Shown in pieces: positions 1-45,003 of a stretch of 45,003 bases of DNA (position 1 is its first letter; each line of letters begins with the position of its first letter). The position numbers were made by a program, and so were the translations under genes. The notes beneath the pieces were generated by a model. That model saw only the letters and a program-made list of their open reading frames with translations. It was not told the origin of the DNA and searched no databases. This DNA comes from a virus, in IMG/VR virus record IMGVR_UViG_3300027759_000146, positions 1 through 45,003 of that record; one strand, written 5' to 3'.

Positions 1-84
1 GTCCATACGCAGTGCAAGCACCGGGCCTTGAGGAACGACTGCGACAGCTTTAACAACGTCGCCTTTTTTGAAAGTTGTTGCCAT
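1..84 (-). CDS. Small virion-region protein, 3' end cut off by window edge
   Basis: Only the first 28 residues are present. They begin MATTFKKGDVVKAVA and run off the left edge without a stop. The start ATG (84-82) lies 2 nt after the stop of the preceding gene. The opening looks like a small beta-barrel (KGDVV... followed by an 'LALRMD' strand), but this is too little to name a family. It belongs to the end of the late virion operon. Confidence 0.6.
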   Translation of the reverse strand, partial: MATTFKKGDVVKAVAVVPQGPVLALRMD

Positions 85-86
85 GA

Positions 87-665
87 TTAACCTGCCAAAC
101 TCAGAGTGTAAGTAACAGAAAGGGTGTCGCCAGACACAACAGAACGATCCCCTGGGGCGCTAAAGTCTGCGGCTGAGTACAACGTACCAGTCGTACCGCT
201 CTTGGTGTTGTTGCTGGTCAAGAAAGCCCCGCCCACAGTTGTCGTGCCGTTGATGCTAAACGTGGCTGGTGAAGCTGAATTGGTAGCCACCGAGGGGTTG
301 GCAGTCGTGGGGGTTCCAAACGTGCAAGCGGGCCGGGTAGCTTGACTATAAGCAGTCACTTCAGTCCAACTACTGTGCGAAGCCATTGTGTTACCAGCCG
401 CAGGACTGTTAGTTGCCCCAGAGCCGTACAGACCAAGATACCAAGCAGCGGTATACGTTGTGCCCGTAAAGTACTTGGCATTCATATCTTGCAAACCTTC
501 ATTGACTACCAGATTGGGGGCTTCATCTTCCCATTTCAGGTTGCCGTCTTTGTCGTGGCACTGGATTTTGTACACGCCCTTTGCGCTTGTGCTATCAGCG
601 GCAAAGCCACCAGCAATCAAGCTGCTTGAGGCAACATCTTTGGATTTAACTTTATCGTTGAACAT
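87..665 (-). CDS. Putative virion structural protein, beta-rich
   Basis: A 192-residue Ser/Thr/Ala/Gly-rich protein with no signal peptide or membrane segment. It has a hydrophilic N-terminus, a segment 'AAWYLGLYGSG' near residue 75, and a C-terminal half of alternating short beta strands typical of phage head-fibre or tail decoration proteins. It follows a similar protein (675-1100) by 9 nt in the late operon, and the two share the pattern 'YLGLY/YLALY'. They may be related components of the same virion structure. The exact role cannot be assigned. Confidence 0.65.
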   Translation of the reverse strand: MFNDKVKSKDVASSSLIAGGFAADSTSAKGVYKIQCHDKDGNLKWEDEAPNLVVNEGLQDMNAKYFTGTTYTAAWYLGLYGSGATNSPAAGNTMASHSSWTEVTAYSQATRPACTFGTPTTANPSVATNSASPATFSINGTTTVGGAFLTSNNTKSGTTGTLYSAADFSAPGDRSVVSGDTLSVTYTLSLAG

Positions 666-674
666 GGTCGCCCC

Positions 675-1100
675 TTATACAAGTCGAATGAGTGCAGATG
701 TGCTGGTGTTTGCAGGCATCGTCACAGTGAAAGTGTTATTAGATGTTTTGTTACTGCCAAAGTCCAAAACGCATACAGCGCCGTTGTCCCCTGCCTTGTA
801 AATCAAAGCGCCCCTAGCAGTAATTACACCCGTCCAAGCCGGGGATGAAAAGTTGATGTATGTAACACTGCCAGATGGAGTTGTATCTGTGCTAACCGTA
901 GCCGTTACTACCAATCCCCCGGCGGCATAGTTGCCACCAGAAGCCTCGCCAATCGTGGTGTACGCCGTTGTAGTCTGGTCAAGCGTGGCAGCATTGGTAT
1001 ACAAAGCCAAATAAAAGGTGTTTGACGAAAAGTTAAACGACCCATTTATCAAGCCTGACCGAAGGGTGTTGCAACTGTAATTTCCAGTGAACGCCATCAA
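675..1100 (-). CDS. Putative virion structural protein
   Basis: A 141-residue beta-rich protein. It contains 'FYLALYT' near residue 30, a Thr/Ser-rich middle and a C-terminal 'TFTVTMPANT' strand. Its start overlaps the end of the connector-like gene 1097-1810 by 4 nt, which places it in the head-tail completion part of the late operon. It is similar in composition to the next gene (87-665). The family is not recognised. Confidence 0.6.
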   Translation of the reverse strand: MMAFTGNYSCNTLRSGLINGSFNFSSNTFYLALYTNAATLDQTTTAYTTIGEASGGNYAAGGLVVTATVSTDTTPSGSVTYINFSSPAWTGVITARGALIYKAGDNGAVCVLDFGSNKTSNNTFTVTMPANTSTSALIRLV

Positions 1101-1810
1101 CGCACCCCGTTATTTTGCGGCAATGGCGCTTGCCGATACTGCCCGCTACGGTACGCATCACTACGCTCCAGCCCATCACCCAAGCGCTGAGCCAATGCAA
1201 GAGCTTCTTTGTACTTGGTTTCGTACATGGTGATGATGTCCACCTCACCCTTCATGAAGATGTACGCTTCTACCAAAGACCCGTACAGCAGCACGGTGTC
1301 AAAGTTGTCACCCAGCCAAGTGCGACCATCAGCGGCAACAGTGATTGAGTCTGGGTAAAAGAAGTAGTGCAACTCTACGCTGTAGGCTGCATCAGGTGTT
1401 GGACCAAGAATAAACGAAAGCTCATCACTGTTACTGTATGACGGGCCAAACAAAGCATAGTACTTTGGGATAGCGGTGTCAGTAGGCAATGGATATGCCT
1501 GACGAATGTAGTTAACATCCTTGTTCAGCAGATACTCATACGAGCCGTCTGCGGCAATCACTGCCATTGAATACGTTGCCAAGAAGTCGGATGGGCAAGC
1601 CAAGTACTTATTACTTATGGTTGTAAATCCAGTTACGTTTTTCCGCAACGATGGAAACTGAACAGAGTTGTATATACGTTGTTCAGCCTGCGTGATAAAA
1701 GTATTGATCTGTGTCGTTGCGGACACAGTACTCCCACTCGCAAGATACACATCGGGAAACTGGTTCTCGGTGTAGCTCTGAATTGTGTTGTACAACTCTA
1801 AATATGTCAT
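1097..1810 (-). CDS. Head-tail adaptor (connector) protein
   Basis: A 237-residue protein that starts MTYLELYNTIQSYTENQFP and has a helical N-terminus with 'ITQAEQRIYNSVQFPSLR'. This pattern is typical of the short phage adaptor proteins that dock below the portal (gp4/gp11-like connectors). The middle ('LACPSDFLATYSMAV') and the long C-terminal helix ('MYETKYKEALALAQRLGDG') also fit that family. Its position after portal, capsid and the gp4-like protein at 2678-3598 supports a head-completion role. The start overlaps the stop of the upstream gene by 4 nt. Confidence 0.7.
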   Translation of the reverse strand: MTYLELYNTIQSYTENQFPDVYLASGSTVSATTQINTFITQAEQRIYNSVQFPSLRKNVTGFTTISNKYLACPSDFLATYSMAVIAADGSYEYLLNKDVNYIRQAYPLPTDTAIPKYYALFGPSYSNSDELSFILGPTPDAAYSVELHYFFYPDSITVAADGRTWLGDNFDTVLLYGSLVEAYIFMKGEVDIITMYETKYKEALALAQRLGDGLERSDAYRSGQYRQAPLPQNNGVR

Positions 1811-2076
1811 CCCATCGGCCCTCTAGACATAACGCCTTTAGTAGCTGCACCAGTGCCGCGCATTTTGATACCAGTTGTTTTGACATCATCACGGGCTGGG
1901 TTACCGGCGCTCACACGACCACTACCACTTGATGGCGTAACTTGATCTGCGCTCAAAGTGTTTGGATCTACACGCTTTGACATTTTTAAAACGTTGCCAG
2001 ACATATCATGTGGCACGGCATAAGTGGCGGCATCGCCAACTTCTTTGCCCATCATTTTTTTACTAAATTTGCCCAT
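1807..2076 (-). CDS. Small basic virion-associated protein
   Basis: An 89-residue protein. The start at 2076 is preferred over an in-frame ATG four codons upstream because a GGAGG ribosome site sits just ahead of it. The sequence begins MGKFSKKMMGKEVGD and ends with a Gly/Lys/Arg-rich tail, 'KMRGTGAATKGVMSRGPMG'. Such tails recur in neighbouring genes (2078-2248, 4158-5605). The function is unknown. It may be a minor capsid or ejected DNA-associated protein. Confidence 0.65.
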   Translation of the reverse strand: MGKFSKKMMGKEVGDAATYAVPHDMSGNVLKMSKRVDPNTLSADQVTPSSGSGRVSAGNPARDDVKTTGIKMRGTGAATKGVMSRGPMG

Positions 2077-2077
2077 A

Positions 2078-2248
2078 TTAGCCTCCACGCTGATTCATTG
2101 CACGAGACATGCCCCGACCAAACTTCTTGCGATCCAAACTGGTAGGGCCGCCCTTCTTCATGCCTTTGGCGTGCATACGACCTTCATGGCCTTTAACAGC
2201 CTTGTTGGCTTCGGTGTCGGCAATTGCCTTGACTTGTTTCTTGTCCAT
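2078..2248 (-). CDS. Very small Lys/Gly/Arg-rich protein (56 aa)
   Basis: A 56-codon gene that starts ATG at 2248 after a good ribosome site (AGGAGCAGAT) and ends TAA at 2080-2078, one base before the next start codon. The protein is very basic: MDKKQVKAIADTEANK, then 'KGHEGRMHAKGMKKGG' and 'DRKKFGRGMSR'. The 'KKGG' element and the 'GRGMSR' tail match those of the other small virion-region proteins. Tight packing between two genes supports that it is real. Confidence 0.65.
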   Translation of the reverse strand: MDKKQVKAIADTEANKAVKGHEGRMHAKGMKKGGPTSLDRKKFGRGMSRAMNQRGG

Positions 2249-2256
2249 ATCTGCTC

Positions 2257-2685
2257 CTAAGTTACGCTTACCGATACTGTACCCAATTCCACAGCTAAAA
2301 CCAAGTTATTTGGCGTTAGATCCACATCAAAAAACCGTGACCCACCAACAGGATTCCAGCCCCACTGGAAGATTCTACTGCCGCCCTCTGGCGTACCCAA
2401 CCCAGTTTGACCCGTTCCACCGCTTATATTGGTCTGCAATCCACTGGTTCCAGAAAGTGTATAGCTGACATCAGGCCGCGGCTCCCGCACAGCTTGCGGG
2501 TCATTCACCGGGTACATACCAATCTGAAGCTGCGGTTGATCCTCTTCCCAGCACTCAGGACAAACCTTAATTGCAACCTGCTTTGTCTTGATGGTCAGTT
2601 TTCTAAGCTCTTTAAGCTTGTACCGCTGACCGCACCGATCACACTCAGCAATTGCATATTTGCCTGAAGCAAACTGATTAGGCAT
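2257..2685 (-). CDS. Zinc-ribbon protein of the virion operon
   Basis: A 142-residue protein. Near the N-terminus are two Cys pairs, 'CDRCGQRYK' (about residues 15-18) and 'CPECWEED' (about 42-45), which form a zinc ribbon. The C-terminal half is beta-rich with 'IFQWGWNPVGGSRFF'. It overlaps the gp4-like gene by 8 nt. Its place among head-completion genes suggests a structural or assembly role, but the sequence shows only the metal site. Confidence 0.65.
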   Translation of the reverse strand: MPNQFASGKYAIAECDRCGQRYKLKELRKLTIKTKQVAIKVCPECWEEDQPQLQIGMYPVNDPQAVREPRPDVSYTLSGTSGLQTNISGGTGQTGLGTPEGGSRIFQWGWNPVGGSRFFDVDLTPNNLVLAVELGTVSVSVT

Positions 2686-3598
2686 AGAACATGTTCCTTG
2701 GAACGTATCTATCTGCCGACTTATCCCTATCTTCCTGTGCCGCCAACATCCATTGCTGTTCGTATTCCGCCTTTAACCACTCCATCCGAACTTCTGCCCC
2801 AGGCAGCTTTTGGGATAGATAGAAAGCCAATCCAGCCACCATGCAAGGGATAAGACGGAAAGGAATATCCTGCACGTTCACACCGCTGCCGGCATCTTGC
2901 ATACGGCGCATACGGTAATAAACCAAGGTGTACTGGTTTCCAGGCGCAGACGGCGCAGGGTACAAGTTTAGGGACGAAAGGTTGTTGCTATAGATGGCCG
3001 CTCCAGCGGTATGAGCCGCAGCAGTCGTGTTATTTTGACCGCGGAAACAGTATTGCAACTCATTGCCAACAATGTTTTGATAGGAAATGGTTTCAGTGCC
3101 AATGTTGATAAAGCCTGATGTAGTCAATGCAGACGGGTTTGCAACCGTGATAGTCGTGTCAGTAGATGTAATAGTTGCCGATAAAGTAGCCGTTGTCAGG
3201 TTTGTCTGCCCAGTCTGGCGATTTACCCACACCTGTACAGGACGGCCCGAGGCATATTTATTTGGGATAGTGATGTATGTTGGCTCAGAAATGCGCGAAA
3301 GATTCAAGTCAGACTGAGTGGTGCCGGTGCCAGTACGGGTCACCATGTCCAGCATATCAATTGTGTCATTTGGGATGGGGTACTGAATCTGGTTGGTATT
3401 AAGAACAATCTGCCCTTGCTCAATTGTCCACAGGTTAATACCCCGATTTGCCCACTCAATAGTAAGCATATTCAGGCTACGGCGTGCCGTCCTAAAGTTA
3501 TACCCCGTGCGCAACTCTTGTCCGCAACGCTCAAACGCATCCTCAATGAGGTCGTTTAGGTCAAGATTGAATGTTGCTGTTCCAGATGTATTGGCCAT
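2678..3598 (-). CDS. Head-completion protein, P22 gp4-like
   Basis: A 306-residue protein. The N-terminal 60 residues are helical ('LIEDAFERCGQELRTGYNFRTARRSLNMLTIEW'-type arrangement, residues 16-50), followed by a beta domain with 'VWVNRQTGQ'. The C-terminus is again helical ('YYRMRRMQDAG', then 'LAFYLSQKLPG'). This helical-beta-helical layout and the position between capsid and adaptor fit the packaged-DNA-stabilisation or tail accessory family typified by P22 gp4. Its stop overlaps the Zn-ribbon gene. The family name is an inference from pattern. Confidence 0.65.
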   Translation of the reverse strand: MANTSGTATFNLDLNDLIEDAFERCGQELRTGYNFRTARRSLNMLTIEWANRGINLWTIEQGQIVLNTNQIQYPIPNDTIDMLDMVTRTGTGTTQSDLNLSRISEPTYITIPNKYASGRPVQVWVNRQTGQTNLTTATLSATITSTDTTITVANPSALTTSGFINIGTETISYQNIVGNELQYCFRGQNNTTAAAHTAGAAIYSNNLSSLNLYPAPSAPGNQYTLVYYRMRRMQDAGSGVNVQDIPFRLIPCMVAGLAFYLSQKLPGAEVRMEWLKAEYEQQWMLAAQEDRDKSADRYVPRNMFYA

Positions 3599-4158
3599 TA
3601 TTCAACCTTACCACCGTTGTTGTAGCCTAAACCTTGCCCATATGAAGGGCTACCAGAACCAAAATCAGGCATGTTCATATATGGATCATAGCTGTTGTTA
3701 GAATTAAAACCACCGCCTCCATATCCGCCACCAAAACCACCACCAAGTCCAAGCCCGCCAAGAAGTCCAGCTAAACCACTGTTTTGTGATTGCCGAAATC
3801 CGCCATAACCACCGCGGCCTCTAGGCTGATACTGCTGGTTCTGTTGCTGTGGCTGATACTGCTGCTGATACGTTTGCATTTTTTTCTGCAAATCTTGCAT
3901 TTGGGTTTGGTAACCCTGCCACTCAGGGTTCTGCTGCCAAGATGATTGTTGCTGTGGAAACGGCTGCTGCTCCTGCGGACTACGCATTCTGTTGTCTTGG
4001 TAATTTCCAGGCAGTTGTGCAGGAAGCGCAACGTCCGCTGCATACGCATTGCCCGCAGGTGCGGTAGGAGCATACGCAGACGTAGGAGATCCTTGGGGCA
4101 CGTTATTTTGCACAGCCTGCCCTATTTGCCCCATAATTGGTTGTCCGCCACCGCCCAT
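3598..4158 (-). CDS. Gln/Gly-rich low-complexity virion protein
   Basis: A 186-residue protein that is almost wholly low complexity. The N-terminal third is rich in Pro/Ala/Gln, the middle (about 75-115) is poly-Gln/Tyr with an 'MQDLQKKMQTYQQQYQ' helix, and the C-terminal third is Gly/Tyr/Asn-rich ('GGGFGGGYGGGGF'). It ends 'NNGGKVE', echoing the GGxV motif of its neighbours. It shares 1 nt with each adjoining gene. Such prion-like composition suggests a flexible capsid-interior or condensate-like role, but the function is unknown. Confidence 0.6.
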   Translation of the reverse strand: MGGGGQPIMGQIGQAVQNNVPQGSPTSAYAPTAPAGNAYAADVALPAQLPGNYQDNRMRSPQEQQPFPQQQSSWQQNPEWQGYQTQMQDLQKKMQTYQQQYQPQQQNQQYQPRGRGGYGGFRQSQNSGLAGLLGGLGLGGGFGGGYGGGGFNSNNSYDPYMNMPDFGSGSPSYGQGLGYNNGGKVE

Positions 4159-4409
4159 TATTTACTCCTTGATGCTCTCATGTTGTCAACGAGGTTGGGA
4201 TAAGGACGCCCGGACTTCTTGGCCATCGCTTTAGCAAAAGCCTTTTGAGCAAGACTTAGCTTCTTATGCTTTTTGGCAGGGTTGGGTTTATCCCACACTT
4301 CCCCGCCTTTGGCATATTGAGTAAAGTCAGTGTCATCACGGCGCGCTTTCTTCACGCCGCTAGGCATTTTGGAAGGGCTGATATCACCCATGCCGCGACT
4401 GGCTCTCAT
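4158..4409 (-). CDS. Small Lys-rich protein with KGGEV motif
   Basis: An 83-residue basic protein (many Lys/Arg) starting MRASRGMGDISPSKMP. It contains 'YAKGGEVWDKPNPAKKHKK' in the middle and a C-terminal 'NMRASRSK' that repeats the N-terminal 'MRASR'. It lies in the run of small GG-motif proteins between scaffold/capsid and connector genes. It is probably a virion or ejected DNA-binding protein. No family is recognised. Confidence 0.6.
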   Translation of the reverse strand: MRASRGMGDISPSKMPSGVKKARRDDTDFTQYAKGGEVWDKPNPAKKHKKLSLAQKAFAKAMAKKSGRPYPNLVDNMRASRSK

Positions 4410-4699
4410 TAGATGATCCTGCCTTTTGTCTTACCACGCACCGCGCAACCATCTGCTCTTTTGGAGGCAGAACTCACTTTACCGCCCGCCTTCATCCCAT
4501 CGGTAGGAGTTGTGCGCGCACCTTCATACAGCTTTTCAAGCGTGCCTTGCATAGCATCATCTTTGGCTTCTTGAACCATAGCCTGCTGACGCGCCCTGCT
4601 TTCAGGCGTAACCACATCATCAATGGTAACGCCGGGCCGGCGAGGTTTGTAGTTACGCATACCCCGAGCGGTGCTGGAAGTTGTGTTCATAGTGGCCAT
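4409..4699 (-). CDS. Small protein with C-terminal GGKVSSASKRADG tail
   Basis: A 96-residue protein. The N-terminal part ('RNYKPRRPGVTIDDVVTPE') is followed by a helix and then the tail 'KAGGKVSSASKRADG' with 'RGKTKGR'. The same tail ends the next upstream gene (4709-5209), where it reads GGNVASSASKRGDG. The shared tail on otherwise unrelated proteins suggests a targeting or nucleic-acid-binding tag. The stop abuts the start of the following gene. Confidence 0.65.
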   Translation of the reverse strand: MATMNTTSSTARGMRNYKPRRPGVTIDDVVTPESRARQQAMVQEAKDDAMQGTLEKLYEGARTTPTDGMKAGGKVSSASKRADGCAVRGKTKGRII

Positions 4700-4708
4700 A
4701 ATTTTTCC

Positions 4709-5209
4709 TTAAACCAAACGACCGCGAGTTTTACCCCGTTGGGCAATACCATCGCCTCGTTTTGAAGCAGAACTGGCAACGTTGCCACCCTTTTTCATGC
4801 CAATGTCGCTAATGTCCCGCTCAGGCATCATGCTTTTGAAAGGCATGGGCTCATAGGTTGCCCCTTCAGTCATCTTTGGAGCACGGCCAGGGGGCGTATA
4901 ACGCGGCTTGTAGCCCTTCATAGCCTCATCCATGTCAGCGGTTGCATAGTCCCGTTCAGCAGATGCTTTGGCTTGTGCAATCTTGGCCTTAGCCAGATCA
5001 GATGTATCATCACCGGCAGCGCGCAATGAACGGCCCAAGGCAACAACCATGTCGCTTTTCTTACGCATGCCTGCATCACGCTTTTCTTTCGTTGCGCCAG
5101 CATCTTCTTCAGCCAAACGGGTGTTGTACTGCTTGCCATTGAACGTAAATTCTTTGTCGCCCGCATCTCTAGCGGCACGGAAAGCTTTGCCAAATGCACT
5201 TGTTGCCAT
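4709..5209 (-). CDS. Virion-region protein with GGNVASSASKRGDG tail
   Basis: A 166-residue protein that starts MATSAFGKAFRAARDAGDKE, followed by 'FTFNGKQYNTRLAEED', charged helices and a Pro-rich stretch ('RYTPPGRAPK'). It ends with the basic tail GGNVASSASKRGDG and 'RGKTRGR'. The palindrome TGGCAACGTTGCCA lies within the codons for this tail (GG-N-V-A). It has a ribosome site AGGAGT. The function is unknown and a minor head protein is likely from context. Confidence 0.65.
   Translation of the reverse strand: MATSAFGKAFRAARDAGDKEFTFNGKQYNTRLAEEDAGATKEKRDAGMRKKSDMVVALGRSLRAAGDDTSDLAKAKIAQAKASAERDYATADMDEAMKGYKPRYTPPGRAPKMTEGATYEPMPFKSMMPERDISDIGMKKGGNVASSASKRGDGIAQRGKTRGRLV
4774..4787. repeat. 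Dispersed palindrome TGGCAACGTTGCCA, copy 1
   Basis: Perfect 14-bp palindrome in the codons for the GGNVAS tail of 4709-5209. Flanks are c and c. Confidence 0.8.
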
Positions 5210-5218
5210 GACTACTCC

Positions 5219-5605
5219 TTAGCGGGACATGCCGCCCTTGTTCATTTTGATCATAGTGCCTTTGGTTTTGCCCTTGGTGGCAACGCCATCACGACTTGGG
5301 GCAGCAGTCTTAACTTTGCCCATAGCAGAAGGCTTGACACCGCCGCCTTTTTTCATGCCCATCATTTCAGCTTTTTCATGCTTGATCATGGATGCGGGAG
5401 CGCCCTTCTTTTTCATGAAGGCCATCTCTTTACCAACCATTGCTTTAGATTCTTTCATGTCACCACCTCGTGAAAATGTTTTGCCTTTATCGGCGTTTGC
5501 AAACTCTTTTCCCACGGACTGTGGGACTCCTACCTTCTTGGCAAACGATGGATTGTGGGCCACCGCCTCCATGAATCTGTGTTGTTTGGCACTATGAGAG
5601 GGCAC
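5219..5605 (-). CDS. Lys/Met-rich virion-region protein, GTG start
   Basis: A 128-residue protein. GTG at 5605 is chosen because AAGGAG lies 7 nt upstream; longer in-frame versions lack a ribosome site. It opens MPSHSAKQHRFMEAVAHNP, followed by 'KKVGVPQSVGKEF', and ends with Lys/Gly/Met-rich repeats ('MKKGGGV', 'ATKGKTKGT', 'MNKGGMSR'). It overlaps the upstream gene by 14 nt. It is very basic and probably associated with packaged DNA or the capsid interior (inference). Confidence 0.65.
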   Translation of the reverse strand: MPSHSAKQHRFMEAVAHNPSFAKKVGVPQSVGKEFANADKGKTFSRGGDMKESKAMVGKEMAFMKKKGAPASMIKHEKAEMMGMKKGGGVKPSAMGKVKTAAPSRDGVATKGKTKGTMIKMNKGGMSR

Positions 5606-5840
5606 TGCGCTGCTCCTTGATAAACAAGTCAATCTTGTTTTCTAGCCTGTCCAATCTGTCCATTATTCGATTGATGTCTGTATGCAAGTCTACCTTGGTT
5701 ACGTACTCTTTGGGCATCTCTTCGCGAGTTTTGTTAATCAAAATCTGAAGGCGTTTGATCTCATCGGATTTCTCTTTCAAGTTCCAACCTAACAACCCCA
5801 GAAAGGCCGTCAACACAGCGTTCCAGATAGCCATTTCCAT
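5592..5840 (-). CDS. Small membrane-anchored coiled-coil protein
   Basis: An 82-residue protein. One short hydrophobic segment (residues 4-19, 'AIWNAVLTAFLGLLGW') is followed by a charged coiled coil to the end ('DRLDRLENKIDLF'). This plan (one N-terminal membrane helix plus a cytoplasmic coiled coil) occurs in some phage holin-like or XhlA-like proteins and also in virion coil proteins. No endolysin lies next to it, so a lysis role is not supported by context. Confidence 0.6.
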   Translation of the reverse strand: MEMAIWNAVLTAFLGLLGWNLKEKSDEIKRLQILINKTREEMPKEYVTKVDLHTDINRIMDRLDRLENKIDLFIKEQRSALS

Positions 5841-5841
5841 C

Positions 5842-6087
5842 TCAACACTTCCAAGCCCGTAGGCTCTTGTTAATACGTGAATCCGGGTCTTTGGCTGTCT
5901 TGGGACTGGTCAGCTTTTTCTTCATGCCTTCCATCCGGGCGCAAAAAGAGTCTCGCCTGCTGCCGCCCTCTGGCTGTGGAGGTTTTAGGTTCATCCCTTG
6001 CTTTTTCGCAGAGGCTCGGCCCTTGGCGTTGAGTCCGCCTTTGGGGTTCTTGCCTTCCTTGCGTTGCCATGCTGGTGATTTAGCCAT
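5842..6087 (-). CDS. DUF6321-like small basic protein
   Basis: An 81-residue protein that opens MAKSPAWQRKEGKNPKGG, followed by 'NAKGRASAKKQG'. A second block holds 'DSFCARMEGMKKKL' and 'DPDSRINKSLRAW', with a terminal Cys. This pattern corresponds to a small conserved family in environmental podovirus-like phages that I associate with DUF6321 (from memory, not searched). It overlaps the glycosyltransferase gene end by 8 nt. Role unknown. Confidence 0.65.
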   Translation of the reverse strand: MAKSPAWQRKEGKNPKGGLNAKGRASAKKQGMNLKPPQPEGGSRRDSFCARMEGMKKKLTSPKTAKDPDSRINKSLRAWKC

Positions 6088-6823
6088 TTACCACTTCCAG
6101 CCGTGACCGTCTTATCCCCTCTAGCAAAGGAACAACAACCTCATCACGGAAATTGTTTGTGAATGTCTCACTGCCAATGTGCGGCAAGCTGATATCTACA
6201 TCAATGTAGACCTTAAATCCCATCTCAGTTGCGCGATCACAGAACAAATAGTCTTCGCCAACATACCTGTCATCCACAATGGCAAAGTCAAAGATGGCCG
6301 AGACTTTGTTCCCAGTCACATTGTTTGTGTAAGACCACTCAGGATGGGCTGCAATCATCTCTTCAATCACATGACGGCGAATGAGCATGAACCCGGTTCC
6401 AACACGTTTGACACGCATTAAAGAACCATCAAACTCCAGGTTCTCATTCTCATCCCAGTACAGGTCTGTAAAGAACTTCTTGTCACGCGCCCTGCGTGGG
6501 TAAGCACCAGCAGAGATGTCTTTTGATCCACCTTGAGCCAGTAGGCGCAAAATGTTTTCGGGCGTTACAACTACATCAGCATCAATAAACAACAAGTCCG
6601 TACAGTCAGTCTTTAAAAACTCAGCCACCAATGAGTTACGAGCTAACGTAATGATGGAGCAGTTTGAAATATCTGAAAGCGTAACGGCAACACCAAGCCG
6701 CATAGCTTCTGGCATCAACTGAGCCAAGGCATACGCAGTCTTGATATTGACCTTTCCGTCATAGCATGGAATGCCTATGAACAACTTACGGCCCAACAGG
6801 CTTGTTTGCTTTACTTCAGCCAT
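6080..6823 (-). CDS. Glycosyltransferase-like protein, GT-A fold
   Basis: A 247-residue protein with a GT2-like N-terminus ('KLFIGIPCYDGKV', residues 13-25). A hydrophobic strand leads to a DAD metal-binding motif ('LLFIDADVVV', Asp81-Ala82-Asp83), and a later 'GEDYLFCDRATEMGF' matches the acceptor-side ED motif. It would transfer a nucleotide-sugar residue, with the acceptor unknown. Its position inside the virion operon suggests modification of a capsid or decoration protein, or of host surface sugars. It overlaps both neighbours by 8 nt. Confidence 0.75.
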   Translation of the reverse strand: MAEVKQTSLLGRKLFIGIPCYDGKVNIKTAYALAQLMPEAMRLGVAVTLSDISNCSIITLARNSLVAEFLKTDCTDLLFIDADVVVTPENILRLLAQGGSKDISAGAYPRRARDKKFFTDLYWDENENLEFDGSLMRVKRVGTGFMLIRRHVIEEMIAAHPEWSYTNNVTGNKVSAIFDFAIVDDRYVGEDYLFCDRATEMGFKVYIDVDISLPHIGSETFTNNFRDEVVVPLLEGIRRSRLEVVNG

Positions 6824-7322
6824 AGTAAATATTGCACGTAGATACGTTGGACAAATAGGCGTAGATACCGTTAGCCACTAATACGCCATCTTCAGGAATA
6901 AGAGGGGCATTGTTAAAAGTATCAGAAGCAGCCACATCATAGGTCAGCAGCCATTTGCTTGAGTACACCATCGCTGCACCAGCAGTGATAGACCCTGAAT
7001 TAATGTCTGTGACTGTGAAAGTGCTTGAGGTTAAAACAGTAACAGTGTAGTTACCATTTGTAGCTGTGCCACCCGTTCCTGCGGCAAAGTCAATACCAAT
7101 CGTGTCGCCGGTTGTAAACCCATGTGCAGTTTGCGTCACTGTTACCAGTGTGCCTGCACGCCCATAAGTTCCCGTTGTTACAGGGGCGGTTGTTGTATCA
7201 AACAAAGCCAAAAAACCAGCAGTTGAAGTGCCAGTGAAGGAGATGCCTCTAATACGGTTTCGCCCAAGCACCAAAAAGCCACTACCATTTAGATGCGCTT
7301 GTTTTACAGGTGTTTGATTCAT
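6816..7322 (-). CDS. Putative virion decoration-type protein
   Basis: A 168-residue beta-rich protein. It starts MNQTPVKQAHLNGSGFLVLG and carries repeated Thr/Gly/Ala strands. A central segment 'TVTQTAHGFTTGDTIGIDF' is typical of repeated beta-sandwich modules in phage structural proteins. A strong terminator (7335-7357) lies just upstream, between this gene and 7366-7905, so its expression may be reduced relative to the capsid genes. Exact role unknown. Confidence 0.6.
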   Translation of the reverse strand: MNQTPVKQAHLNGSGFLVLGRNRIRGISFTGTSTAGFLALFDTTTAPVTTGTYGRAGTLVTVTQTAHGFTTGDTIGIDFAAGTGGTATNGNYTVTVLTSSTFTVTDINSGSITAGAAMVYSSKWLLTYDVAASDTFNNAPLIPEDGVLVANGIYAYLSNVSTCNIYYG

Positions 7323-7334
7323 AATTAATCCTTT

Positions 7335-7357
7335 AAAAAGCGGGGGCCGAAGCCCCC
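7335..7357 (-). terminator. Rho-independent terminator
   Basis: On the minus strand, GGGGGC-TTCG-GCCCCC is a 6-bp GC stem with a UUCG tetraloop, followed by G and CTTTTT. It lies 9 nt after the stop of 7366-7905 and 13 nt before the start of the next gene, so it should cut transcription between the decoration-like protein and downstream virion genes. Confidence 0.85.
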
Positions 7358-7365
7358 AAGATCAA

Positions 7366-7905
7366 TTAAGAAGTGGCAAACGGGGTTGCAACAGTGCCAG
7401 AACCCAACACAGTGCCAGTGACCATGTACTTCAGTGCGGCAACAGCAACAATCTGGACAAAAGTTCCAGCAACACCACCAGTGGTAGTGCCGTTCAAGTT
7501 GATGAAGTCATCACTCGCGCCAGCGGTAAACCCTACAGCGGCACCAGAGGTATCGGTGTCAATAGACAGCACAGCGCCAACATATCTGTCAGTACCGTCA
7601 GTAGCAATTTTTAACGAGCTAGTGGAGATGGTGGTGGGAACCCAGATCGTGTAGACAACGCCTTCGTTGTTCAACGTATTGGGGTCTTGACCAGGACCGG
7701 AAGTAATGGGATTGGTAGAAGTGTTAATGGTTGGCAGGGTCAGCGTAAGTGCTGCGGCCAATGATCCACCAATGCTAATAATGCGACCACCGTGAGCTTC
7801 GGGACTCAAAGTGGTACTAGCTGTGATTTCAACAACAGCGGCTGGGCCTTGTTGATAAATGCCACCCAATGAACGAACTGGGCCTTGAAACGTACTACGT
7901 GCCAT
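7366..7905 (-). CDS. Putative capsid decoration protein
   Basis: A 179-residue Ala/Thr/Ser/Gly-rich protein of alternating beta strands. It starts MARSTFQGPVRSLGGIYQQG and contains 'LTLTLPTINTSTN' in the middle. It lies directly downstream of the major capsid gene and is flanked by terminators on both sides, with a folded leader before its start. That arrangement is usual for very abundant phage capsid proteins and decoration proteins. The family is inferred from context and composition, not from a recognised motif. Confidence 0.6.
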   Translation of the reverse strand: MARSTFQGPVRSLGGIYQQGPAAVVEITASTTLSPEAHGGRIISIGGSLAAALTLTLPTINTSTNPITSGPGQDPNTLNNEGVVYTIWVPTTISTSSLKIATDGTDRYVGAVLSIDTDTSGAAVGFTAGASDDFINLNGTTTGGVAGTFVQIVAVAALKYMVTGTVLGSGTVATPFATS

Positions 7906-7927
7906 GATTTTTACTCCATGCGTTAAA

Positions 7928-7972
7928 GCGTATCAATCTTGCATGACAGTCAGCCGGGACTGTTTGATACGC
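7928..7972. repeat. Nested inverted repeat in leader of 7366-7905
   Basis: GCGTATCAA (7928-7936) pairs with TTGATACGC (7964-7972), and inside it ACAGT (7946-7950) pairs with ACTGT (7959-7963). It lies between the capsid terminator and the start codon at 7905. It may be an mRNA-stabilising or processing hairpin. No T-tract follows, so it is not a terminator. Confidence 0.6.
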
Positions 7973-8008
7973 CGGGAATCCCGGTTTAGAAGCAATATAC
8001 ACCAAAAG

Positions 8009-8034
8009 AAAAGGGGGCACAAGGCCCCCCTTTT
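8009..8034 (-). terminator. Rho-independent terminator after major capsid gene
   Basis: AAAAGGGGG (8009-8017) and CCCCCTTTT (8026-8034) form a 9-bp stem with an 8-nt loop. On the minus strand the stem ends in TTTT followed by CTTTT. It begins 1 nt after the stop of the capsid gene. The A/T tracts on both sides would let it act in either direction, but only the minus strand carries genes here. Confidence 0.85.
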
Positions 8035-8035
8035 A

Positions 8036-8944
8036 TTAGGCTCCTTGAGAGCCGTACATGCCCAGAGGGTCAGACCAGCCGAAGCTGTAACGCTCACGAG
8101 ACTTGTAACGCACGTTGCCGGTGTCGAAGTCGCCGTCCATGCTGTTAGACAGCGGAGTACGGACAAAGTGCTTCATACCGTTGGGTACGTCAGTGGTCAG
8201 GAACCAAGCGTTGGTGTCGGTCAAGAAGTGGTTAATGCAATATCCATCAGGAATAGAGCCATTGTTCTTGATCGCGTTCACATCGTTGTCAGTGGTGCCG
8301 ACGCGGAGTTCGGTTTCCAACAGACGGGTTGCAACGAATTGCAACTGAGGAGGAACGACCAATTTCTTGGGCTTAGCTGCGATCAACAAGCCACGCTCAT
8401 CCGTCCACAAACTAATTTGAATAACTGCGTTTTCCAACGAAGTCTCATTCAAGTCAGCAGCGGTCGTAGGAATGTTGCTGTTGGTGCCGCCAGAAACCAG
8501 CGGGTGGCTGGCGCTAAACAATGCAACACCATCACCGCCGGTATAGGACGATGAGAAGCCATTGTTCAACACGGCAGCAGCTTTAACCTGCTTGGTGTAG
8601 GCCATAGCACGAGCCAAAGCTTTGGTGTAACGAGCAGACAGGCTGTCGTACAGGTTGTCCTCGATGGCCTCTTCGGTCAGCGAGAAACCCAAAGCAATGG
8701 TTTCGTGGGTGTAGCGGGCAGTCCAAGCTTCTTGACCATTGTCATATGCAATGGCGGAGCCTTCGTTCTTCACCGGGGCGGCGTTGAATCCAGACAGCTT
8801 GGTTTCCTCTTCGAAAGAACGCTCAGAAGTCTCAGTCTCATAGATTTCTTTGTGTTCTTGCCCGTACTGTGCATACTCCAAACCGAACAAAGCGTTCAAG
8901 CCTGGGAGCAGCTCTTTCAATAGTTGTGCGCGTGAAATTGCCAT
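8036..8944 (-). CDS. Major capsid protein, HK97 fold
   Basis: A 302-residue protein without membrane segments. It begins MAISRAQLLKELLPGLNALF. The middle has 'FSLTEEAIEDNLYDSLSARY' and the segment 'FSASHPLVSGGTN', and later 'LVVPPQLQFVATRLLETELR'. The order N-arm, spine helix, 'SASHP', 'VVPP' resembles Mu gpT-type and related HK97-fold capsid proteins. It lies downstream of scaffold, with its own terminator directly after the stop and a strong ribosome site (AAGGAGTAA). Assignment by pattern and synteny is confident; the subfamily is less so. Confidence 0.85.
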   Translation of the reverse strand: MAISRAQLLKELLPGLNALFGLEYAQYGQEHKEIYETETSERSFEEETKLSGFNAAPVKNEGSAIAYDNGQEAWTARYTHETIALGFSLTEEAIEDNLYDSLSARYTKALARAMAYTKQVKAAAVLNNGFSSSYTGGDGVALFSASHPLVSGGTNSNIPTTAADLNETSLENAVIQISLWTDERGLLIAAKPKKLVVPPQLQFVATRLLETELRVGTTDNDVNAIKNNGSIPDGYCINHFLTDTNAWFLTTDVPNGMKHFVRTPLSNSMDGDFDTGNVRYKSRERYSFGWSDPLGMYGSQGA

Positions 8945-8957
8945 TTTATATTACTCC

Positions 8958-9572
8958 TTAAACGCCAGTGGTACTGGTGTACTGGTGCAAGTTGAACTTG
9001 ACCAAAAATTCGAAATAAGTCGTGGCAGCTACACCAGCGGGGCCGGTAGCAGTATCAGGCACAACATCGATTACGCGAACTGGCAGCGTATTGGTAGTAG
9101 CGGCTGAAGTGCCGTCAATACCGTAGTACGAATCACCAGTAGCAGTCGAACCCGTAGCAACAGAAATTGCCACGTTAGAGCCAACAATCGCTCGGGTGAA
9201 CGCATTGGGGACAGTGGTTTGACCATTGGTTGCAACAACCCGGAAGATTGCATTGGGATCATCCACAACATAGCCAAAAGCCATGGCGGTGGAAGTCGAT
9301 TGCAGAGCCGGGTAATACTGACCTTGAACGGTTTGACCGCTTGAGTTCACGTACTGGCAACCAACCAACACACCAACGTTAGTACCAGTATCAGTGGTAC
9401 TGCCAGCAACCAGATAACCACTGGTGTCAACTTTGACGGTGTCACCATTGAGGATAGCAGTTGCGTAGGCTGGTGCTACGGGGATTTGACGGATCGCTCC
9501 GGCGTAAGGTAGTCCATCCAATCGGTTGATTGGTTTGAATCCATACGTCTTGCTGACGGTGGGATAAGCCAT
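8958..9572 (-). CDS. Virion structural protein next to capsid
   Basis: A 204-residue beta-rich protein. It starts MAYPTVSKTYGFKPINRLDG, followed by 'PYAGAIRQIPV', 'LNGDTVKVDTSGYL' and 'VLVGCQYVNSSGQ'. These strands suggest a small barrel of the head decoration or capsid-stabilising type. It sits between scaffold-side genes and the major capsid gene. Proteins of this look are common next to capsid genes in environmental podovirus-like phages; the function is inferred. Confidence 0.65.
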   Translation of the reverse strand: MAYPTVSKTYGFKPINRLDGLPYAGAIRQIPVAPAYATAILNGDTVKVDTSGYLVAGSTTDTGTNVGVLVGCQYVNSSGQTVQGQYYPALQSTSTAMAFGYVVDDPNAIFRVVATNGQTTVPNAFTRAIVGSNVAISVATGSTATGDSYYGIDGTSAATTNTLPVRVIDVVPDTATGPAGVAATTYFEFLVKFNLHQYTSTTGV

Positions 9573-9590
9573 TTTAAAGCTCCAAAAAGA

Positions 9591-10040
9591 TTATGAAGGT
9601 CTTCCAGAAGATACCGTGGTTTTGCCTTCTTTGAAGATAGGCATCCGGGCATCGCTCTGACGCATCAAATTGTTATCTACAGCCCTTGTCTGCGCGTCTG
9701 TTTGCTTTTGGAAATGTGCATTTCGCTGGGCAACAAAATCAGTAGGAGTCTTGCAAAGTAACAATCCGCCGATTTCAATGTTGTCTTTGTATCGACTAGT
9801 TGGATCGACTAGCAGTCTGAATTTGGGTTGCTCCTCAATACGAACCGGCTCCCAACCTTCGCGGATTTTGGCCGAAAAGTTACGCGGGTCTGGTTGATTT
9901 AAGTTTGCAACACGAATCCAACGGTAATTGAAGCCAGCCTCTTTGTCAGGCTCAGGGAGTAATTCCGCTTGCGACCACTGCTGGGGACGCTCGTAGAACT
10001 CTCGGGTATCAATTTCACGGGGTGTTCGGGTATTAGCCAT
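9591..10040 (-). CDS. Conserved head-operon protein
   Basis: A 149-residue hydrophilic protein. The N-terminus 'MANTRTPREIDTREFYER' is followed by 'NYRWIRVANLNQPDPRNF', a compact beta element ('GWEPVRIEEQP') and a charged helix ('FVAQRNAHFQKQTDAQTR'). It overlaps the scaffold gene end by 8 nt. It is probably an assembly or minor capsid factor. I do not recognise the family. Confidence 0.6.
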   Translation of the reverse strand: MANTRTPREIDTREFYERPQQWSQAELLPEPDKEAGFNYRWIRVANLNQPDPRNFSAKIREGWEPVRIEEQPKFRLLVDPTSRYKDNIEIGGLLLCKTPTDFVAQRNAHFQKQTDAQTRAVDNNLMRQSDARMPIFKEGKTTVSSGRPS

Positions 10041-11001
10041 TTTGGTTCTCCAGTTTTTTCAATTCAATTGCGTATTGTTCAGGTGTTAAGCCCAACTTTT
10101 TTGCTAAGTTAAGCTGGCTCGTTCTTAGCTTCACTTTGTTTGAAGCCGTAGATCTCATTGCCGGTGCGACCACACTAGGTGCTCTCTTTGCCTGACCCTC
10201 CGTTATTGACTGATTTTCAACTGGCTCCCCAAAAACTTCAGGGAAACGTTTCCGCATTGTTTTGTCCAATGCTTTGTAGTACTCCGCAGAACCAACCTCA
10301 ACCCCATTGTCTCTAAGTTCTTCGTGAAGACCAAGAGCAAATGCACTCATTCCTTTATTAGTGCCAAACCAAGGATTGCGCTTTTGCCACGCTTTTGCCG
10401 TTGGATCTGGCTCAGGAACATCCTGCACTTGAGCGGGTTGATACTGCTCAGGAATGGTTTGTACCTCATTTTGCTGCTCTTGTAAAGCAGGCATTTTGAA
10501 GTTTTTGGCCTGCATAAGGCGCATATTAGCCTCTTGCATGGCTTGCTGGGCGTCCATTTGCTTGTCCACATCGCCTGATTCATAGGCTTCGCGGTAGGCT
10601 TTTTTGGCCATTTCAAGCTGTAAAGACGCCGTATTTTGGATAGATTGAACGTATTCTTTCTCGCCGGCCTGCAAAACTCCACGGATTTTCTTGTTTTCAT
10701 CCATTAAACGCCGGGCTAAAGTGACAGCTTCATGCTGTTCCCGTAGGGCAGACTCCTTTTCCCTGCGTTCGTCGTGGTAAACCTTCCGCATTTGAAGAAT
10801 TTTTGCCTTGACATCATCATCATAAGCCTCTAATTCGTCTTTTTCCAGCTTTTCAACGATCTCCTTGGGCATTGGCTTGCGATTTCTGTCCTCCGCCGGG
10901 GTATCGTCTTCAATTTCTATCTCAATCTCAGTCGATTCTTCCTCATTCTTAGGTTTATTTTGATCAACCTCGTCAGGGAATTTGAATTCAGTTTCGTCCA
11001 T
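10033..11001 (-). CDS. Putative capsid scaffolding protein
   Basis: A 322-residue protein. A very acidic N-terminus ('ESTEIEIEIEDD' near residue 22) is followed by a long coiled coil (about 80-180, rich in Glu/Lys/Gln/Met). Then comes a short structured element with 'WQKRNPWFG' and 'RKRFPEVFG', and a basic C-terminus. Acidic coiled coil followed by a basic tail, just upstream of the capsid gene, is the usual plan of scaffolding proteins, whose C-terminus binds the capsid shell. The C-terminal 'LGLTPEQYAIELKKLE' may be that capsid-binding helix. Confidence 0.75.
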   Translation of the reverse strand: MDETEFKFPDEVDQNKPKNEEESTEIEIEIEDDTPAEDRNRKPMPKEIVEKLEKDELEAYDDDVKAKILQMRKVYHDERREKESALREQHEAVTLARRLMDENKKIRGVLQAGEKEYVQSIQNTASLQLEMAKKAYREAYESGDVDKQMDAQQAMQEANMRLMQAKNFKMPALQEQQNEVQTIPEQYQPAQVQDVPEPDPTAKAWQKRNPWFGTNKGMSAFALGLHEELRDNGVEVGSAEYYKALDKTMRKRFPEVFGEPVENQSITEGQAKRAPSVVAPAMRSTASNKVKLRTSQLNLAKKLGLTPEQYAIELKKLENQNG

Positions 11002-11016
11002 TTTGTGGGACTCCTA

Positions 11017-11436
11017 TTAGTTAGCGCGTTTGATGCCGCGGGGATCTTGAACCACAGCTTCCACAGAATCATCGTTGATCATGCGGAACTCTTTACCGTG
11101 AATAAGCAATCTGGTGCCCGCGTGTGGACGGACAATCACAAAATCACCTTGTTTACACCACGGGCCGCTTGGAAAACGGGTCGCATCTTTGTAGCAATCA
11201 GGCCCAACTTCAACTACAAATAGAACTGTTGCCAGCTTTTCTTCGTAGTTAACTGTTTCCCCTGCTTTAATGATGCCGCTGTCGTATTCTTTGTCCACTT
11301 CTGGGATGGCACAAAGGATTCGATAGCCAGATGGCTTAGGCAGTTGCCTAGCTTTTTCTTCCGCTGTGGCCTCGTATTGATAAGAACCAACAACTTCAGG
11401 ACGATCGGGGTTTGTGCCGATCAAAATTTCATTCAT
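11017..11436 (-). CDS. GroES-like co-chaperonin
   Basis: A 139-residue protein with the Cpn10 barrel order: 'PKPSGYRILCAIPEVDKEYD' (about residues 35-54), the mobile-loop region 'GIIKAGETVNYEEK', 'VLFVVEVGPDCYKD', 'CKQGDFVIVRPHAG' and a C-terminal 'FRMINDDSVEAVV'. GroES caps the GroEL folding cage. Phage versions such as T4 gp31 enlarge the cage for the major capsid protein. It lies between portal and scaffold, consistent with folding the capsid protein. No GroEL gene is present, so it must work with the host GroEL. Confidence 0.75.
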   Translation of the reverse strand: MNEILIGTNPDRPEVVGSYQYEATAEEKARQLPKPSGYRILCAIPEVDKEYDSGIIKAGETVNYEEKLATVLFVVEVGPDCYKDATRFPSGPWCKQGDFVIVRPHAGTRLLIHGKEFRMINDDSVEAVVQDPRGIKRAN

Positions 11437-11617
11437 CCATTTTCTCCAAGGTTTGCTTCAGGTCTAATGTGTATCCCCTCGCGGTCAGCAGACCCTTAAT
11501 CTCACCGCAAAGTCTTTTGTATTCCTCAAATGTTTCGGCTCTTCCTTCTGACAGAAAATCCTTCAGTTGAGAAACTTTATCGTCTGTTTGTTTGACGATT
11601 ACATCTAACGCATCCAT
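11429..11617 (-). CDS. Small helical protein between portal and GroES-like gene
   Basis: A 62-residue mostly helical charged protein, starting MDALDVIVKQTDDKVSQLKD and ending 'LKQTLEKMDE'. It overlaps the portal stop by 1 nt and the GroES-like start by 8 nt, so it is translated as part of the same unit. Function unknown. Confidence 0.6.
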   Translation of the reverse strand: MDALDVIVKQTDDKVSQLKDFLSEGRAETFEEYKRLCGEIKGLLTARGYTLDLKQTLEKMDE

Positions 11618-14151
11618 TAATCACCTTTTTGTTTGGGTTTTGTAAACGCTGCCTTCAATCCATCGGCCAAGAGTTTTTTATTGGTCATTTCTTTTTCATG
11701 CGTTTTGTCCGTAGAATTTTTTAAGAAATCAACGCCAATCTTTACAACTTCCATTTTTCGTTCATTTTGTATGTTGAGAGCGGTCTTCACCTTATCGTTT
11801 TGAATGCGCTTCTCTTCAATTTCTTTTTGCGTTTGTATCCGCATAGACTCAATTTGCTGCTGGTTCTGTTTAAGTTTAATATCTGCCGCATCCTTAACCG
11901 TTTTTCGCTGTTGCTCCGCTTGCTTAATCTGCAACTCTTGTTGTTGCATTTGAACAATAGGATCTTGAGCTTGCTGTTGAGCTTGTTGTTGTGCAGCTTG
12001 TGATTGGTTCTGAGCCAACAAACGTTGAGCCGCTTGTGCCAGCATTGGAGCCAACCTAGCTTCAACTTCTGGAGACATATGAACTTCCTCGCCAGACTCA
12101 TCCATCTGCGGCGGCAGGTTCATGCCAAGTTGCAATTCAATCTGCTTCCTGTATTCAAATCCCAGGTGTTCATTGATATGACTCATCATCGCGGCCTGCA
12201 ACTGCTGAGCCATTGGGTTTCCCTGTAGCAACTGCATGATCTTTGGATCTTGCAAAGCAGACATATGAACCGTAATGTGCGCTTGGTGATCTTGATACAA
12301 GAATGCCTTAACAGGCTTCATCATCAAGATGTTTTGGTTCTCACTGACAGGATCTTCTGGCTTGCGGTCATCGTCCATCGGTATAAGTTTCTGAGCATTC
12401 TTAATGCCCATCACTTCCAACATTTGACGATGCAACAGTGGCATGTTGTACATCTGTGGCGCGCCTTGGGCCAACTGCAACACAGCTTGATACTGCACAA
12501 TCTTTTGCGCCATCGTTGACGCATTAGGATCGCTGACAGGGATAACATCAACCTTGTCGTAATCAGATTTCTTAGCCGAGGGTGTGCCTTCTTCGGGAAC
12601 ATAATCATAGTCATCAGGCGTGTAATCACGAATGATGTCTTTAATCAAGCCCAACTCTTCTTTCATTGCAAAGTGAATGCGCGCCTGAACAGCGGACATC
12701 ACTTTAAGAGTCTGTTCCAAAAGAGCCAGCGTCGTACCAACAGGTGCGTTGGCAGACATATCGCTAACATTCAAATCAGCCGTATTTGCAAACCGGCGAC
12801 CATCTTCAATGATCTGTTGCAACAACTGATACAAAGTCTGACTTGGTTCTTTGTAAGGCAAGGTCATCAAGTTATCTTTGATGCTGCCACTAGGAACGTC
12901 CACATCCCTAAACTCACCTGGAGCAATAGGTGTATCGTCACCTTTCACTCTCAGCCCGCGGGTTTTAAATCCACCCGGCAAGTTAGATAGCGTGCCCGCA
13001 TCAACCAACTGGCGCAACAATGAAGTGCCCGATTTGGCAAAGGCTCCAATCAAATGGATCAATCCAAAAGCATAGAAACCAAACCCAGGTATATACGGGT
13101 AGTGAACAAAGTGCGTTCTCTTATGGCACTTCTTATCTTCCTGTTTCCAATTCCGGCGGATAGCTAACACATTGCCGCTGCTCTTATCAATCGTTACGAT
13201 ATAAGGCAACGCCAGTCCAGTTTCTTCGCCGTCTTCCTTGTGTTCAAACCCCTTGATATCAAGGTCAACATTCATCTCAAGAATCTTGAACCGATCATCT
13301 GATGTAGCTCTAAAGCCCATCTTCTCAGCAATCTTTTTCTCAACCTCATCCAATGCAGTCTCTGGCGTGCCTAGATCAATATCTCTCCAAAACCCTGCAA
13401 CCTGCAATCGCTTAACTTCATTCTCTGTCTTACGCATAACGTGCGTAATACGCGGCGCAGACTGCAAATTACTCGCGCCATAAGGCACAACCAAATCTTC
13501 TGCCGGCACAAATATAGAAGCCTCTCTCTCAAGATACGGGTCATAGTAGATCTTCTTGAAAGCATTACCAGCTAGGCCCAAGCCCCACAACATACGCTCA
13601 TGCTCAGGCCGGTACTCTTTATTCTTTACCGTCAATCGGTAATTCATATCTGCCGCCACACGCATGGACGCATCTTTAGTCTCTGGCGTTTCCTTGCCAA
13701 TGATCTGCGTCTTTACAGGGCCAGCCGCTGGAAACGTAGACATAATTGCGTCCGACTGAAAACGCACCAACGCCTCAGATAAGAGCGGGTGATACACACC
13801 ACAAGCTCCCTCCCACGGCTCACTGCGTTCCTCAATCTTCAATCCCAACAACTCCAAACCATCTACATAGGTTTGTAGCCAGTCCTTACGTGAGGATATG
13901 TCTTCTTCAAACTCGCCCAACAACTCACCAGACAACTCTTCTAAATAGCCTTCATCCAAATGCTCGGCCAAGTTAGCATCAAACTCGTCCCCGCCTTCAT
14001 CTTCTTTACCAATCAAAATCTCCAGCCCGTCCATTCCAATTGTTACAGACTCCGGGTCTTCAATCTCAATCTCAATTTCAGGCGGCCCCTCTTCTAGAGC
14101 CTCAATACCTAAAGGTGCTTGATACAGAGATTTGTCCATGTTTGTGGCCAT
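11617..14151 (-). CDS. Portal protein
   Basis: An 844-residue protein. The acidic N-terminus is followed by 'WEGACGVYHPLLSEALVRFQ' (about residues 118-137), a conserved region of large podovirus-type portals. A central clip/stem region follows, with 'VGTTLALLEQTLKVMSAVQAR'. After about residue 690 comes a Gln/Lys-rich coiled barrel-like tail ('AAQQQAQQQAQ'). Portal dodecamers form the DNA entry channel and bind the terminase. It lies directly downstream of terL. The length agrees with P22-type portals (about 700-850 residues). Confidence 0.88.
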   Translation of the reverse strand: MATNMDKSLYQAPLGIEALEEGPPEIEIEIEDPESVTIGMDGLEILIGKEDEGGDEFDANLAEHLDEGYLEELSGELLGEFEEDISSRKDWLQTYVDGLELLGLKIEERSEPWEGACGVYHPLLSEALVRFQSDAIMSTFPAAGPVKTQIIGKETPETKDASMRVAADMNYRLTVKNKEYRPEHERMLWGLGLAGNAFKKIYYDPYLEREASIFVPAEDLVVPYGASNLQSAPRITHVMRKTENEVKRLQVAGFWRDIDLGTPETALDEVEKKIAEKMGFRATSDDRFKILEMNVDLDIKGFEHKEDGEETGLALPYIVTIDKSSGNVLAIRRNWKQEDKKCHKRTHFVHYPYIPGFGFYAFGLIHLIGAFAKSGTSLLRQLVDAGTLSNLPGGFKTRGLRVKGDDTPIAPGEFRDVDVPSGSIKDNLMTLPYKEPSQTLYQLLQQIIEDGRRFANTADLNVSDMSANAPVGTTLALLEQTLKVMSAVQARIHFAMKEELGLIKDIIRDYTPDDYDYVPEEGTPSAKKSDYDKVDVIPVSDPNASTMAQKIVQYQAVLQLAQGAPQMYNMPLLHRQMLEVMGIKNAQKLIPMDDDRKPEDPVSENQNILMMKPVKAFLYQDHQAHITVHMSALQDPKIMQLLQGNPMAQQLQAAMMSHINEHLGFEYRKQIELQLGMNLPPQMDESGEEVHMSPEVEARLAPMLAQAAQRLLAQNQSQAAQQQAQQQAQDPIVQMQQQELQIKQAEQQRKTVKDAADIKLKQNQQQIESMRIQTQKEIEEKRIQNDKVKTALNIQNERKMEVVKIGVDFLKNSTDKTHEKEMTNKKLLADGLKAAFTKPKQKGD

Positions 14152-14160
14152 TGGTGTTCC

Positions 14161-15654
14161 TTAATAGTATGCGTAGGATCTACGCGATCTTGGCTCGTCT
14201 TTTTCATCGGTATCTAACCGCAAAAACCCGCCCTGCCGAAATCGAATCAATGCTTGGGTGCTTGAGTCCACCAAGTCATCATGTGATGAGTTTGGAAATG
14301 ATGCCATCTGTTCAATTACTTCATAAGCCCACTTCTTATCAGGTGCCCACACTTTACCCGATTTGAATAGATCAGTCACGGAATTCAACCGCACAAACTT
14401 ATCATTCCCCCGTGTAGGTGTGAACTCAGATACAGATATACCCATTCTCCTCAACTCAAAGATCAACGGAGATCCAGCCGCCTTAGCCTCCACAATAAAA
14501 GCATCCGGCTCCCACTCATGGTACAACTCCTGAGCCTTAGCCTTTAATTCAGGAAATTCCATCCTCTCCTGAAACGCATCCAGCAAAATTACATTTACAT
14601 CATTCGGGTCTTCGTTCATATAGAACACCCCCCAGGTCGTACAGGCCGAATAGTCACTCCGCTCATTCTTAGTAAAAGCCGTGTCCCAACTCTGTATCAA
14701 AAACTCACAAGCCGGCGGTCTTTCCTTATCCCATACCTTCCACCACTCCCTCTTAACAATAGCACCCTCTTCCCCCGTCGGCTTTTGCTGGTACTGAGCA
14801 TTCCACTTCCCAGCCGGCAACTCCTCCTTCAAAGCCGCCAACTCGTCCAAACTCCAAAACTCAGGCCACAACGGCTTACCCGACGGCAATATCGCAGGCA
14901 ACTCAATCAAATCCCACTGTTCCCCCGTCTGCCTCTGGATCGCATCCTTCAATACCCGACCCGTCAAATCTCCATCCGCCCACCGAGTCATCACAATAAC
15001 AATCGTCCCGCCCGGCTGTAAACGCTGCCGTGGCCCAGACGTATACCACTCATACACCTTCTGGTAAACATCCGCGTTATGTGCCGCCGCCGCAGCCTCC
15101 TGCTCACTGTGCGGATCATCAATAATTAAAAGGTCAGCACCCTTACCTGTTACTGTACCCCCCACACCAATAGCAAAATATTCCCCCCCTTCGTTAGTAG
15201 CCCACCGGCCAGCAGCCTTACTATCCTGCCTCAAATGCACCCCAGGAAATACCCGCGCATAAGCCTCACTACCAACCAAGTTCCTAACCTTGCGCCCAAA
15301 CCCCACAGCCAGTTCCGCCGTGTTCGAACACTGAATCACCTTCTTCTTAGGAAATTTCCCCAAGTACCAAGACGGCAACAAATAAGAAGCAAACTCCGAC
15401 TTCGTATGCCGCGGTGGCATGTTAATAATCACACGTTTTATCTTCCCACTAGCCACATCCTCAAACTTCTTGGCCATCAAAGCATGATGCCGGCCATGTA
15501 TAAACCCAGGCCACATCATCCCAACATAGTCCATAAAAGTACCCTGCGCCTTCTCCCTCTCCACCGCCGCTTGGTAAACCTTTATCTCCTCTATCAACTT
15601 CTCATACTGAGCCGGATCTAACCCACTCAGCATCTCCTCCAATGAATCACTCAT
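14161..15654 (-). CDS. terL: Terminase large subunit
   Basis: A 497-residue protein with both motor and nuclease parts. Walker A is 'MPPRHTKS' (residues 79-86) and Walker B 'LLIIDDP' (175-181). The RNase-H-like nuclease has acidic residues at 'SWDTAF' (Asp324), 'IVEAKA' (Glu389) and 'SHDDLVD' (Asp459-Asp460). It drives DNA into the prohead using ATP and cuts the concatemer. The start ATG overlaps the stop of the winged-helix gene (ATGA). It is complete, with no missing catalytic residue. Confidence 0.95.
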   Translation of the reverse strand: MSDSLEEMLSGLDPAQYEKLIEEIKVYQAAVEREKAQGTFMDYVGMMWPGFIHGRHHALMAKKFEDVASGKIKRVIINMPPRHTKSEFASYLLPSWYLGKFPKKKVIQCSNTAELAVGFGRKVRNLVGSEAYARVFPGVHLRQDSKAAGRWATNEGGEYFAIGVGGTVTGKGADLLIIDDPHSEQEAAAAAHNADVYQKVYEWYTSGPRQRLQPGGTIVIVMTRWADGDLTGRVLKDAIQRQTGEQWDLIELPAILPSGKPLWPEFWSLDELAALKEELPAGKWNAQYQQKPTGEEGAIVKREWWKVWDKERPPACEFLIQSWDTAFTKNERSDYSACTTWGVFYMNEDPNDVNVILLDAFQERMEFPELKAKAQELYHEWEPDAFIVEAKAAGSPLIFELRRMGISVSEFTPTRGNDKFVRLNSVTDLFKSGKVWAPDKKWAYEVIEQMASFPNSSHDDLVDSSTQALIRFRQGGFLRLDTDEKDEPRSRRSYAYY

Positions 15655-16007
15655 TCAACTTTCCTAAAGTTAATGTACACAGGCCGGATCGTCCTACCCC
15701 TATTCTTCAATCTCTTCAATACCCCCAACTCCACCAGCCGATCCACCAATCTCGCAGTGTTTCCAATCCCACCCTTACCCCTCATATCCATAATATCCCT
15801 CAACGACGGACTACTGTGAAACCTCTTCCACCACTCATCCACAATCACAAATACCTCCCTCTGAGCCGGACTCATATTTACCCCCAAACATTCCTCAAAA
15901 CTAGTCCTACGCCGCGGTGACATCGCCCGATTAATTAAAATCTGCCTGGCAACGTTGCCACCCTGCGTTTTCATGTTACTTAAAAGTTCCAAAAATATAC
16001 CCCCCAC
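15651..16007 (-). CDS. LexA-type winged-helix DNA-binding protein
   Basis: 118 residues from GTG at 16007; an ATG at 15974 (MKTQGGNVARQ) is an equally likely start. From about residue 43, 'MSPAQREVFVIVDEWWKRF' followed by 'SPSLRDIMDMRG', 'GNTARLVDRLVELGVLKRL' and 'RTIRPVYI' matches the winged-helix domain of LexA. No peptidase domain follows, so this is a stand-alone DNA binder. It sits between terS and terL. It could be a late regulator, or the binder of one of the palindromes in this window (inference). A full TGGCAACGTTGCCA copy lies in its N-terminal codons. Confidence 0.7.
   Translation of the reverse strand: MGGIFLELLSNMKTQGGNVARQILINRAMSPRRRTSFEECLGVNMSPAQREVFVIVDEWWKRFHSSPSLRDIMDMRGKGGIGNTARLVDRLVELGVLKRLKNRGRTIRPVYINFRKVE
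15947..15960. repeat. Dispersed palindrome, copy 2
   Basis: Perfect copy in the N-terminal codons (GGNVA) of the winged-helix gene 15651-16007. Confidence 0.8.
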
Positions 16008-16011
16008 TAGT

Positions 16012-16752
16012 TCATTCTGTTTTGTTTAGGGGGGTGTTTTCTGTAGATTTCCACTGGGCGTCAGGAATCTGTAAGTTAGGGGGAGGGGGGTCAGATTCTA
16101 GAAGTGATTCAGTGTGTGGAATAGTATGTAAGGGTTGAGTGGGACTCCAAACGGGATTCGGGGCGGTGGGGGTCGCTTCCTCGGTTGCCATCAAATCGTC
16201 TTGGGATAGGGTCAACTCTTTGATCAGCGCGTTAGCATCGCGCGCCGTTGCGTCCGTTGCTGTGCTGGTCATCAGGGTTCGAAGCTTTGCCAATAGCTCG
16301 GTCTTAGCGTCACCACTTGATTTAATCGTGTGCACTTCGCGCCGCTCTGTGAAAGCCGCAACCTCTGTAACAGTGCCCAGCACCTTAGCCGCTTGCACCT
16401 TGGTGGCATGCTTTGCATCCGGGTCGATGACCACTTGAACCAGAGAATGGATCACAAGGTCCCTCAATTGCTGGGGCGTGTGATATTCCGCCGCCTGATT
16501 AGCCAACCTGAAGGCTTCGATGGTCGCCTTTATTCCATCATGTTTTTTAAGTGCATATGCATGATTACCCGCGGTCTTGGGTTTCCCCTTGGACTTATAA
16601 GCCTCCCGGTAAGCGCTGGCACCAGTAGCACCATCCGCCACTAAACGAGCAAACTGTTTTTGCTTATGGGTAAGCTCTCCCGGAACGCTTAGTATCCTAT
16701 CCATTGGGATAGTATCCAATGCTTCGCGCACTTGCTTTCGATTCATAGCCAT
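16012..16752 (-). CDS. terS: Terminase small subunit
   Basis: A 246-residue protein. The N-terminal part carries 'LTHKQKQFARLVADGATGASAYREAY', a helix-turn-helix arrangement typical of terminase small subunits (split here: 'LTHKQKQFARLVADG', about residues 27-41, then 'ASAYREAYKSKG'). A central helical oligomerisation region and a long unstructured Pro/Thr-rich C-terminus follow. TerS recognises the packaging site and recruits TerL. It is the first gene of the late operon, 35 nt downstream of a clear promoter. Confidence 0.8.
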   Translation of the reverse strand: MAMNRKQVREALDTIPMDRILSVPGELTHKQKQFARLVADGATGASAYREAYKSKGKPKTAGNHAYALKKHDGIKATIEAFRLANQAAEYHTPQQLRDLVIHSLVQVVIDPDAKHATKVQAAKVLGTVTEVAAFTERREVHTIKSSGDAKTELLAKLRTLMTSTATDATARDANALIKELTLSQDDLMATEEATPTAPNPVWSPTQPLHTIPHTESLLESDPPPPNLQIPDAQWKSTENTPLNKTE

Positions 16753-16786
16753 AACTGCCCCGCTTCGCTATTGTTTACCCGCGCCC

Positions 16787-16815
16787 ATTATAGGAACAAA
16801 CCGGGAAACTGTCAC
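16787..16815 (-). promoter_or_regulatory. Late promoter for packaging/capsid operon
   Basis: On the minus strand, GTGACA (16815-16810), a 17-nt spacer, then TATAAT (16792-16787). It is a near-perfect sigma70 promoter 35 nt upstream of the terS start. Five of the six -35 bases lie inside the operator 16811-16824, so a protein bound there should block RNA polymerase. Confidence 0.85.
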
Positions 16816-16824
16816 CTATGCGAC
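16811..16824 (+). promoter_or_regulatory. Operator copy 1, GTCACCTATGCGAC
   Basis: A near-palindromic 14-mer with half-sites GTCAC/GCGAC. It overlaps the -35 box of the late promoter. A second copy starts exactly 30 bp away, about three helical turns, which would favour cooperative binding on the same face. Confidence 0.75.
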
Positions 16825-16840
16825 ACGGCAGCGGTTTTGT

Positions 16841-16854
16841 GTCACCTAGGCGAC
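16841..16854 (+). promoter_or_regulatory. Operator copy 2, GTCACCTAGGCGAC
   Basis: The most symmetrical copy of the motif (GTCRCCTAGGYGAC is a perfect palindrome). It lies in the divergent gap between terS and 16942-17160 and may also regulate the plus-strand operon, whose promoter I could not identify with confidence. Confidence 0.75.
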
Positions 16855-16941
16855 AGGCCTGGCAGGGTTTACATGAGAGTATCCAGCCCATGGGACGCAC
16901 CCATAGACTGACCCAGTAAAGGGTAAACAACAGAGGAAACC

Positions 16942-17160
16942 ATGAACAAATCGACTCTAAACAAAGCACAACGCAGGGATATAGACACCCTACACAGAAC
17001 GATTCACTTCGGTGCTAATCATGCCGCCCGAGTGTTATCAGTACTGCACCGCTCCGCGCCAAAGAAAAGCCAGCAAGCCGAAATATTGGCCCTTGCTATC
17101 AGCTTAGGGGTTAACACAAATCCAGAATTCATCATCTCCGACACTTTTGCAACCATTTGA
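16942..17160 (+). CDS. Hypothetical protein, first gene of plus-strand operon
   Basis: A 72-residue mostly helical protein starting MNKSTLNKAQRRDIDTLHRT. It has a good ribosome site (AGAGGA). It is the gene nearest the double operator, so it is one candidate for an autoregulated DNA-binding protein, but I see no clear helix-turn-helix in it. No family recognised. Confidence 0.55.
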   Translation: MNKSTLNKAQRRDIDTLHRTIHFGANHAARVLSVLHRSAPKKSQQAEILALAISLGVNTNPEFIISDTFATI

Positions 17161-17172
17161 AATGGCCACACC

Positions 17173-17439
17173 ATGAAAACCCAACGAATGAAATTTCACA
17201 CCGACCCCGGCCATGGCTGGCTTGAAGTCAGCCGCGCCGACCTTGACGCCTTGGGCATCACTTCAAAGATCACACCCTACAGCTTTCAAAAGGCCGACCG
17301 GGTCTACCTTGAAGAAGACATAGACGCCGGGTTATACATGGAAACGGCCCGAGCCGCCGGGTATCGCCTGACCCTTGATTCAAACCACCACAGCAACGAC
17401 TATTCCCCGATTCGCGACTTTCCCCGCTTTGCACCATGA
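17173..17439 (+). CDS. Hypothetical phage/plasmid-type protein
   Basis: An 88-residue protein starting MKTQRMKFHTDPGHGWLEVS, followed by 'LDALGITSKITPYSF' and 'RVYLEEDIDAGLY'. The mix of 'DPGHGWL' and 'YLEED' elements resembles small proteins seen on plasmids and phages next to other unknowns. The function is not known. Its stop overlaps the next start (ATGA). Confidence 0.6.
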   Translation: MKTQRMKFHTDPGHGWLEVSRADLDALGITSKITPYSFQKADRVYLEEDIDAGLYMETARAAGYRLTLDSNHHSNDYSPIRDFPRFAP

Positions 17440-17759
17440 AAGACCAAACCATGAACCAATTATTCTCACCCGATGAACTTGCCGACATTGTCGATACGCT
17501 CGCAGACATCCGCGCCAAAATTGCCGACCTTAAAACAAGCGAAGACACCTATAAAGCCGCACTAATCGCCGCTGAAGTCCAAGCCGTAGACGGAACCCTA
17601 CACCGCGCCACAGTAAGCGAAACCTACAGAACCGCCACCGACTGGCAAGCAATCGCCCGAAAGCTTGAACCATCCGCCCAGCTTATCCGCGCCCACACCA
17701 CCACCGCCACAGAGCCCACCTACACAGTCCGGGTAACCGCACGGAAAGCCACAGCATGA
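17436..17759 (+). CDS. Hypothetical helical protein
   Basis: 107 residues from the ATGA-overlapping start; an internal ATG at 17451 (MNQLFSP) is an alternative. The N-terminal helix ('ELADIVDTLADIRAKIADLK') gives way to a beta C-terminus ('PTYTVRVTARK'). It is GC-rich like its neighbours. No family recognised. Confidence 0.6.
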   Translation: MKDQTMNQLFSPDELADIVDTLADIRAKIADLKTSEDTYKAALIAAEVQAVDGTLHRATVSETYRTATDWQAIARKLEPSAQLIRAHTTTATEPTYTVRVTARKATA

Positions 17760-17962
17760 AACCGCAAATTATGGTTATCGTCCGCAAGGTTTACGGAAAC
17801 CCTGTCATTTATCCCGCTTGCGATCAATCGCGCACTTTCGCCCAGCTTGCCGGGACAAAAACGCTCACCCTTCAAAGCTTGAAAAAAATCAAAGCCTTAG
17901 GTTATGAAATCAGCGAAAAACTCGACCCCTCACCCCTTGACGCATTGAAGGCCACACCATGA
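17756..17962 (+). CDS. Hypothetical small protein
   Basis: A 68-residue protein that starts MKPQIMVIVRKVYGNPVIYP, followed by 'TFAQLAGTKTLT' and 'LKKIKALGYEI', giving a short alpha/beta fold. It is joined to both neighbours by 4-nt ATGA overlaps. Small proteins of this look (VYG...YP.C...F..L.GT..L) recur in phage and plasmid gene clusters. Function unknown. Confidence 0.6.
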   Translation: MKPQIMVIVRKVYGNPVIYPACDQSRTFAQLAGTKTLTLQSLKKIKALGYEISEKLDPSPLDALKATP

Positions 17963-18711
17963 AAAACAAACCATTGGGATTTATTGCCTACGAAGGCCCG
18001 AGCCGCATCGATGGCGCGCCCATCGTTGTCATTGTCACCGCCTTGAAATCTAGCGACAACGACAAAACCGGGAATTTAGCGCAAAGCTTTATTCTCTGCG
18101 CTGATGTTGACCCGGTAACCGCCGCCAATACTGGCAACGATGCCACGATATGCGGACAATGCCGGCACCGGCCCGCCCTTGCCAAGGAATCGGGCGCGCC
18201 GGTTTGCTATGTGAACAAAGGACACGCGCCCCTGCAAGTATTCAAAGCATACAAACGCGGACGCTATACCAAAGCCACGCCCCGGACAATCGCCCGCGCC
18301 CTTACCGGGTTAAAGCTTCGAATCGGCACTTATGGCGACCCCGCCGCCGCCCCGGTGGGGCTTTGGGAAGCACTCACCCAGCACACCGATGACCACACAG
18401 GTTATACCCACCAATGGAAAGAAAAGGGTTTCGACCATGCACGATGGTCCCGCCTTGCTATGGCATCTGCCGACAGCTTAGACGATGCCGCCCTTGCCAA
18501 TTTGCACGGAATGCGCGCTTTCCGGGTTTCTATCGGCCCGGACAGGCAAACCGCTGAAACCATTTGCCCAGCCAGCACCGAGGCAGGAAAGCGCACCCAA
18601 TGCGCGGACTGTATGTTATGCGCCGGGACAAGCAAAACCGCCCGAGACATAGTTATCCAAGACCACGGCCCCGGATATCAACGCCGGGTAATCGCAATTG
18701 CAACCGCTTAA
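17959..18711 (+). CDS. Conserved Cys-containing phage protein of unknown function
   Basis: A 250-residue protein. Typical elements are 'NTGNDATICGQCRHRPAL' (about residues 54-71), 'VCYVNKGHAPLQVFKAYKRG' and, near the end, 'TQCADCMLCAGT'. The Cys pairs may bind metal. I associate this pattern with a broad phage/plasmid family of unknown function (DUF7227-like, from memory). The ATGA overlap with the upstream gene shows coupled translation. The codons are GC-rich. Confidence 0.65.
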   Translation: MKNKPLGFIAYEGPSRIDGAPIVVIVTALKSSDNDKTGNLAQSFILCADVDPVTAANTGNDATICGQCRHRPALAKESGAPVCYVNKGHAPLQVFKAYKRGRYTKATPRTIARALTGLKLRIGTYGDPAAAPVGLWEALTQHTDDHTGYTHQWKEKGFDHARWSRLAMASADSLDDAALANLHGMRAFRVSIGPDRQTAETICPASTEAGKRTQCADCMLCAGTSKTARDIVIQDHGPGYQRRVIAIATA

Positions 18712-18721
18712 AGGTAAAACC

Positions 18722-18970
18722 ATGCTAAAGATGATGACCGCCCGCTATCCGGGCAAATGTAGCCGCACAGGGGCCCCGATCTATCCGGGCGACTCAATAG
18801 CTTATGACACCGGCACCCGCCGCGCTTGGTTACCCGAGCATGACGATATAAGCCCACCGCCCCCGCGAAATTATGTTAGCCACGTTTTTAATTTCAGCGG
18901 GCAGGAATACTACAGAAACAAAGCCGGACGATGCGAAGACGCGCCCTGTTGCGGTTGCTGCACCATTTAA
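18722..18970 (+). CDS. Small Cys-rich protein
   Basis: 82 residues from ATG at 18722, preferred over an upstream in-frame start inside the previous gene. 'YPGKCSRTGAPIYPGD' at the N-terminus and 'CEDAPCCGCCTI' at the C-terminus suggest a small metal-binding fold. A terminator follows after 22 nt. Confidence 0.6.
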   Translation: MLKMMTARYPGKCSRTGAPIYPGDSIAYDTGTRRAWLPEHDDISPPPPRNYVSHVFNFSGQEYYRNKAGRCEDAPCCGCCTI

Positions 18971-18992
18971 ACCGACTCAATTTAAACCCCCA

Positions 18993-19016
18993 GGCGCGCC
19001 CCCCGCGCCCTTTTTT
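18993..19016 (+). terminator. Rho-independent terminator on plus strand
   Basis: GGCGCG (18993-18998), loop CCCCC, CGCGCC (19004-19009), then C and six T. It divides the plus-strand operon into 16942-18970 and the following genes. The end of the T-tract adjoins AAGGA, the ribosome site of 19031-19285. Confidence 0.7.
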
Positions 19017-19030
19017 AAGGACATAAAACC

Positions 19031-19285
19031 ATGCACAACACCAAAGAAAAAAACGAGGCTTTCCGCCAAGCATTTGACGCAACTAATGCGAGATGGAAAG
19101 CTTCAACAATGAACGAAGACCAAACCCCAAACCATGCCAGCACCCCCGCCCAGATTGTCGAATACTACGATAGCCACCTAAATTTAACGCTCCGCGAATT
19201 GTCGGGCATGACCGGGCGCACGATACCCGCGCTTAAAAAGATAATTCTCGCGGACGAAAAACAAAACAGCAGGGGCCAACAATGA
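19031..19285 (+). CDS. Putative helix-turn-helix protein
   Basis: An 84-residue protein. Residues about 39-75 ('TPAQIVEYYDSHLNLTLREL', then 'SGMTGRTIPALKKIIL') read as a helix-turn-helix: a helix, a 'LTLRELSGMTG' turn and a recognition helix. An AAGGA ribosome site precedes it. It is a candidate regulator for the operators in this window. The next gene starts within its stop (ATGA). Confidence 0.5.
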   Translation: MHNTKEKNEAFRQAFDATNARWKASTMNEDQTPNHASTPAQIVEYYDSHLNLTLRELSGMTGRTIPALKKIILADEKQNSRGQQ

Positions 19286-19455
19286 ACCACCCTGAAAACG
19301 ACTATATCCACGCCGGGTTTCGATTTGAACGCGGGCAAATACCAGCCGCCACCCTCCGGCACATGATCGAATCGGAACGAATAGACGAACGCGCTGAGGC
19401 CCGCCGCTTGATTGAAACCGGGCGCGCTGAGGCCCGCGCCGTGTCGCCTAAGTGA
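19282..19455 (+). CDS. Small Arg/Glu-rich protein (57 aa)
   Basis: A 57-residue helical charged protein, MNHPENDYIHAGFRFERG... with repeated 'ERAEARRLIE / GRAEARAV'. Translation is coupled to the upstream gene by an ATGA overlap. The operator copy at 19443-19456 is written within its last codons. Function unknown. Confidence 0.55.
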   Translation: MNHPENDYIHAGFRFERGQIPAATLRHMIESERIDERAEARRLIETGRAEARAVSPK

Positions 19456-19456
19456 C
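19443..19456 (-). promoter_or_regulatory. Operator copy 3, GTCACTTAGGCGAC on minus strand
   Basis: One mismatch to the consensus GTCACCTANGCGAC. It lies at the end of 19282-19455, 59 nt before the start at 19515, just upstream of the GC-rich hairpin 19461-19478. It may regulate the 19515-22132 genes. Confidence 0.6.
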
Positions 19457-19460
19457 TGAC

Positions 19461-19478
19461 AACCCGGCCCGCCGGGTT
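19461..19478. repeat. Perfect GC-rich hairpin AACCCGGC-cc-GCCGGGTT
   Basis: An 8-bp stem with a 2-nt loop between operator copy 3 and gene 19515-19679. Only TTTA follows, so termination is doubtful. It could be a weak terminator or a structural part of a promoter region. Confidence 0.5.
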
Positions 19479-19514
19479 TACAAACGAATTTCCAACAAAA
19501 CCGAAAGGAAAACC

Positions 19515-19679
19515 ATGCAACTTTACGCCGTGACAATCCGCGCGATTGTCGAAAAAACTATAACGCTGGCCGCTTCCGATGTAATGGAGGCGGCCAACAT
19601 CGCGCACGAAGCATTCACACTCGAACCCGAGAATTCAGAAAGATACGAGCAAGACACGCTAATGGTGGAGGCCATATGA
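19515..19679 (+). CDS. Small hypothetical protein (54 aa)
   Basis: 54 residues from ATG 19515, chosen because GAAAGGA lies just upstream. 'MQLYAVTIRAIVEKTITLAA' is followed by a helix and an acidic C-terminus. It resembles the short ferredoxin-like phage proteins that repeat in this cluster (compare 20555-20767, 'YKVLIGRRTYEDAYVEMEA'). It ends in an ATGA overlap with the next gene. Confidence 0.6.
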   Translation: MQLYAVTIRAIVEKTITLAASDVMEAANIAHEAFTLEPENSERYEQDTLMVEAI

Positions 19680-20179
19680 AAATTGAAATTAAAAACCTAA
19701 AACATTCAGAGTTTGCAAGCCATGAAACAAACTGTTTCGAGGCATCAGTTTATGTGGACGGCAAACGCATAGGGGTGGTGTCCAATGATGGGCAGGGTGG
19801 CTGTAATAGCTATTCGCACCCACACAAAATATGGGCACCCATTGAAGACTATGCAAAGACTTTGCCGCCAATCAAGTACACCCTGATCAAAGATGGCGTA
19901 TCGACTGAGGTGGATTTGCCCATTGATATGGATTCTGTGATCGGTGATTTAGTGACCGATGCTCTGTATGCCCGCGACTTAAAACGCCAAATGTCCAGCC
20001 GCATCATGTTCATTGGTGAAGATGGGGCAATGATGGAAACCACAAAGATGGACAAGGCCACGATGACTAATTGGTTATCTAAGCCCGAACTGATGGACAA
20101 ACTGAAGGCAACCAAGGTGCTTAACCTGATGCCAATGGCCGATGCAATCAAACTTTATCGTCAACAAGGAGCAAACTAA
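19676..20179 (+). CDS. Conserved phage hypothetical protein
   Basis: A 167-residue alpha/beta protein. The N-terminus 'MKIEIKNLKHSEFASHETNC' is followed by 'VDGKRIGVVSNDGQGGCNSY', an acidic segment and a helical C-terminus ('MADAIKLYRQQGAN'). It has no membrane segment. The base composition is less GC-rich than the genes before 19.4 kb. Function unknown. Confidence 0.65.
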   Translation: MKIEIKNLKHSEFASHETNCFEASVYVDGKRIGVVSNDGQGGCNSYSHPHKIWAPIEDYAKTLPPIKYTLIKDGVSTEVDLPIDMDSVIGDLVTDALYARDLKRQMSSRIMFIGEDGAMMETTKMDKATMTNWLSKPELMDKLKATKVLNLMPMADAIKLYRQQGAN

Positions 20180-20180
20180 C

Positions 20181-20558
20181 ATGGGATTCTTTTCTAAAAC
20201 CTGCGCCAAAACTCACCTGCCCATCATTACCGATATGAAGGGCATCCCACGCCTGTCCGAGGTCGTGGCATTGTTGCCAGATGGCCGAAAATTTGAGGGG
20301 TCATACGATGGGTATGGCCGTGTCGGCGGCGAGTCGCTTGTGGAAAACCCAGAAGGTGGGTACTTGTGGGACAAGGTAAAGCTTGTACTGAAAGACTGGT
20401 ATGAGGGGGAAGACTACAAGCAATTGGGCAAATCAGGGGATGAATTAGCGCAGGGCTATTTCATGGACAAAGCATTCCTGCACTACTGTTTGTTGCACGG
20501 CCCATTCAAAAACCGCTCAGAGTACACGCGGGCATTCAAAAAATACGCTAACTGGTGA
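20181..20558 (+). CDS. Hypothetical phage protein
   Basis: 125 residues from ATG 20181 behind AAGGAG. The opening 'FFSKTCAKTHLPII' has a CxxT/H look, followed by 'EVVALLPDGRKFEGSYDGYG' and a helical C-terminus. The first part resembles short 'K-T-x-L-P' proteins common near phage accessory genes. Role unknown. Confidence 0.6.
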   Translation: MGFFSKTCAKTHLPIITDMKGIPRLSEVVALLPDGRKFEGSYDGYGRVGGESLVENPEGGYLWDKVKLVLKDWYEGEDYKQLGKSGDELAQGYFMDKAFLHYCLLHGPFKNRSEYTRAFKKYANW

Positions 20559-20767
20559 ACAACATGAACACATACAAAGTACTGATTGGACGGCGCACCT
20601 ACGAGGACGCATATGTAGAGATGGAGGCTGAATCTATGGACGAGGCCACACAAAAAGCCAAAGAGCAAGCGGTTGATTTAGAGCCGCATGAATGGAATAT
20701 CTACGATTGCGAGTATGAAATCCATGCCGCAAATTTGTTGCCAGCAGAGGAGGAAAGCCATGATTGA
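20555..20767 (+). CDS. Small ferredoxin-like hypothetical protein
   Basis: 70 residues if the GTG at 20555, overlapping the upstream stop, is used; ATG at 20564 is the alternative. 'YKVLIGRRTYEDAYVEMEAE' is followed by 'MDEATQKAKEQA', giving a strand-helix pattern shared with 19515-19679. It is an acidic protein of unknown function. Confidence 0.55.
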   Translation: MNNMNTYKVLIGRRTYEDAYVEMEAESMDEATQKAKEQAVDLEPHEWNIYDCEYEIHAANLLPAEEESHD

Positions 20768-20972
20768 TACCCATTGGATGGAGGGGTCAAAGCCTATAGA
20801 GGTCAACCCCAATGATGTAACAAGTGCCCTGTGCGATATCAGAGATGTAAGGGCGGCACTCCCAGAAAGGATTTTGCACAGCCGCATCGATGATGAATCT
20901 GATTACACAGTCAACGATGCAATCAAAACAATCACCGATTTTTTGGAAGACTTAGAAAGGCAATGGCTATGA
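20760..20972 (+). CDS. Small acidic hypothetical protein
   Basis: 70 residues from ATG 20760, placed by the AGGAGGAAA ribosome site; it overlaps the previous gene by 8 nt. It is acidic and helical ('MIDTHWMEGSKPIEVNPNDV', then 'TITDFLEDLERQWL'). No family recognised. Confidence 0.55.
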   Translation: MIDTHWMEGSKPIEVNPNDVTSALCDIRDVRAALPERILHSRIDDESDYTVNDAIKTITDFLEDLERQWL

Positions 20973-21190
20973 TCAAAGCATCCCTTGAAACCACAAATTT
21001 CTCATTCACCGCATATGGGGAGTCTGAATCCCATGCGGTAAACGCCCTCAAGCGAGGGCTAGACCAGCACACCACAGACTATGGCTGTGACAATGGTTGG
21101 TGGCACGGATACTCAAACGATATTGTTGTTGAACACATCGATCTCAACAAAGCCTATCGTGATCACGAACTGATAAAGGTGGCGGCATGA
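20963..21190 (+). CDS. Small hypothetical protein
   Basis: A 75-residue protein, MAMIKASLETTNFSFTAYGE..., with a beta strand, a helix ('SHAVNALKRGLDQH') and a Trp-rich turn ('CDNGWWHGYSND'). It overlaps both neighbours. The fold looks like the short phage proteins that have a 'SF.AYG' strand and a helix, of unknown function. Confidence 0.55.
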   Translation: MAMIKASLETTNFSFTAYGESESHAVNALKRGLDQHTTDYGCDNGWWHGYSNDIVVEHIDLNKAYRDHELIKVAA

Positions 21191-21786
21191 GAGTGCTTGT
21201 AGCTTGTGAGTACTCTGGCGCGGTCAGGGACGCATTCATACGCGCTGGACACTATGCGGCGTCATGCGATCTGTTGCCCTCTGAATCGCCCCTTGGCGAC
21301 CACTACCAATGTAGTGTGTTCAAAATACTAGACCATGGTTGGGACTTGATGGTGGCCCACCCACCCTGTACCTACCTATCCTCATCGGGTTTGCATTGGA
21401 ACAAACGCCGCCCGGAGCGAGCGCAAATGACCAAAGATTCATTGGACTTTGTGTTTCAGTTGATGGAGGCGAACATCCCACGGATAGCTATTGAGAACCC
21501 AATTGGGTGCATCAGTACGAAAATCCGCAAGCCTGACCAGATCATCAAGCCATACCAATTTGGCCACGATGCCAGCAAGAACACTTGCCTATGGCTGAAG
21601 GGCTTGCCTTTGTTGCGGCCCACCCAGTTTGTGGAGCCTCGCTTGGTCAACGGCAAATCCCGATGGGCAAACCAAACGGACAGCGGTCAAAACAAATTGA
21701 CCCCCAGCCCAGACAGGTGGAAGATTCGTAGTGAAACCTACACCGGCATAGCTAAAGCAATGGCAGAACAATGGGGTGCTGCATGA
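21187..21786 (+). CDS. DNA cytosine-C5 methyltransferase-like protein (HPPCTYL type)
   Basis: A 199-residue protein with a Rossmann start 'MRVLVACEYSGAVRDAF' (SAM-binding motif I region), 'AHPPCTYLSSSG' with the catalytic-type Pro-Cys (Cys61) and 'IENP' (residues 102-105, motif VI-like). It is short and has no obvious target-recognition domain, which is normal for this phage family. It may methylate phage DNA against restriction or be a diverged relative with another substrate. Its start and stop both overlap neighbouring genes by 4 nt. Confidence 0.7.
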   Translation: MRVLVACEYSGAVRDAFIRAGHYAASCDLLPSESPLGDHYQCSVFKILDHGWDLMVAHPPCTYLSSSGLHWNKRRPERAQMTKDSLDFVFQLMEANIPRIAIENPIGCISTKIRKPDQIIKPYQFGHDASKNTCLWLKGLPLLRPTQFVEPRLVNGKSRWANQTDSGQNKLTPSPDRWKIRSETYTGIAKAMAEQWGAA

Positions 21787-21935
21787 GGCGCGATTTCCCT
21801 GAGATTTGGCGCAGAAAGCAACGCTTATACCGGCAAAACCTGCCTCACAGAGTCCAGGCGGGCACGGAATTTTTGCTAATTGTGGTAATTTGCCTCATAC
21901 TGGCACCTTCTTTTGTGTTTGCATGGAACCTGTGA
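21783..21935 (+). CDS. Tiny single-span membrane protein (50 aa)
   Basis: It starts within the methyltransferase stop (ATGA) and encodes 50 residues: a basic N-terminus (MRRDFPEIWRRKQRLYRQN) and one membrane helix ('FLLIVVICLILAPSFVFAW'). It overlaps the next gene's start by 13 nt. The plan is like small phage inner-membrane modulators or holin-like peptides. No function can be assigned. Confidence 0.55.
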   Translation: MRRDFPEIWRRKQRLYRQNLPHRVQAGTEFLLIVVICLILAPSFVFAWNL

Positions 21936-22132
21936 AGCAATCAATGTTCGCCCTCTACCTCTATGAGGATGATGAAGGCAATGTAACTGTTCGGGCCGAT
22001 AGCTATGGCAATGGGCCAAATATTGCCGCGCTTGGCACCGAACTGTTACATCAACTCTGCTACGCTGAATCAATTAGTGGCGGCAAACTGCTGGTGATGA
22101 CTCCCATAGACCGCAGTGCGCGCATTCAATAG
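21923..22132 (+). CDS. Small hypothetical protein, end of plus operon
   Basis: 69 residues from ATG 21923 ('MEPVKQSMFALYLYEDDEGN'). Beta strands and an amphipathic helix are likely. Its last 63 nt overlap the end of the convergent Toprim gene. No terminator is visible at this convergent junction. Confidence 0.5.
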   Translation: MEPVKQSMFALYLYEDDEGNVTVRADSYGNGPNIAALGTELLHQLCYAESISGGKLLVMTPIDRSARIQ

Positions 22133-22939
22133 CTTTGCCACGCTCTGACCAAATCTAAACAAGCCCAATCTTTGATGGGTATCGTTGGCATCTTCTCCAA
22201 CCTGTTCGCTCATCCAGTACGGCCATCCTATTTCTTTGGCCGCATTCTCCCCAGTTTTGCTCTCATCGTTGTCCGCGATCACATACCCGGTATCTATAGT
22301 GGAGGCCACCTTTTTCATGTTGCCCGCGCTAAAACAAACATGGATGGTGTAGCGTAGCTTCAAGCTTTTCATTGCCAGCCGCAGGGATAGGGCTGTAGCG
22401 TACCCCTCGCACAAAATGTGTGGGCCTTTGTTGTCAAAGCAGAATTCTGCATTGGAAGTGCGTTGTCCATACAGAAACTTCTTCTTTCCATCCCTGTCAA
22501 TGATCTGGCACCCAACTAAATGGGAGCCAACACGCATGGGAATCACAAGAAACTGCTGGCCGTCATGCGCCCACACACAGCCTGTTTCATTCTCGAAACC
22601 CTTGGCCTTCAAGTAATCATGCTTGGCATTGATGCATTGGTTAAGAATATGAGCCGCTTTGTTAGCCGCTTCGCCTTGCATCTTGCGCCGCTCTTGCTCT
22701 GCGCGGTTGGCTAAGTCTTGGAAGTTGCGGCGTTGCCCTTCGGTGGAACCTTCGGCTTTCCAGATGGAAACCTCTGTGTCTGTGGCGTGGTTCTGAACAA
22801 AGGCGTGGTCACCCATAAACTTCACGGCCCCATTGCGTTTCTTTGGGTGGTCGGTGGTGGCGTACCTCTTCCACACGCCTAGTGGAGGGGTGTAATTGAT
22901 GATGATGCCGTGGGCAGCACAGAAATTTAGAAAGTCCAT
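22070..22939 (-). CDS. Toprim-domain primase-like protein
   Basis: A 289-residue protein. The C-terminal half has the Toprim metal site: Glu178 in 'ILCEGYATALSL' and the Asp pair in 'YVIADNDES' (Asp223, Asp225), with a further 'GEDAND'. The middle segment 'LVIPMRVGSHLVGCQIID' matches the linker seen before Toprim_3 in phage/plasmid primase-helicases. There is no zinc-finger Cys set at the N-terminus, and no helicase domain is fused; the SF2 helicase is a separate gene nearby. It probably primes replication. Confidence 0.8.
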   Translation of the reverse strand: MDFLNFCAAHGIIINYTPPLGVWKRYATTDHPKKRNGAVKFMGDHAFVQNHATDTEVSIWKAEGSTEGQRRNFQDLANRAEQERRKMQGEAANKAAHILNQCINAKHDYLKAKGFENETGCVWAHDGQQFLVIPMRVGSHLVGCQIIDRDGKKKFLYGQRTSNAEFCFDNKGPHILCEGYATALSLRLAMKSLKLRYTIHVCFSAGNMKKVASTIDTGYVIADNDESKTGENAAKEIGWPYWMSEQVGEDANDTHQRLGLFRFGQSVAKLLNARTAVYGSHHQQFAATN

Positions 22940-23547
22940 GAATCTTGTGGCTTGTTGATTGAGTTGAGAGCGCTATCCAAAATATGCTTTCCCACAAAAG
23001 GGTTGACGCAGTTGCGGAGAACCTGCCGCTTGTTTTTGATGTTGCTACTGGCAACAATTTCTGATCCGGCAAAGTCAGAGATCTTGTTCTTGTGTCGTAT
23101 GTCAGACTTCTCAAAGTCTTTGGGCGGCACAAAGAAGTTGGCCCAGAAATAGTGGCGTTGCATCTCAAATGTTGGCCGTATTAACGGATCGTAGTAAGGC
23201 TTGACATTCTCAATCACCCACTTGCCTTTGGCGTAGTGCTGCAGGAAAACAATCTGTGAGTACAAAGTCATGTCTGGCATGACGGGGGCAAAGCCTTTGC
23301 CAATCACGCCAACATTGTGCCTGTACTGACCATGGCTTGGGCATGGGGGACTCGCCCAGATCAAATCGTAATCGGCATAGTTCTTTTCAAGAAACATCAC
23401 CGCATCACCGCAAATCACAGTATCTTGGGGATAAAGTTTTTTGTAGACATCAGCAATCTGCGTATCGAATTCAACGGCTGTTACATCATGGCCGTCCCAA
23501 TGAACCCTGTTGCCACCAATGCCGGCATATAAGTTTAGGATTTTCAT
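22927..23547 (-). CDS. DNA cytosine-C5 methyltransferase, short form
   Basis: A 206-residue protein. Motif I is 'LNLYAGIGGNR' (residues 4-14), motif IV is 'WASPPCPSHG' with catalytic Cys69, motif VI is 'VIENV' (111-115), and a motif IX/X-like 'RQVLRNCVNPFVG' lies near the end. It has the key residues of Dcm-type enzymes but almost no target-recognition domain. It may protect phage DNA against restriction. It overlaps both neighbours by 4-13 nt in the replication operon. Confidence 0.82.
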   Translation of the reverse strand: MKILNLYAGIGGNRVHWDGHDVTAVEFDTQIADVYKKLYPQDTVICGDAVMFLEKNYADYDLIWASPPCPSHGQYRHNVGVIGKGFAPVMPDMTLYSQIVFLQHYAKGKWVIENVKPYYDPLIRPTFEMQRHYFWANFFVPPKDFEKSDIRHKNKISDFAGSEIVASSNIKNKRQVLRNCVNPFVGKHILDSALNSINKPQDSWTF

Positions 23548-25028
23548 AGTTTCCTCTTGATGCTACGAATGTAGGCGCGCTTCTTCGCTTCGACATACTT
23601 GTTGACATCCAAACCTGGCAGAACCGGTTCGTCCGAAAGGTTGCGCGGCCACACCCCAAACTTTTCTTTGTAAGTGTGGGCTGCCCAGCCCGGAGACTTG
23701 CCTGTGTGCTGCACATACCATTGGAGTTGCGACCACCAAGACTGCTTGTTGTCCCGCGACATCATTGCCAGTTCTTCCATCTCGCCGGGTGTGACGGATA
23801 CAGCGTTCTTTCTTTCCCTCACCAGTCCGCAATGGCTGCAAGTATCTGAATTGGCGGGCCACAAACTGCTACACCGCGGGCACTTCGATGCCTCCTTTGT
23901 GCTTTCAGTTGGTTCTTTCTTTGCCTTTTCTTTAGAGTCATCCAAGGCATCTACGCCGTTTTCATACACAGCCTCCCAGTCTTCGCGGAATCTCAGGTAA
24001 TTGCCTGAGTGGTCAAGCCATAAGGCGAACGGCTTGTCCTCTGGATTCTCTGTGTTGAAGCGCATAACCCGGCCCATCTGTTGGATGTGGCTAGACAATG
24101 ACTTGCTAAATGGCCGAGCCGATACCCCAATCATTACATCCGGGACATCAAAGCCTTTGGTAAGAATGTCTGTTGCGATCAGGCCGTGGATCTCTGTGTC
24201 GGGCTTGGCAAAATCTGCGATCACATCTTTCTTGAACTCATCATCATCCCGGTAGCTGATGGAAACAAAGTTGTATCCCTGCTCCGCAAACTTGCGCGCC
24301 AGATCGGTGCCGTGCGCTACGCCAGCACAGAAGATGATCGTCTTTCGTGGCCGGCCAAAGATTTCATGGGTCTTTTTAATCCACTCAGCAACGATATCCC
24401 CGGTGATCTGCATCCCCCGCTTGGTGGATTCAGCTTGGCTCCACTCCCCAGCCACCTTCTTTGCGCCTTCCATGTTGATTTCTTTGGCAACGAATACCTT
24501 GAGGGGGACAAGCACACCCTGATCCACCAGTTGTTTTGTAGTGATGGAGGAGACAACATTGTCGTAAATCTTGCCCAGCCCTTTGGTAAATGGAGTGGCG
24601 GTCAGGCCAATCACCCTTACATCTGGATTGTTTCTGATGAACTCGACTGTCTGTTCGCGGGTTTGATGGCACTCATCTACGATCAAGAGTTGCAAACCTG
24701 GGAAGTCGCCTCGCCGCTCTAGCGTTTGAGCCGAGCAGACTTGGATGTTTTCATATGGCCTGTACCTCCAATGGCCTGATTGAAGTACGCCGTGGGGGAT
24801 GGAATACTTCTCCAGCCGTTGGCTTGTTTGGTCACACAAAACAATGCGATCTAGCAGCATAGCCGCCTTGTTGCCCTTGGTTTTGGTGGCGTTGAGAAGA
24901 GCGATGGCCATCTCTGTTTTACCTGCCCCGGTTGGGGCGTACAGGATTTGGCTGCGCTTGCCAGAGGCAAAGCCTTGGCGTAGGTTTTCCAGAATATCGG
25001 TCTGGTATTGCCGCAATTGCAATGTCAT
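23544..25028 (-). CDS. SF2 DEAD/DEAH-type helicase with zinc ribbon
   Basis: A 494-residue protein. Q-type opening 'QLRQYQTDILENL', Walker A 'APTGAGKT' (31-38), DECH box (118-121), 'TATPF' (143-147), and motif VI 'QQMGRVMRF' (316-324), so both RecA-like lobes are complete. A zinc ribbon follows ('CPRCSSLW' at 383 and 'CSHCG' at 397) with a helical C-terminus. It is related to UvsW/RecG-like phage helicases and probably unwinds or remodels replication and recombination intermediates. Confidence 0.88.
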   Translation of the reverse strand: MTLQLRQYQTDILENLRQGFASGKRSQILYAPTGAGKTEMAIALLNATKTKGNKAAMLLDRIVLCDQTSQRLEKYSIPHGVLQSGHWRYRPYENIQVCSAQTLERRGDFPGLQLLIVDECHQTREQTVEFIRNNPDVRVIGLTATPFTKGLGKIYDNVVSSITTKQLVDQGVLVPLKVFVAKEINMEGAKKVAGEWSQAESTKRGMQITGDIVAEWIKKTHEIFGRPRKTIIFCAGVAHGTDLARKFAEQGYNFVSISYRDDDEFKKDVIADFAKPDTEIHGLIATDILTKGFDVPDVMIGVSARPFSKSLSSHIQQMGRVMRFNTENPEDKPFALWLDHSGNYLRFREDWEAVYENGVDALDDSKEKAKKEPTESTKEASKCPRCSSLWPANSDTCSHCGLVRERKNAVSVTPGEMEELAMMSRDNKQSWWSQLQWYVQHTGKSPGWAAHTYKEKFGVWPRNLSDEPVLPGLDVNKYVEAKKRAYIRSIKRKL

Positions 25029-25070
25029 AGAAACTCCACTACCGGGACTAGCCCCCCGGCTTGGGCATGG

Positions 25071-25871
25071 TTATGCTGCTTTTTTGAGTTGGCGTTGGTA
25101 AGAGGCAATCTGCTTCTTGAGTTGGGCATTCTCAGATTGAAACTGATCCCGGCTGATCTTCACCGACTTCAATTCAATGGTCAAAAGCTTGATCTCTTCG
25201 CGCAAATCAGCGATGGTTTGGGCTGCCAACTCTGGGTTGGGGGCGCCTTGCGTTGCCAATTGGTCTGACAACTTCTCGTTTTCAGCAACCAAATACTCTA
25301 TGGCTTCCTGTTTTTCGTCATGCACAGGCGGCTTTTCCTCTGCTTTTTCTGGTTCTTTGGTACTCTTTTCTGGATTTAGGGTGGCAACGTTGCCACTTTT
25401 GGGCTTTTTGAACGCGCTTTCAATGCCCAAAGAATCACGAACCTTGGACACAAATGTGTGGGATACATTGCAAATCTTGGCAATGTCCCTGTCCGATAAG
25501 CTGCCCCACTCAAAGTCATCAAAGATTTCTTTGACGATCCTGCGCTTGTCTTCAATGCTCAGGGGTAGGCCGTGCTTGGTGTTGGCGCTGTAGCTGTACA
25601 GGATTGCATCGCGCACAGTTCCATTGACAATATTGCACACCATGCTGGCTTTTTTGTTGGTCTTGTGGGCGTGGTATCTGTGGAAACCATCGGCCAACCA
25701 ATACTCTTTACCGTCAAAAAACGCTACTGCTGGCGGGAATTCATCTCCATCCCTCATGTTCTCCGCATACTGAACCACCATCTCCTCGTGGATTTTGGTG
25801 CGCGCTTGGGTGCCTCCGTCAATACGAATGACATCGACTGGTAAAGTTTTTTTGGCTACGAAAATTGTCAT
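25071..25871 (-). CDS. ParB-like DNA-binding protein with C-terminal coiled coil
   Basis: 266 residues from ATG 25871 (AAGGAG upstream). N-terminal ParB/sulfiredoxin-like domain with 'YWLADGFHRYHAHK' (about residues 57-70; 'GFHRYHA' corresponds to the nucleotide-binding box of ParB). It carries a helix-turn-helix at about 125-147 ('LSDRDIAKICNVSHTFVSKV'), a charged linker and a long coiled coil (190-262). No ParA lies nearby, so a regulatory or DNA-organising role is as likely as partition. A copy of the dispersed palindrome is written in the linker codons. Confidence 0.82.
   Translation of the reverse strand: MTIFVAKKTLPVDVIRIDGGTQARTKIHEEMVVQYAENMRDGDEFPPAVAFFDGKEYWLADGFHRYHAHKTNKKASMVCNIVNGTVRDAILYSYSANTKHGLPLSIEDKRRIVKEIFDDFEWGSLSDRDIAKICNVSHTFVSKVRDSLGIESAFKKPKSGNVATLNPEKSTKEPEKAEEKPPVHDEKQEAIEYLVAENEKLSDQLATQGAPNPELAAQTIADLREEIKLLTIELKSVKISRDQFQSENAQLKKQIASYQRQLKKAA
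25381..25396. repeat. Dispersed palindrome, copy 3 (16 bp)
   Basis: GTGGCAACGTTGCCAC, perfect over 16 bp, in the linker codons of the ParB-like gene. Confidence 0.85.
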
Positions 25872-25873
25872 GT

Positions 25874-26053
25874 TTACTCCTTGTTGTTGGCTAAATAGCC
25901 CATGCTGAAATACCGCCATTTGGTTTGAATGTTTACTGTCTTGTACCGCTTGCCGGCCCACTCAAAATCAAGCCCCTTGATGCTTAGGAAGTCCTCAAAC
26001 TTTTGACGAGCAGCATCCAAGTCTTTGGAGCGGTCAGGTTTTTTGGATTTCAT
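25874..26053 (-). CDS. Small basic protein (59 aa)
   Basis: A 59-codon gene, ATG 26053 to TAA 25874, two bases before the ParB-like start. The protein is MKSKKPDRSKDLDAARQKFE... followed by 'GLDFEWAGKRYKTVNIQTKW' and a hydrophobic end. The AAGGAG of the next gene lies inside its last codons. It overlaps the upstream gene by 20 nt. The composition and tight packing support coding. Function unknown. Confidence 0.65.
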   Translation of the reverse strand: MKSKKPDRSKDLDAARQKFEDFLSIKGLDFEWAGKRYKTVNIQTKWRYFSMGYLANNKE

Positions 26054-26264
26054 TTTCTTCCTTTACTTGTTTCATATGCCTCAGAGCATTGACTAACAGT
26101 TTTGCCTCTGACATGGCATTCAATGCCTCTTCAATTGCTCCATCCAGATCACCGTGCAACACCTTGTCGTGTGCGCTCTTTAAAGCCTTCTCCGCCATCA
26201 TGCATGGGTATGCATAGTCAATCATCATTTCTCCTTTGTAGGTTGTCATTACATTGATGCTCAT
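26034..26264 (-). CDS. Small helical hypothetical protein
   Basis: 76 residues (MSINVMTTYKGEMMIDYAYP...). An amphipathic helical hairpin in the second half ('AMSEAKLLVNALRHMKQVKE') is likely. It overlaps both flanking small genes (47 nt with the zinc-finger gene, 20 nt with the 59-residue gene). Function unknown; a later internal start is possible. Confidence 0.5.
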   Translation of the reverse strand: MSINVMTTYKGEMMIDYAYPCMMAEKALKSAHDKVLHGDLDGAIEEALNAMSEAKLLVNALRHMKQVKEENEIQKT

Positions 26265-26385
26265 TTGCCACTCTCCTGTTTATGAAATAAAGATTGCATA
26301 GGGTACATCTCCACACTTCGCTACTTGTCACCTTGGTGCGATCACCAGACTCGCGGGTCTGCCATGTGCGTACAAGCTCAATCAT
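26218..26385 (-). CDS. Small zinc-finger-like protein (55 aa)
   Basis: A 55-residue protein, MIELVRTWQTRESGDRTKV..., with a likely C2HC finger 'WRCTLCNLYFINRRVANEHQC'-type arrangement (Cys at residues 27 and 30, His 43, Cys 45). ATG overlaps the stop of the upstream gene (ATGA), as in the rest of the operon. It overlaps the next gene by 47 nt, more than usual. Probably a small nucleic-acid-binding protein. Confidence 0.55.
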   Translation of the reverse strand: MIELVRTWQTRESGDRTKVTSSEVWRCTLCNLYFINRRVANEHQCNDNLQRRNDD

Positions 26386-26627
26386 GCGGCCTCTTTTTCT
26401 TTGCGCGCATCAACGCAAGGTTTGCACACGTACTTTTTAAACCCGGGCTTGATGGTGAGTACACATCCCTGTTGCGGGCGTGATGTTTTTTGGCAAGCCC
26501 AACAAAGTTGTCCGTTCTGGTGCATCCAAACATGCTCTTCCCGCATGGTTTTTGCAACGCTGCCCGCCTGTGCCAGCATGTTGAATCCAGTATTACCTTT
26601 GCCTTTGTGGCTTTCCCATTTACTCAT
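26382..26627 (-). CDS. Small Cys-rich (zinc) protein
   Basis: An 81-residue protein. Two Cys pairs, 'LCWACQK' (about residues 42-45) and 'VCKPCVDARK' (about 68-71), form a likely zinc knuckle separated by about 22 residues. The rest is basic. Coupled by 4-nt overlaps on both sides. Function unknown. Confidence 0.65.
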   Translation of the reverse strand: MSKWESHKGKGNTGFNMLAQAGSVAKTMREEHVWMHQNGQLCWACQKTSRPQQGCVLTIKPGFKKYVCKPCVDARKEKEAA

Positions 26628-26845
26628 TTGCGCCCCTGTGCCAAGATTGTGCAGATGGCAATCTCTGAGTGGCTGATGCCATTCAAGGCGCAGGCGGTCA
26701 CCATGGGATCAGCGCCGTTGCTCACGGCCTTGTCCCACTTGTCTTGCCTACCGTGAGCATTGATCGTGACGCACACCATCAGCGTTATGAGGAACGCCAG
26801 CACCATGCCCCAAATACCAAGCCAAAATTTCTGATCACTGCCCAT
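26624..26845 (-). CDS. Small membrane protein
   Basis: A 73-residue protein. A single membrane helix at residues 7-27 ('FWLGIWGMVLAFLITLMVCV') is followed by a soluble C-terminus with 'GADPMVTACALNGISHSEI'. It probably sits in the inner membrane with the C-terminus outside. Function unknown. It starts 11 nt inside the upstream gene. Confidence 0.65.
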   Translation of the reverse strand: MGSDQKFWLGIWGMVLAFLITLMVCVTINAHGRQDKWDKAVSNGADPMVTACALNGISHSEIAICTILAQGRK

Positions 26846-26987
26846 TTTTCTTCTCCTTAAGTTGTTGAATCAATGCTTTTTCTTGCGCTGTCCAAACAAA
26901 CGCATCCCCATATTTTTCATTCCAGTTTTCTGGTGGTGACGAATACCAAGCCAACCAAGATTTAAACGCCAATGCTTCTTGTGTCAT
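26835..26987 (-). CDS. Small protein related to the N-terminus of its neighbour (50 aa)
   Basis: A 50-codon gene from ATG 26987 (overlapping the next upstream stop by 4 nt) to a stop at 26835. The N-terminal 'MTQEALAFKSWLAWY' is close to 'MTQEAFKAWWYNEG' of the upstream gene 26984-27496, so the two may be paralogues at that end. Middle part 'WNEKYGDAFVWTAQEK'. Function unknown. Confidence 0.6.
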   Translation of the reverse strand: MTQEALAFKSWLAWYSSPPENWNEKYGDAFVWTAQEKALIQQLKEKKNGQ

Positions 26988-27496
26988 GTGTTCTCCTTTA
27001 TGTTGTGGGCGGCCTCAATGGCTCGGGCGATTTCTTGAAACGAATACCAACCCATGATGTTCTGCATGGCGTACCAAATCTTTTTCATTTCTTCATCCGT
27101 CAGCGGCTTGCGCTGTACTTGGGCATCAAACTTGTTGCGTGGGTCAAGACCGCCATCAGAAACAATGTCGCTGTACTTTGCTGTAGGCTCTTGCTCTGTG
27201 CGCTGTGGTGGGGTGTAGGTTTGCCCACAGTTGTGGCATTGCACAACGCCGTTAAGGGGATTCCATTTGACTGCGCTTGCATCCGTGTAACCGCAACAAT
27301 GCAACGCCACAGGCTCTTGCTCAATCTCTTGCCCAAGCCTCTGCACTTCACGCATGGGGTCTGCCAATGCTTTGTAAGCACCATTTGCCCATGCAATCTC
27401 ACACATACGCATAGTGTGTTGTTCACAATCATGGTGCGTGTATGGGGCTTGACTGCCTTCGTTGTACCACCATGCTTTAAATGCTTCTTGTGTCAT
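26984..27496 (-). CDS. Hypothetical protein with Cys/His pairs
   Basis: A 170-residue protein. After 'MTQEAFKAWWYNEG' it has His/Cys residues ('YTHHDCEQH'), then 'LHCCGY' and 'VQCHNCGQTY' (a zinc-ribbon-like pair) and a C-terminal 'PLTDEEMKKIWYAM' helix. I recall modular proteins of this kind in phage small-gene clusters, where N- and C-terminal segments recombine. ATGA overlaps on both sides. Function unknown. Confidence 0.6.
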   Translation of the reverse strand: MTQEAFKAWWYNEGSQAPYTHHDCEQHTMRMCEIAWANGAYKALADPMREVQRLGQEIEQEPVALHCCGYTDASAVKWNPLNGVVQCHNCGQTYTPPQRTEQEPTAKYSDIVSDGGLDPRNKFDAQVQRKPLTDEEMKKIWYAMQNIMGWYSFQEIARAIEAAHNIKENT

Positions 27497-27639
27497 TTCA
27501 GCACCTCTTGTTCCAACAGTTTTACGGTTTCATCAATTCGTTCATAGAGGTAATCGGGCATTTGAGTTGAGTGTGCATATGACCACGATTCAACTGCTGA
27601 TAACAGCTTGATGATTTGTAGGGCTTGTTCTTTTGTCAT
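27493..27639 (-). CDS. Small helical protein (48 aa)
   Basis: A 48-codon gene: ATG 27639, stop 27493, with ATGA overlaps at both ends. The protein MTKEQALQIIKLLSAVESWS... is helical and acidic ('RIDETVKLLEQEVLK'). Codon-perfect coupling to both neighbours is the main evidence. Function unknown. Confidence 0.6.
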   Translation of the reverse strand: MTKEQALQIIKLLSAVESWSYAHSTQMPDYLYERIDETVKLLEQEVLK

Positions 27640-27824
27640 GCTTCCTCCTTGTATTTAAACTCCAACAACCAATCCATCAGCTTGATGGTGAGCCAGCGGG
27701 GTTTCTTGTAGCAAGCCATCTTCATTCCAAGGCCCTCCGCACTGCCCGGAAACATCCAATAGCCAACCACCTTTGGTTGTTTAAAGAATGCGTACCTAGC
27801 CGCATCCGCTTGATGGTCGCTCAT
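27636..27824 (-). CDS. Small hypothetical protein
   Basis: 62 residues from ATG 27824, which overlaps the upstream stop by 4 nt and is therefore preferred over an ATG 36 nt upstream. 'MSDHQADAARYAFFKQPKVV' is followed by 'MACYKKPRWLTIKLMDWLLE', a basic amphipathic end. Function unknown. Confidence 0.55.
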   Translation of the reverse strand: MSDHQADAARYAFFKQPKVVGYWMFPGSAEGLGMKMACYKKPRWLTIKLMDWLLEFKYKEEA

Positions 27825-28186
27825 TTCACATCCTTCAACTGCCATGCCATTGATTCGCATTCGTTCACACAGAAGTCCAGCGTCTTTACGGTGTCGCCAT
27901 CAAAATTCACTAGCATGATCCGAATAGATTTGAATTCATCGCTCATCAACTCGGGGTCACGGGCATCCCCAAGATGGGCGCAGTCATACCCAAACCACCA
28001 CAGGTCATCTCTCATGCCAGCGTAGGTCAACCCACCATGCACATCAAGGTCAACATCGTTGTAAGTCTTGCCATGCCATGGGTGATCCTTTTGTACAGAC
28101 ACATACCCACAGCGGTGTCCCATGTCAGTGGCAATCACTTCGGCCTTGAGTCCTGCTTTCGTTGTCCATTCTTTTTCAATTTTCAT
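27821..28186 (-). CDS. Hypothetical protein
   Basis: A 121-residue alpha/beta protein, MKIEKEWTTKAGLKAEVIAT..., with 'RCGYVSVQKDHPWHGKTYND' and 'WWFGYDCAHLGD'. These HPWHG and WWFGxDCAHxGD blocks are typical of a conserved small phage protein family of unknown function. Coupled by ATGA overlaps. Confidence 0.65.
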   Translation of the reverse strand: MKIEKEWTTKAGLKAEVIATDMGHRCGYVSVQKDHPWHGKTYNDVDLDVHGGLTYAGMRDDLWWFGYDCAHLGDARDPELMSDEFKSIRIMLVNFDGDTVKTLDFCVNECESMAWQLKDVK

Positions 28187-28353
28187 TTCTCGCCCCTCAG
28201 TTCTTTCTGTTGAATGTCAAACCGTTCTTTCCACCTTTGGTACTTAAGCGCACAGGCTTCGCATGCGCACAGCCAGGTGAATTCATCGGGGTCAGCAATG
28301 CTGCCCTCTTTCTTTATGGGCGCTAGGCCAAAGCCAGACTTGAAGTCGCTCAT
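28183..28353 (-). CDS. Small Cys-containing protein (56 aa)
   Basis: A 56-codon gene: ATG 28353, stop 28183, with 4-nt overlaps to both neighbours. 'MSDFKSGFGLAPIKKEGSIA' is followed by 'WLCACEACALKYQRWKERF', with three Cys in a row spaced CxCxxC, so metal binding is likely. Function unknown. Confidence 0.6.
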   Translation of the reverse strand: MSDFKSGFGLAPIKKEGSIADPDEFTWLCACEACALKYQRWKERFDIQQKELRGEK

Positions 28354-28613
28354 CGCTTCATCCCCCTGATGTACGCCACAAAACTCTGCACAGTGTCACG
28401 ACCGAACGGCAAAGTGAACTTTGTCTCCAACTCCACAGCCACCTCCTCCAGCGTGTCGTTGCGGTGCAGGTGTACAAACTCTGCGGGGTGTGAGTGGACA
28501 TCCATGTGTGCGACCTGCCGCTTGCGCCAGCCGCTGGTGTTTTGTCCGCTGTAATCCCACTGCCCTTGCCTCAAGGCCAATTGCTCAAATGCTTCGTCTT
28601 CTGCGTCTTTCAT
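28350..28613 (-). CDS. Hypothetical protein
   Basis: An 87-residue protein. It starts MKDAEDEAFEQLALRQGQWD, followed by 'VAHMDVHSHPAEF' and 'FTLPFGRDTVQSFVAYIRGM'. A likely helix-turn-helix or small mixed fold; no family recognised. Member of the ATGA-coupled chain. Confidence 0.55.
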   Translation of the reverse strand: MKDAEDEAFEQLALRQGQWDYSGQNTSGWRKRQVAHMDVHSHPAEFVHLHRNDTLEEVAVELETKFTLPFGRDTVQSFVAYIRGMKR

Positions 28614-28798
28614 GCTTTCTCCGGTGGTGTAGCGTGTACCACTGCCTCAAGGTATTTCATTTCAGTGGGGGTCATAGGGCGTCCGTGCTCCTGTTTAAAT
28701 CGATGTAAAAAACTGCCCAGCCGAATTGACCGATCAAACAATTCACCTACGTCAGCACATCCAGTTGCTTTTATCAGGGCTTCAATTTTTGGGCTCAT
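28610..28798 (-). CDS. Small helical protein
   Basis: A 62-residue protein, MSPKIEALIKATGCADVGEL..., with 'FDRSIRLGSFLHRFKQEHGR'. Short helical bundle is likely; the pattern '..LI..TG..D..EL..RS..LG..L' could be an HTH-like DNA binder, but this is weak. Coupled by ATGA overlaps. Confidence 0.5.
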   Translation of the reverse strand: MSPKIEALIKATGCADVGELFDRSIRLGSFLHRFKQEHGRPMTPTEMKYLEAVVHATPPEKA

Positions 28799-29028
28799 GC
28801 TCGCTCCTTCATCCGTTGAATCCGCTCCATCCGTTTGTGGTGCGCCGTTACATACACGACATACTCCATGATTGAATACACCACATCCCAGTAGGTTCCC
28901 TTTGCCATTGCTGGTGCGTCCATAACGCCGTTGTCGGCATCCTGTCTGGCCTTGGCTTCAATGACCCTCATCCGCGCATCCCCCACAACTTCTTTGCAGG
29001 TATCAATGTCAAAACTTTTGGGGGTCAT
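28795..29028 (-). CDS. Small helical protein
   Basis: A 77-residue protein, MTPKSFDIDTCKEVVGDARM..., with a hydrophobic helix 'YWDVVYSIMEYVVYVTAHHK' that may be membrane-associated or a packed core helix. It ends with a basic tail (RIQRMKERA). Coupled by 4-nt overlaps. Function unknown. Confidence 0.55.
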   Translation of the reverse strand: MTPKSFDIDTCKEVVGDARMRVIEAKARQDADNGVMDAPAMAKGTYWDVVYSIMEYVVYVTAHHKRMERIQRMKERA

Positions 29029-29249
29029 GTCTTCTCCTCAACTAAAGCTTTCAAACGCTTCACTTCGTCCACAACTTCGTTCTTCGCAATGTCGTACCTG
29101 TACAGGGTGTCGTATGCCTTGTGGTAAGCGGCGGGGTCTTCGTGAAACGTAGCCCATGTGTCATCCCATGCCAGATAAACCTTTGGCCTACCAGCAAAAA
29201 TTTCTTTAAGTTGTGCTGTGGTTTGTGCAAGTTGTTCTTGTAGCGTCAT
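29025..29249 (-). CDS. Small acidic helical protein
   Basis: A 74-residue protein, MTLQEQLAQTTAQLKEIFAG..., with 'YLAWDDTWATFHEDPAAYHK' in the middle and a C-terminal coiled helix. Helical, acidic, possibly a small inhibitor of a host protein (size and charge only). Coupled by 4-nt overlaps. Confidence 0.55.
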   Translation of the reverse strand: MTLQEQLAQTTAQLKEIFAGRPKVYLAWDDTWATFHEDPAAYHKAYDTLYRYDIAKNEVVDEVKRLKALVEEKT

Positions 29250-29368
29250 CTATCCCTCCGATCTTCTTCGTCCATCCAGAACCACAGGTGCATCAGCCCA
29301 ACAAACACAAGGCCGCAGACAATGAACCCAATGCCACCCAACAGAATCGTTGCAAGAATCGTTTCCAT
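29246..29368 (-). CDS. Tiny membrane protein (40 aa)
   Basis: A 40-codon gene: ATG 29368 overlaps the upstream stop by one base (TGATG) and its own stop overlaps the next start (ATGA). The protein is one membrane helix ('LATILLGGIGFIVCGLVFVG') plus a short charged tail (MDEEDRRDR). Function unknown. Confidence 0.6.
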   Translation of the reverse strand: METILATILLGGIGFIVCGLVFVGLMHLWFWMDEEDRRDR

Positions 29369-29643
29369 CACGCTGCAATCGCCTGGAGCTTGTTGATGCG
29401 CTCTGTGATCTCCGTCACAGTCTTCTGGTACTCAGCCATCACCCGCTTCTTTTCGGCCTCCAGAGCGGCGATCTGCTGGGCGCGTGGGTCGTAGTTGTCG
29501 GGGACTTCAACCTCAACCACCTGTTCACAAACATAAGTGCGGTCTTCGTTGTCATGCACCTTGGCATACAAAATTTGGAACTCACCCTTATCTTGCCAAG
29601 AATATTTGTGGTAGTAAATGTGTGCTGGTAGTTTGATCTTCAT
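29368..29643 (-). CDS. Hypothetical protein with C-terminal coiled coil
   Basis: 91 residues from ATG 29643, chosen for its AAGGAG site; an upstream in-frame start would overlap the preceding gene. N-terminal beta part ('MKIKLPAHIYYHKYSW', 'FQILYAKVHDNED') then a coiled coil ('QIAALEAEKKRVMAEYQKTV'). Function unknown. Confidence 0.6.
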   Translation of the reverse strand: MKIKLPAHIYYHKYSWQDKGEFQILYAKVHDNEDRTYVCEQVVEVEVPDNYDPRAQQIAALEAEKKRVMAEYQKTVTEITERINKLQAIAA

Positions 29644-29653
29644 GATGTTCTCC

Positions 29654-29884
29654 TTATGCGTCAGGCTTAGCCAGCAGATAAACCACAATACAAGCAACCA
29701 CAAATACAGATATGTAATACACCACCTTCTCAATCATCACGCATATGTCCTCCCTGATGCCAAGCATCGCCCGCTGAATACGCTCCTCCTCTGGAGACAT
29801 TCGATTGATGTAAGGCGGCGTGTAGTGGCCGCCAATCTTTAAACCAGTCTTCGTTGTGTACCGGGGAAAGTCATTCATGCTCAT
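29654..29884 (-). CDS. Small C-terminally anchored membrane protein
   Basis: A 76-residue protein. A soluble N-terminus with 'GGHYTPPYINRMSPEEERIQ' precedes a C-terminal membrane helix ('VVYYISVFVVACIVVYLLA', about residues 54-72). Probably tail-anchored in the inner membrane. A potential promoter lies just upstream at 29911-29916. Function unknown. Confidence 0.6.
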   Translation of the reverse strand: MSMNDFPRYTTKTGLKIGGHYTPPYINRMSPEEERIQRAMLGIREDICVMIEKVVYYISVFVVACIVVYLLAKPDA

Positions 29885-29888
29885 CTCC

Positions 29889-29916
29889 TATGTGCAATTA
29901 TGTGCAAAGAATTATA
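29889..29916 (-). promoter_or_regulatory. TATAAT box followed by two direct repeats TATGTGCAA
   Basis: On the minus strand a TATAAT (29916-29911) overlaps the stop of 29912-30163; no good -35 is seen. Just downstream, two direct repeats of TATGTGCAA on the plus strand (29889-29897 and 29899-29907) are spaced by exactly 10 bp, so they lie on the same helix face. This looks like a regulated internal promoter. Confidence 0.4.
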
Positions 29917-30163
29917 CATCTATTTCTTGGGATTCGTGCGCCTGTTTTGCCAAATCTTCTATTTCATCGATTAGGCCAAACCCTAATAGAGGGAAGATGT
30001 CGGCATCATTTAGCTTGGCAACTGTCAACGTTGCCACCGAGGGATAGTCAGGTTCCATCTTCAGGCCGTTCTCAGTAAAGCCAGTCTCTGCCGGCTCATA
30101 CTCCAACGTACATTCAAGGACGATGCCGCAATCATGGGTGTAGGTGTAAAAGAACATTTCCAT
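29912..30163 (-). CDS. Acidic hypothetical protein, first gene of the minus operon
   Basis: An 83-residue acidic protein, MEMFFYTYTHDCGIVLECTL..., with 'EYEPAETGFTENGLKMEPDY' and 'IDEIEDLAKQAHES'. It has an AAAGGAG ribosome site and lies 27 nt downstream of a clear -10 box, so it is made first and probably in quantity. Acidic DNA-mimic-like or host-takeover roles are possible but not shown. A one-mismatch copy of the palindrome lies in its codons. Confidence 0.6.
   Translation of the reverse strand: MEMFFYTYTHDCGIVLECTLEYEPAETGFTENGLKMEPDYPSVATLTVAKLNDADIFPLLGFGLIDEIEDLAKQAHESQEIDV
30023..30036. repeat. Dispersed palindrome, copy 4 with one mismatch
   Basis: TGTCAACGTTGCCA within 29912-30163; one base differs from the consensus. 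Confidence 0.55.
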
Positions 30164-30189
30164 ATCAACTCCTTTGTTTAGGGAGGTGG

Positions 30190-30218
30190 AATGTAACTAT
30201 CAGGTATGGCTATGTCAA
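30190..30218 (-). promoter_or_regulatory. Sigma70 promoter of the replication/early operon
   Basis: On the minus strand TTGACA (30218-30213), 17-nt spacer, TACATT (30195-30190). It is 27 nt upstream of the 30163 start. Operator copy 4 lies 9 bp upstream of the -35, a place where either activation or interference is possible. Confidence 0.8.
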
Positions 30219-30227
30219 CGCAGTGGA

Positions 30228-30241
30228 GTCGCGTAGGTGAC
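30228..30241 (-). promoter_or_regulatory. Operator copy 4, GTCACCTACGCGAC on minus strand
   Basis: Matches the consensus GTCACCTANGCGAC exactly. It lies just upstream of the -35 box of the promoter 30190-30218. Its centre is 42 bp from the centre of the -10 box. Confidence 0.7.
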
Positions 30242-30276
30242 AGATACTTCCTTGGTGGACGCAAGGCTCGGCTGGC

Positions 30277-30784
30277 AAAACTCTGCCTAGGGGAGAGGAT
30301 CACTCTCCACCCAGGCGTTATTCCACTTCCCCGGAGCCACAGCTTAGTCTTCCGTGTGGATTAGCGTCATGCCAAGTGCGCTAACTCTGGATGCTTTCCA
30401 CCGCTTGGCGGCGTCTAGCTCGGTCATCCAGTTCTACCCTCCACCCGCAGGACTTGCACCCACAGTTAAAGATAGAAAACTCCACCGATTGCGCTTGCTC
30501 TTCTTTGCGCTCTCGTCACAGGTAAGAACGTCGTAGTGATGGTGGACTGCGCTCTACGCCTTACGGCTTCCAACGCCTCCCTCATGCCAACACAAAACCC
30601 GATAGAAACCTGTAACAAGGTACGGGCCAGAAAGCACAAAACCCATAGTGGAACGAGCTTTGGGCTTGGTTGCCGCATACAGGGCTGTCTATAGCAGACA
30701 CCTGTAGCTTTGACGAAGCCCGCTCCACTATGGGTTCGGGATTGCGTTCTATAGAAACTACACCGGGTTACCAAGCCGGTGATG
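30277..30784 (-). ncRNA. Structured noncoding RNA of about 500 nt with its own promoter
   Basis: There is no convincing gene here, but the minus strand folds throughout. Hairpin CACCGG/CCGGTG at the 5' end (30781-30761). A 21-bp stem (30736-30716 with 30660-30640) that is complete on the minus strand through two G-U pairs, while the plus strand would have A-C mismatches. It encloses the hairpin ACAGG-TGTCT/AGACA-GC-CCTGT. GGCTTGGT in the first loop region can pair with ACCAAGCC (30670-30663). Further stems: TCCACC/GGTGGA (30546-30541, 30486-30481), CTGGATG/CATCCAG (30431-30425, 30393-30387) enclosing CGCCGC/GCGGTG, TTAGCG/CGCTAA (30384-30379, 30366-30361) and GGAGAG/CTCTCC (30308-30292). The 3' end near 30277 (TTTT) is approximate. 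It resembles large ornate phage RNAs (GOLLD, ROOL) only in style. Confidence 0.75.
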
Positions 30785-30790
30785 GGGCGA

Positions 30791-30820
30791 ATTATATCAA
30801 CACATTTTAAAGCGCGTCAA
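30791..30820 (-). promoter_or_regulatory. Strong sigma70 promoter of the structured RNA
   Basis: On the minus strand TTGACG (30820-30815), 18-nt spacer, TATAAT (30796-30791). The predicted start, about 30784, is at the first hairpin of the RNA. It lies only 25 nt after the stop of the glycosyltransferase-like gene, and no ribosome site or start codon follows closely. Confidence 0.85.
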
Positions 30821-30844
30821 TACCACTTACATAAAATTTGACTT

Positions 30845-31507
30845 TTATAGGACGTCCGGCATATGGTGATCGTTGATCCCGCCGTAGACAGGCAGGTAAT
30901 CGGGGAACAAAACAGTCATCTTTTCAGCTATGGCAATCTTTTCCGGGATTGATAGACTGTACATATGCAAGATGTAATCACCCAACTGCCAGTGATTTGG
31001 GTGCTGGTTCATCACCTCGGCCTCGACAATTCGAACCGTGCTTCTTACCCAGGGATCAATTTGAATCATGTTCCACAAGTGCTGCTGCTGCCGCCACTGG
31101 TACTGTTGCCAGATTGGAAAGTCATCAATAAACCTATCCACCAGCTTCAAGGTGTCGGGCGTATTCACGTAGATCATTACATCATTGTTGATGGGCCACC
31201 ACTTTAATCGCTCTTTGGCCACAACCACATTGTCGTTTGGTTGGAGAATGTCCTCTACTGTTACCCACTGGTTCATGAACATGACATCCGCGCCAACTAC
31301 CATCAAGACATCTGTACTCTGAATGTACTCGCGTATCTGCCTTAACTCAGCCAGCGCATTTTCATTGAAGTCCGGAGTGTCGTATTCAAAGTAATCGCAC
31401 ACCCATTTATACCCGTTGCGCTCAGCATATATCTGCTGGTTCTTTTGGGTGATAGCGGACAAGTCCTTGATTTTGTTGGAAGTATTGGTTTTTATGGTAA
31501 TTTTCAT
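30845..31507 (-). CDS. Glycosyltransferase-like protein
   Basis: A 220-residue protein. 'KNQQIYAERNGYKWVCDYF' (about residues 22-40) is followed by 'LAELRQIREYIQSTDVLMVV' and 'GADVMFMNQW', where the acidic 'GAD.MF' stands for the DxD metal site. A later 'NNDVMIYVNT' and 'QQHLWNMIQ' fit the GT34/GMA12-like galactosyltransferase layout. It may modify host surface sugars, a virion protein or DNA bases. It is flanked by the two noncoding regions. The start overlaps a possible 21-codon upstream ORF by 4 nt. Confidence 0.65.
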   Translation of the reverse strand: MKITIKTNTSNKIKDLSAITQKNQQIYAERNGYKWVCDYFEYDTPDFNENALAELRQIREYIQSTDVLMVVGADVMFMNQWVTVEDILQPNDNVVVAKERLKWWPINNDVMIYVNTPDTLKLVDRFIDDFPIWQQYQWRQQQHLWNMIQIDPWVRSTVRIVEAEVMNQHPNHWQLGDYILHMYSLSIPEKIAIAEKMTVLFPDYLPVYGGINDHHMPDVL

Positions 31508-31790
31508 GGCAGTCCAATCCCCGTGCGTGTAGGTTGTTGGTGGCTGGTACTGTGATCTCCAGCTTTCATTAAACTATCGGGCCTACTGCGGTCAGCCCAA
31601 TCCGAAATAGCGGGGTTAGTCCTCGATCTCCAAACCCATAGGCTTAGCGTTTTCCCCTGAAAGATGCCGCAACACCTTGCACATCAGTCTGTGCATTCAC
31701 CAACACGGCTGGGGACTGCCTTGCAAGGATAGTTCTAGTTACGGCGAACCACAATCCCCATGCGTGTTAATCCCCGTCTTTCCGGGGTGC

Positions 31791-31839
31791 CAGCTAATCC
31801 TATCATGACTCAGAAAGGAAAGGTGCCACCGATTAGCTG
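31791..31839 (-). repeat. Inverted repeat CAGCTAATC ... GATTAGCTG
   Basis: Perfect 9-bp arms at 31791-31799 and 31831-31839 with a 31-nt loop. The right arm overlaps the stop region of the possible small gene 31833-31937. It could form an RNA stem or a split operator. Confidence 0.55.
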
Positions 31840-31937
31840 ACGCGGTTAATAGGGTAAAACTTCATCACAAAACCCCCGGCTGCCCACTCACGCCTTACAG
31901 CAACCTTTACACCTTGGCTTGCGCGCCTGGCATACAC
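31833..31937 (-). CDS. Possible small basic protein (34 aa), GTG start
   Basis: GTG at 31937 with GAGGAG five bases upstream, followed by 34 codons in the same frame as the PP-loop gene after its stop. The protein MYARRASQGVKVAVRREWAA... ends 'FVMKFYPINRVS'. Strong ribosome site is the main support; length makes it uncertain. Confidence 0.4.
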   Translation of the reverse strand: MYARRASQGVKVAVRREWAAGGFVMKFYPINRVS

Positions 31938-31958
31938 CAAGCTCCTCGCAAGACCGAA

Positions 31959-32822
31959 TCAATCTCCACAGAAGCACGCTATCCCCTCCTCATTCACATC
32001 AAACATATCCGTCTGATCCCGCGAGAAGTCCATCATCTTCTGGTAGCTGGGCCGGTCGCTCCTGAATACGGCGCCAGACGGCTTGCTGGCCAAACTGGTC
32101 AATTCCATCTTTGCCCACCACACACCCCTGCTAGGGTCTTCCCTAATCAAGCTCTGAATCTGCGCCGCCGGCTTGAGAAAGCACAGCACACAGTTGCCAG
32201 CTAAAGTCCGGCCATTGAATGTATCTAGCTCCAGATTAAACGGCTGCTTGCTCCAGAATTCATTGACATCCTGCACCGAGTACCCGGCATCAGCCAATGG
32301 CATACGCATGGTTTCCTTGGTAGTCTCAGTGCTATGCCCGCGGGCGCGTATCTTGGTCACACGGCGGTTTTCATCAGACCGAATCCCGATCATCTGATCC
32401 CACTCCATGTCCGCGGCATCCCAACCCAGCGCCTCCCAGTTATTCCTGAGCCACTTGTGCATCGTCCTGATCTTCAGTTCAGAAGTGCAGAACCTAGTTA
32501 CCGGGTTGGGCAGGTAGTTGCGCTTCTTGATGATGGCCTCAAACGGCTCACCATTGCGACTAGCAGTGGCAAAGTTGACAGCTTCATACCCCACTTCATT
32601 GGTGCGATATTCCAGCCAGTTGATGTTTACACCCCACTCCTGACCGCACCGCTCCACAAATCTCAAAGTATTTTCATGCTCTAAGCCCGTGTTGGCAAAG
32701 CAAATAACGGCGTCCTTGGGCAACCCGCCATGAGTTTCCAAGACCTTCCAAAGCATAAAAGCTGATGTCCGACCGCCTGAGAATGAGATGGCGGTAGGGC
32801 CGTCGATACGAAATGCGTCCAT
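31959..32822 (-). CDS. PP-loop ATPase, PAPS reductase-like
   Basis: A 287-residue protein. N-terminal PP-loop 'ISFSGGRTSAFML' (residues 12-24) binds ATP and adenylates the substrate. It also has 'FANTGLEHENTLRFV', 'TRFCTSELKIRTM', 'GNCVLCFLKPAAQ' and a terminal 'GIACFCGD', Cys motifs usual in phage PAPS-reductase-like and DndC-like proteins. The phage role may be sulfur-linked nucleic-acid modification or nucleotide metabolism. No dnd or ssp partner genes are in the window. Ribosome site AAGGA. Confidence 0.8.
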   Translation of the reverse strand: MDAFRIDGPTAISFSGGRTSAFMLWKVLETHGGLPKDAVICFANTGLEHENTLRFVERCGQEWGVNINWLEYRTNEVGYEAVNFATASRNGEPFEAIIKKRNYLPNPVTRFCTSELKIRTMHKWLRNNWEALGWDAADMEWDQMIGIRSDENRRVTKIRARGHSTETTKETMRMPLADAGYSVQDVNEFWSKQPFNLELDTFNGRTLAGNCVLCFLKPAAQIQSLIREDPSRGVWWAKMELTSLASKPSGAVFRSDRPSYQKMMDFSRDQTDMFDVNEEGIACFCGD

Positions 32823-32833
32823 CGTTTTCCTTG

Positions 32834-32865
32834 AAAAAAGGGGGGTGGAACCTAAGCCCCACCCC
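32834..32865 (-). terminator. Rho-independent terminator between nuclease and PP-loop gene
   Basis: On the minus strand GGGGTGG (32865-32859), 10-nt loop, CCACCCC (32848-32842), then CC and TTTTTT (32839-32834). It follows the VRR-NUC stop by 51 nt and precedes the PP-loop start by 12 nt, so the nuclease transcript should end here. Confidence 0.75.
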
Positions 32866-32916
32866 TAACCAACAAAAGAAGAACATGAACCGCAACTGCA
32901 TAGCGGCACCATGATC

Positions 32917-33204
32917 TTAACAACATTTCTTGAGCAGATCAATCGCCTCGTCCACAGAGTTGACTATGGCAACGATGCCACCCCTCCACTCTTCAAAGAA
33001 CTTCTGCTCCGCCGGCGTCAGCTTCCTGGCAGACGGAACCTTCTGGCCATCCTTGACTTCCATCAGGATCGTCATCCCCCTAAACCCTACAAGCAGATCG
33101 GGTAAACCATTACCTTGGGTAACGATACGGACAGTCGCCCCCATTGCGCGCAAGGCAGCAACAATTTGTTCTTGGTTGGCGTCGATTCTGGCAGCGTGTC
33201 GCAT
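32917..33204 (-). CDS. VRR-NUC domain nuclease
   Basis: A 95-residue single-domain PD-(D/E)XK nuclease. Catalytic positions: 'GLPDLLVGFRG' (Asp36), 'ILMEVKDG' (Glu49, Lys51), and 'AEQKFFEEW' helix (Gln67). VRR-NUC proteins cut branched DNA such as Holliday junctions. Phage stand-alone versions often act as resolvases that trim DNA before packaging. The start codon lies inside operator copy 5 and only 9 nt after a TATAAT, so the mRNA may be almost leaderless. Confidence 0.85.
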   Translation of the reverse strand: MRHAARIDANQEQIVAALRAMGATVRIVTQGNGLPDLLVGFRGMTILMEVKDGQKVPSARKLTPAEQKFFEEWRGGIVAIVNSVDEAIDLLKKCC

Positions 33205-33211
33205 AGGTGAC
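33198..33211 (-). promoter_or_regulatory. Operator copy 5, GTCACCTATGCGAC on minus strand
   Basis: It is identical to copy 1. The ATG of the VRR-NUC gene (33204-33202) is contained in it, and its edge is 2 bp from the minus-strand TATAAT. A bound protein should block VRR-NUC transcription directly and may act on the divergent promoter at 33230-33258. Confidence 0.75.
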
Positions 33212-33212
33212 G

Positions 33213-33218
33213 ATTATA
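33213..33218 (-). promoter_or_regulatory. Perfect -10 box for the VRR-NUC gene
   Basis: TATAAT on the minus strand. A TTGCAA (33242-33237) lies 18 nt upstream, longer than ideal. The predicted start site is 2-3 nt from the ATG, suggesting leaderless translation. Confidence 0.55.
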
Positions 33219-33229
33219 ACAGATAGTAG

Positions 33230-33258
33230 TTGAGCCGTTGCAATATGTGTGGTACATT
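33230..33258 (+). promoter_or_regulatory. Promoter of the recombination operon
   Basis: TTGAGC (33230-33235), 17-nt spacer, TACATT (33253-33258). The -10 hexamer is the same as in the promoter at 30190. It lies 25 nt upstream of the first start codon at 33284. Confidence 0.7.
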
Positions 33259-33283
33259 TCGTTCCCCAACAACAGGAGAGCAT

Positions 33284-33532
33284 ATGAATGCAAAAGAAAA
33301 AGTAGAGGTGTTGCGAATGATAGATGAAGGGAAATACTTAGCCGAAGAAATCATAGAGGTTTGCAAAGAGTCTGGCAAAGACGAAAGAGTTGCTGCCACC
33401 GCCTTGGCAATAGCCTATGGATCAATTTGCGTATTGGCCGAGATTCCTATGCATCAATCCATCTCAATGCTAATGAGCATATACAAACAGACAGTTGTGA
33501 TCAAGGAGGATGGCGATGGAAAGCTGTCCTGA
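33284..33532 (+). CDS. Hypothetical helical protein, first of recombination operon
   Basis: 82 residues from ATG 33284, placed by AGGAG and the upstream promoter. 'MNAKEKVEVLRMIDEGKYLA' followed by 'DERVAATALAIAYGSICVLA', an all-helical small protein. Function unknown. It overlaps the next gene by 17 nt. Confidence 0.6.
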   Translation: MNAKEKVEVLRMIDEGKYLAEEIIEVCKESGKDERVAATALAIAYGSICVLAEIPMHQSISMLMSIYKQTVVIKEDGDGKLS

Positions 33533-33731
33533 TTGCGGCCTGTTAAATCCAGATGACTTGCACACCTGCCCAGAGTACGAGGCAAACCAAAAAAGGGAAC
33601 AAGCTCACCTGACGATCCAGCAAGAGATGAAGATATTGCGTATGCGAGTCGAAGAGCTTGAGCGCAGAACGGCACAACACACCAGCCAACTGAAACCTTG
33701 GAGAGATCATGATCCTTACAAACAAACATAA
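33516..33731 (+). CDS. Small zinc-knuckle coiled-coil protein
   Basis: 71 residues from ATG 33516 (AAGGAGG upstream). 'MESCPDCGLLNPDDLHTCPE' supplies CxxC plus a third Cys, then a coiled coil ('EMKILRMRVEELERRTAQ'). Possibly a nucleic-acid-binding adaptor. It overlaps the nuclease gene by 23 nt. Confidence 0.6.
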   Translation: MESCPDCGLLNPDDLHTCPEYEANQKREQAHLTIQQEMKILRMRVEELERRTAQHTSQLKPWRDHDPYKQT

Positions 33732-34587
33732 CCTGCCCCAGACATTCGTCAATGTCATTGAGCGGCCAACATACAGCAAAGGCAAAGCCCACCTGTCTGC
33801 CACCGAGATAATCAATAGCCCCCAGATTGTCACCCTCAAACACAAGCACTGGGATGAGATTGAAGTCGATGCCAGTGAGATGGTTTGGTCACTGTTTGGT
33901 AGCGCAGTACACGGCATCCTTGAGCATGGCAAAGGCAAGAACCATATCGTCGAAGAACGTATGCACACAACCTTGGATGGTTGGAATCTGTCTGGTGCCA
34001 TCGACCTGCAAGAGGTTGACGAAGACGGCGGCATCCACATCCGCGACTACAAGGTGACTGGCGCATGGTCAGTCAGGAATGAAAAGCAAGACTGGCACGA
34101 TCAGCTTAACGTCTATGCGTGGCTGGTTGAGAAGGTCAAAGGTAAGCAGGTCAAGTCATTGCAGATCATTGCCATCATCCGCGACTGGGCTGCGCGTGAG
34201 GCCGCGGTTAAAGAAGATTACCCACAGGCACCCATTGCAACGATTGATATCCCACTATGGGACATGGAAAAGAGAGAGGCTTTTGTTATGGAGCGGTTGA
34301 ACCTCCACTCAACAGCTTACTTTGAAAGCGATTCAGGCGGTGAGTTGCCGGCCTGTACGCCAGAAGAAATGTGGGAGAAACCCACCAGCTACGCCGTCAA
34401 AAAAGAAGGCGGTGTTCGCGCCAAGAGTGTTCACGAGACACAAGAGTTGGCCGAGAAAGCCCTCCCCCCAAAGGGCTATTTCATTGAAGTCAGAGAAGGG
34501 GAAAGAACCCGCTGCGAAAAGTACTGTCAAGTCAGTCCATTCTGCAAGCAATACCAAACCTACAAACTGGAAAAGGAAGAATCATGA
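33709..34587 (+). CDS. Cas4/RecB-like PD-(D/E)XK exonuclease
   Basis: A 292-residue protein. 'LFGSAVHGILEHG' gives the His68 motif, 'LSGAIDLQEV' gives Asp99, 'IRDYKVTG' gives Asp113-x-Lys115 and 'DQLNVYAWL' the QxxxY motif. Cys216 and the C-terminal Cys269, Cys273 and Cys279 ('RCEKYCQVSPFC') form a likely 4Fe-4S cluster, as in Cas4 and AddB. It resects DNA ends, making single strands for the ERF annealase encoded next door. Confidence 0.85.
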   Translation: MILTNKHNLPQTFVNVIERPTYSKGKAHLSATEIINSPQIVTLKHKHWDEIEVDASEMVWSLFGSAVHGILEHGKGKNHIVEERMHTTLDGWNLSGAIDLQEVDEDGGIHIRDYKVTGAWSVRNEKQDWHDQLNVYAWLVEKVKGKQVKSLQIIAIIRDWAAREAAVKEDYPQAPIATIDIPLWDMEKREAFVMERLNLHSTAYFESDSGGELPACTPEEMWEKPTSYAVKKEGGVRAKSVHETQELAEKALPPKGYFIEVREGERTRCEKYCQVSPFCKQYQTYKLEKEES

Positions 34588-34877
34588 TCGAATTAGAGCT
34601 GACCAAAGGCGAAGCTATTTTAGTTTTGGAATTAATAAAACACGGCACGGATGAATTGATTTCTCAATTAACGGATGCGCTGGATGAAGAGAATACCTCC
34701 GAAAAAATGGAGAAAGCGGCTGGTGAGAATTACGTTGTAAATCTTGAGCGTGAAGTTGAGCGACTCACCAAGTTGCTTGCAACACCAACAGAGGCCGCCC
34801 CCGCCCCCTACGGGCACAAAAAAGATGGGACACCCAAGAAAGCATTAGGCCGTCCAGCCAAGAAAGGCATTAAATGA
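34584..34877 (+). CDS. Small protein with AT-hook-like C-terminus
   Basis: A 97-residue protein. Helical acidic N-terminus ('MIELELTKGEAILVLELIKH'), coiled segment, then a Pro/Ala linker and 'KKALGRPAKKGIK', an AT-hook-like GRP with Lys around it. ATGA overlaps on both sides put it between nuclease and annealase, so it may be an accessory DNA-binding factor. Confidence 0.6.
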   Translation: MIELELTKGEAILVLELIKHGTDELISQLTDALDEENTSEKMEKAAGENYVVNLEREVERLTKLLATPTEAAPAPYGHKKDGTPKKALGRPAKKGIK

Positions 34878-35572
34878 CAGTCCACAAAAAGCTGATGCAA
34901 GCCCGCATCAAATTGCAAAACACAGAGTTGAAGAAGTCAGGCGAAAACAAGTTCGCTGGCTACAAATACTTTGAACTGGGTGACTTCTTACCCCAGACCA
35001 TGCAGATCTTTCACGATCTGGAGTTGTGTAGCGTTGTCTCATTTGACACCGACTACGCCCGCCTGTGTATCACCGACACAGAAGATGGGACAACACTCAC
35101 CATCACCTCTCCCATGGCAGAGGCCAACCTCAAGGGTGCCCACCCCATTCAAAATCTGGGTGCCGTACTTTCTTATCAACGGAGGTACCTTTGGTTGGCC
35201 GCAATGGAGGTGGTTGAGCATGACATCATCGATGCGTCCTCTGGTTCTGAGCCGCCACCCAAGCCCACTCCCCCGCCCATCCCCAAGCCAGTAGCCAAAG
35301 TGGCAACGTTGCCAAAAAAGATGGAAGGCGCTGCCGGGCCGTGGCAACTGTCGATCTCTTTGGATGAGAGCGCCGGGTTGCAAGACTGGTTGAATGTAGC
35401 GGTAGACGCTACACGCATTGCGCTGAAACAAGCCAAGAACGAGAAAGATGTTATGGACATCTTCAAGGTCAACCGGGTTATCTTTGACCGCATGAAGGCA
35501 GAGTCACCCGAGGATCACGTTGCCATCTTAGGCGACTTCAAGAAACGCAAAGAAGAACTTCAAGGAGAATGA
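34874..35572 (+). CDS. erf: ERF-family single-strand annealing protein
   Basis: A 232-residue protein. The N-terminal annealase core has 'NKFAGYKYFELGDFLPQ' (about residues 25-41), a central 'LTITSPMAEANLKGAHPIQN' and 'GAVLSYQRRYLWLAAM', the usual ERF signature. A Pro-rich linker (about 126-150) holds the dispersed palindrome in its codons. The C-terminus is helical. ERF pairs complementary single strands and may circularise or recombine phage DNA together with the SSB-like protein downstream. Confidence 0.85.
   Translation: MTVHKKLMQARIKLQNTELKKSGENKFAGYKYFELGDFLPQTMQIFHDLELCSVVSFDTDYARLCITDTEDGTTLTITSPMAEANLKGAHPIQNLGAVLSYQRRYLWLAAMEVVEHDIIDASSGSEPPPKPTPPPIPKPVAKVATLPKKMEGAAGPWQLSISLDESAGLQDWLNVAVDATRIALKQAKNEKDVMDIFKVNRVIFDRMKAESPEDHVAILGDFKKRKEELQGE
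35301..35314. repeat. Dispersed palindrome, copy 5
   Basis: Perfect copy in the Pro-rich linker of the ERF gene, here on the coding plus strand (reading V-A-T-L-P). Confidence 0.8.
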
Positions 35573-35573
35573 C

Positions 35574-35876
35574 ATGGCTACCCAGTACCCCAACAGCGGA
35601 AAGCTTTCCGACAACCGATACAAAGACAACCCCAAGAAGCCAGACATGGTTGGTGAGCTTGTCATGCAACGCTCAGCCCTCAAAGAGTTGCTTGGCGAAC
35701 ACGATGGCGATGACATTGTGATCAAGCTAAGCTCATGGAAGATGGAAGGCAACTATGGCCCTTGGATGCGCTTGTCTTGGAACAACTACAAGCCAAAGGA
35801 TAAGGCTGAAGGCGCGCCCAAGCAAGCACCGCAACAGAGCGCCATCCCCGATGACAATAGTGACATACCCTTTTGA
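35574..35876 (+). CDS. ssb: SSB-like single-strand DNA-binding protein
   Basis: A 100-residue protein. A short beta-rich body ('DDIVIKLSSWKMEGNYGPWM') is followed by a linker and an acidic terminal tail 'DDNSDIPF', the hallmark of SSB proteins that recruits partners. The body is shorter than the standard OB fold, so it is a minimal phage type. It lies directly behind ERF with an AAGGAG ribosome site. Confidence 0.75.
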   Translation: MATQYPNSGKLSDNRYKDNPKKPDMVGELVMQRSALKELLGEHDGDDIVIKLSSWKMEGNYGPWMRLSWNNYKPKDKAEGAPKQAPQQSAIPDDNSDIPF

Positions 35877-35878
35877 CT

Positions 35879-36298
35879 ATGAAGACAAGTCAGTTTGAGG
35901 CAGTCAAGGTAGCCATTAAACAGGACAAGACGGGGTATGTACTTACCCTGTCTATCCATCCTGACGAGATACCCGAGGAGGTCATGCGCGACTTTGTCGG
36001 TGCCAGGTATCAAGTGGTGATGGTTCGGTTAAACGGCGAAGAAAAACCAATGAACCGATCCCACGAATATGCCTACGACCCTGTCCGGCTGGCTGGAATG
36101 CTATGCCGGGACACCGAATTTCATCGATTCCTACTGGCAACAGGGAACATTCTGGAGGCCAGCGAGAAGGAAGTGGCCGACTGGATGCGATCTGAGTTTG
36201 GCGTTGCATCCAGATCAGAACTCAGGGACAACCCGGAAGCAGCAAAGCACCTACACACAATCAATGAGGAATACAAATTATGGAAACTAGGCGCTTAA
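35879..36298 (+). CDS. Conserved protein of the recombination operon
   Basis: 139 residues from ATG 35879. 'FEAVKVAIKQDKTGYVLTLS' then 'IPEEVMRDFVGARYQVVMVR', a beta-rich domain and a helical C-terminus. I recall a common phage neighbour of SSB-like genes with this 'VKVAI.QDK.GY.LTL..HP' opening. Unknown function. It overlaps the RHH gene by 19 nt. Confidence 0.65.
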   Translation: MKTSQFEAVKVAIKQDKTGYVLTLSIHPDEIPEEVMRDFVGARYQVVMVRLNGEEKPMNRSHEYAYDPVRLAGMLCRDTEFHRFLLATGNILEASEKEVADWMRSEFGVASRSELRDNPEAAKHLHTINEEYKLWKLGA

Positions 36299-36588
36299 TC
36301 CCCTATTCCGTCCACCTACCAGAGCCGCTCTTTAAAAAACTAAAGGCCGCGGCAGGTGAACGCAAAGCATCGGCTATGGTGCGGGATGCCATCAACATCT
36401 TGGTTGAAGGAACCAGCCCCTACAACAGTGGATACAACAAGGGCTTGCGCGATGCACAGGCCGTCATTAAATCCAACAAGGCGGCATCAGGCATTGAGAT
36501 TAACGGCAAGAACATTGGCACCGCCCTTGAGGCGCAAATAGAAAAACTAATAATCAAGGAGAAGGCCAGTGGCAAGAAAAAAACCTGA
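36280..36588 (+). CDS. Ribbon-helix-helix DNA-binding protein
   Basis: A 102-residue protein. Residues 7-45 form a ribbon-helix-helix: strand 'PYSVHLPEPLFKKLKAAAG' followed by 'ERKASAMVRDAINILVEG'. RHH dimers bind inverted repeats with a beta ribbon in the major groove. It is a good candidate for binding GTCACCTANGCGAC or TGGCAACGTTGCCA. The C-terminal half is basic and helical. Confidence 0.7.
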   Translation: METRRLIPYSVHLPEPLFKKLKAAAGERKASAMVRDAINILVEGTSPYNSGYNKGLRDAQAVIKSNKAASGIEINGKNIGTALEAQIEKLIIKEKASGKKKT

Positions 36589-36769
36589 AGGCATTGAAGT
36601 CCTCAAGGCCAAGCGTGACCCTGTATCCATACAGGAAATCACCCTGCTGGACTGGTACGCCGCCTTCTCTTTGCTGGCTTGCTCCACAGTGGCAACGCCA
36701 GAAGACGCGGCCAAGGATGCGTTTGACCGAGCCGAGGCTTGCTTGCAGGAGAGGGCTACGAGGATATGA
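36569..36769 (+). CDS. Small helical protein, GTG start
   Basis: 66 residues from GTG 36569 with AAGGAGA upstream; no nearby ATG fits as well. 'MARKKPEGIEVLKAKRDPVS' followed by 'DWYAAFSLLACSTVATPEDA'. Probably a soluble helical protein. It ends in an ATGA overlap with the zinc-ribbon gene. Confidence 0.55.
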   Translation: MARKKPEGIEVLKAKRDPVSIQEITLLDWYAAFSLLACSTVATPEDAAKDAFDRAEACLQERATRI

Positions 36770-36951
36770 AATGCCCGCGATGCAATGCGCCAACGGAGAC
36801 AAAGAACACAGTGAATAACCAGAACGGCACCATTCGCAGACGCCGGGTTTGTTTTAATATGCACTGGTTTGCCACCGAAGAAAAACCCGTAACCGAACCA
36901 AAGCTCAAAAGTGAAAAGAAACGAACAGAGACACCTAGACAAAGTAGCTGA
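36766..36951 (+). CDS. NrdR-like zinc-ribbon protein without ATP cone
   Basis: 61 residues from ATG 36766. 'MKCPRCNAPTETKNT' and 'TIRRRRVCFNMHWFATEE' match the N-terminal zinc ribbon of NrdR, the repressor of ribonucleotide reductase, but the second Cys pair has only one Cys (CFNM) and the ATP-cone domain is missing. It may be a stand-alone DNA binder. Overlaps HNH gene by 41 nt. Confidence 0.65.
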   Translation: MKCPRCNAPTETKNTVNNQNGTIRRRRVCFNMHWFATEEKPVTEPKLKSEKKRTETPRQSS

Positions 36952-37192
36952 GATTGGCTGTATCCTCTGCCGGCATCTGGACTATGGCGTAACCCCCGCG
37001 GAATTACACCACCCTAGAGGCCCGGCAGGGGGCGCACAGCGCGCTTCCAATTGGCTGGTAGTGCCACTATGCCCAGAACACCACCGCGGCGCTTCTGGGC
37101 TGCACGGCTTAGGCACCAAAGGTTTTTACACCCGGTACAACCTAGCCGAGTGGGACTTGGTGGCCATGACCATAGAGGCGCTGGCCGGGTAA
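36911..37192 (+). CDS. HNH nuclease, Ref-like
   Basis: A 93-residue protein. 'CILCRHL' (Cys17, Cys20), 'ELHHPRG' (His33-His34) and 'VPLCPEHHRG' (Cys54, His57-His58) form an HNH/ββα-metal site with zinc cysteines. The pattern resembles the P1 Ref nuclease and other phage HNH proteins near recombination genes. It ends 3 nt before a palindrome shared with the convergent giant gene. Confidence 0.8.
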   Translation: MKRNEQRHLDKVAEIGCILCRHLDYGVTPAELHHPRGPAGGAQRASNWLVVPLCPEHHRGASGLHGLGTKGFYTRYNLAEWDLVAMTIEALAG

Positions 37193-37194
37193 AA

Positions 37195-37210
37195 GTGGCA
37201 ACGTTGCCAC
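37195..37210. repeat. Dispersed palindrome, copy 6 (16 bp, intergenic)
   Basis: GTGGCAACGTTGCCAC fills the 19-bp gap between the convergent ends of the HNH gene and the giant gene. The only copy outside coding sequence. As an RNA hairpin it would have almost no loop, so termination is not its obvious purpose. Confidence 0.85.
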
Positions 37211-37211
37211 C

Positions 37212-40200
37212 TTAGATCTTTGCAAACTCACGCATCTCTTTGAGGTTGACGCCCTTGAGCATCTCCCTTTCAGCTTCACGTAAGTTTCGAATCTCCCTCG
37301 CCTTCTCATCAGCCGGCATCTGAGAGTTGGTAATTTGGGTGATAGCCTGACGGATCTTGGTCAGGTTCCTAGCGATGCTCTCAACGGCAGGTGCCAAGCC
37401 AAGACGATTGCGAACCGCTTCATCAGTGATGTAGTCCTCAATCTTGTCAGGGCTGCGCTGCTTGAGATCGGCCAACGTGCTACTTGCTTTGCCGGTTGCT
37501 TCCCGCAACTGATAGAAGTCCTTACGCAGTGCGCTTTCATACTCTTTGGACATGAACCCGCTGGCGTTTGGAATCGTTGCCAAGGCATCTTGCAAAGAAA
37601 GCTCAGGCCGTGGCACGCTTTGATCCCCACGCGCAGCCCACAAAAATGGATTGGTTGCATACATGACCAATCCACCAAAGGAGCCGAGCATCCCGCGGGC
37701 TATGTGGTCAATTGCAATTGGAGACATGATCCCAGTGCTACCAAGCAGTTTGCCAAGCTCAGAAGTGCTGTCAGTAAATTGCCGCTCTGTTTCCAAATTC
37801 TTTTGATACACGCCAATCAGTGGCTTGTATTGGAAGAAGTCGTAATTAATTCCAACTTCAATTAGCGGCTTGATTGCCTGCGGCACCGTAGTTGGGCTTA
37901 GGAACGCATTGGCCAAAACGGAAGTCATGGAATCCCTGAACTTGCGCCCATCTGCATAACCGTTGTTGGTCAACATGAGATACGTATGCTCAGCTATTAC
38001 CTTTGGCAAGGTAAACAAATCTGACCGCAAAGGAAGACTCAAACCGCCACTACCAGGAATCATCAACAAGCGATCACGGGTTGGCGTTGGTTTGTTTAGA
38101 TAGTCTTCATCATCACCATTCATCATGGCATACAAAACGGATAGCGTCATCACCGAGGCGGTGGTGCCAAACAGAACTTTGTAAGCTTCTGCTCTTTGAG
38201 TTGGCGATGTACCAACACCAGTAATAGTCTTATATGCCACAGTCTGGGCGGCAAGATATGCGTTGAAGAAGGGGATAAGCTGCCCGGCCATAGCCAGCAT
38301 CCGGCTGCTACCTTTACGCCGCACGTTGAATATCTCAAACGCTTTTTCCAATGACTCAGACTGAGACAGACCTTGTGCCTGAGCAGCCAAGTATGTGGCT
38401 TGACGCACAGCATTGTCGGATGCCATGGCAACGTGACCGAGAAAGTTCTTCATCTTCCCAATCAATCCAGGCGGAGCTTTCAAGCCGGCATATACCTCTG
38501 CGTCATTCCTGACCATAGCAGACGTAAAGTCTCTAACGCCCACGACACCAAAGTTCTTCAACTCATTATGCGTCTTGCTCTTGTTAAACAGAGTCAAACC
38601 AAACTCTTTCATGGCCCGCAATGGAATGGTCAATGCATGTTGAGGCTTCAGACCTGAAGAGAACATTGCTGCAAATGAATCTTGAGGAATCTGAGAAACG
38701 GCAAACAGTGGATACAAAACCACCGACTGGCGCAAAACATCAGCCACCTTAGCAGCCCAACGAATTGTGGGAATAGAGACAGACTCCAGCCCTTGGAAGG
38801 CTTGCATAAACATGGGATCTTCCATGCTGAAGAATGTTTCCTTGCCATCAATCCAAACGCTGATGACGTTGTTGCCATCCGTTTTGCTCTTAACCTCACT
38901 CCCCAGGCCAACAGCCTGAGCAGTCTTTGCAAGCGCAACAGCAGATCGATTACGCACAGCCCGGTTGATGGAGTATTGAGTCCACCGCACCATGTTGTCA
39001 AAGATGTCATTGACAGGCCGATCAGTGCCCTTGAGCCTGCGTTCTTTAGCTTGAACCTGCAAGCTACGCATAAACTCTTTTGGCCCTTTGCCTTCTTCAA
39101 GCTGGTCTTCACGATAGAACGGAACGTAGTCTGCATTGCTCAAAAGGAAATCAGCCTCCGCTTCAGTCCAAAGCCCGCTATCAACCAATACCTTGACAGC
39201 GTTGCCACGAATGCCATTCCAAATATCCACTGCGCCCGAAAGCTCAGGCATCAATTTAAACTGCGTCATGCCAGCACGAATGTCTTCATCCGTCATGTGG
39301 ATGTACTTCTGCTTCATCTTCAGATTGGACGCCTTCTCACTCAAGGTGCTGGCTTTAACAGCGTTACCCTGCTGACGTTCTTCGGCGGCCATTGCGCGTA
39401 ACTGCGCCACTTCAGCATCAATCTGGTCATTAAATTGAATCAATGACTTTGTGCGTTTTGACTCAAACGCAGTGTGAGAGATCAGTTGAATCTGTTCTTT
39501 GGTCAATCCATACTTGGCCGCAATCTCATCCAGCTTTTTGGAGAGATTCACGATGTTGTATTCGCTATCAACACCTTCCCACTTGCTCATCTCTTTGTTG
39601 AACTTAACGTCGCCCTTCATCAAGAACAAGTTTGAGATGGCGTCAGAGTGAACGGTCTGACTAAGACTGATATTCATCAGCGCACCAATCTTTTCCTCTT
39701 GACCAAGAGTGGACTCCATGATTGCCCGGCGAATCTGATTGTTCAGCGCGGCATCGCTAGAGAACGCATAGGTTTCAATCATGTCCGCATACTTACGAAA
39801 TCCAGACTGTGCCGCCTCAGCCGTAGCCTTTGGATTGTCAACGGCATTGTTCCAAGACTGACTCACGCGCTGAACATAGCCGGGATCTGGTGCCTTTGGC
39901 TCACGGCCCATACCAGACAGAATCTCAAGCGATTGCTGACCAATAGGCGTAGGCGTGGGTGCGGCTTGCTTGGACAAGCTTTCAGATAGATACGGAGCAA
40001 CGGCAACATCTTGTGCGTCATACAAAGCATCCATGATTGCCTGCTGCCGGGTCTTACCCTTGGCAACGCCATCAAGAATGGAAGATCGCACCTTGCTTGC
40101 ATCAGCCGTAACCCTTGTATTGGGTGATACATGAGCCACAACACCCAACAATGGATTGAGTTTGGCGTCCGCGGCGGCACCAAGGAAGTGAACCCTCTTA

Positions 40201-43200
40201 GGTTGTGCTTCACGCAAGAACTTAATCAGATCATCCCTACTAACCGCTTTTGCATTGGATGGAACGCCAACAATAAAGTCATCTCTACCAAGGGTATTGA
40301 CAACCTCTTGATAGGCTTGCGCCAAAGTTAAGCCACCTTTTTGGATAGGGATAATTGGCTGGCTCAGATTGCCAGTCAACTCACCAGCTATCCAGTTCTT
40401 GTGTTTCTTGATCAAGTCCAAAGAACCACGCTGGTTGCCCACAATATCCGGCATCACAAAAAGCGGGCGAGGATAGTCGTTATCTTCGGCAACGTTGAAT
40501 TCTGCAATGGCACTTGTAATGTCATCGTATTTGGATAGGATGGCATCAAAGTCCAGCGGCTTGGGCTGGTTGCCTTTAATCATTTGCCTGAAGTTGCCAA
40601 ACGCACCTGAGTCAACAAAAACGGGGACGCGAAAATCCACTACAGCATGAGCCATTGAATCAATTGCATTCTTGGAAAGCAATCCAACATCCACGCCAAT
40701 GCCGCTGCTTTGATGTCCGCTTCTTGCATAAGCACCAGTTTCAAAATCAGATAAGCCGCTCATACCAGATGCATAGCGAACCAAGTCCTTCTTGATATTT
40801 TTCAGAGCAACGGCATCGCTGTCTTCCTCAAACAATCCTTGCTGAGACTTCTGTTGAGCCTGCGTTGATCCAGCGGCAGTGCCTCTTGCGCTTATTCCCG
40901 TGGCGGCTTCCGCCTCAGCCAATTCCGCCTCTTTAACCAAGTCTTTGTATGTTAATTCTGGTTCTTGAGCAGGAACTTCAAACGGCCCCTCTTCCCAACC
41001 ATTAAAGTATTTTGATGCCGCAGTAGTTGGGTACAAAGACTTGCTAATTGACCGATAAAAATCACCATTAATAGCAAGAATACCATCTTCTGTTAACTCA
41101 AGCATTTTCTTTGGAACAATACCAAAACTTAACTGTGCGCCACCATAAGATTCATCATAAAAAGAATCAAGAAGCCCTTTTAAATCTACATCGCCAAAAA
41201 GACTTTGACTGTTCCAAGTTCCATTTGGTTGCTCAACAAACATATATCCATCAACAGTTGATGCAACACGAGCAGAATCTTTTGGTAAATCAATAAACTC
41301 TTTTGGAATGTTTGGCACTATATTTTGCATAACTGTGCCAACCGCAGACTTCAAAACAGTTCTGCGTGACACTGGCGTTTGCATTAACGACTCAAGCATA
41401 TTGCCATTCTTTGGCTCTTGAGTGGCCGTTTCAAGTTTTGCGGACGGGCGCAATCCAAACAAACCTCTGCGCGTTATGCCTTGTTGCATAAACAGGCTTT
41501 GCTGTTGACCTTCAGAAACCCTCCCATCATTTGTGTCTGGCACAGCATTCAACACAGGCTCTTGAATAGCAGTCTCAAGAACCATTGGGCCGGCACGGGT
41601 AGGCACTGCACCAGCAGAAGGAATGTCTTCCTCGCCGTAGTACTCAATCATTCCGCGGGCATACACGCGGTCACCCATCGCAGTAATTTCATCTGCATAC
41701 TTGATTGCACGACCAAGCGCATCAACAAACAGATGCTCCCTCTTGGGATTAAACCCAAGCTCAATGCCATCAAAGTTGGGTTCGCCTATACGGACAAACT
41801 GCCCGTCTGCACTGCCCATTGGGGACTTCTTACGACCTGTAGCAATTTCAGCACGTTCAGCCTGGTCAATCTTGAAGTGAACATTTTTAATCGTGATGTT
41901 GGGTGCATACTTCAGCACCGGGTTATTGAAGAACCCCTTAGAGTTTTCAATGCCAGAGCGAGTGCCCTTGTGGATAGATTGAATTGGCAAACCATTAGGC
42001 GGGAAAATTTTCTTGCTTGCTTCGCGGATTGGCACATCCAAGCGAACGCCAACGTAATCGCCCGGCTCAATCTTTGATCCCTTGCCCTCAACTCTTGCGC
42101 CCTTGGCATGCATAGCCAAAGCCCGCTGGAACATATTGTCCGTGACTTGCGGCATATCAGACGAGCTACGCTTTTGATACAAAGGCGACTGATCAGCGCG
42201 GATGTAGAAACCTTCAGCCCGCTTTTGCAAGTTGTCTTCAATTGCGGCTTGCTGCATAAACAAGCTTTGCTGTTGACTAATGGAAACGTTGCCACTTGGC
42301 TCATCAATGATTGGCTTAATTTGCCCCTCGCCTTGTCCCATCAAACGGGCAGCAGTAGGCGCAGTGCCAGCACGAGCAGGCGCATCTTCCTCGCCATAGT
42401 ATTCAATGTTGCCCCTGGCAAAAGCACGGCCAGCAACGATTGTTGCTTCATCAACGTACTTGACCGCACGGCCCATTGCATCAACAAACAGATGCTCACG
42501 GAAAGGGTTAAACCTTAACTCAATGCCGTCAAAGTTTGGTTGATCGGTTTTAACAATCTGGCCATCGGCGCTACCCATCTTGGACTTAAATTCTCTGCCT
42601 TCAGCAATTGCTTCGCGTGTGCTTTGGCGAATCTTGAAGTAAACATTCTTCAGCGTGGCAACAGGCAAATAGGTTTGCACATCACCAGAGAAGAATCCGG
42701 CACCCTTTTCATGTAGCGATTCTTTACCCTGATGCACAGCCAGCAGGTTTGCATCCTTGATATTCAAGTCTTGACGCAAGCCAACATACGCCCCGTTGGC
42801 AACGTTGCCACGATCTTGCATGATCTTCCGGGCGGTTGCGTTTCTTGCAATAGCCGCAGCAGTCTGTTCTTTGGTTGGATACTTAATGTCCTCAGCACTT
42901 CTCTTCTGGTACAGCGGAGAATTCTTTGCATCAAAGAAGAACCCTTCACGACGAACCTCAAGCGTGTCTTGCATCACAGGAGTTGATCGCTGGAACAAAG
43001 CCTGCTGCCTCATGGGTATAGGCTTAGCCTTTTGTACGGGCGCAGGTTTTCCAAGCGAGTACGTCTGCGAAACCATTTCGTTCTGCAAATACTGGGTGTC
43101 AAGCTCAAGCAAACCTTCAGTGGTACGCACCAAACGATCCAAGGCCGTTTCAAATGGCTTGGCCATGCCAATCAACTTACGAACCAAGTCGATCAACTGG

Positions 43201-45003
43201 CTGAATACAGTCTTGTCACCAACCTTGATTTCACTCAAGTACTTCTGAAATTCCTTGTCGTTCATGCCCCAAGAGATCAACTCATCAGGGGTTGCAAGAA
43301 CGTTGTTGATCCGCTTGTAGTACCGCTCCAGAACAGGCGGCAACTTACCAGCCTTGGCGTCTGCGTTGTACTTGCGAACAACGGTATTAAACAACTCATT
43401 CAAATCTTTGATGAGCGGATGATTGGACGGCAGGAATTTGGTGGATGTACGCGTTGCCACATGAAGCAACTCATGTAGCAATGTGTCGTAGGTCATCCCA
43501 GATGGATAGCCTCTCTGGTCAGCAAAGACAGGAGTACCGTTAAGGAACACAGTTACCTTTGTGCCTTCTTTGCCCCACAGGAAATGGGTAAGGCCTTCAG
43601 CGCCACTGAGCAGGCTACTGCGCTCATTGCCGCCCTGCACCTCAAAGTTGTACGTTACGCCACGGGCTTCTAGCTCTTTGAGGGTCGCCAATGTTTTGTT
43701 TGCCGTCAACTTGGCAAACGGATTTGGAGCATTGTTGACCGCCCACTGAGCAGCTTGGATCATTGACTTGCCAGTCAACTCCCTTTCCATCTTCTCTTGT
43801 TTAGGATCGGCCTTTGGCGCTGCCTCACCCTTTTGTGAATACAAAGCATCTTGCCTTTGATCGCGGCTTGTCGCAGCAAACAAAGCATTTTGATATGCGC
43901 CATAAAATTCAGCAACGCTTGCACTAGGCATACTGTCGCTTAACTCTTCTCTCAAGCGATCAACATCTACGCCAATAGAGCGTGCATCATCCTCCAGGTC
44001 ACGCAAACCAGCTTCCGTAAGTTCTTCGCGGGGCTGCTCGGCTATCTGGCCAAGCTCATAGTTGGCCGCAGGAATAGAAGTTAAATTCTCAATCCGACTC
44101 TTTAACTCTTCTTTCTGGTTTTGCAAAGCACGCAAACGAACAGTAGACTCTTCGTTTATGTTTTCCCCGTTACGCAACTTCTCAGCAATGTATTCAATGG
44201 CCGTTTGCGGATCAAAGCCCTCAATCGTTGAACGATTGTCAAACGGCAAGTACTCATCCAGCGCGCCATCTGCAACCAGATCCTCCAGCAATGCGCCCTG
44301 ACCTTTGGTGTTGTACAACTGGCGCAGTCGCTTGTTGTCTTTATCAATGTCAGCCAAAGAGAAAGCGCCCGGACGGTCTATCAGCTTGCCCTTCAAATAG
44401 GAAAACAGATTCCCTTTGCCGGCTTGAGCTTCTTTTAGATCTTTGTTAACCGATGCCAAGTTATCCCGCAATTCGGCAATATCTTTTTTGTCTTCCGGGG
44501 TAACCTCAAACAGAGCTTCGCCACGCGGCTTCTTCTGCCCCCTCTCCGCAGGAATAAATTCTGGAGCTTCCGCCTCTATTAGTTCGGCCTGCTTTTCTGG
44601 ATCAGCGGTGGAAATTTCATTGGCTTTTGCACGGGGCACGCCAAGCTCTTCCAACGCCCTTTGCTGGGCAATGGTTTGCATTACCGGGTCTGCGCTGAAG
44701 GTGGTCTTCATCACCCTGTTTATGGCTGCTTTGCGGGCGTTCTCATCCCTCTTGATTTGCGCTACTTGATCAGCCCTAGCTTGGTCAATGATCTGACGAT
44801 TGGCATCCGGCATCCCGGTAAAGCCCGGCAAGCCAGCAACCCTAGCGCCTTGAGCTTGACGCTGTTCTTGCAATGCCTGTTGCTCAGCCTGCTGTATTTC
44901 AGCCTGCTCTTGCAGTCTGGCCTGCTCTTCCATTGCTGCTTCACGGCGCAACTGGGTGGCCTGATCGGCAGTAAATCCAGCGGGTGAGGGTGGCAACGTT
45001 GCC
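37212..45003 (-). CDS. Giant polyvalent internal virion protein, 5' end beyond window
   Basis: At least 2596 codons; the frame stays open to the right edge, so the true start lies outside. Residues are numbered from the TTG at 44996. Gln/Ala-rich coiled N-terminus (1-80). Zinc-metalloprotease motif HELLH near residue 508 ('YDTLLHELLHVAT'). Two tandem modules of about 245 residues (about 674-918 and 919-1165), each with 'LYQKRS', 'MGSADGQ', 'REHLFVDA' and 'IEYYGEED'. A TGT/DpdA-like segment with 'FVDSGAFGNF' (about 1459) and 'PIIPIQKGG'. Toward the C-terminus, hydrophobic helices ('MLAMAGQLIPFFNAYLA', about 2232) and a charged coil, the layout of the LPD38-type end of phage polyvalent proteins. 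Such proteins are packed in the virion and ejected with the DNA, carrying effector domains into the host. Confidence 0.8.
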   Translation of the reverse strand, partial: ATLPPSPAGFTADQATQLRREAAMEEQARLQEQAEIQQAEQQALQEQRQAQGARVAGLPGFTGMPDANRQIIDQARADQVAQIKRDENARKAAINRVMKTTFSADPVMQTIAQQRALEELGVPRAKANEISTADPEKQAELIEAEAPEFIPAERGQKKPRGEALFEVTPEDKKDIAELRDNLASVNKDLKEAQAGKGNLFSYLKGKLIDRPGAFSLADIDKDNKRLRQLYNTKGQGALLEDLVADGALDEYLPFDNRSTIEGFDPQTAIEYIAEKLRNGENINEESTVRLRALQNQKEELKSRIENLTSIPAANYELGQIAEQPREELTEAGLRDLEDDARSIGVDVDRLREELSDSMPSASVAEFYGAYQNALFAATSRDQRQDALYSQKGEAAPKADPKQEKMERELTGKSMIQAAQWAVNNAPNPFAKLTANKTLATLKELEARGVTYNFEVQGGNERSSLLSGAEGLTHFLWGKEGTKVTVFLNGTPVFADQRGYPSGMTYDTLLHELLHVATRTSTKFLPSNHPLIKDLNELFNTVVRKYNADAKAGKLPPVLERYYKRINNVLATPDELISWGMNDKEFQKYLSEIKVGDKTVFSQLIDLVRKLIGMAKPFETALDRLVRTTEGLLELDTQYLQNEMVSQTYSLGKPAPVQKAKPIPMRQQALFQRSTPVMQDTLEVRREGFFFDAKNSPLYQKRSAEDIKYPTKEQTAAAIARNATARKIMQDRGNVANGAYVGLRQDLNIKDANLLAVHQGKESLHEKGAGFFSGDVQTYLPVATLKNVYFKIRQSTREAIAEGREFKSKMGSADGQIVKTDQPNFDGIELRFNPFREHLFVDAMGRAVKYVDEATIVAGRAFARGNIEYYGEEDAPARAGTAPTAARLMGQGEGQIKPIIDEPSGNVSISQQQSLFMQQAAIEDNLQKRAEGFYIRADQSPLYQKRSSSDMPQVTDNMFQRALAMHAKGARVEGKGSKIEPGDYVGVRLDVPIREASKKIFPPNGLPIQSIHKGTRSGIENSKGFFNNPVLKYAPNITIKNVHFKIDQAERAEIATGRKKSPMGSADGQFVRIGEPNFDGIELGFNPKREHLFVDALGRAIKYADEITAMGDRVYARGMIEYYGEEDIPSAGAVPTRAGPMVLETAIQEPVLNAVPDTNDGRVSEGQQQSLFMQQGITRRGLFGLRPSAKLETATQEPKNGNMLESLMQTPVSRRTVLKSAVGTVMQNIVPNIPKEFIDLPKDSARVASTVDGYMFVEQPNGTWNSQSLFGDVDLKGLLDSFYDESYGGAQLSFGIVPKKMLELTEDGILAINGDFYRSISKSLYPTTAASKYFNGWEEGPFEVPAQEPELTYKDLVKEAELAEAEAATGISARGTAAGSTQAQQKSQQGLFEEDSDAVALKNIKKDLVRYASGMSGLSDFETGAYARSGHQSSGIGVDVGLLSKNAIDSMAHAVVDFRVPVFVDSGAFGNFRQMIKGNQPKPLDFDAILSKYDDITSAIAEFNVAEDNDYPRPLFVMPDIVGNQRGSLDLIKKHKNWIAGELTGNLSQPIIPIQKGGLTLAQAYQEVVNTLGRDDFIVGVPSNAKAVSRDDLIKFLREAQPKRVHFLGAAADAKLNPLLGVVAHVSPNTRVTADASKVRSSILDGVAKGKTRQQAIMDALYDAQDVAVAPYLSESLSKQAAPTPTPIGQQSLEILSGMGREPKAPDPGYVQRVSQSWNNAVDNPKATAEAAQSGFRKYADMIETYAFSSDAALNNQIRRAIMESTLGQEEKIGALMNISLSQTVHSDAISNLFLMKGDVKFNKEMSKWEGVDSEYNIVNLSKKLDEIAAKYGLTKEQIQLISHTAFESKRTKSLIQFNDQIDAEVAQLRAMAAEERQQGNAVKASTLSEKASNLKMKQKYIHMTDEDIRAGMTQFKLMPELSGAVDIWNGIRGNAVKVLVDSGLWTEAEADFLLSNADYVPFYREDQLEEGKGPKEFMRSLQVQAKERRLKGTDRPVNDIFDNMVRWTQYSINRAVRNRSAVALAKTAQAVGLGSEVKSKTDGNNVISVWIDGKETFFSMEDPMFMQAFQGLESVSIPTIRWAAKVADVLRQSVVLYPLFAVSQIPQDSFAAMFSSGLKPQHALTIPLRAMKEFGLTLFNKSKTHNELKNFGVVGVRDFTSAMVRNDAEVYAGLKAPPGLIGKMKNFLGHVAMASDNAVRQATYLAAQAQGLSQSESLEKAFEIFNVRRKGSSRMLAMAGQLIPFFNAYLAAQTVAYKTITGVGTSPTQRAEAYKVLFGTTASVMTLSVLYAMMNGDDEDYLNKPTPTRDRLLMIPGSGGLSLPLRSDLFTLPKVIAEHTYLMLTNNGYADGRKFRDSMTSVLANAFLSPTTVPQAIKPLIEVGINYDFFQYKPLIGVYQKNLETERQFTDSTSELGKLLGSTGIMSPIAIDHIARGMLGSFGGLVMYATNPFLWAARGDQSVPRPELSLQDALATIPNASGFMSKEYESALRKDFYQLREATGKASSTLADLKQRSPDKIEDYITDEAVRNRLGLAPAVESIARNLTKIRQAITQITNSQMPADEKAREIRNLREAEREMLKGVNLKEMREFAKI
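42281..42294. repeat. Dispersed palindrome, copy 7 with one mismatch
   Basis: TGGAAACGTTGCCA in the giant gene, at the start of its second tandem module. Confidence 0.5.
42797..42810. repeat. Dispersed palindrome, copy 8
   Basis: Perfect copy inside the first tandem module of the giant gene (reading R-G-N-V-A-N). Confidence 0.8.
44991..45003. repeat. Dispersed palindrome, copy 9, cut by window edge
   Basis: Thirteen of 14 bases (TGGCAACGTTGCC) are present at the right edge, preceded by g. The final base is outside the window. Confidence 0.7.

Follow-up and report, generated by a model that had tools for sequence, protein, structure and literature searches.

A structured RNA gene with its own promoter

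The DNA analysed here (the window) is an IMG/VR viral contig of 45,003 bases. On its minus strand, between an ORF at 31507-30845 encoding 220 aa and an ORF at 30163-29912, lies a region that a first-pass annotation had described as holding no convincing gene, and homologues of the region indeed share no conserved reading frame. It holds a structured noncoding RNA of about 540 nt, running from about 30784 to about 30245 (Table 1). This large RNA gene of a freshwater phage, served by a promoter of its own, is real and previously uncatalogued. The conserved RNA extends further than the limit of 30277 first given for it. The near-consensus sigma70 promoter proposed for it was found as described, scoring 11/12 with a TG before the -10 element. 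Promoter position is a feature of the whole family: within the 330 nt 5' of the core, a site scoring at least 10/12 was present in 61% of members versus 2% of random windows, and one scoring at least 11/12 in 42% versus 0.3%, with a spacing from -10 to core of mostly 130-250 nt.

No clear terminator was seen for the window RNA. In a group of relatives represented by phage G021, a terminator-like hairpin follows the core and a second promoter-like site comes after it, giving the next gene a separate promoter. The gap between the core and the next ATG is about 80 nt in both the window and the G021 group. A PAPS-reductase-like gene (PHROG 424) lies at 31959-32822 on the minus strand of the window, and in the G021 group such a gene is also found directly upstream of the RNA. 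A second structured element with inverted ends (CAGTCCCCAGCCGTGTTGGTG ... CACCAACAACCTACACGCACGGGGATTGGACTG) occupies 31508-31720 on the minus strand, directly 5' of the ATG of the 220-aa gene, and has no Rfam match. Many other members, among them L187, L188, L201, L213, L215, L240 and L246, have one of its motifs, CAGCCGTGTTGG, upstream of the RNA.

Table 1. Features of the RNA locus in window coordinates.
Feature	Position	Strand	Basis or remark
Sigma70-type promoter TTGACG-18-TATAAT, extended -10 TG	30791..30820	-	start site expected near 30784
5' module, type A, ~150 nt	30636..30784	-	18 homologous modules; 41 pairs, 15 with two-sided changes
First hairpin CACCGG/CCGGTG	30761..30781	-	loop GGCUUGGU (30777-30770) complementary to ACCAAGCC (30670-30663)
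21-bp stem, 30736-30716 with 30660-30640	30640..30736	-	U-rich stretch GGGUUUUGUGCUUU comes after it
3' core, ~370 nt, 15 helices tested	30245..30621	-	alignment of homologues
Core helix H1, 30615-30608 with 30523-30516	30516..30615	-	two-sided changes in 7/8 pairs
Core helix H2, 30593-30587 with 30542-30536	30536..30593	-	two-sided changes in 6/7 pairs; 95.7% of cells paired
Pseudoknot helix, 30488-30485 with 30423-30420	30420..30488	-	98.7% of cells paired; AU/UA/CG exchanges
Core helix H7, 30431-30425 with 30393-30387	30387..30431	-	two-sided changes in 7/7 pairs; 99.2% paired
Hairpin H8 inside H7	30413-30409 with 30403-30399	-	two-sided changes in 5/5 pairs
Core hairpin H9, 30385-30379 with 30366-30360	30360..30385	-	two-sided changes in 6/7 pairs; 98.4% paired
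Second promoter-like site TTGACA-17-TACATT	30190..30218	-	sequence; precedes the next gene
83-aa ORF downstream of the RNA	29912..30163	-	resembles, by eye, the gene that comes first behind the RNA in the G021 group; no family assigned

Homologues of the RNA in viral contigs

The related phage G021, reached via the portal gene, carries a syntenic intergenic region with 71% identity to the window over 30606-30245. Viral contigs were searched by motif scans and then by profile searches, which yielded 61 loci with 56 distinct homologous cores, drawn from IMG/VR and one named phage record. That record, MW202426.1 (phage ctsTn925; locus L228), holds the RNA at positions 7724-8095, where two hypothetical proteins are annotated, and it was the sole member found among the named phages searched. 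A pattern scan covering genomes from 84,980 species of bacteria and archaea detected neither the core nor the type A 5' module (module A), and neither was found in 399 Burkholderiales genomes. We found no description of the RNA family in the literature searched, a search thin on subscription papers.

Compensatory changes support the fold of the 3' core

The RNA of the window consists of a 5' module (~150 nt) and a 3' core (~370 nt). Folding of the window sequence against shuffles gave z = -3.3 for the minus strand and z = -2.7 for the plus strand; such single-sequence folding is by itself moderate evidence, and it is the comparison of homologous sequences that makes the case for structure strong. 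Over 72 pairs and 38 cores, 89.0% of cells were paired versus 73.8% in shuffled alignments. Compensatory change was decisive: 468 two-sided changes were counted, versus 156 after shuffling and 76-115 when partners were slid. Covariation was also assessed over all column pairs with our own imitation of R-scape (not R-scape itself), in which alignments were simulated on the tree; 11 pairs reached E < 0.05, all 11 of them canonical, and 19 of the 21 column pairs with E below 1 were canonical. The pseudoknot helix crosses H7, and its top pair obtained E = 0.0 in this test.

Long unpaired stretches of the core such as UCUAUCGGGUU (30606-30596) and CUACnACGUUCU (30536-30525), both strictly conserved and enclosed by H1, show almost no variation, their loop residues being invariant in 38 sequences, and the inner hairpin of H2 is closed by GNRA- or UUCG-type loops. 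The longest reading frames across homologues scatter as they do in shuffled sequence, so that the noncoding reading survives and a protein-coding one does not.

Several candidate features were rejected. A small ORF starting from GGCATGAGG, coding-like within the G021 group, is interrupted in other members, with lengths of 4 to 90 codons, and where the T-loop-like GGGUUCAAGUCC would stand, relatives have other loops. In L201, L205 and L223, the hairpin GCC-GNAA-GGC at core positions ~50-75 is absent and GAGGAAAGUCCGC arises there; it recalls conserved region I of RNase P, and no RNase P model matched.

Alternative pairings in the 5' modules

The 21-bp stem of the 5' module, with its two minus-strand G-U pairs, had been the key structural claim of the first-pass annotation. 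The stem is present and shows compensatory changes among 18 homologous 5' domains, one of the G-U pairs staying G-U in 18/18 type A modules. A kissing interaction had also been proposed between the loop of the first hairpin and a downstream segment. Here the complementarity holds: its centre UGGU/ACCA is conserved, and L241 has UGGC/GCCA, one compensated change. These data are compatible with a kissing contact but do not prove it.

Other 5' modules were sorted by eye into types B, C and D. Modules of types B and C have a 7-nt 5' strand that pairs with a loop inside the hairpin, and among 25 distinct words its own partner was a far better match than those of other members, a result reached in 0 of 5000 permutations. 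The same strand also pairs with a strand just before the core (1 of 5000 permutations). The two pairing sites overlap by at least 4 nt in 12 of the 25, which would permit a switch in these two types. Nearly every 5' module is closed by a hairpin and a U-run, an end that could stop transcription before the core.

Members of the G021 group carry an additional domain, placed after the 5' module and ahead of the core: GAGACTGAGACTG...CAGTCTCAGTCTC in L102 (2900-3010) and GAGACTGGGATTG...CAGTCCCAGTCTC in L103. This domain contains GGGTTAGCGCC and ACTGCTTnATGTGAGC, motifs that are found upstream of the promoter in other members.

The two modules are exchanged independently

The locus had been proposed to encode a large structured RNA on the minus strand. 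Covariation and the promoter uphold this large structured RNA, with selection acting on the minus strand; it consists of two separable modules that are exchanged independently. At least four 5' modules, unrelated to one another, occur in front of the core, and the 5' type switches at least 20 times along the core tree. In L267 and L243, for example, the cores are 98.9% alike, the promoter regions 96% and the flanking DNA ~78%, and the 5' modules are unrelated.

Exchange was equally evident from the side of the 5' module. Scanning viral contigs with a 17-base piece of module A gave 109 stretches, and a module A profile matched 82 of 88 new loci, just one of which had the window core behind it. 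About 80 further copies of module A exist in other viral contigs, nearly all of them preceding other RNAs. The 3' parts behind module A fall into 24 groups at a strict cut, and at least eight clearly unrelated kinds were counted by eye. One of them is a known RNA, Betaproteobacteria-1, which stands behind the promoter and module A in three loci (L364, L375 and L440; 101-107 bits) and, in L375, occupies the locus that holds a window-type core in L205. In L407 an ORF lies directly 3' of module A with no 3' core, and module A may therefore also act alone.

In L379, L369, L365 and L396, another 3' core (CCGTACTCCGCACGATAGCAAG...) with a hypervariable insert was noted ~100-250 nt after module A. 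The insert contains tRNA-like pieces (GATGATGGTGTAGCTCA...GGTTCGA...CCATCATC), and ARAGORN calls no tRNA in it. Core 2 looked GOLLD-like by eye, and the covariance model gave no match.

Near-identical pairs show replacement at one locus, independently of any tree. Between -2999 and -12, a stretch that takes in the promoter and module A, L199 and L411 share 94.3% identity; their cores are unrelated, and downstream of them identity is back at 95%. The whole RNA differs between L202 and L379 within flanks that are ~95% identical, and in L266 and L369 module A and the downstream gene are ~95% alike while the core is not shared.

Genes adjacent to the core

An ORF often starts at a distance of 0-20 nt behind the core. 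Of the 67 loci listed, 15 have an HNH ORF that begins 0-9 nt after it, and Pfam confirmed HNH in five loci (PF01844). These HNH genes have at least two architectures, and their presence changes at least nine times on the core tree. Other genes directly behind the core encode DUF5710 or are unnamed small genes; no HNH gene follows the RNA in the window. L203, L223 and L246 have tRNA genes just upstream, and upstream tRNA genes were also seen at 5 of 81 module A loci; there are none in the window.

Searches against known RNA families

No Rfam family reached its threshold in the window. Chance matches to group-II-D1D4-4 (E 0.53, 15 bits versus a cut-off of 49) and MIR6459 were weak and were set aside, and neither group I nor group II intron models exceeded threshold. 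The idea that the RNA belongs to, or adds to, the GOLLD/ROOL kind was supported: it adds to that kind of large phage RNA and, by the GOLLD and ROOL models, belongs to neither family. The GOLLD model (RF02032) found nothing over its cut-off in the records of 29 relatives (best E 3.2, 4.2 bits) and no match in 24 module A records; as a positive control, it detected true GOLLD at 217 bits in Mycobacteriaceae. Conversely, a profile of the window RNA family gave nothing significant in true GOLLD loci. The ROOL model (RF03087), run without a positive control of its own, had no match at E up to 10 in the same 29 records, and cmscan of the window for ROOL was also negative. The window RNA did not match the Betaproteobacteria-1 model (RF02932), and HEARO and intron models had no match at Rfam gathering thresholds in 17 member loci.

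Discussion

The reading that we consider best, with a probability of roughly 0.6, is a phage RNA that acts in trans and is encoded at a hypervariable cassette locus. Host sigma70 RNA polymerase would make a stand-alone noncoding RNA of ~540 nt, whose 5' module and 3' core would fold separately. The window RNA would be one of the alleles found at this RNA cassette locus, where recombination in the promoter, 5' module or downstream gene that alleles share may replace half of the RNA or all of it. Action in trans inside the infected cell is favoured by the unrelated genes downstream of the core and by the separate terminator and promoter of the G021 group. That folds are retained while whole modules are rapidly exchanged is a pattern that would fit diversifying or frequency-dependent selection at the locus, and on these grounds we prefer a trans-acting RNA with a platform half and a specificity half. 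If one half were a common platform and the other met a target that varies, in hosts or in rival phages, this would explain why folds are kept and exchange is nevertheless favoured; the specificity half is suggested by the pattern of exchange. Module exchange suggests a rapidly evolving RNA that could serve as a weapon, a shield or a regulator. HNH homing endonucleases may settle beside the core and help to spread it.

Among the alternatives, the one that fares best, though we consider it unlikely, is an RNA-only assembly like GOLLD or ROOL, with the exchangeable 5' parts as cargo or lids. The RNA is phage-borne and ornate, with a conserved 3' part and a variable 5' part. GOLLD, with that layout, is likewise phage-borne, often near tRNA genes, and forms a 14-mer cage (PMC12286853); tRNA genes lie nearby in L203, L223, L246 and some relatives with module A, and none lie in the window. 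The negative model searches, and the want of sequence kinship with real GOLLD, count against such an assembly.

Slightly less probable is a cis-acting leader or attenuator, in which the core would be a long 5' UTR controlling the adjoining gene, preceded by a 5' module that works as a terminator and can be switched. The hairpin and U-run ending nearly all 5' modules and the overlapping alternative pairings of types B and C are what a leader would show, and a leader role is possible since an ORF starts within ~20 nt of the core in many members. Yet the genes behind the core are unrelated (HNH, DUF5710 and unnamed families), ~80 nt separate core and ATG in the window and the G021 group, of which the latter has a terminator-like hairpin and a promoter of its own, and a pseudoknotted core of 370 nt exceeds what a leader needs.

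We regard as improbable a mobile element in which core and HNH gene form a homing unit and the RNA (ribozyme or guide-like) is needed for mobility: HNH ORFs do abut the core in many members, their presence switches repeatedly on the tree and the core alone is common to L191 and L192 at the DNA level, but HNH is absent from most members, the adjacent proteins match HNH Pfam models only, the 17 member loci lack intron or HEARO matches, and the core always lies behind a promoter and 5' module, as an intron would not.

A broader version of the cassette reading, to which we give even odds, is a combinatorial noncoding-RNA system in which a dedicated phage cassette locus would pair a promoter and a few 5' modules with a wide range of structured 3' RNAs that are unrelated to one another. 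The window RNA, Betaproteobacteria-1 and several unnamed RNAs would then be interchangeable alleles, perhaps in conflicts with hosts or rival phages. The present RNA ties an orphan Rfam family, Betaproteobacteria-1, to a wider system. GOLLD and ROOL are large phage RNAs with defined structures whose function is not known; for the present family, near-identical phages with different cores at one locus are natural allele swaps, which makes function genetically testable. Our results also suggest that the variable 5' part of GOLLD may likewise reflect module exchange.

GOLLD comes closest to the window RNA in layout, sharing the phage setting, a conserved 3' part and a less conserved 5' part; what sets the window family apart is that it trades places with other 3' RNAs at a single locus. 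ROOL, a large RNA of phages and prophages that lies near tRNA islands and whose function is unknown (PMC12286853), is likewise large and phage-borne; it differs in that its model does not match and that the two-module layout belongs to the window RNA. A structured RNA directly before an HNH-domain ORF recalls HEARO and the omega RNAs of IscB and of the IsrB nickase system (PMC12286853), whereas the window family has no Rfam match, neighbours that match HNH models only and no guide-like 5' end. Betaproteobacteria-1 shares the promoter and module A in L364, L375 and L440 and is a different 3' RNA; in the Burkholderiales loci examined it stands without module A. Stable RNAs C and D of phage T4 lie in a tRNA cluster with the homing endonuclease SegB. 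By description they resemble the present family, being stable RNAs of a phage that have no known function and lie close to tRNA genes and a homing nuclease, and they are much smaller than the window RNA.
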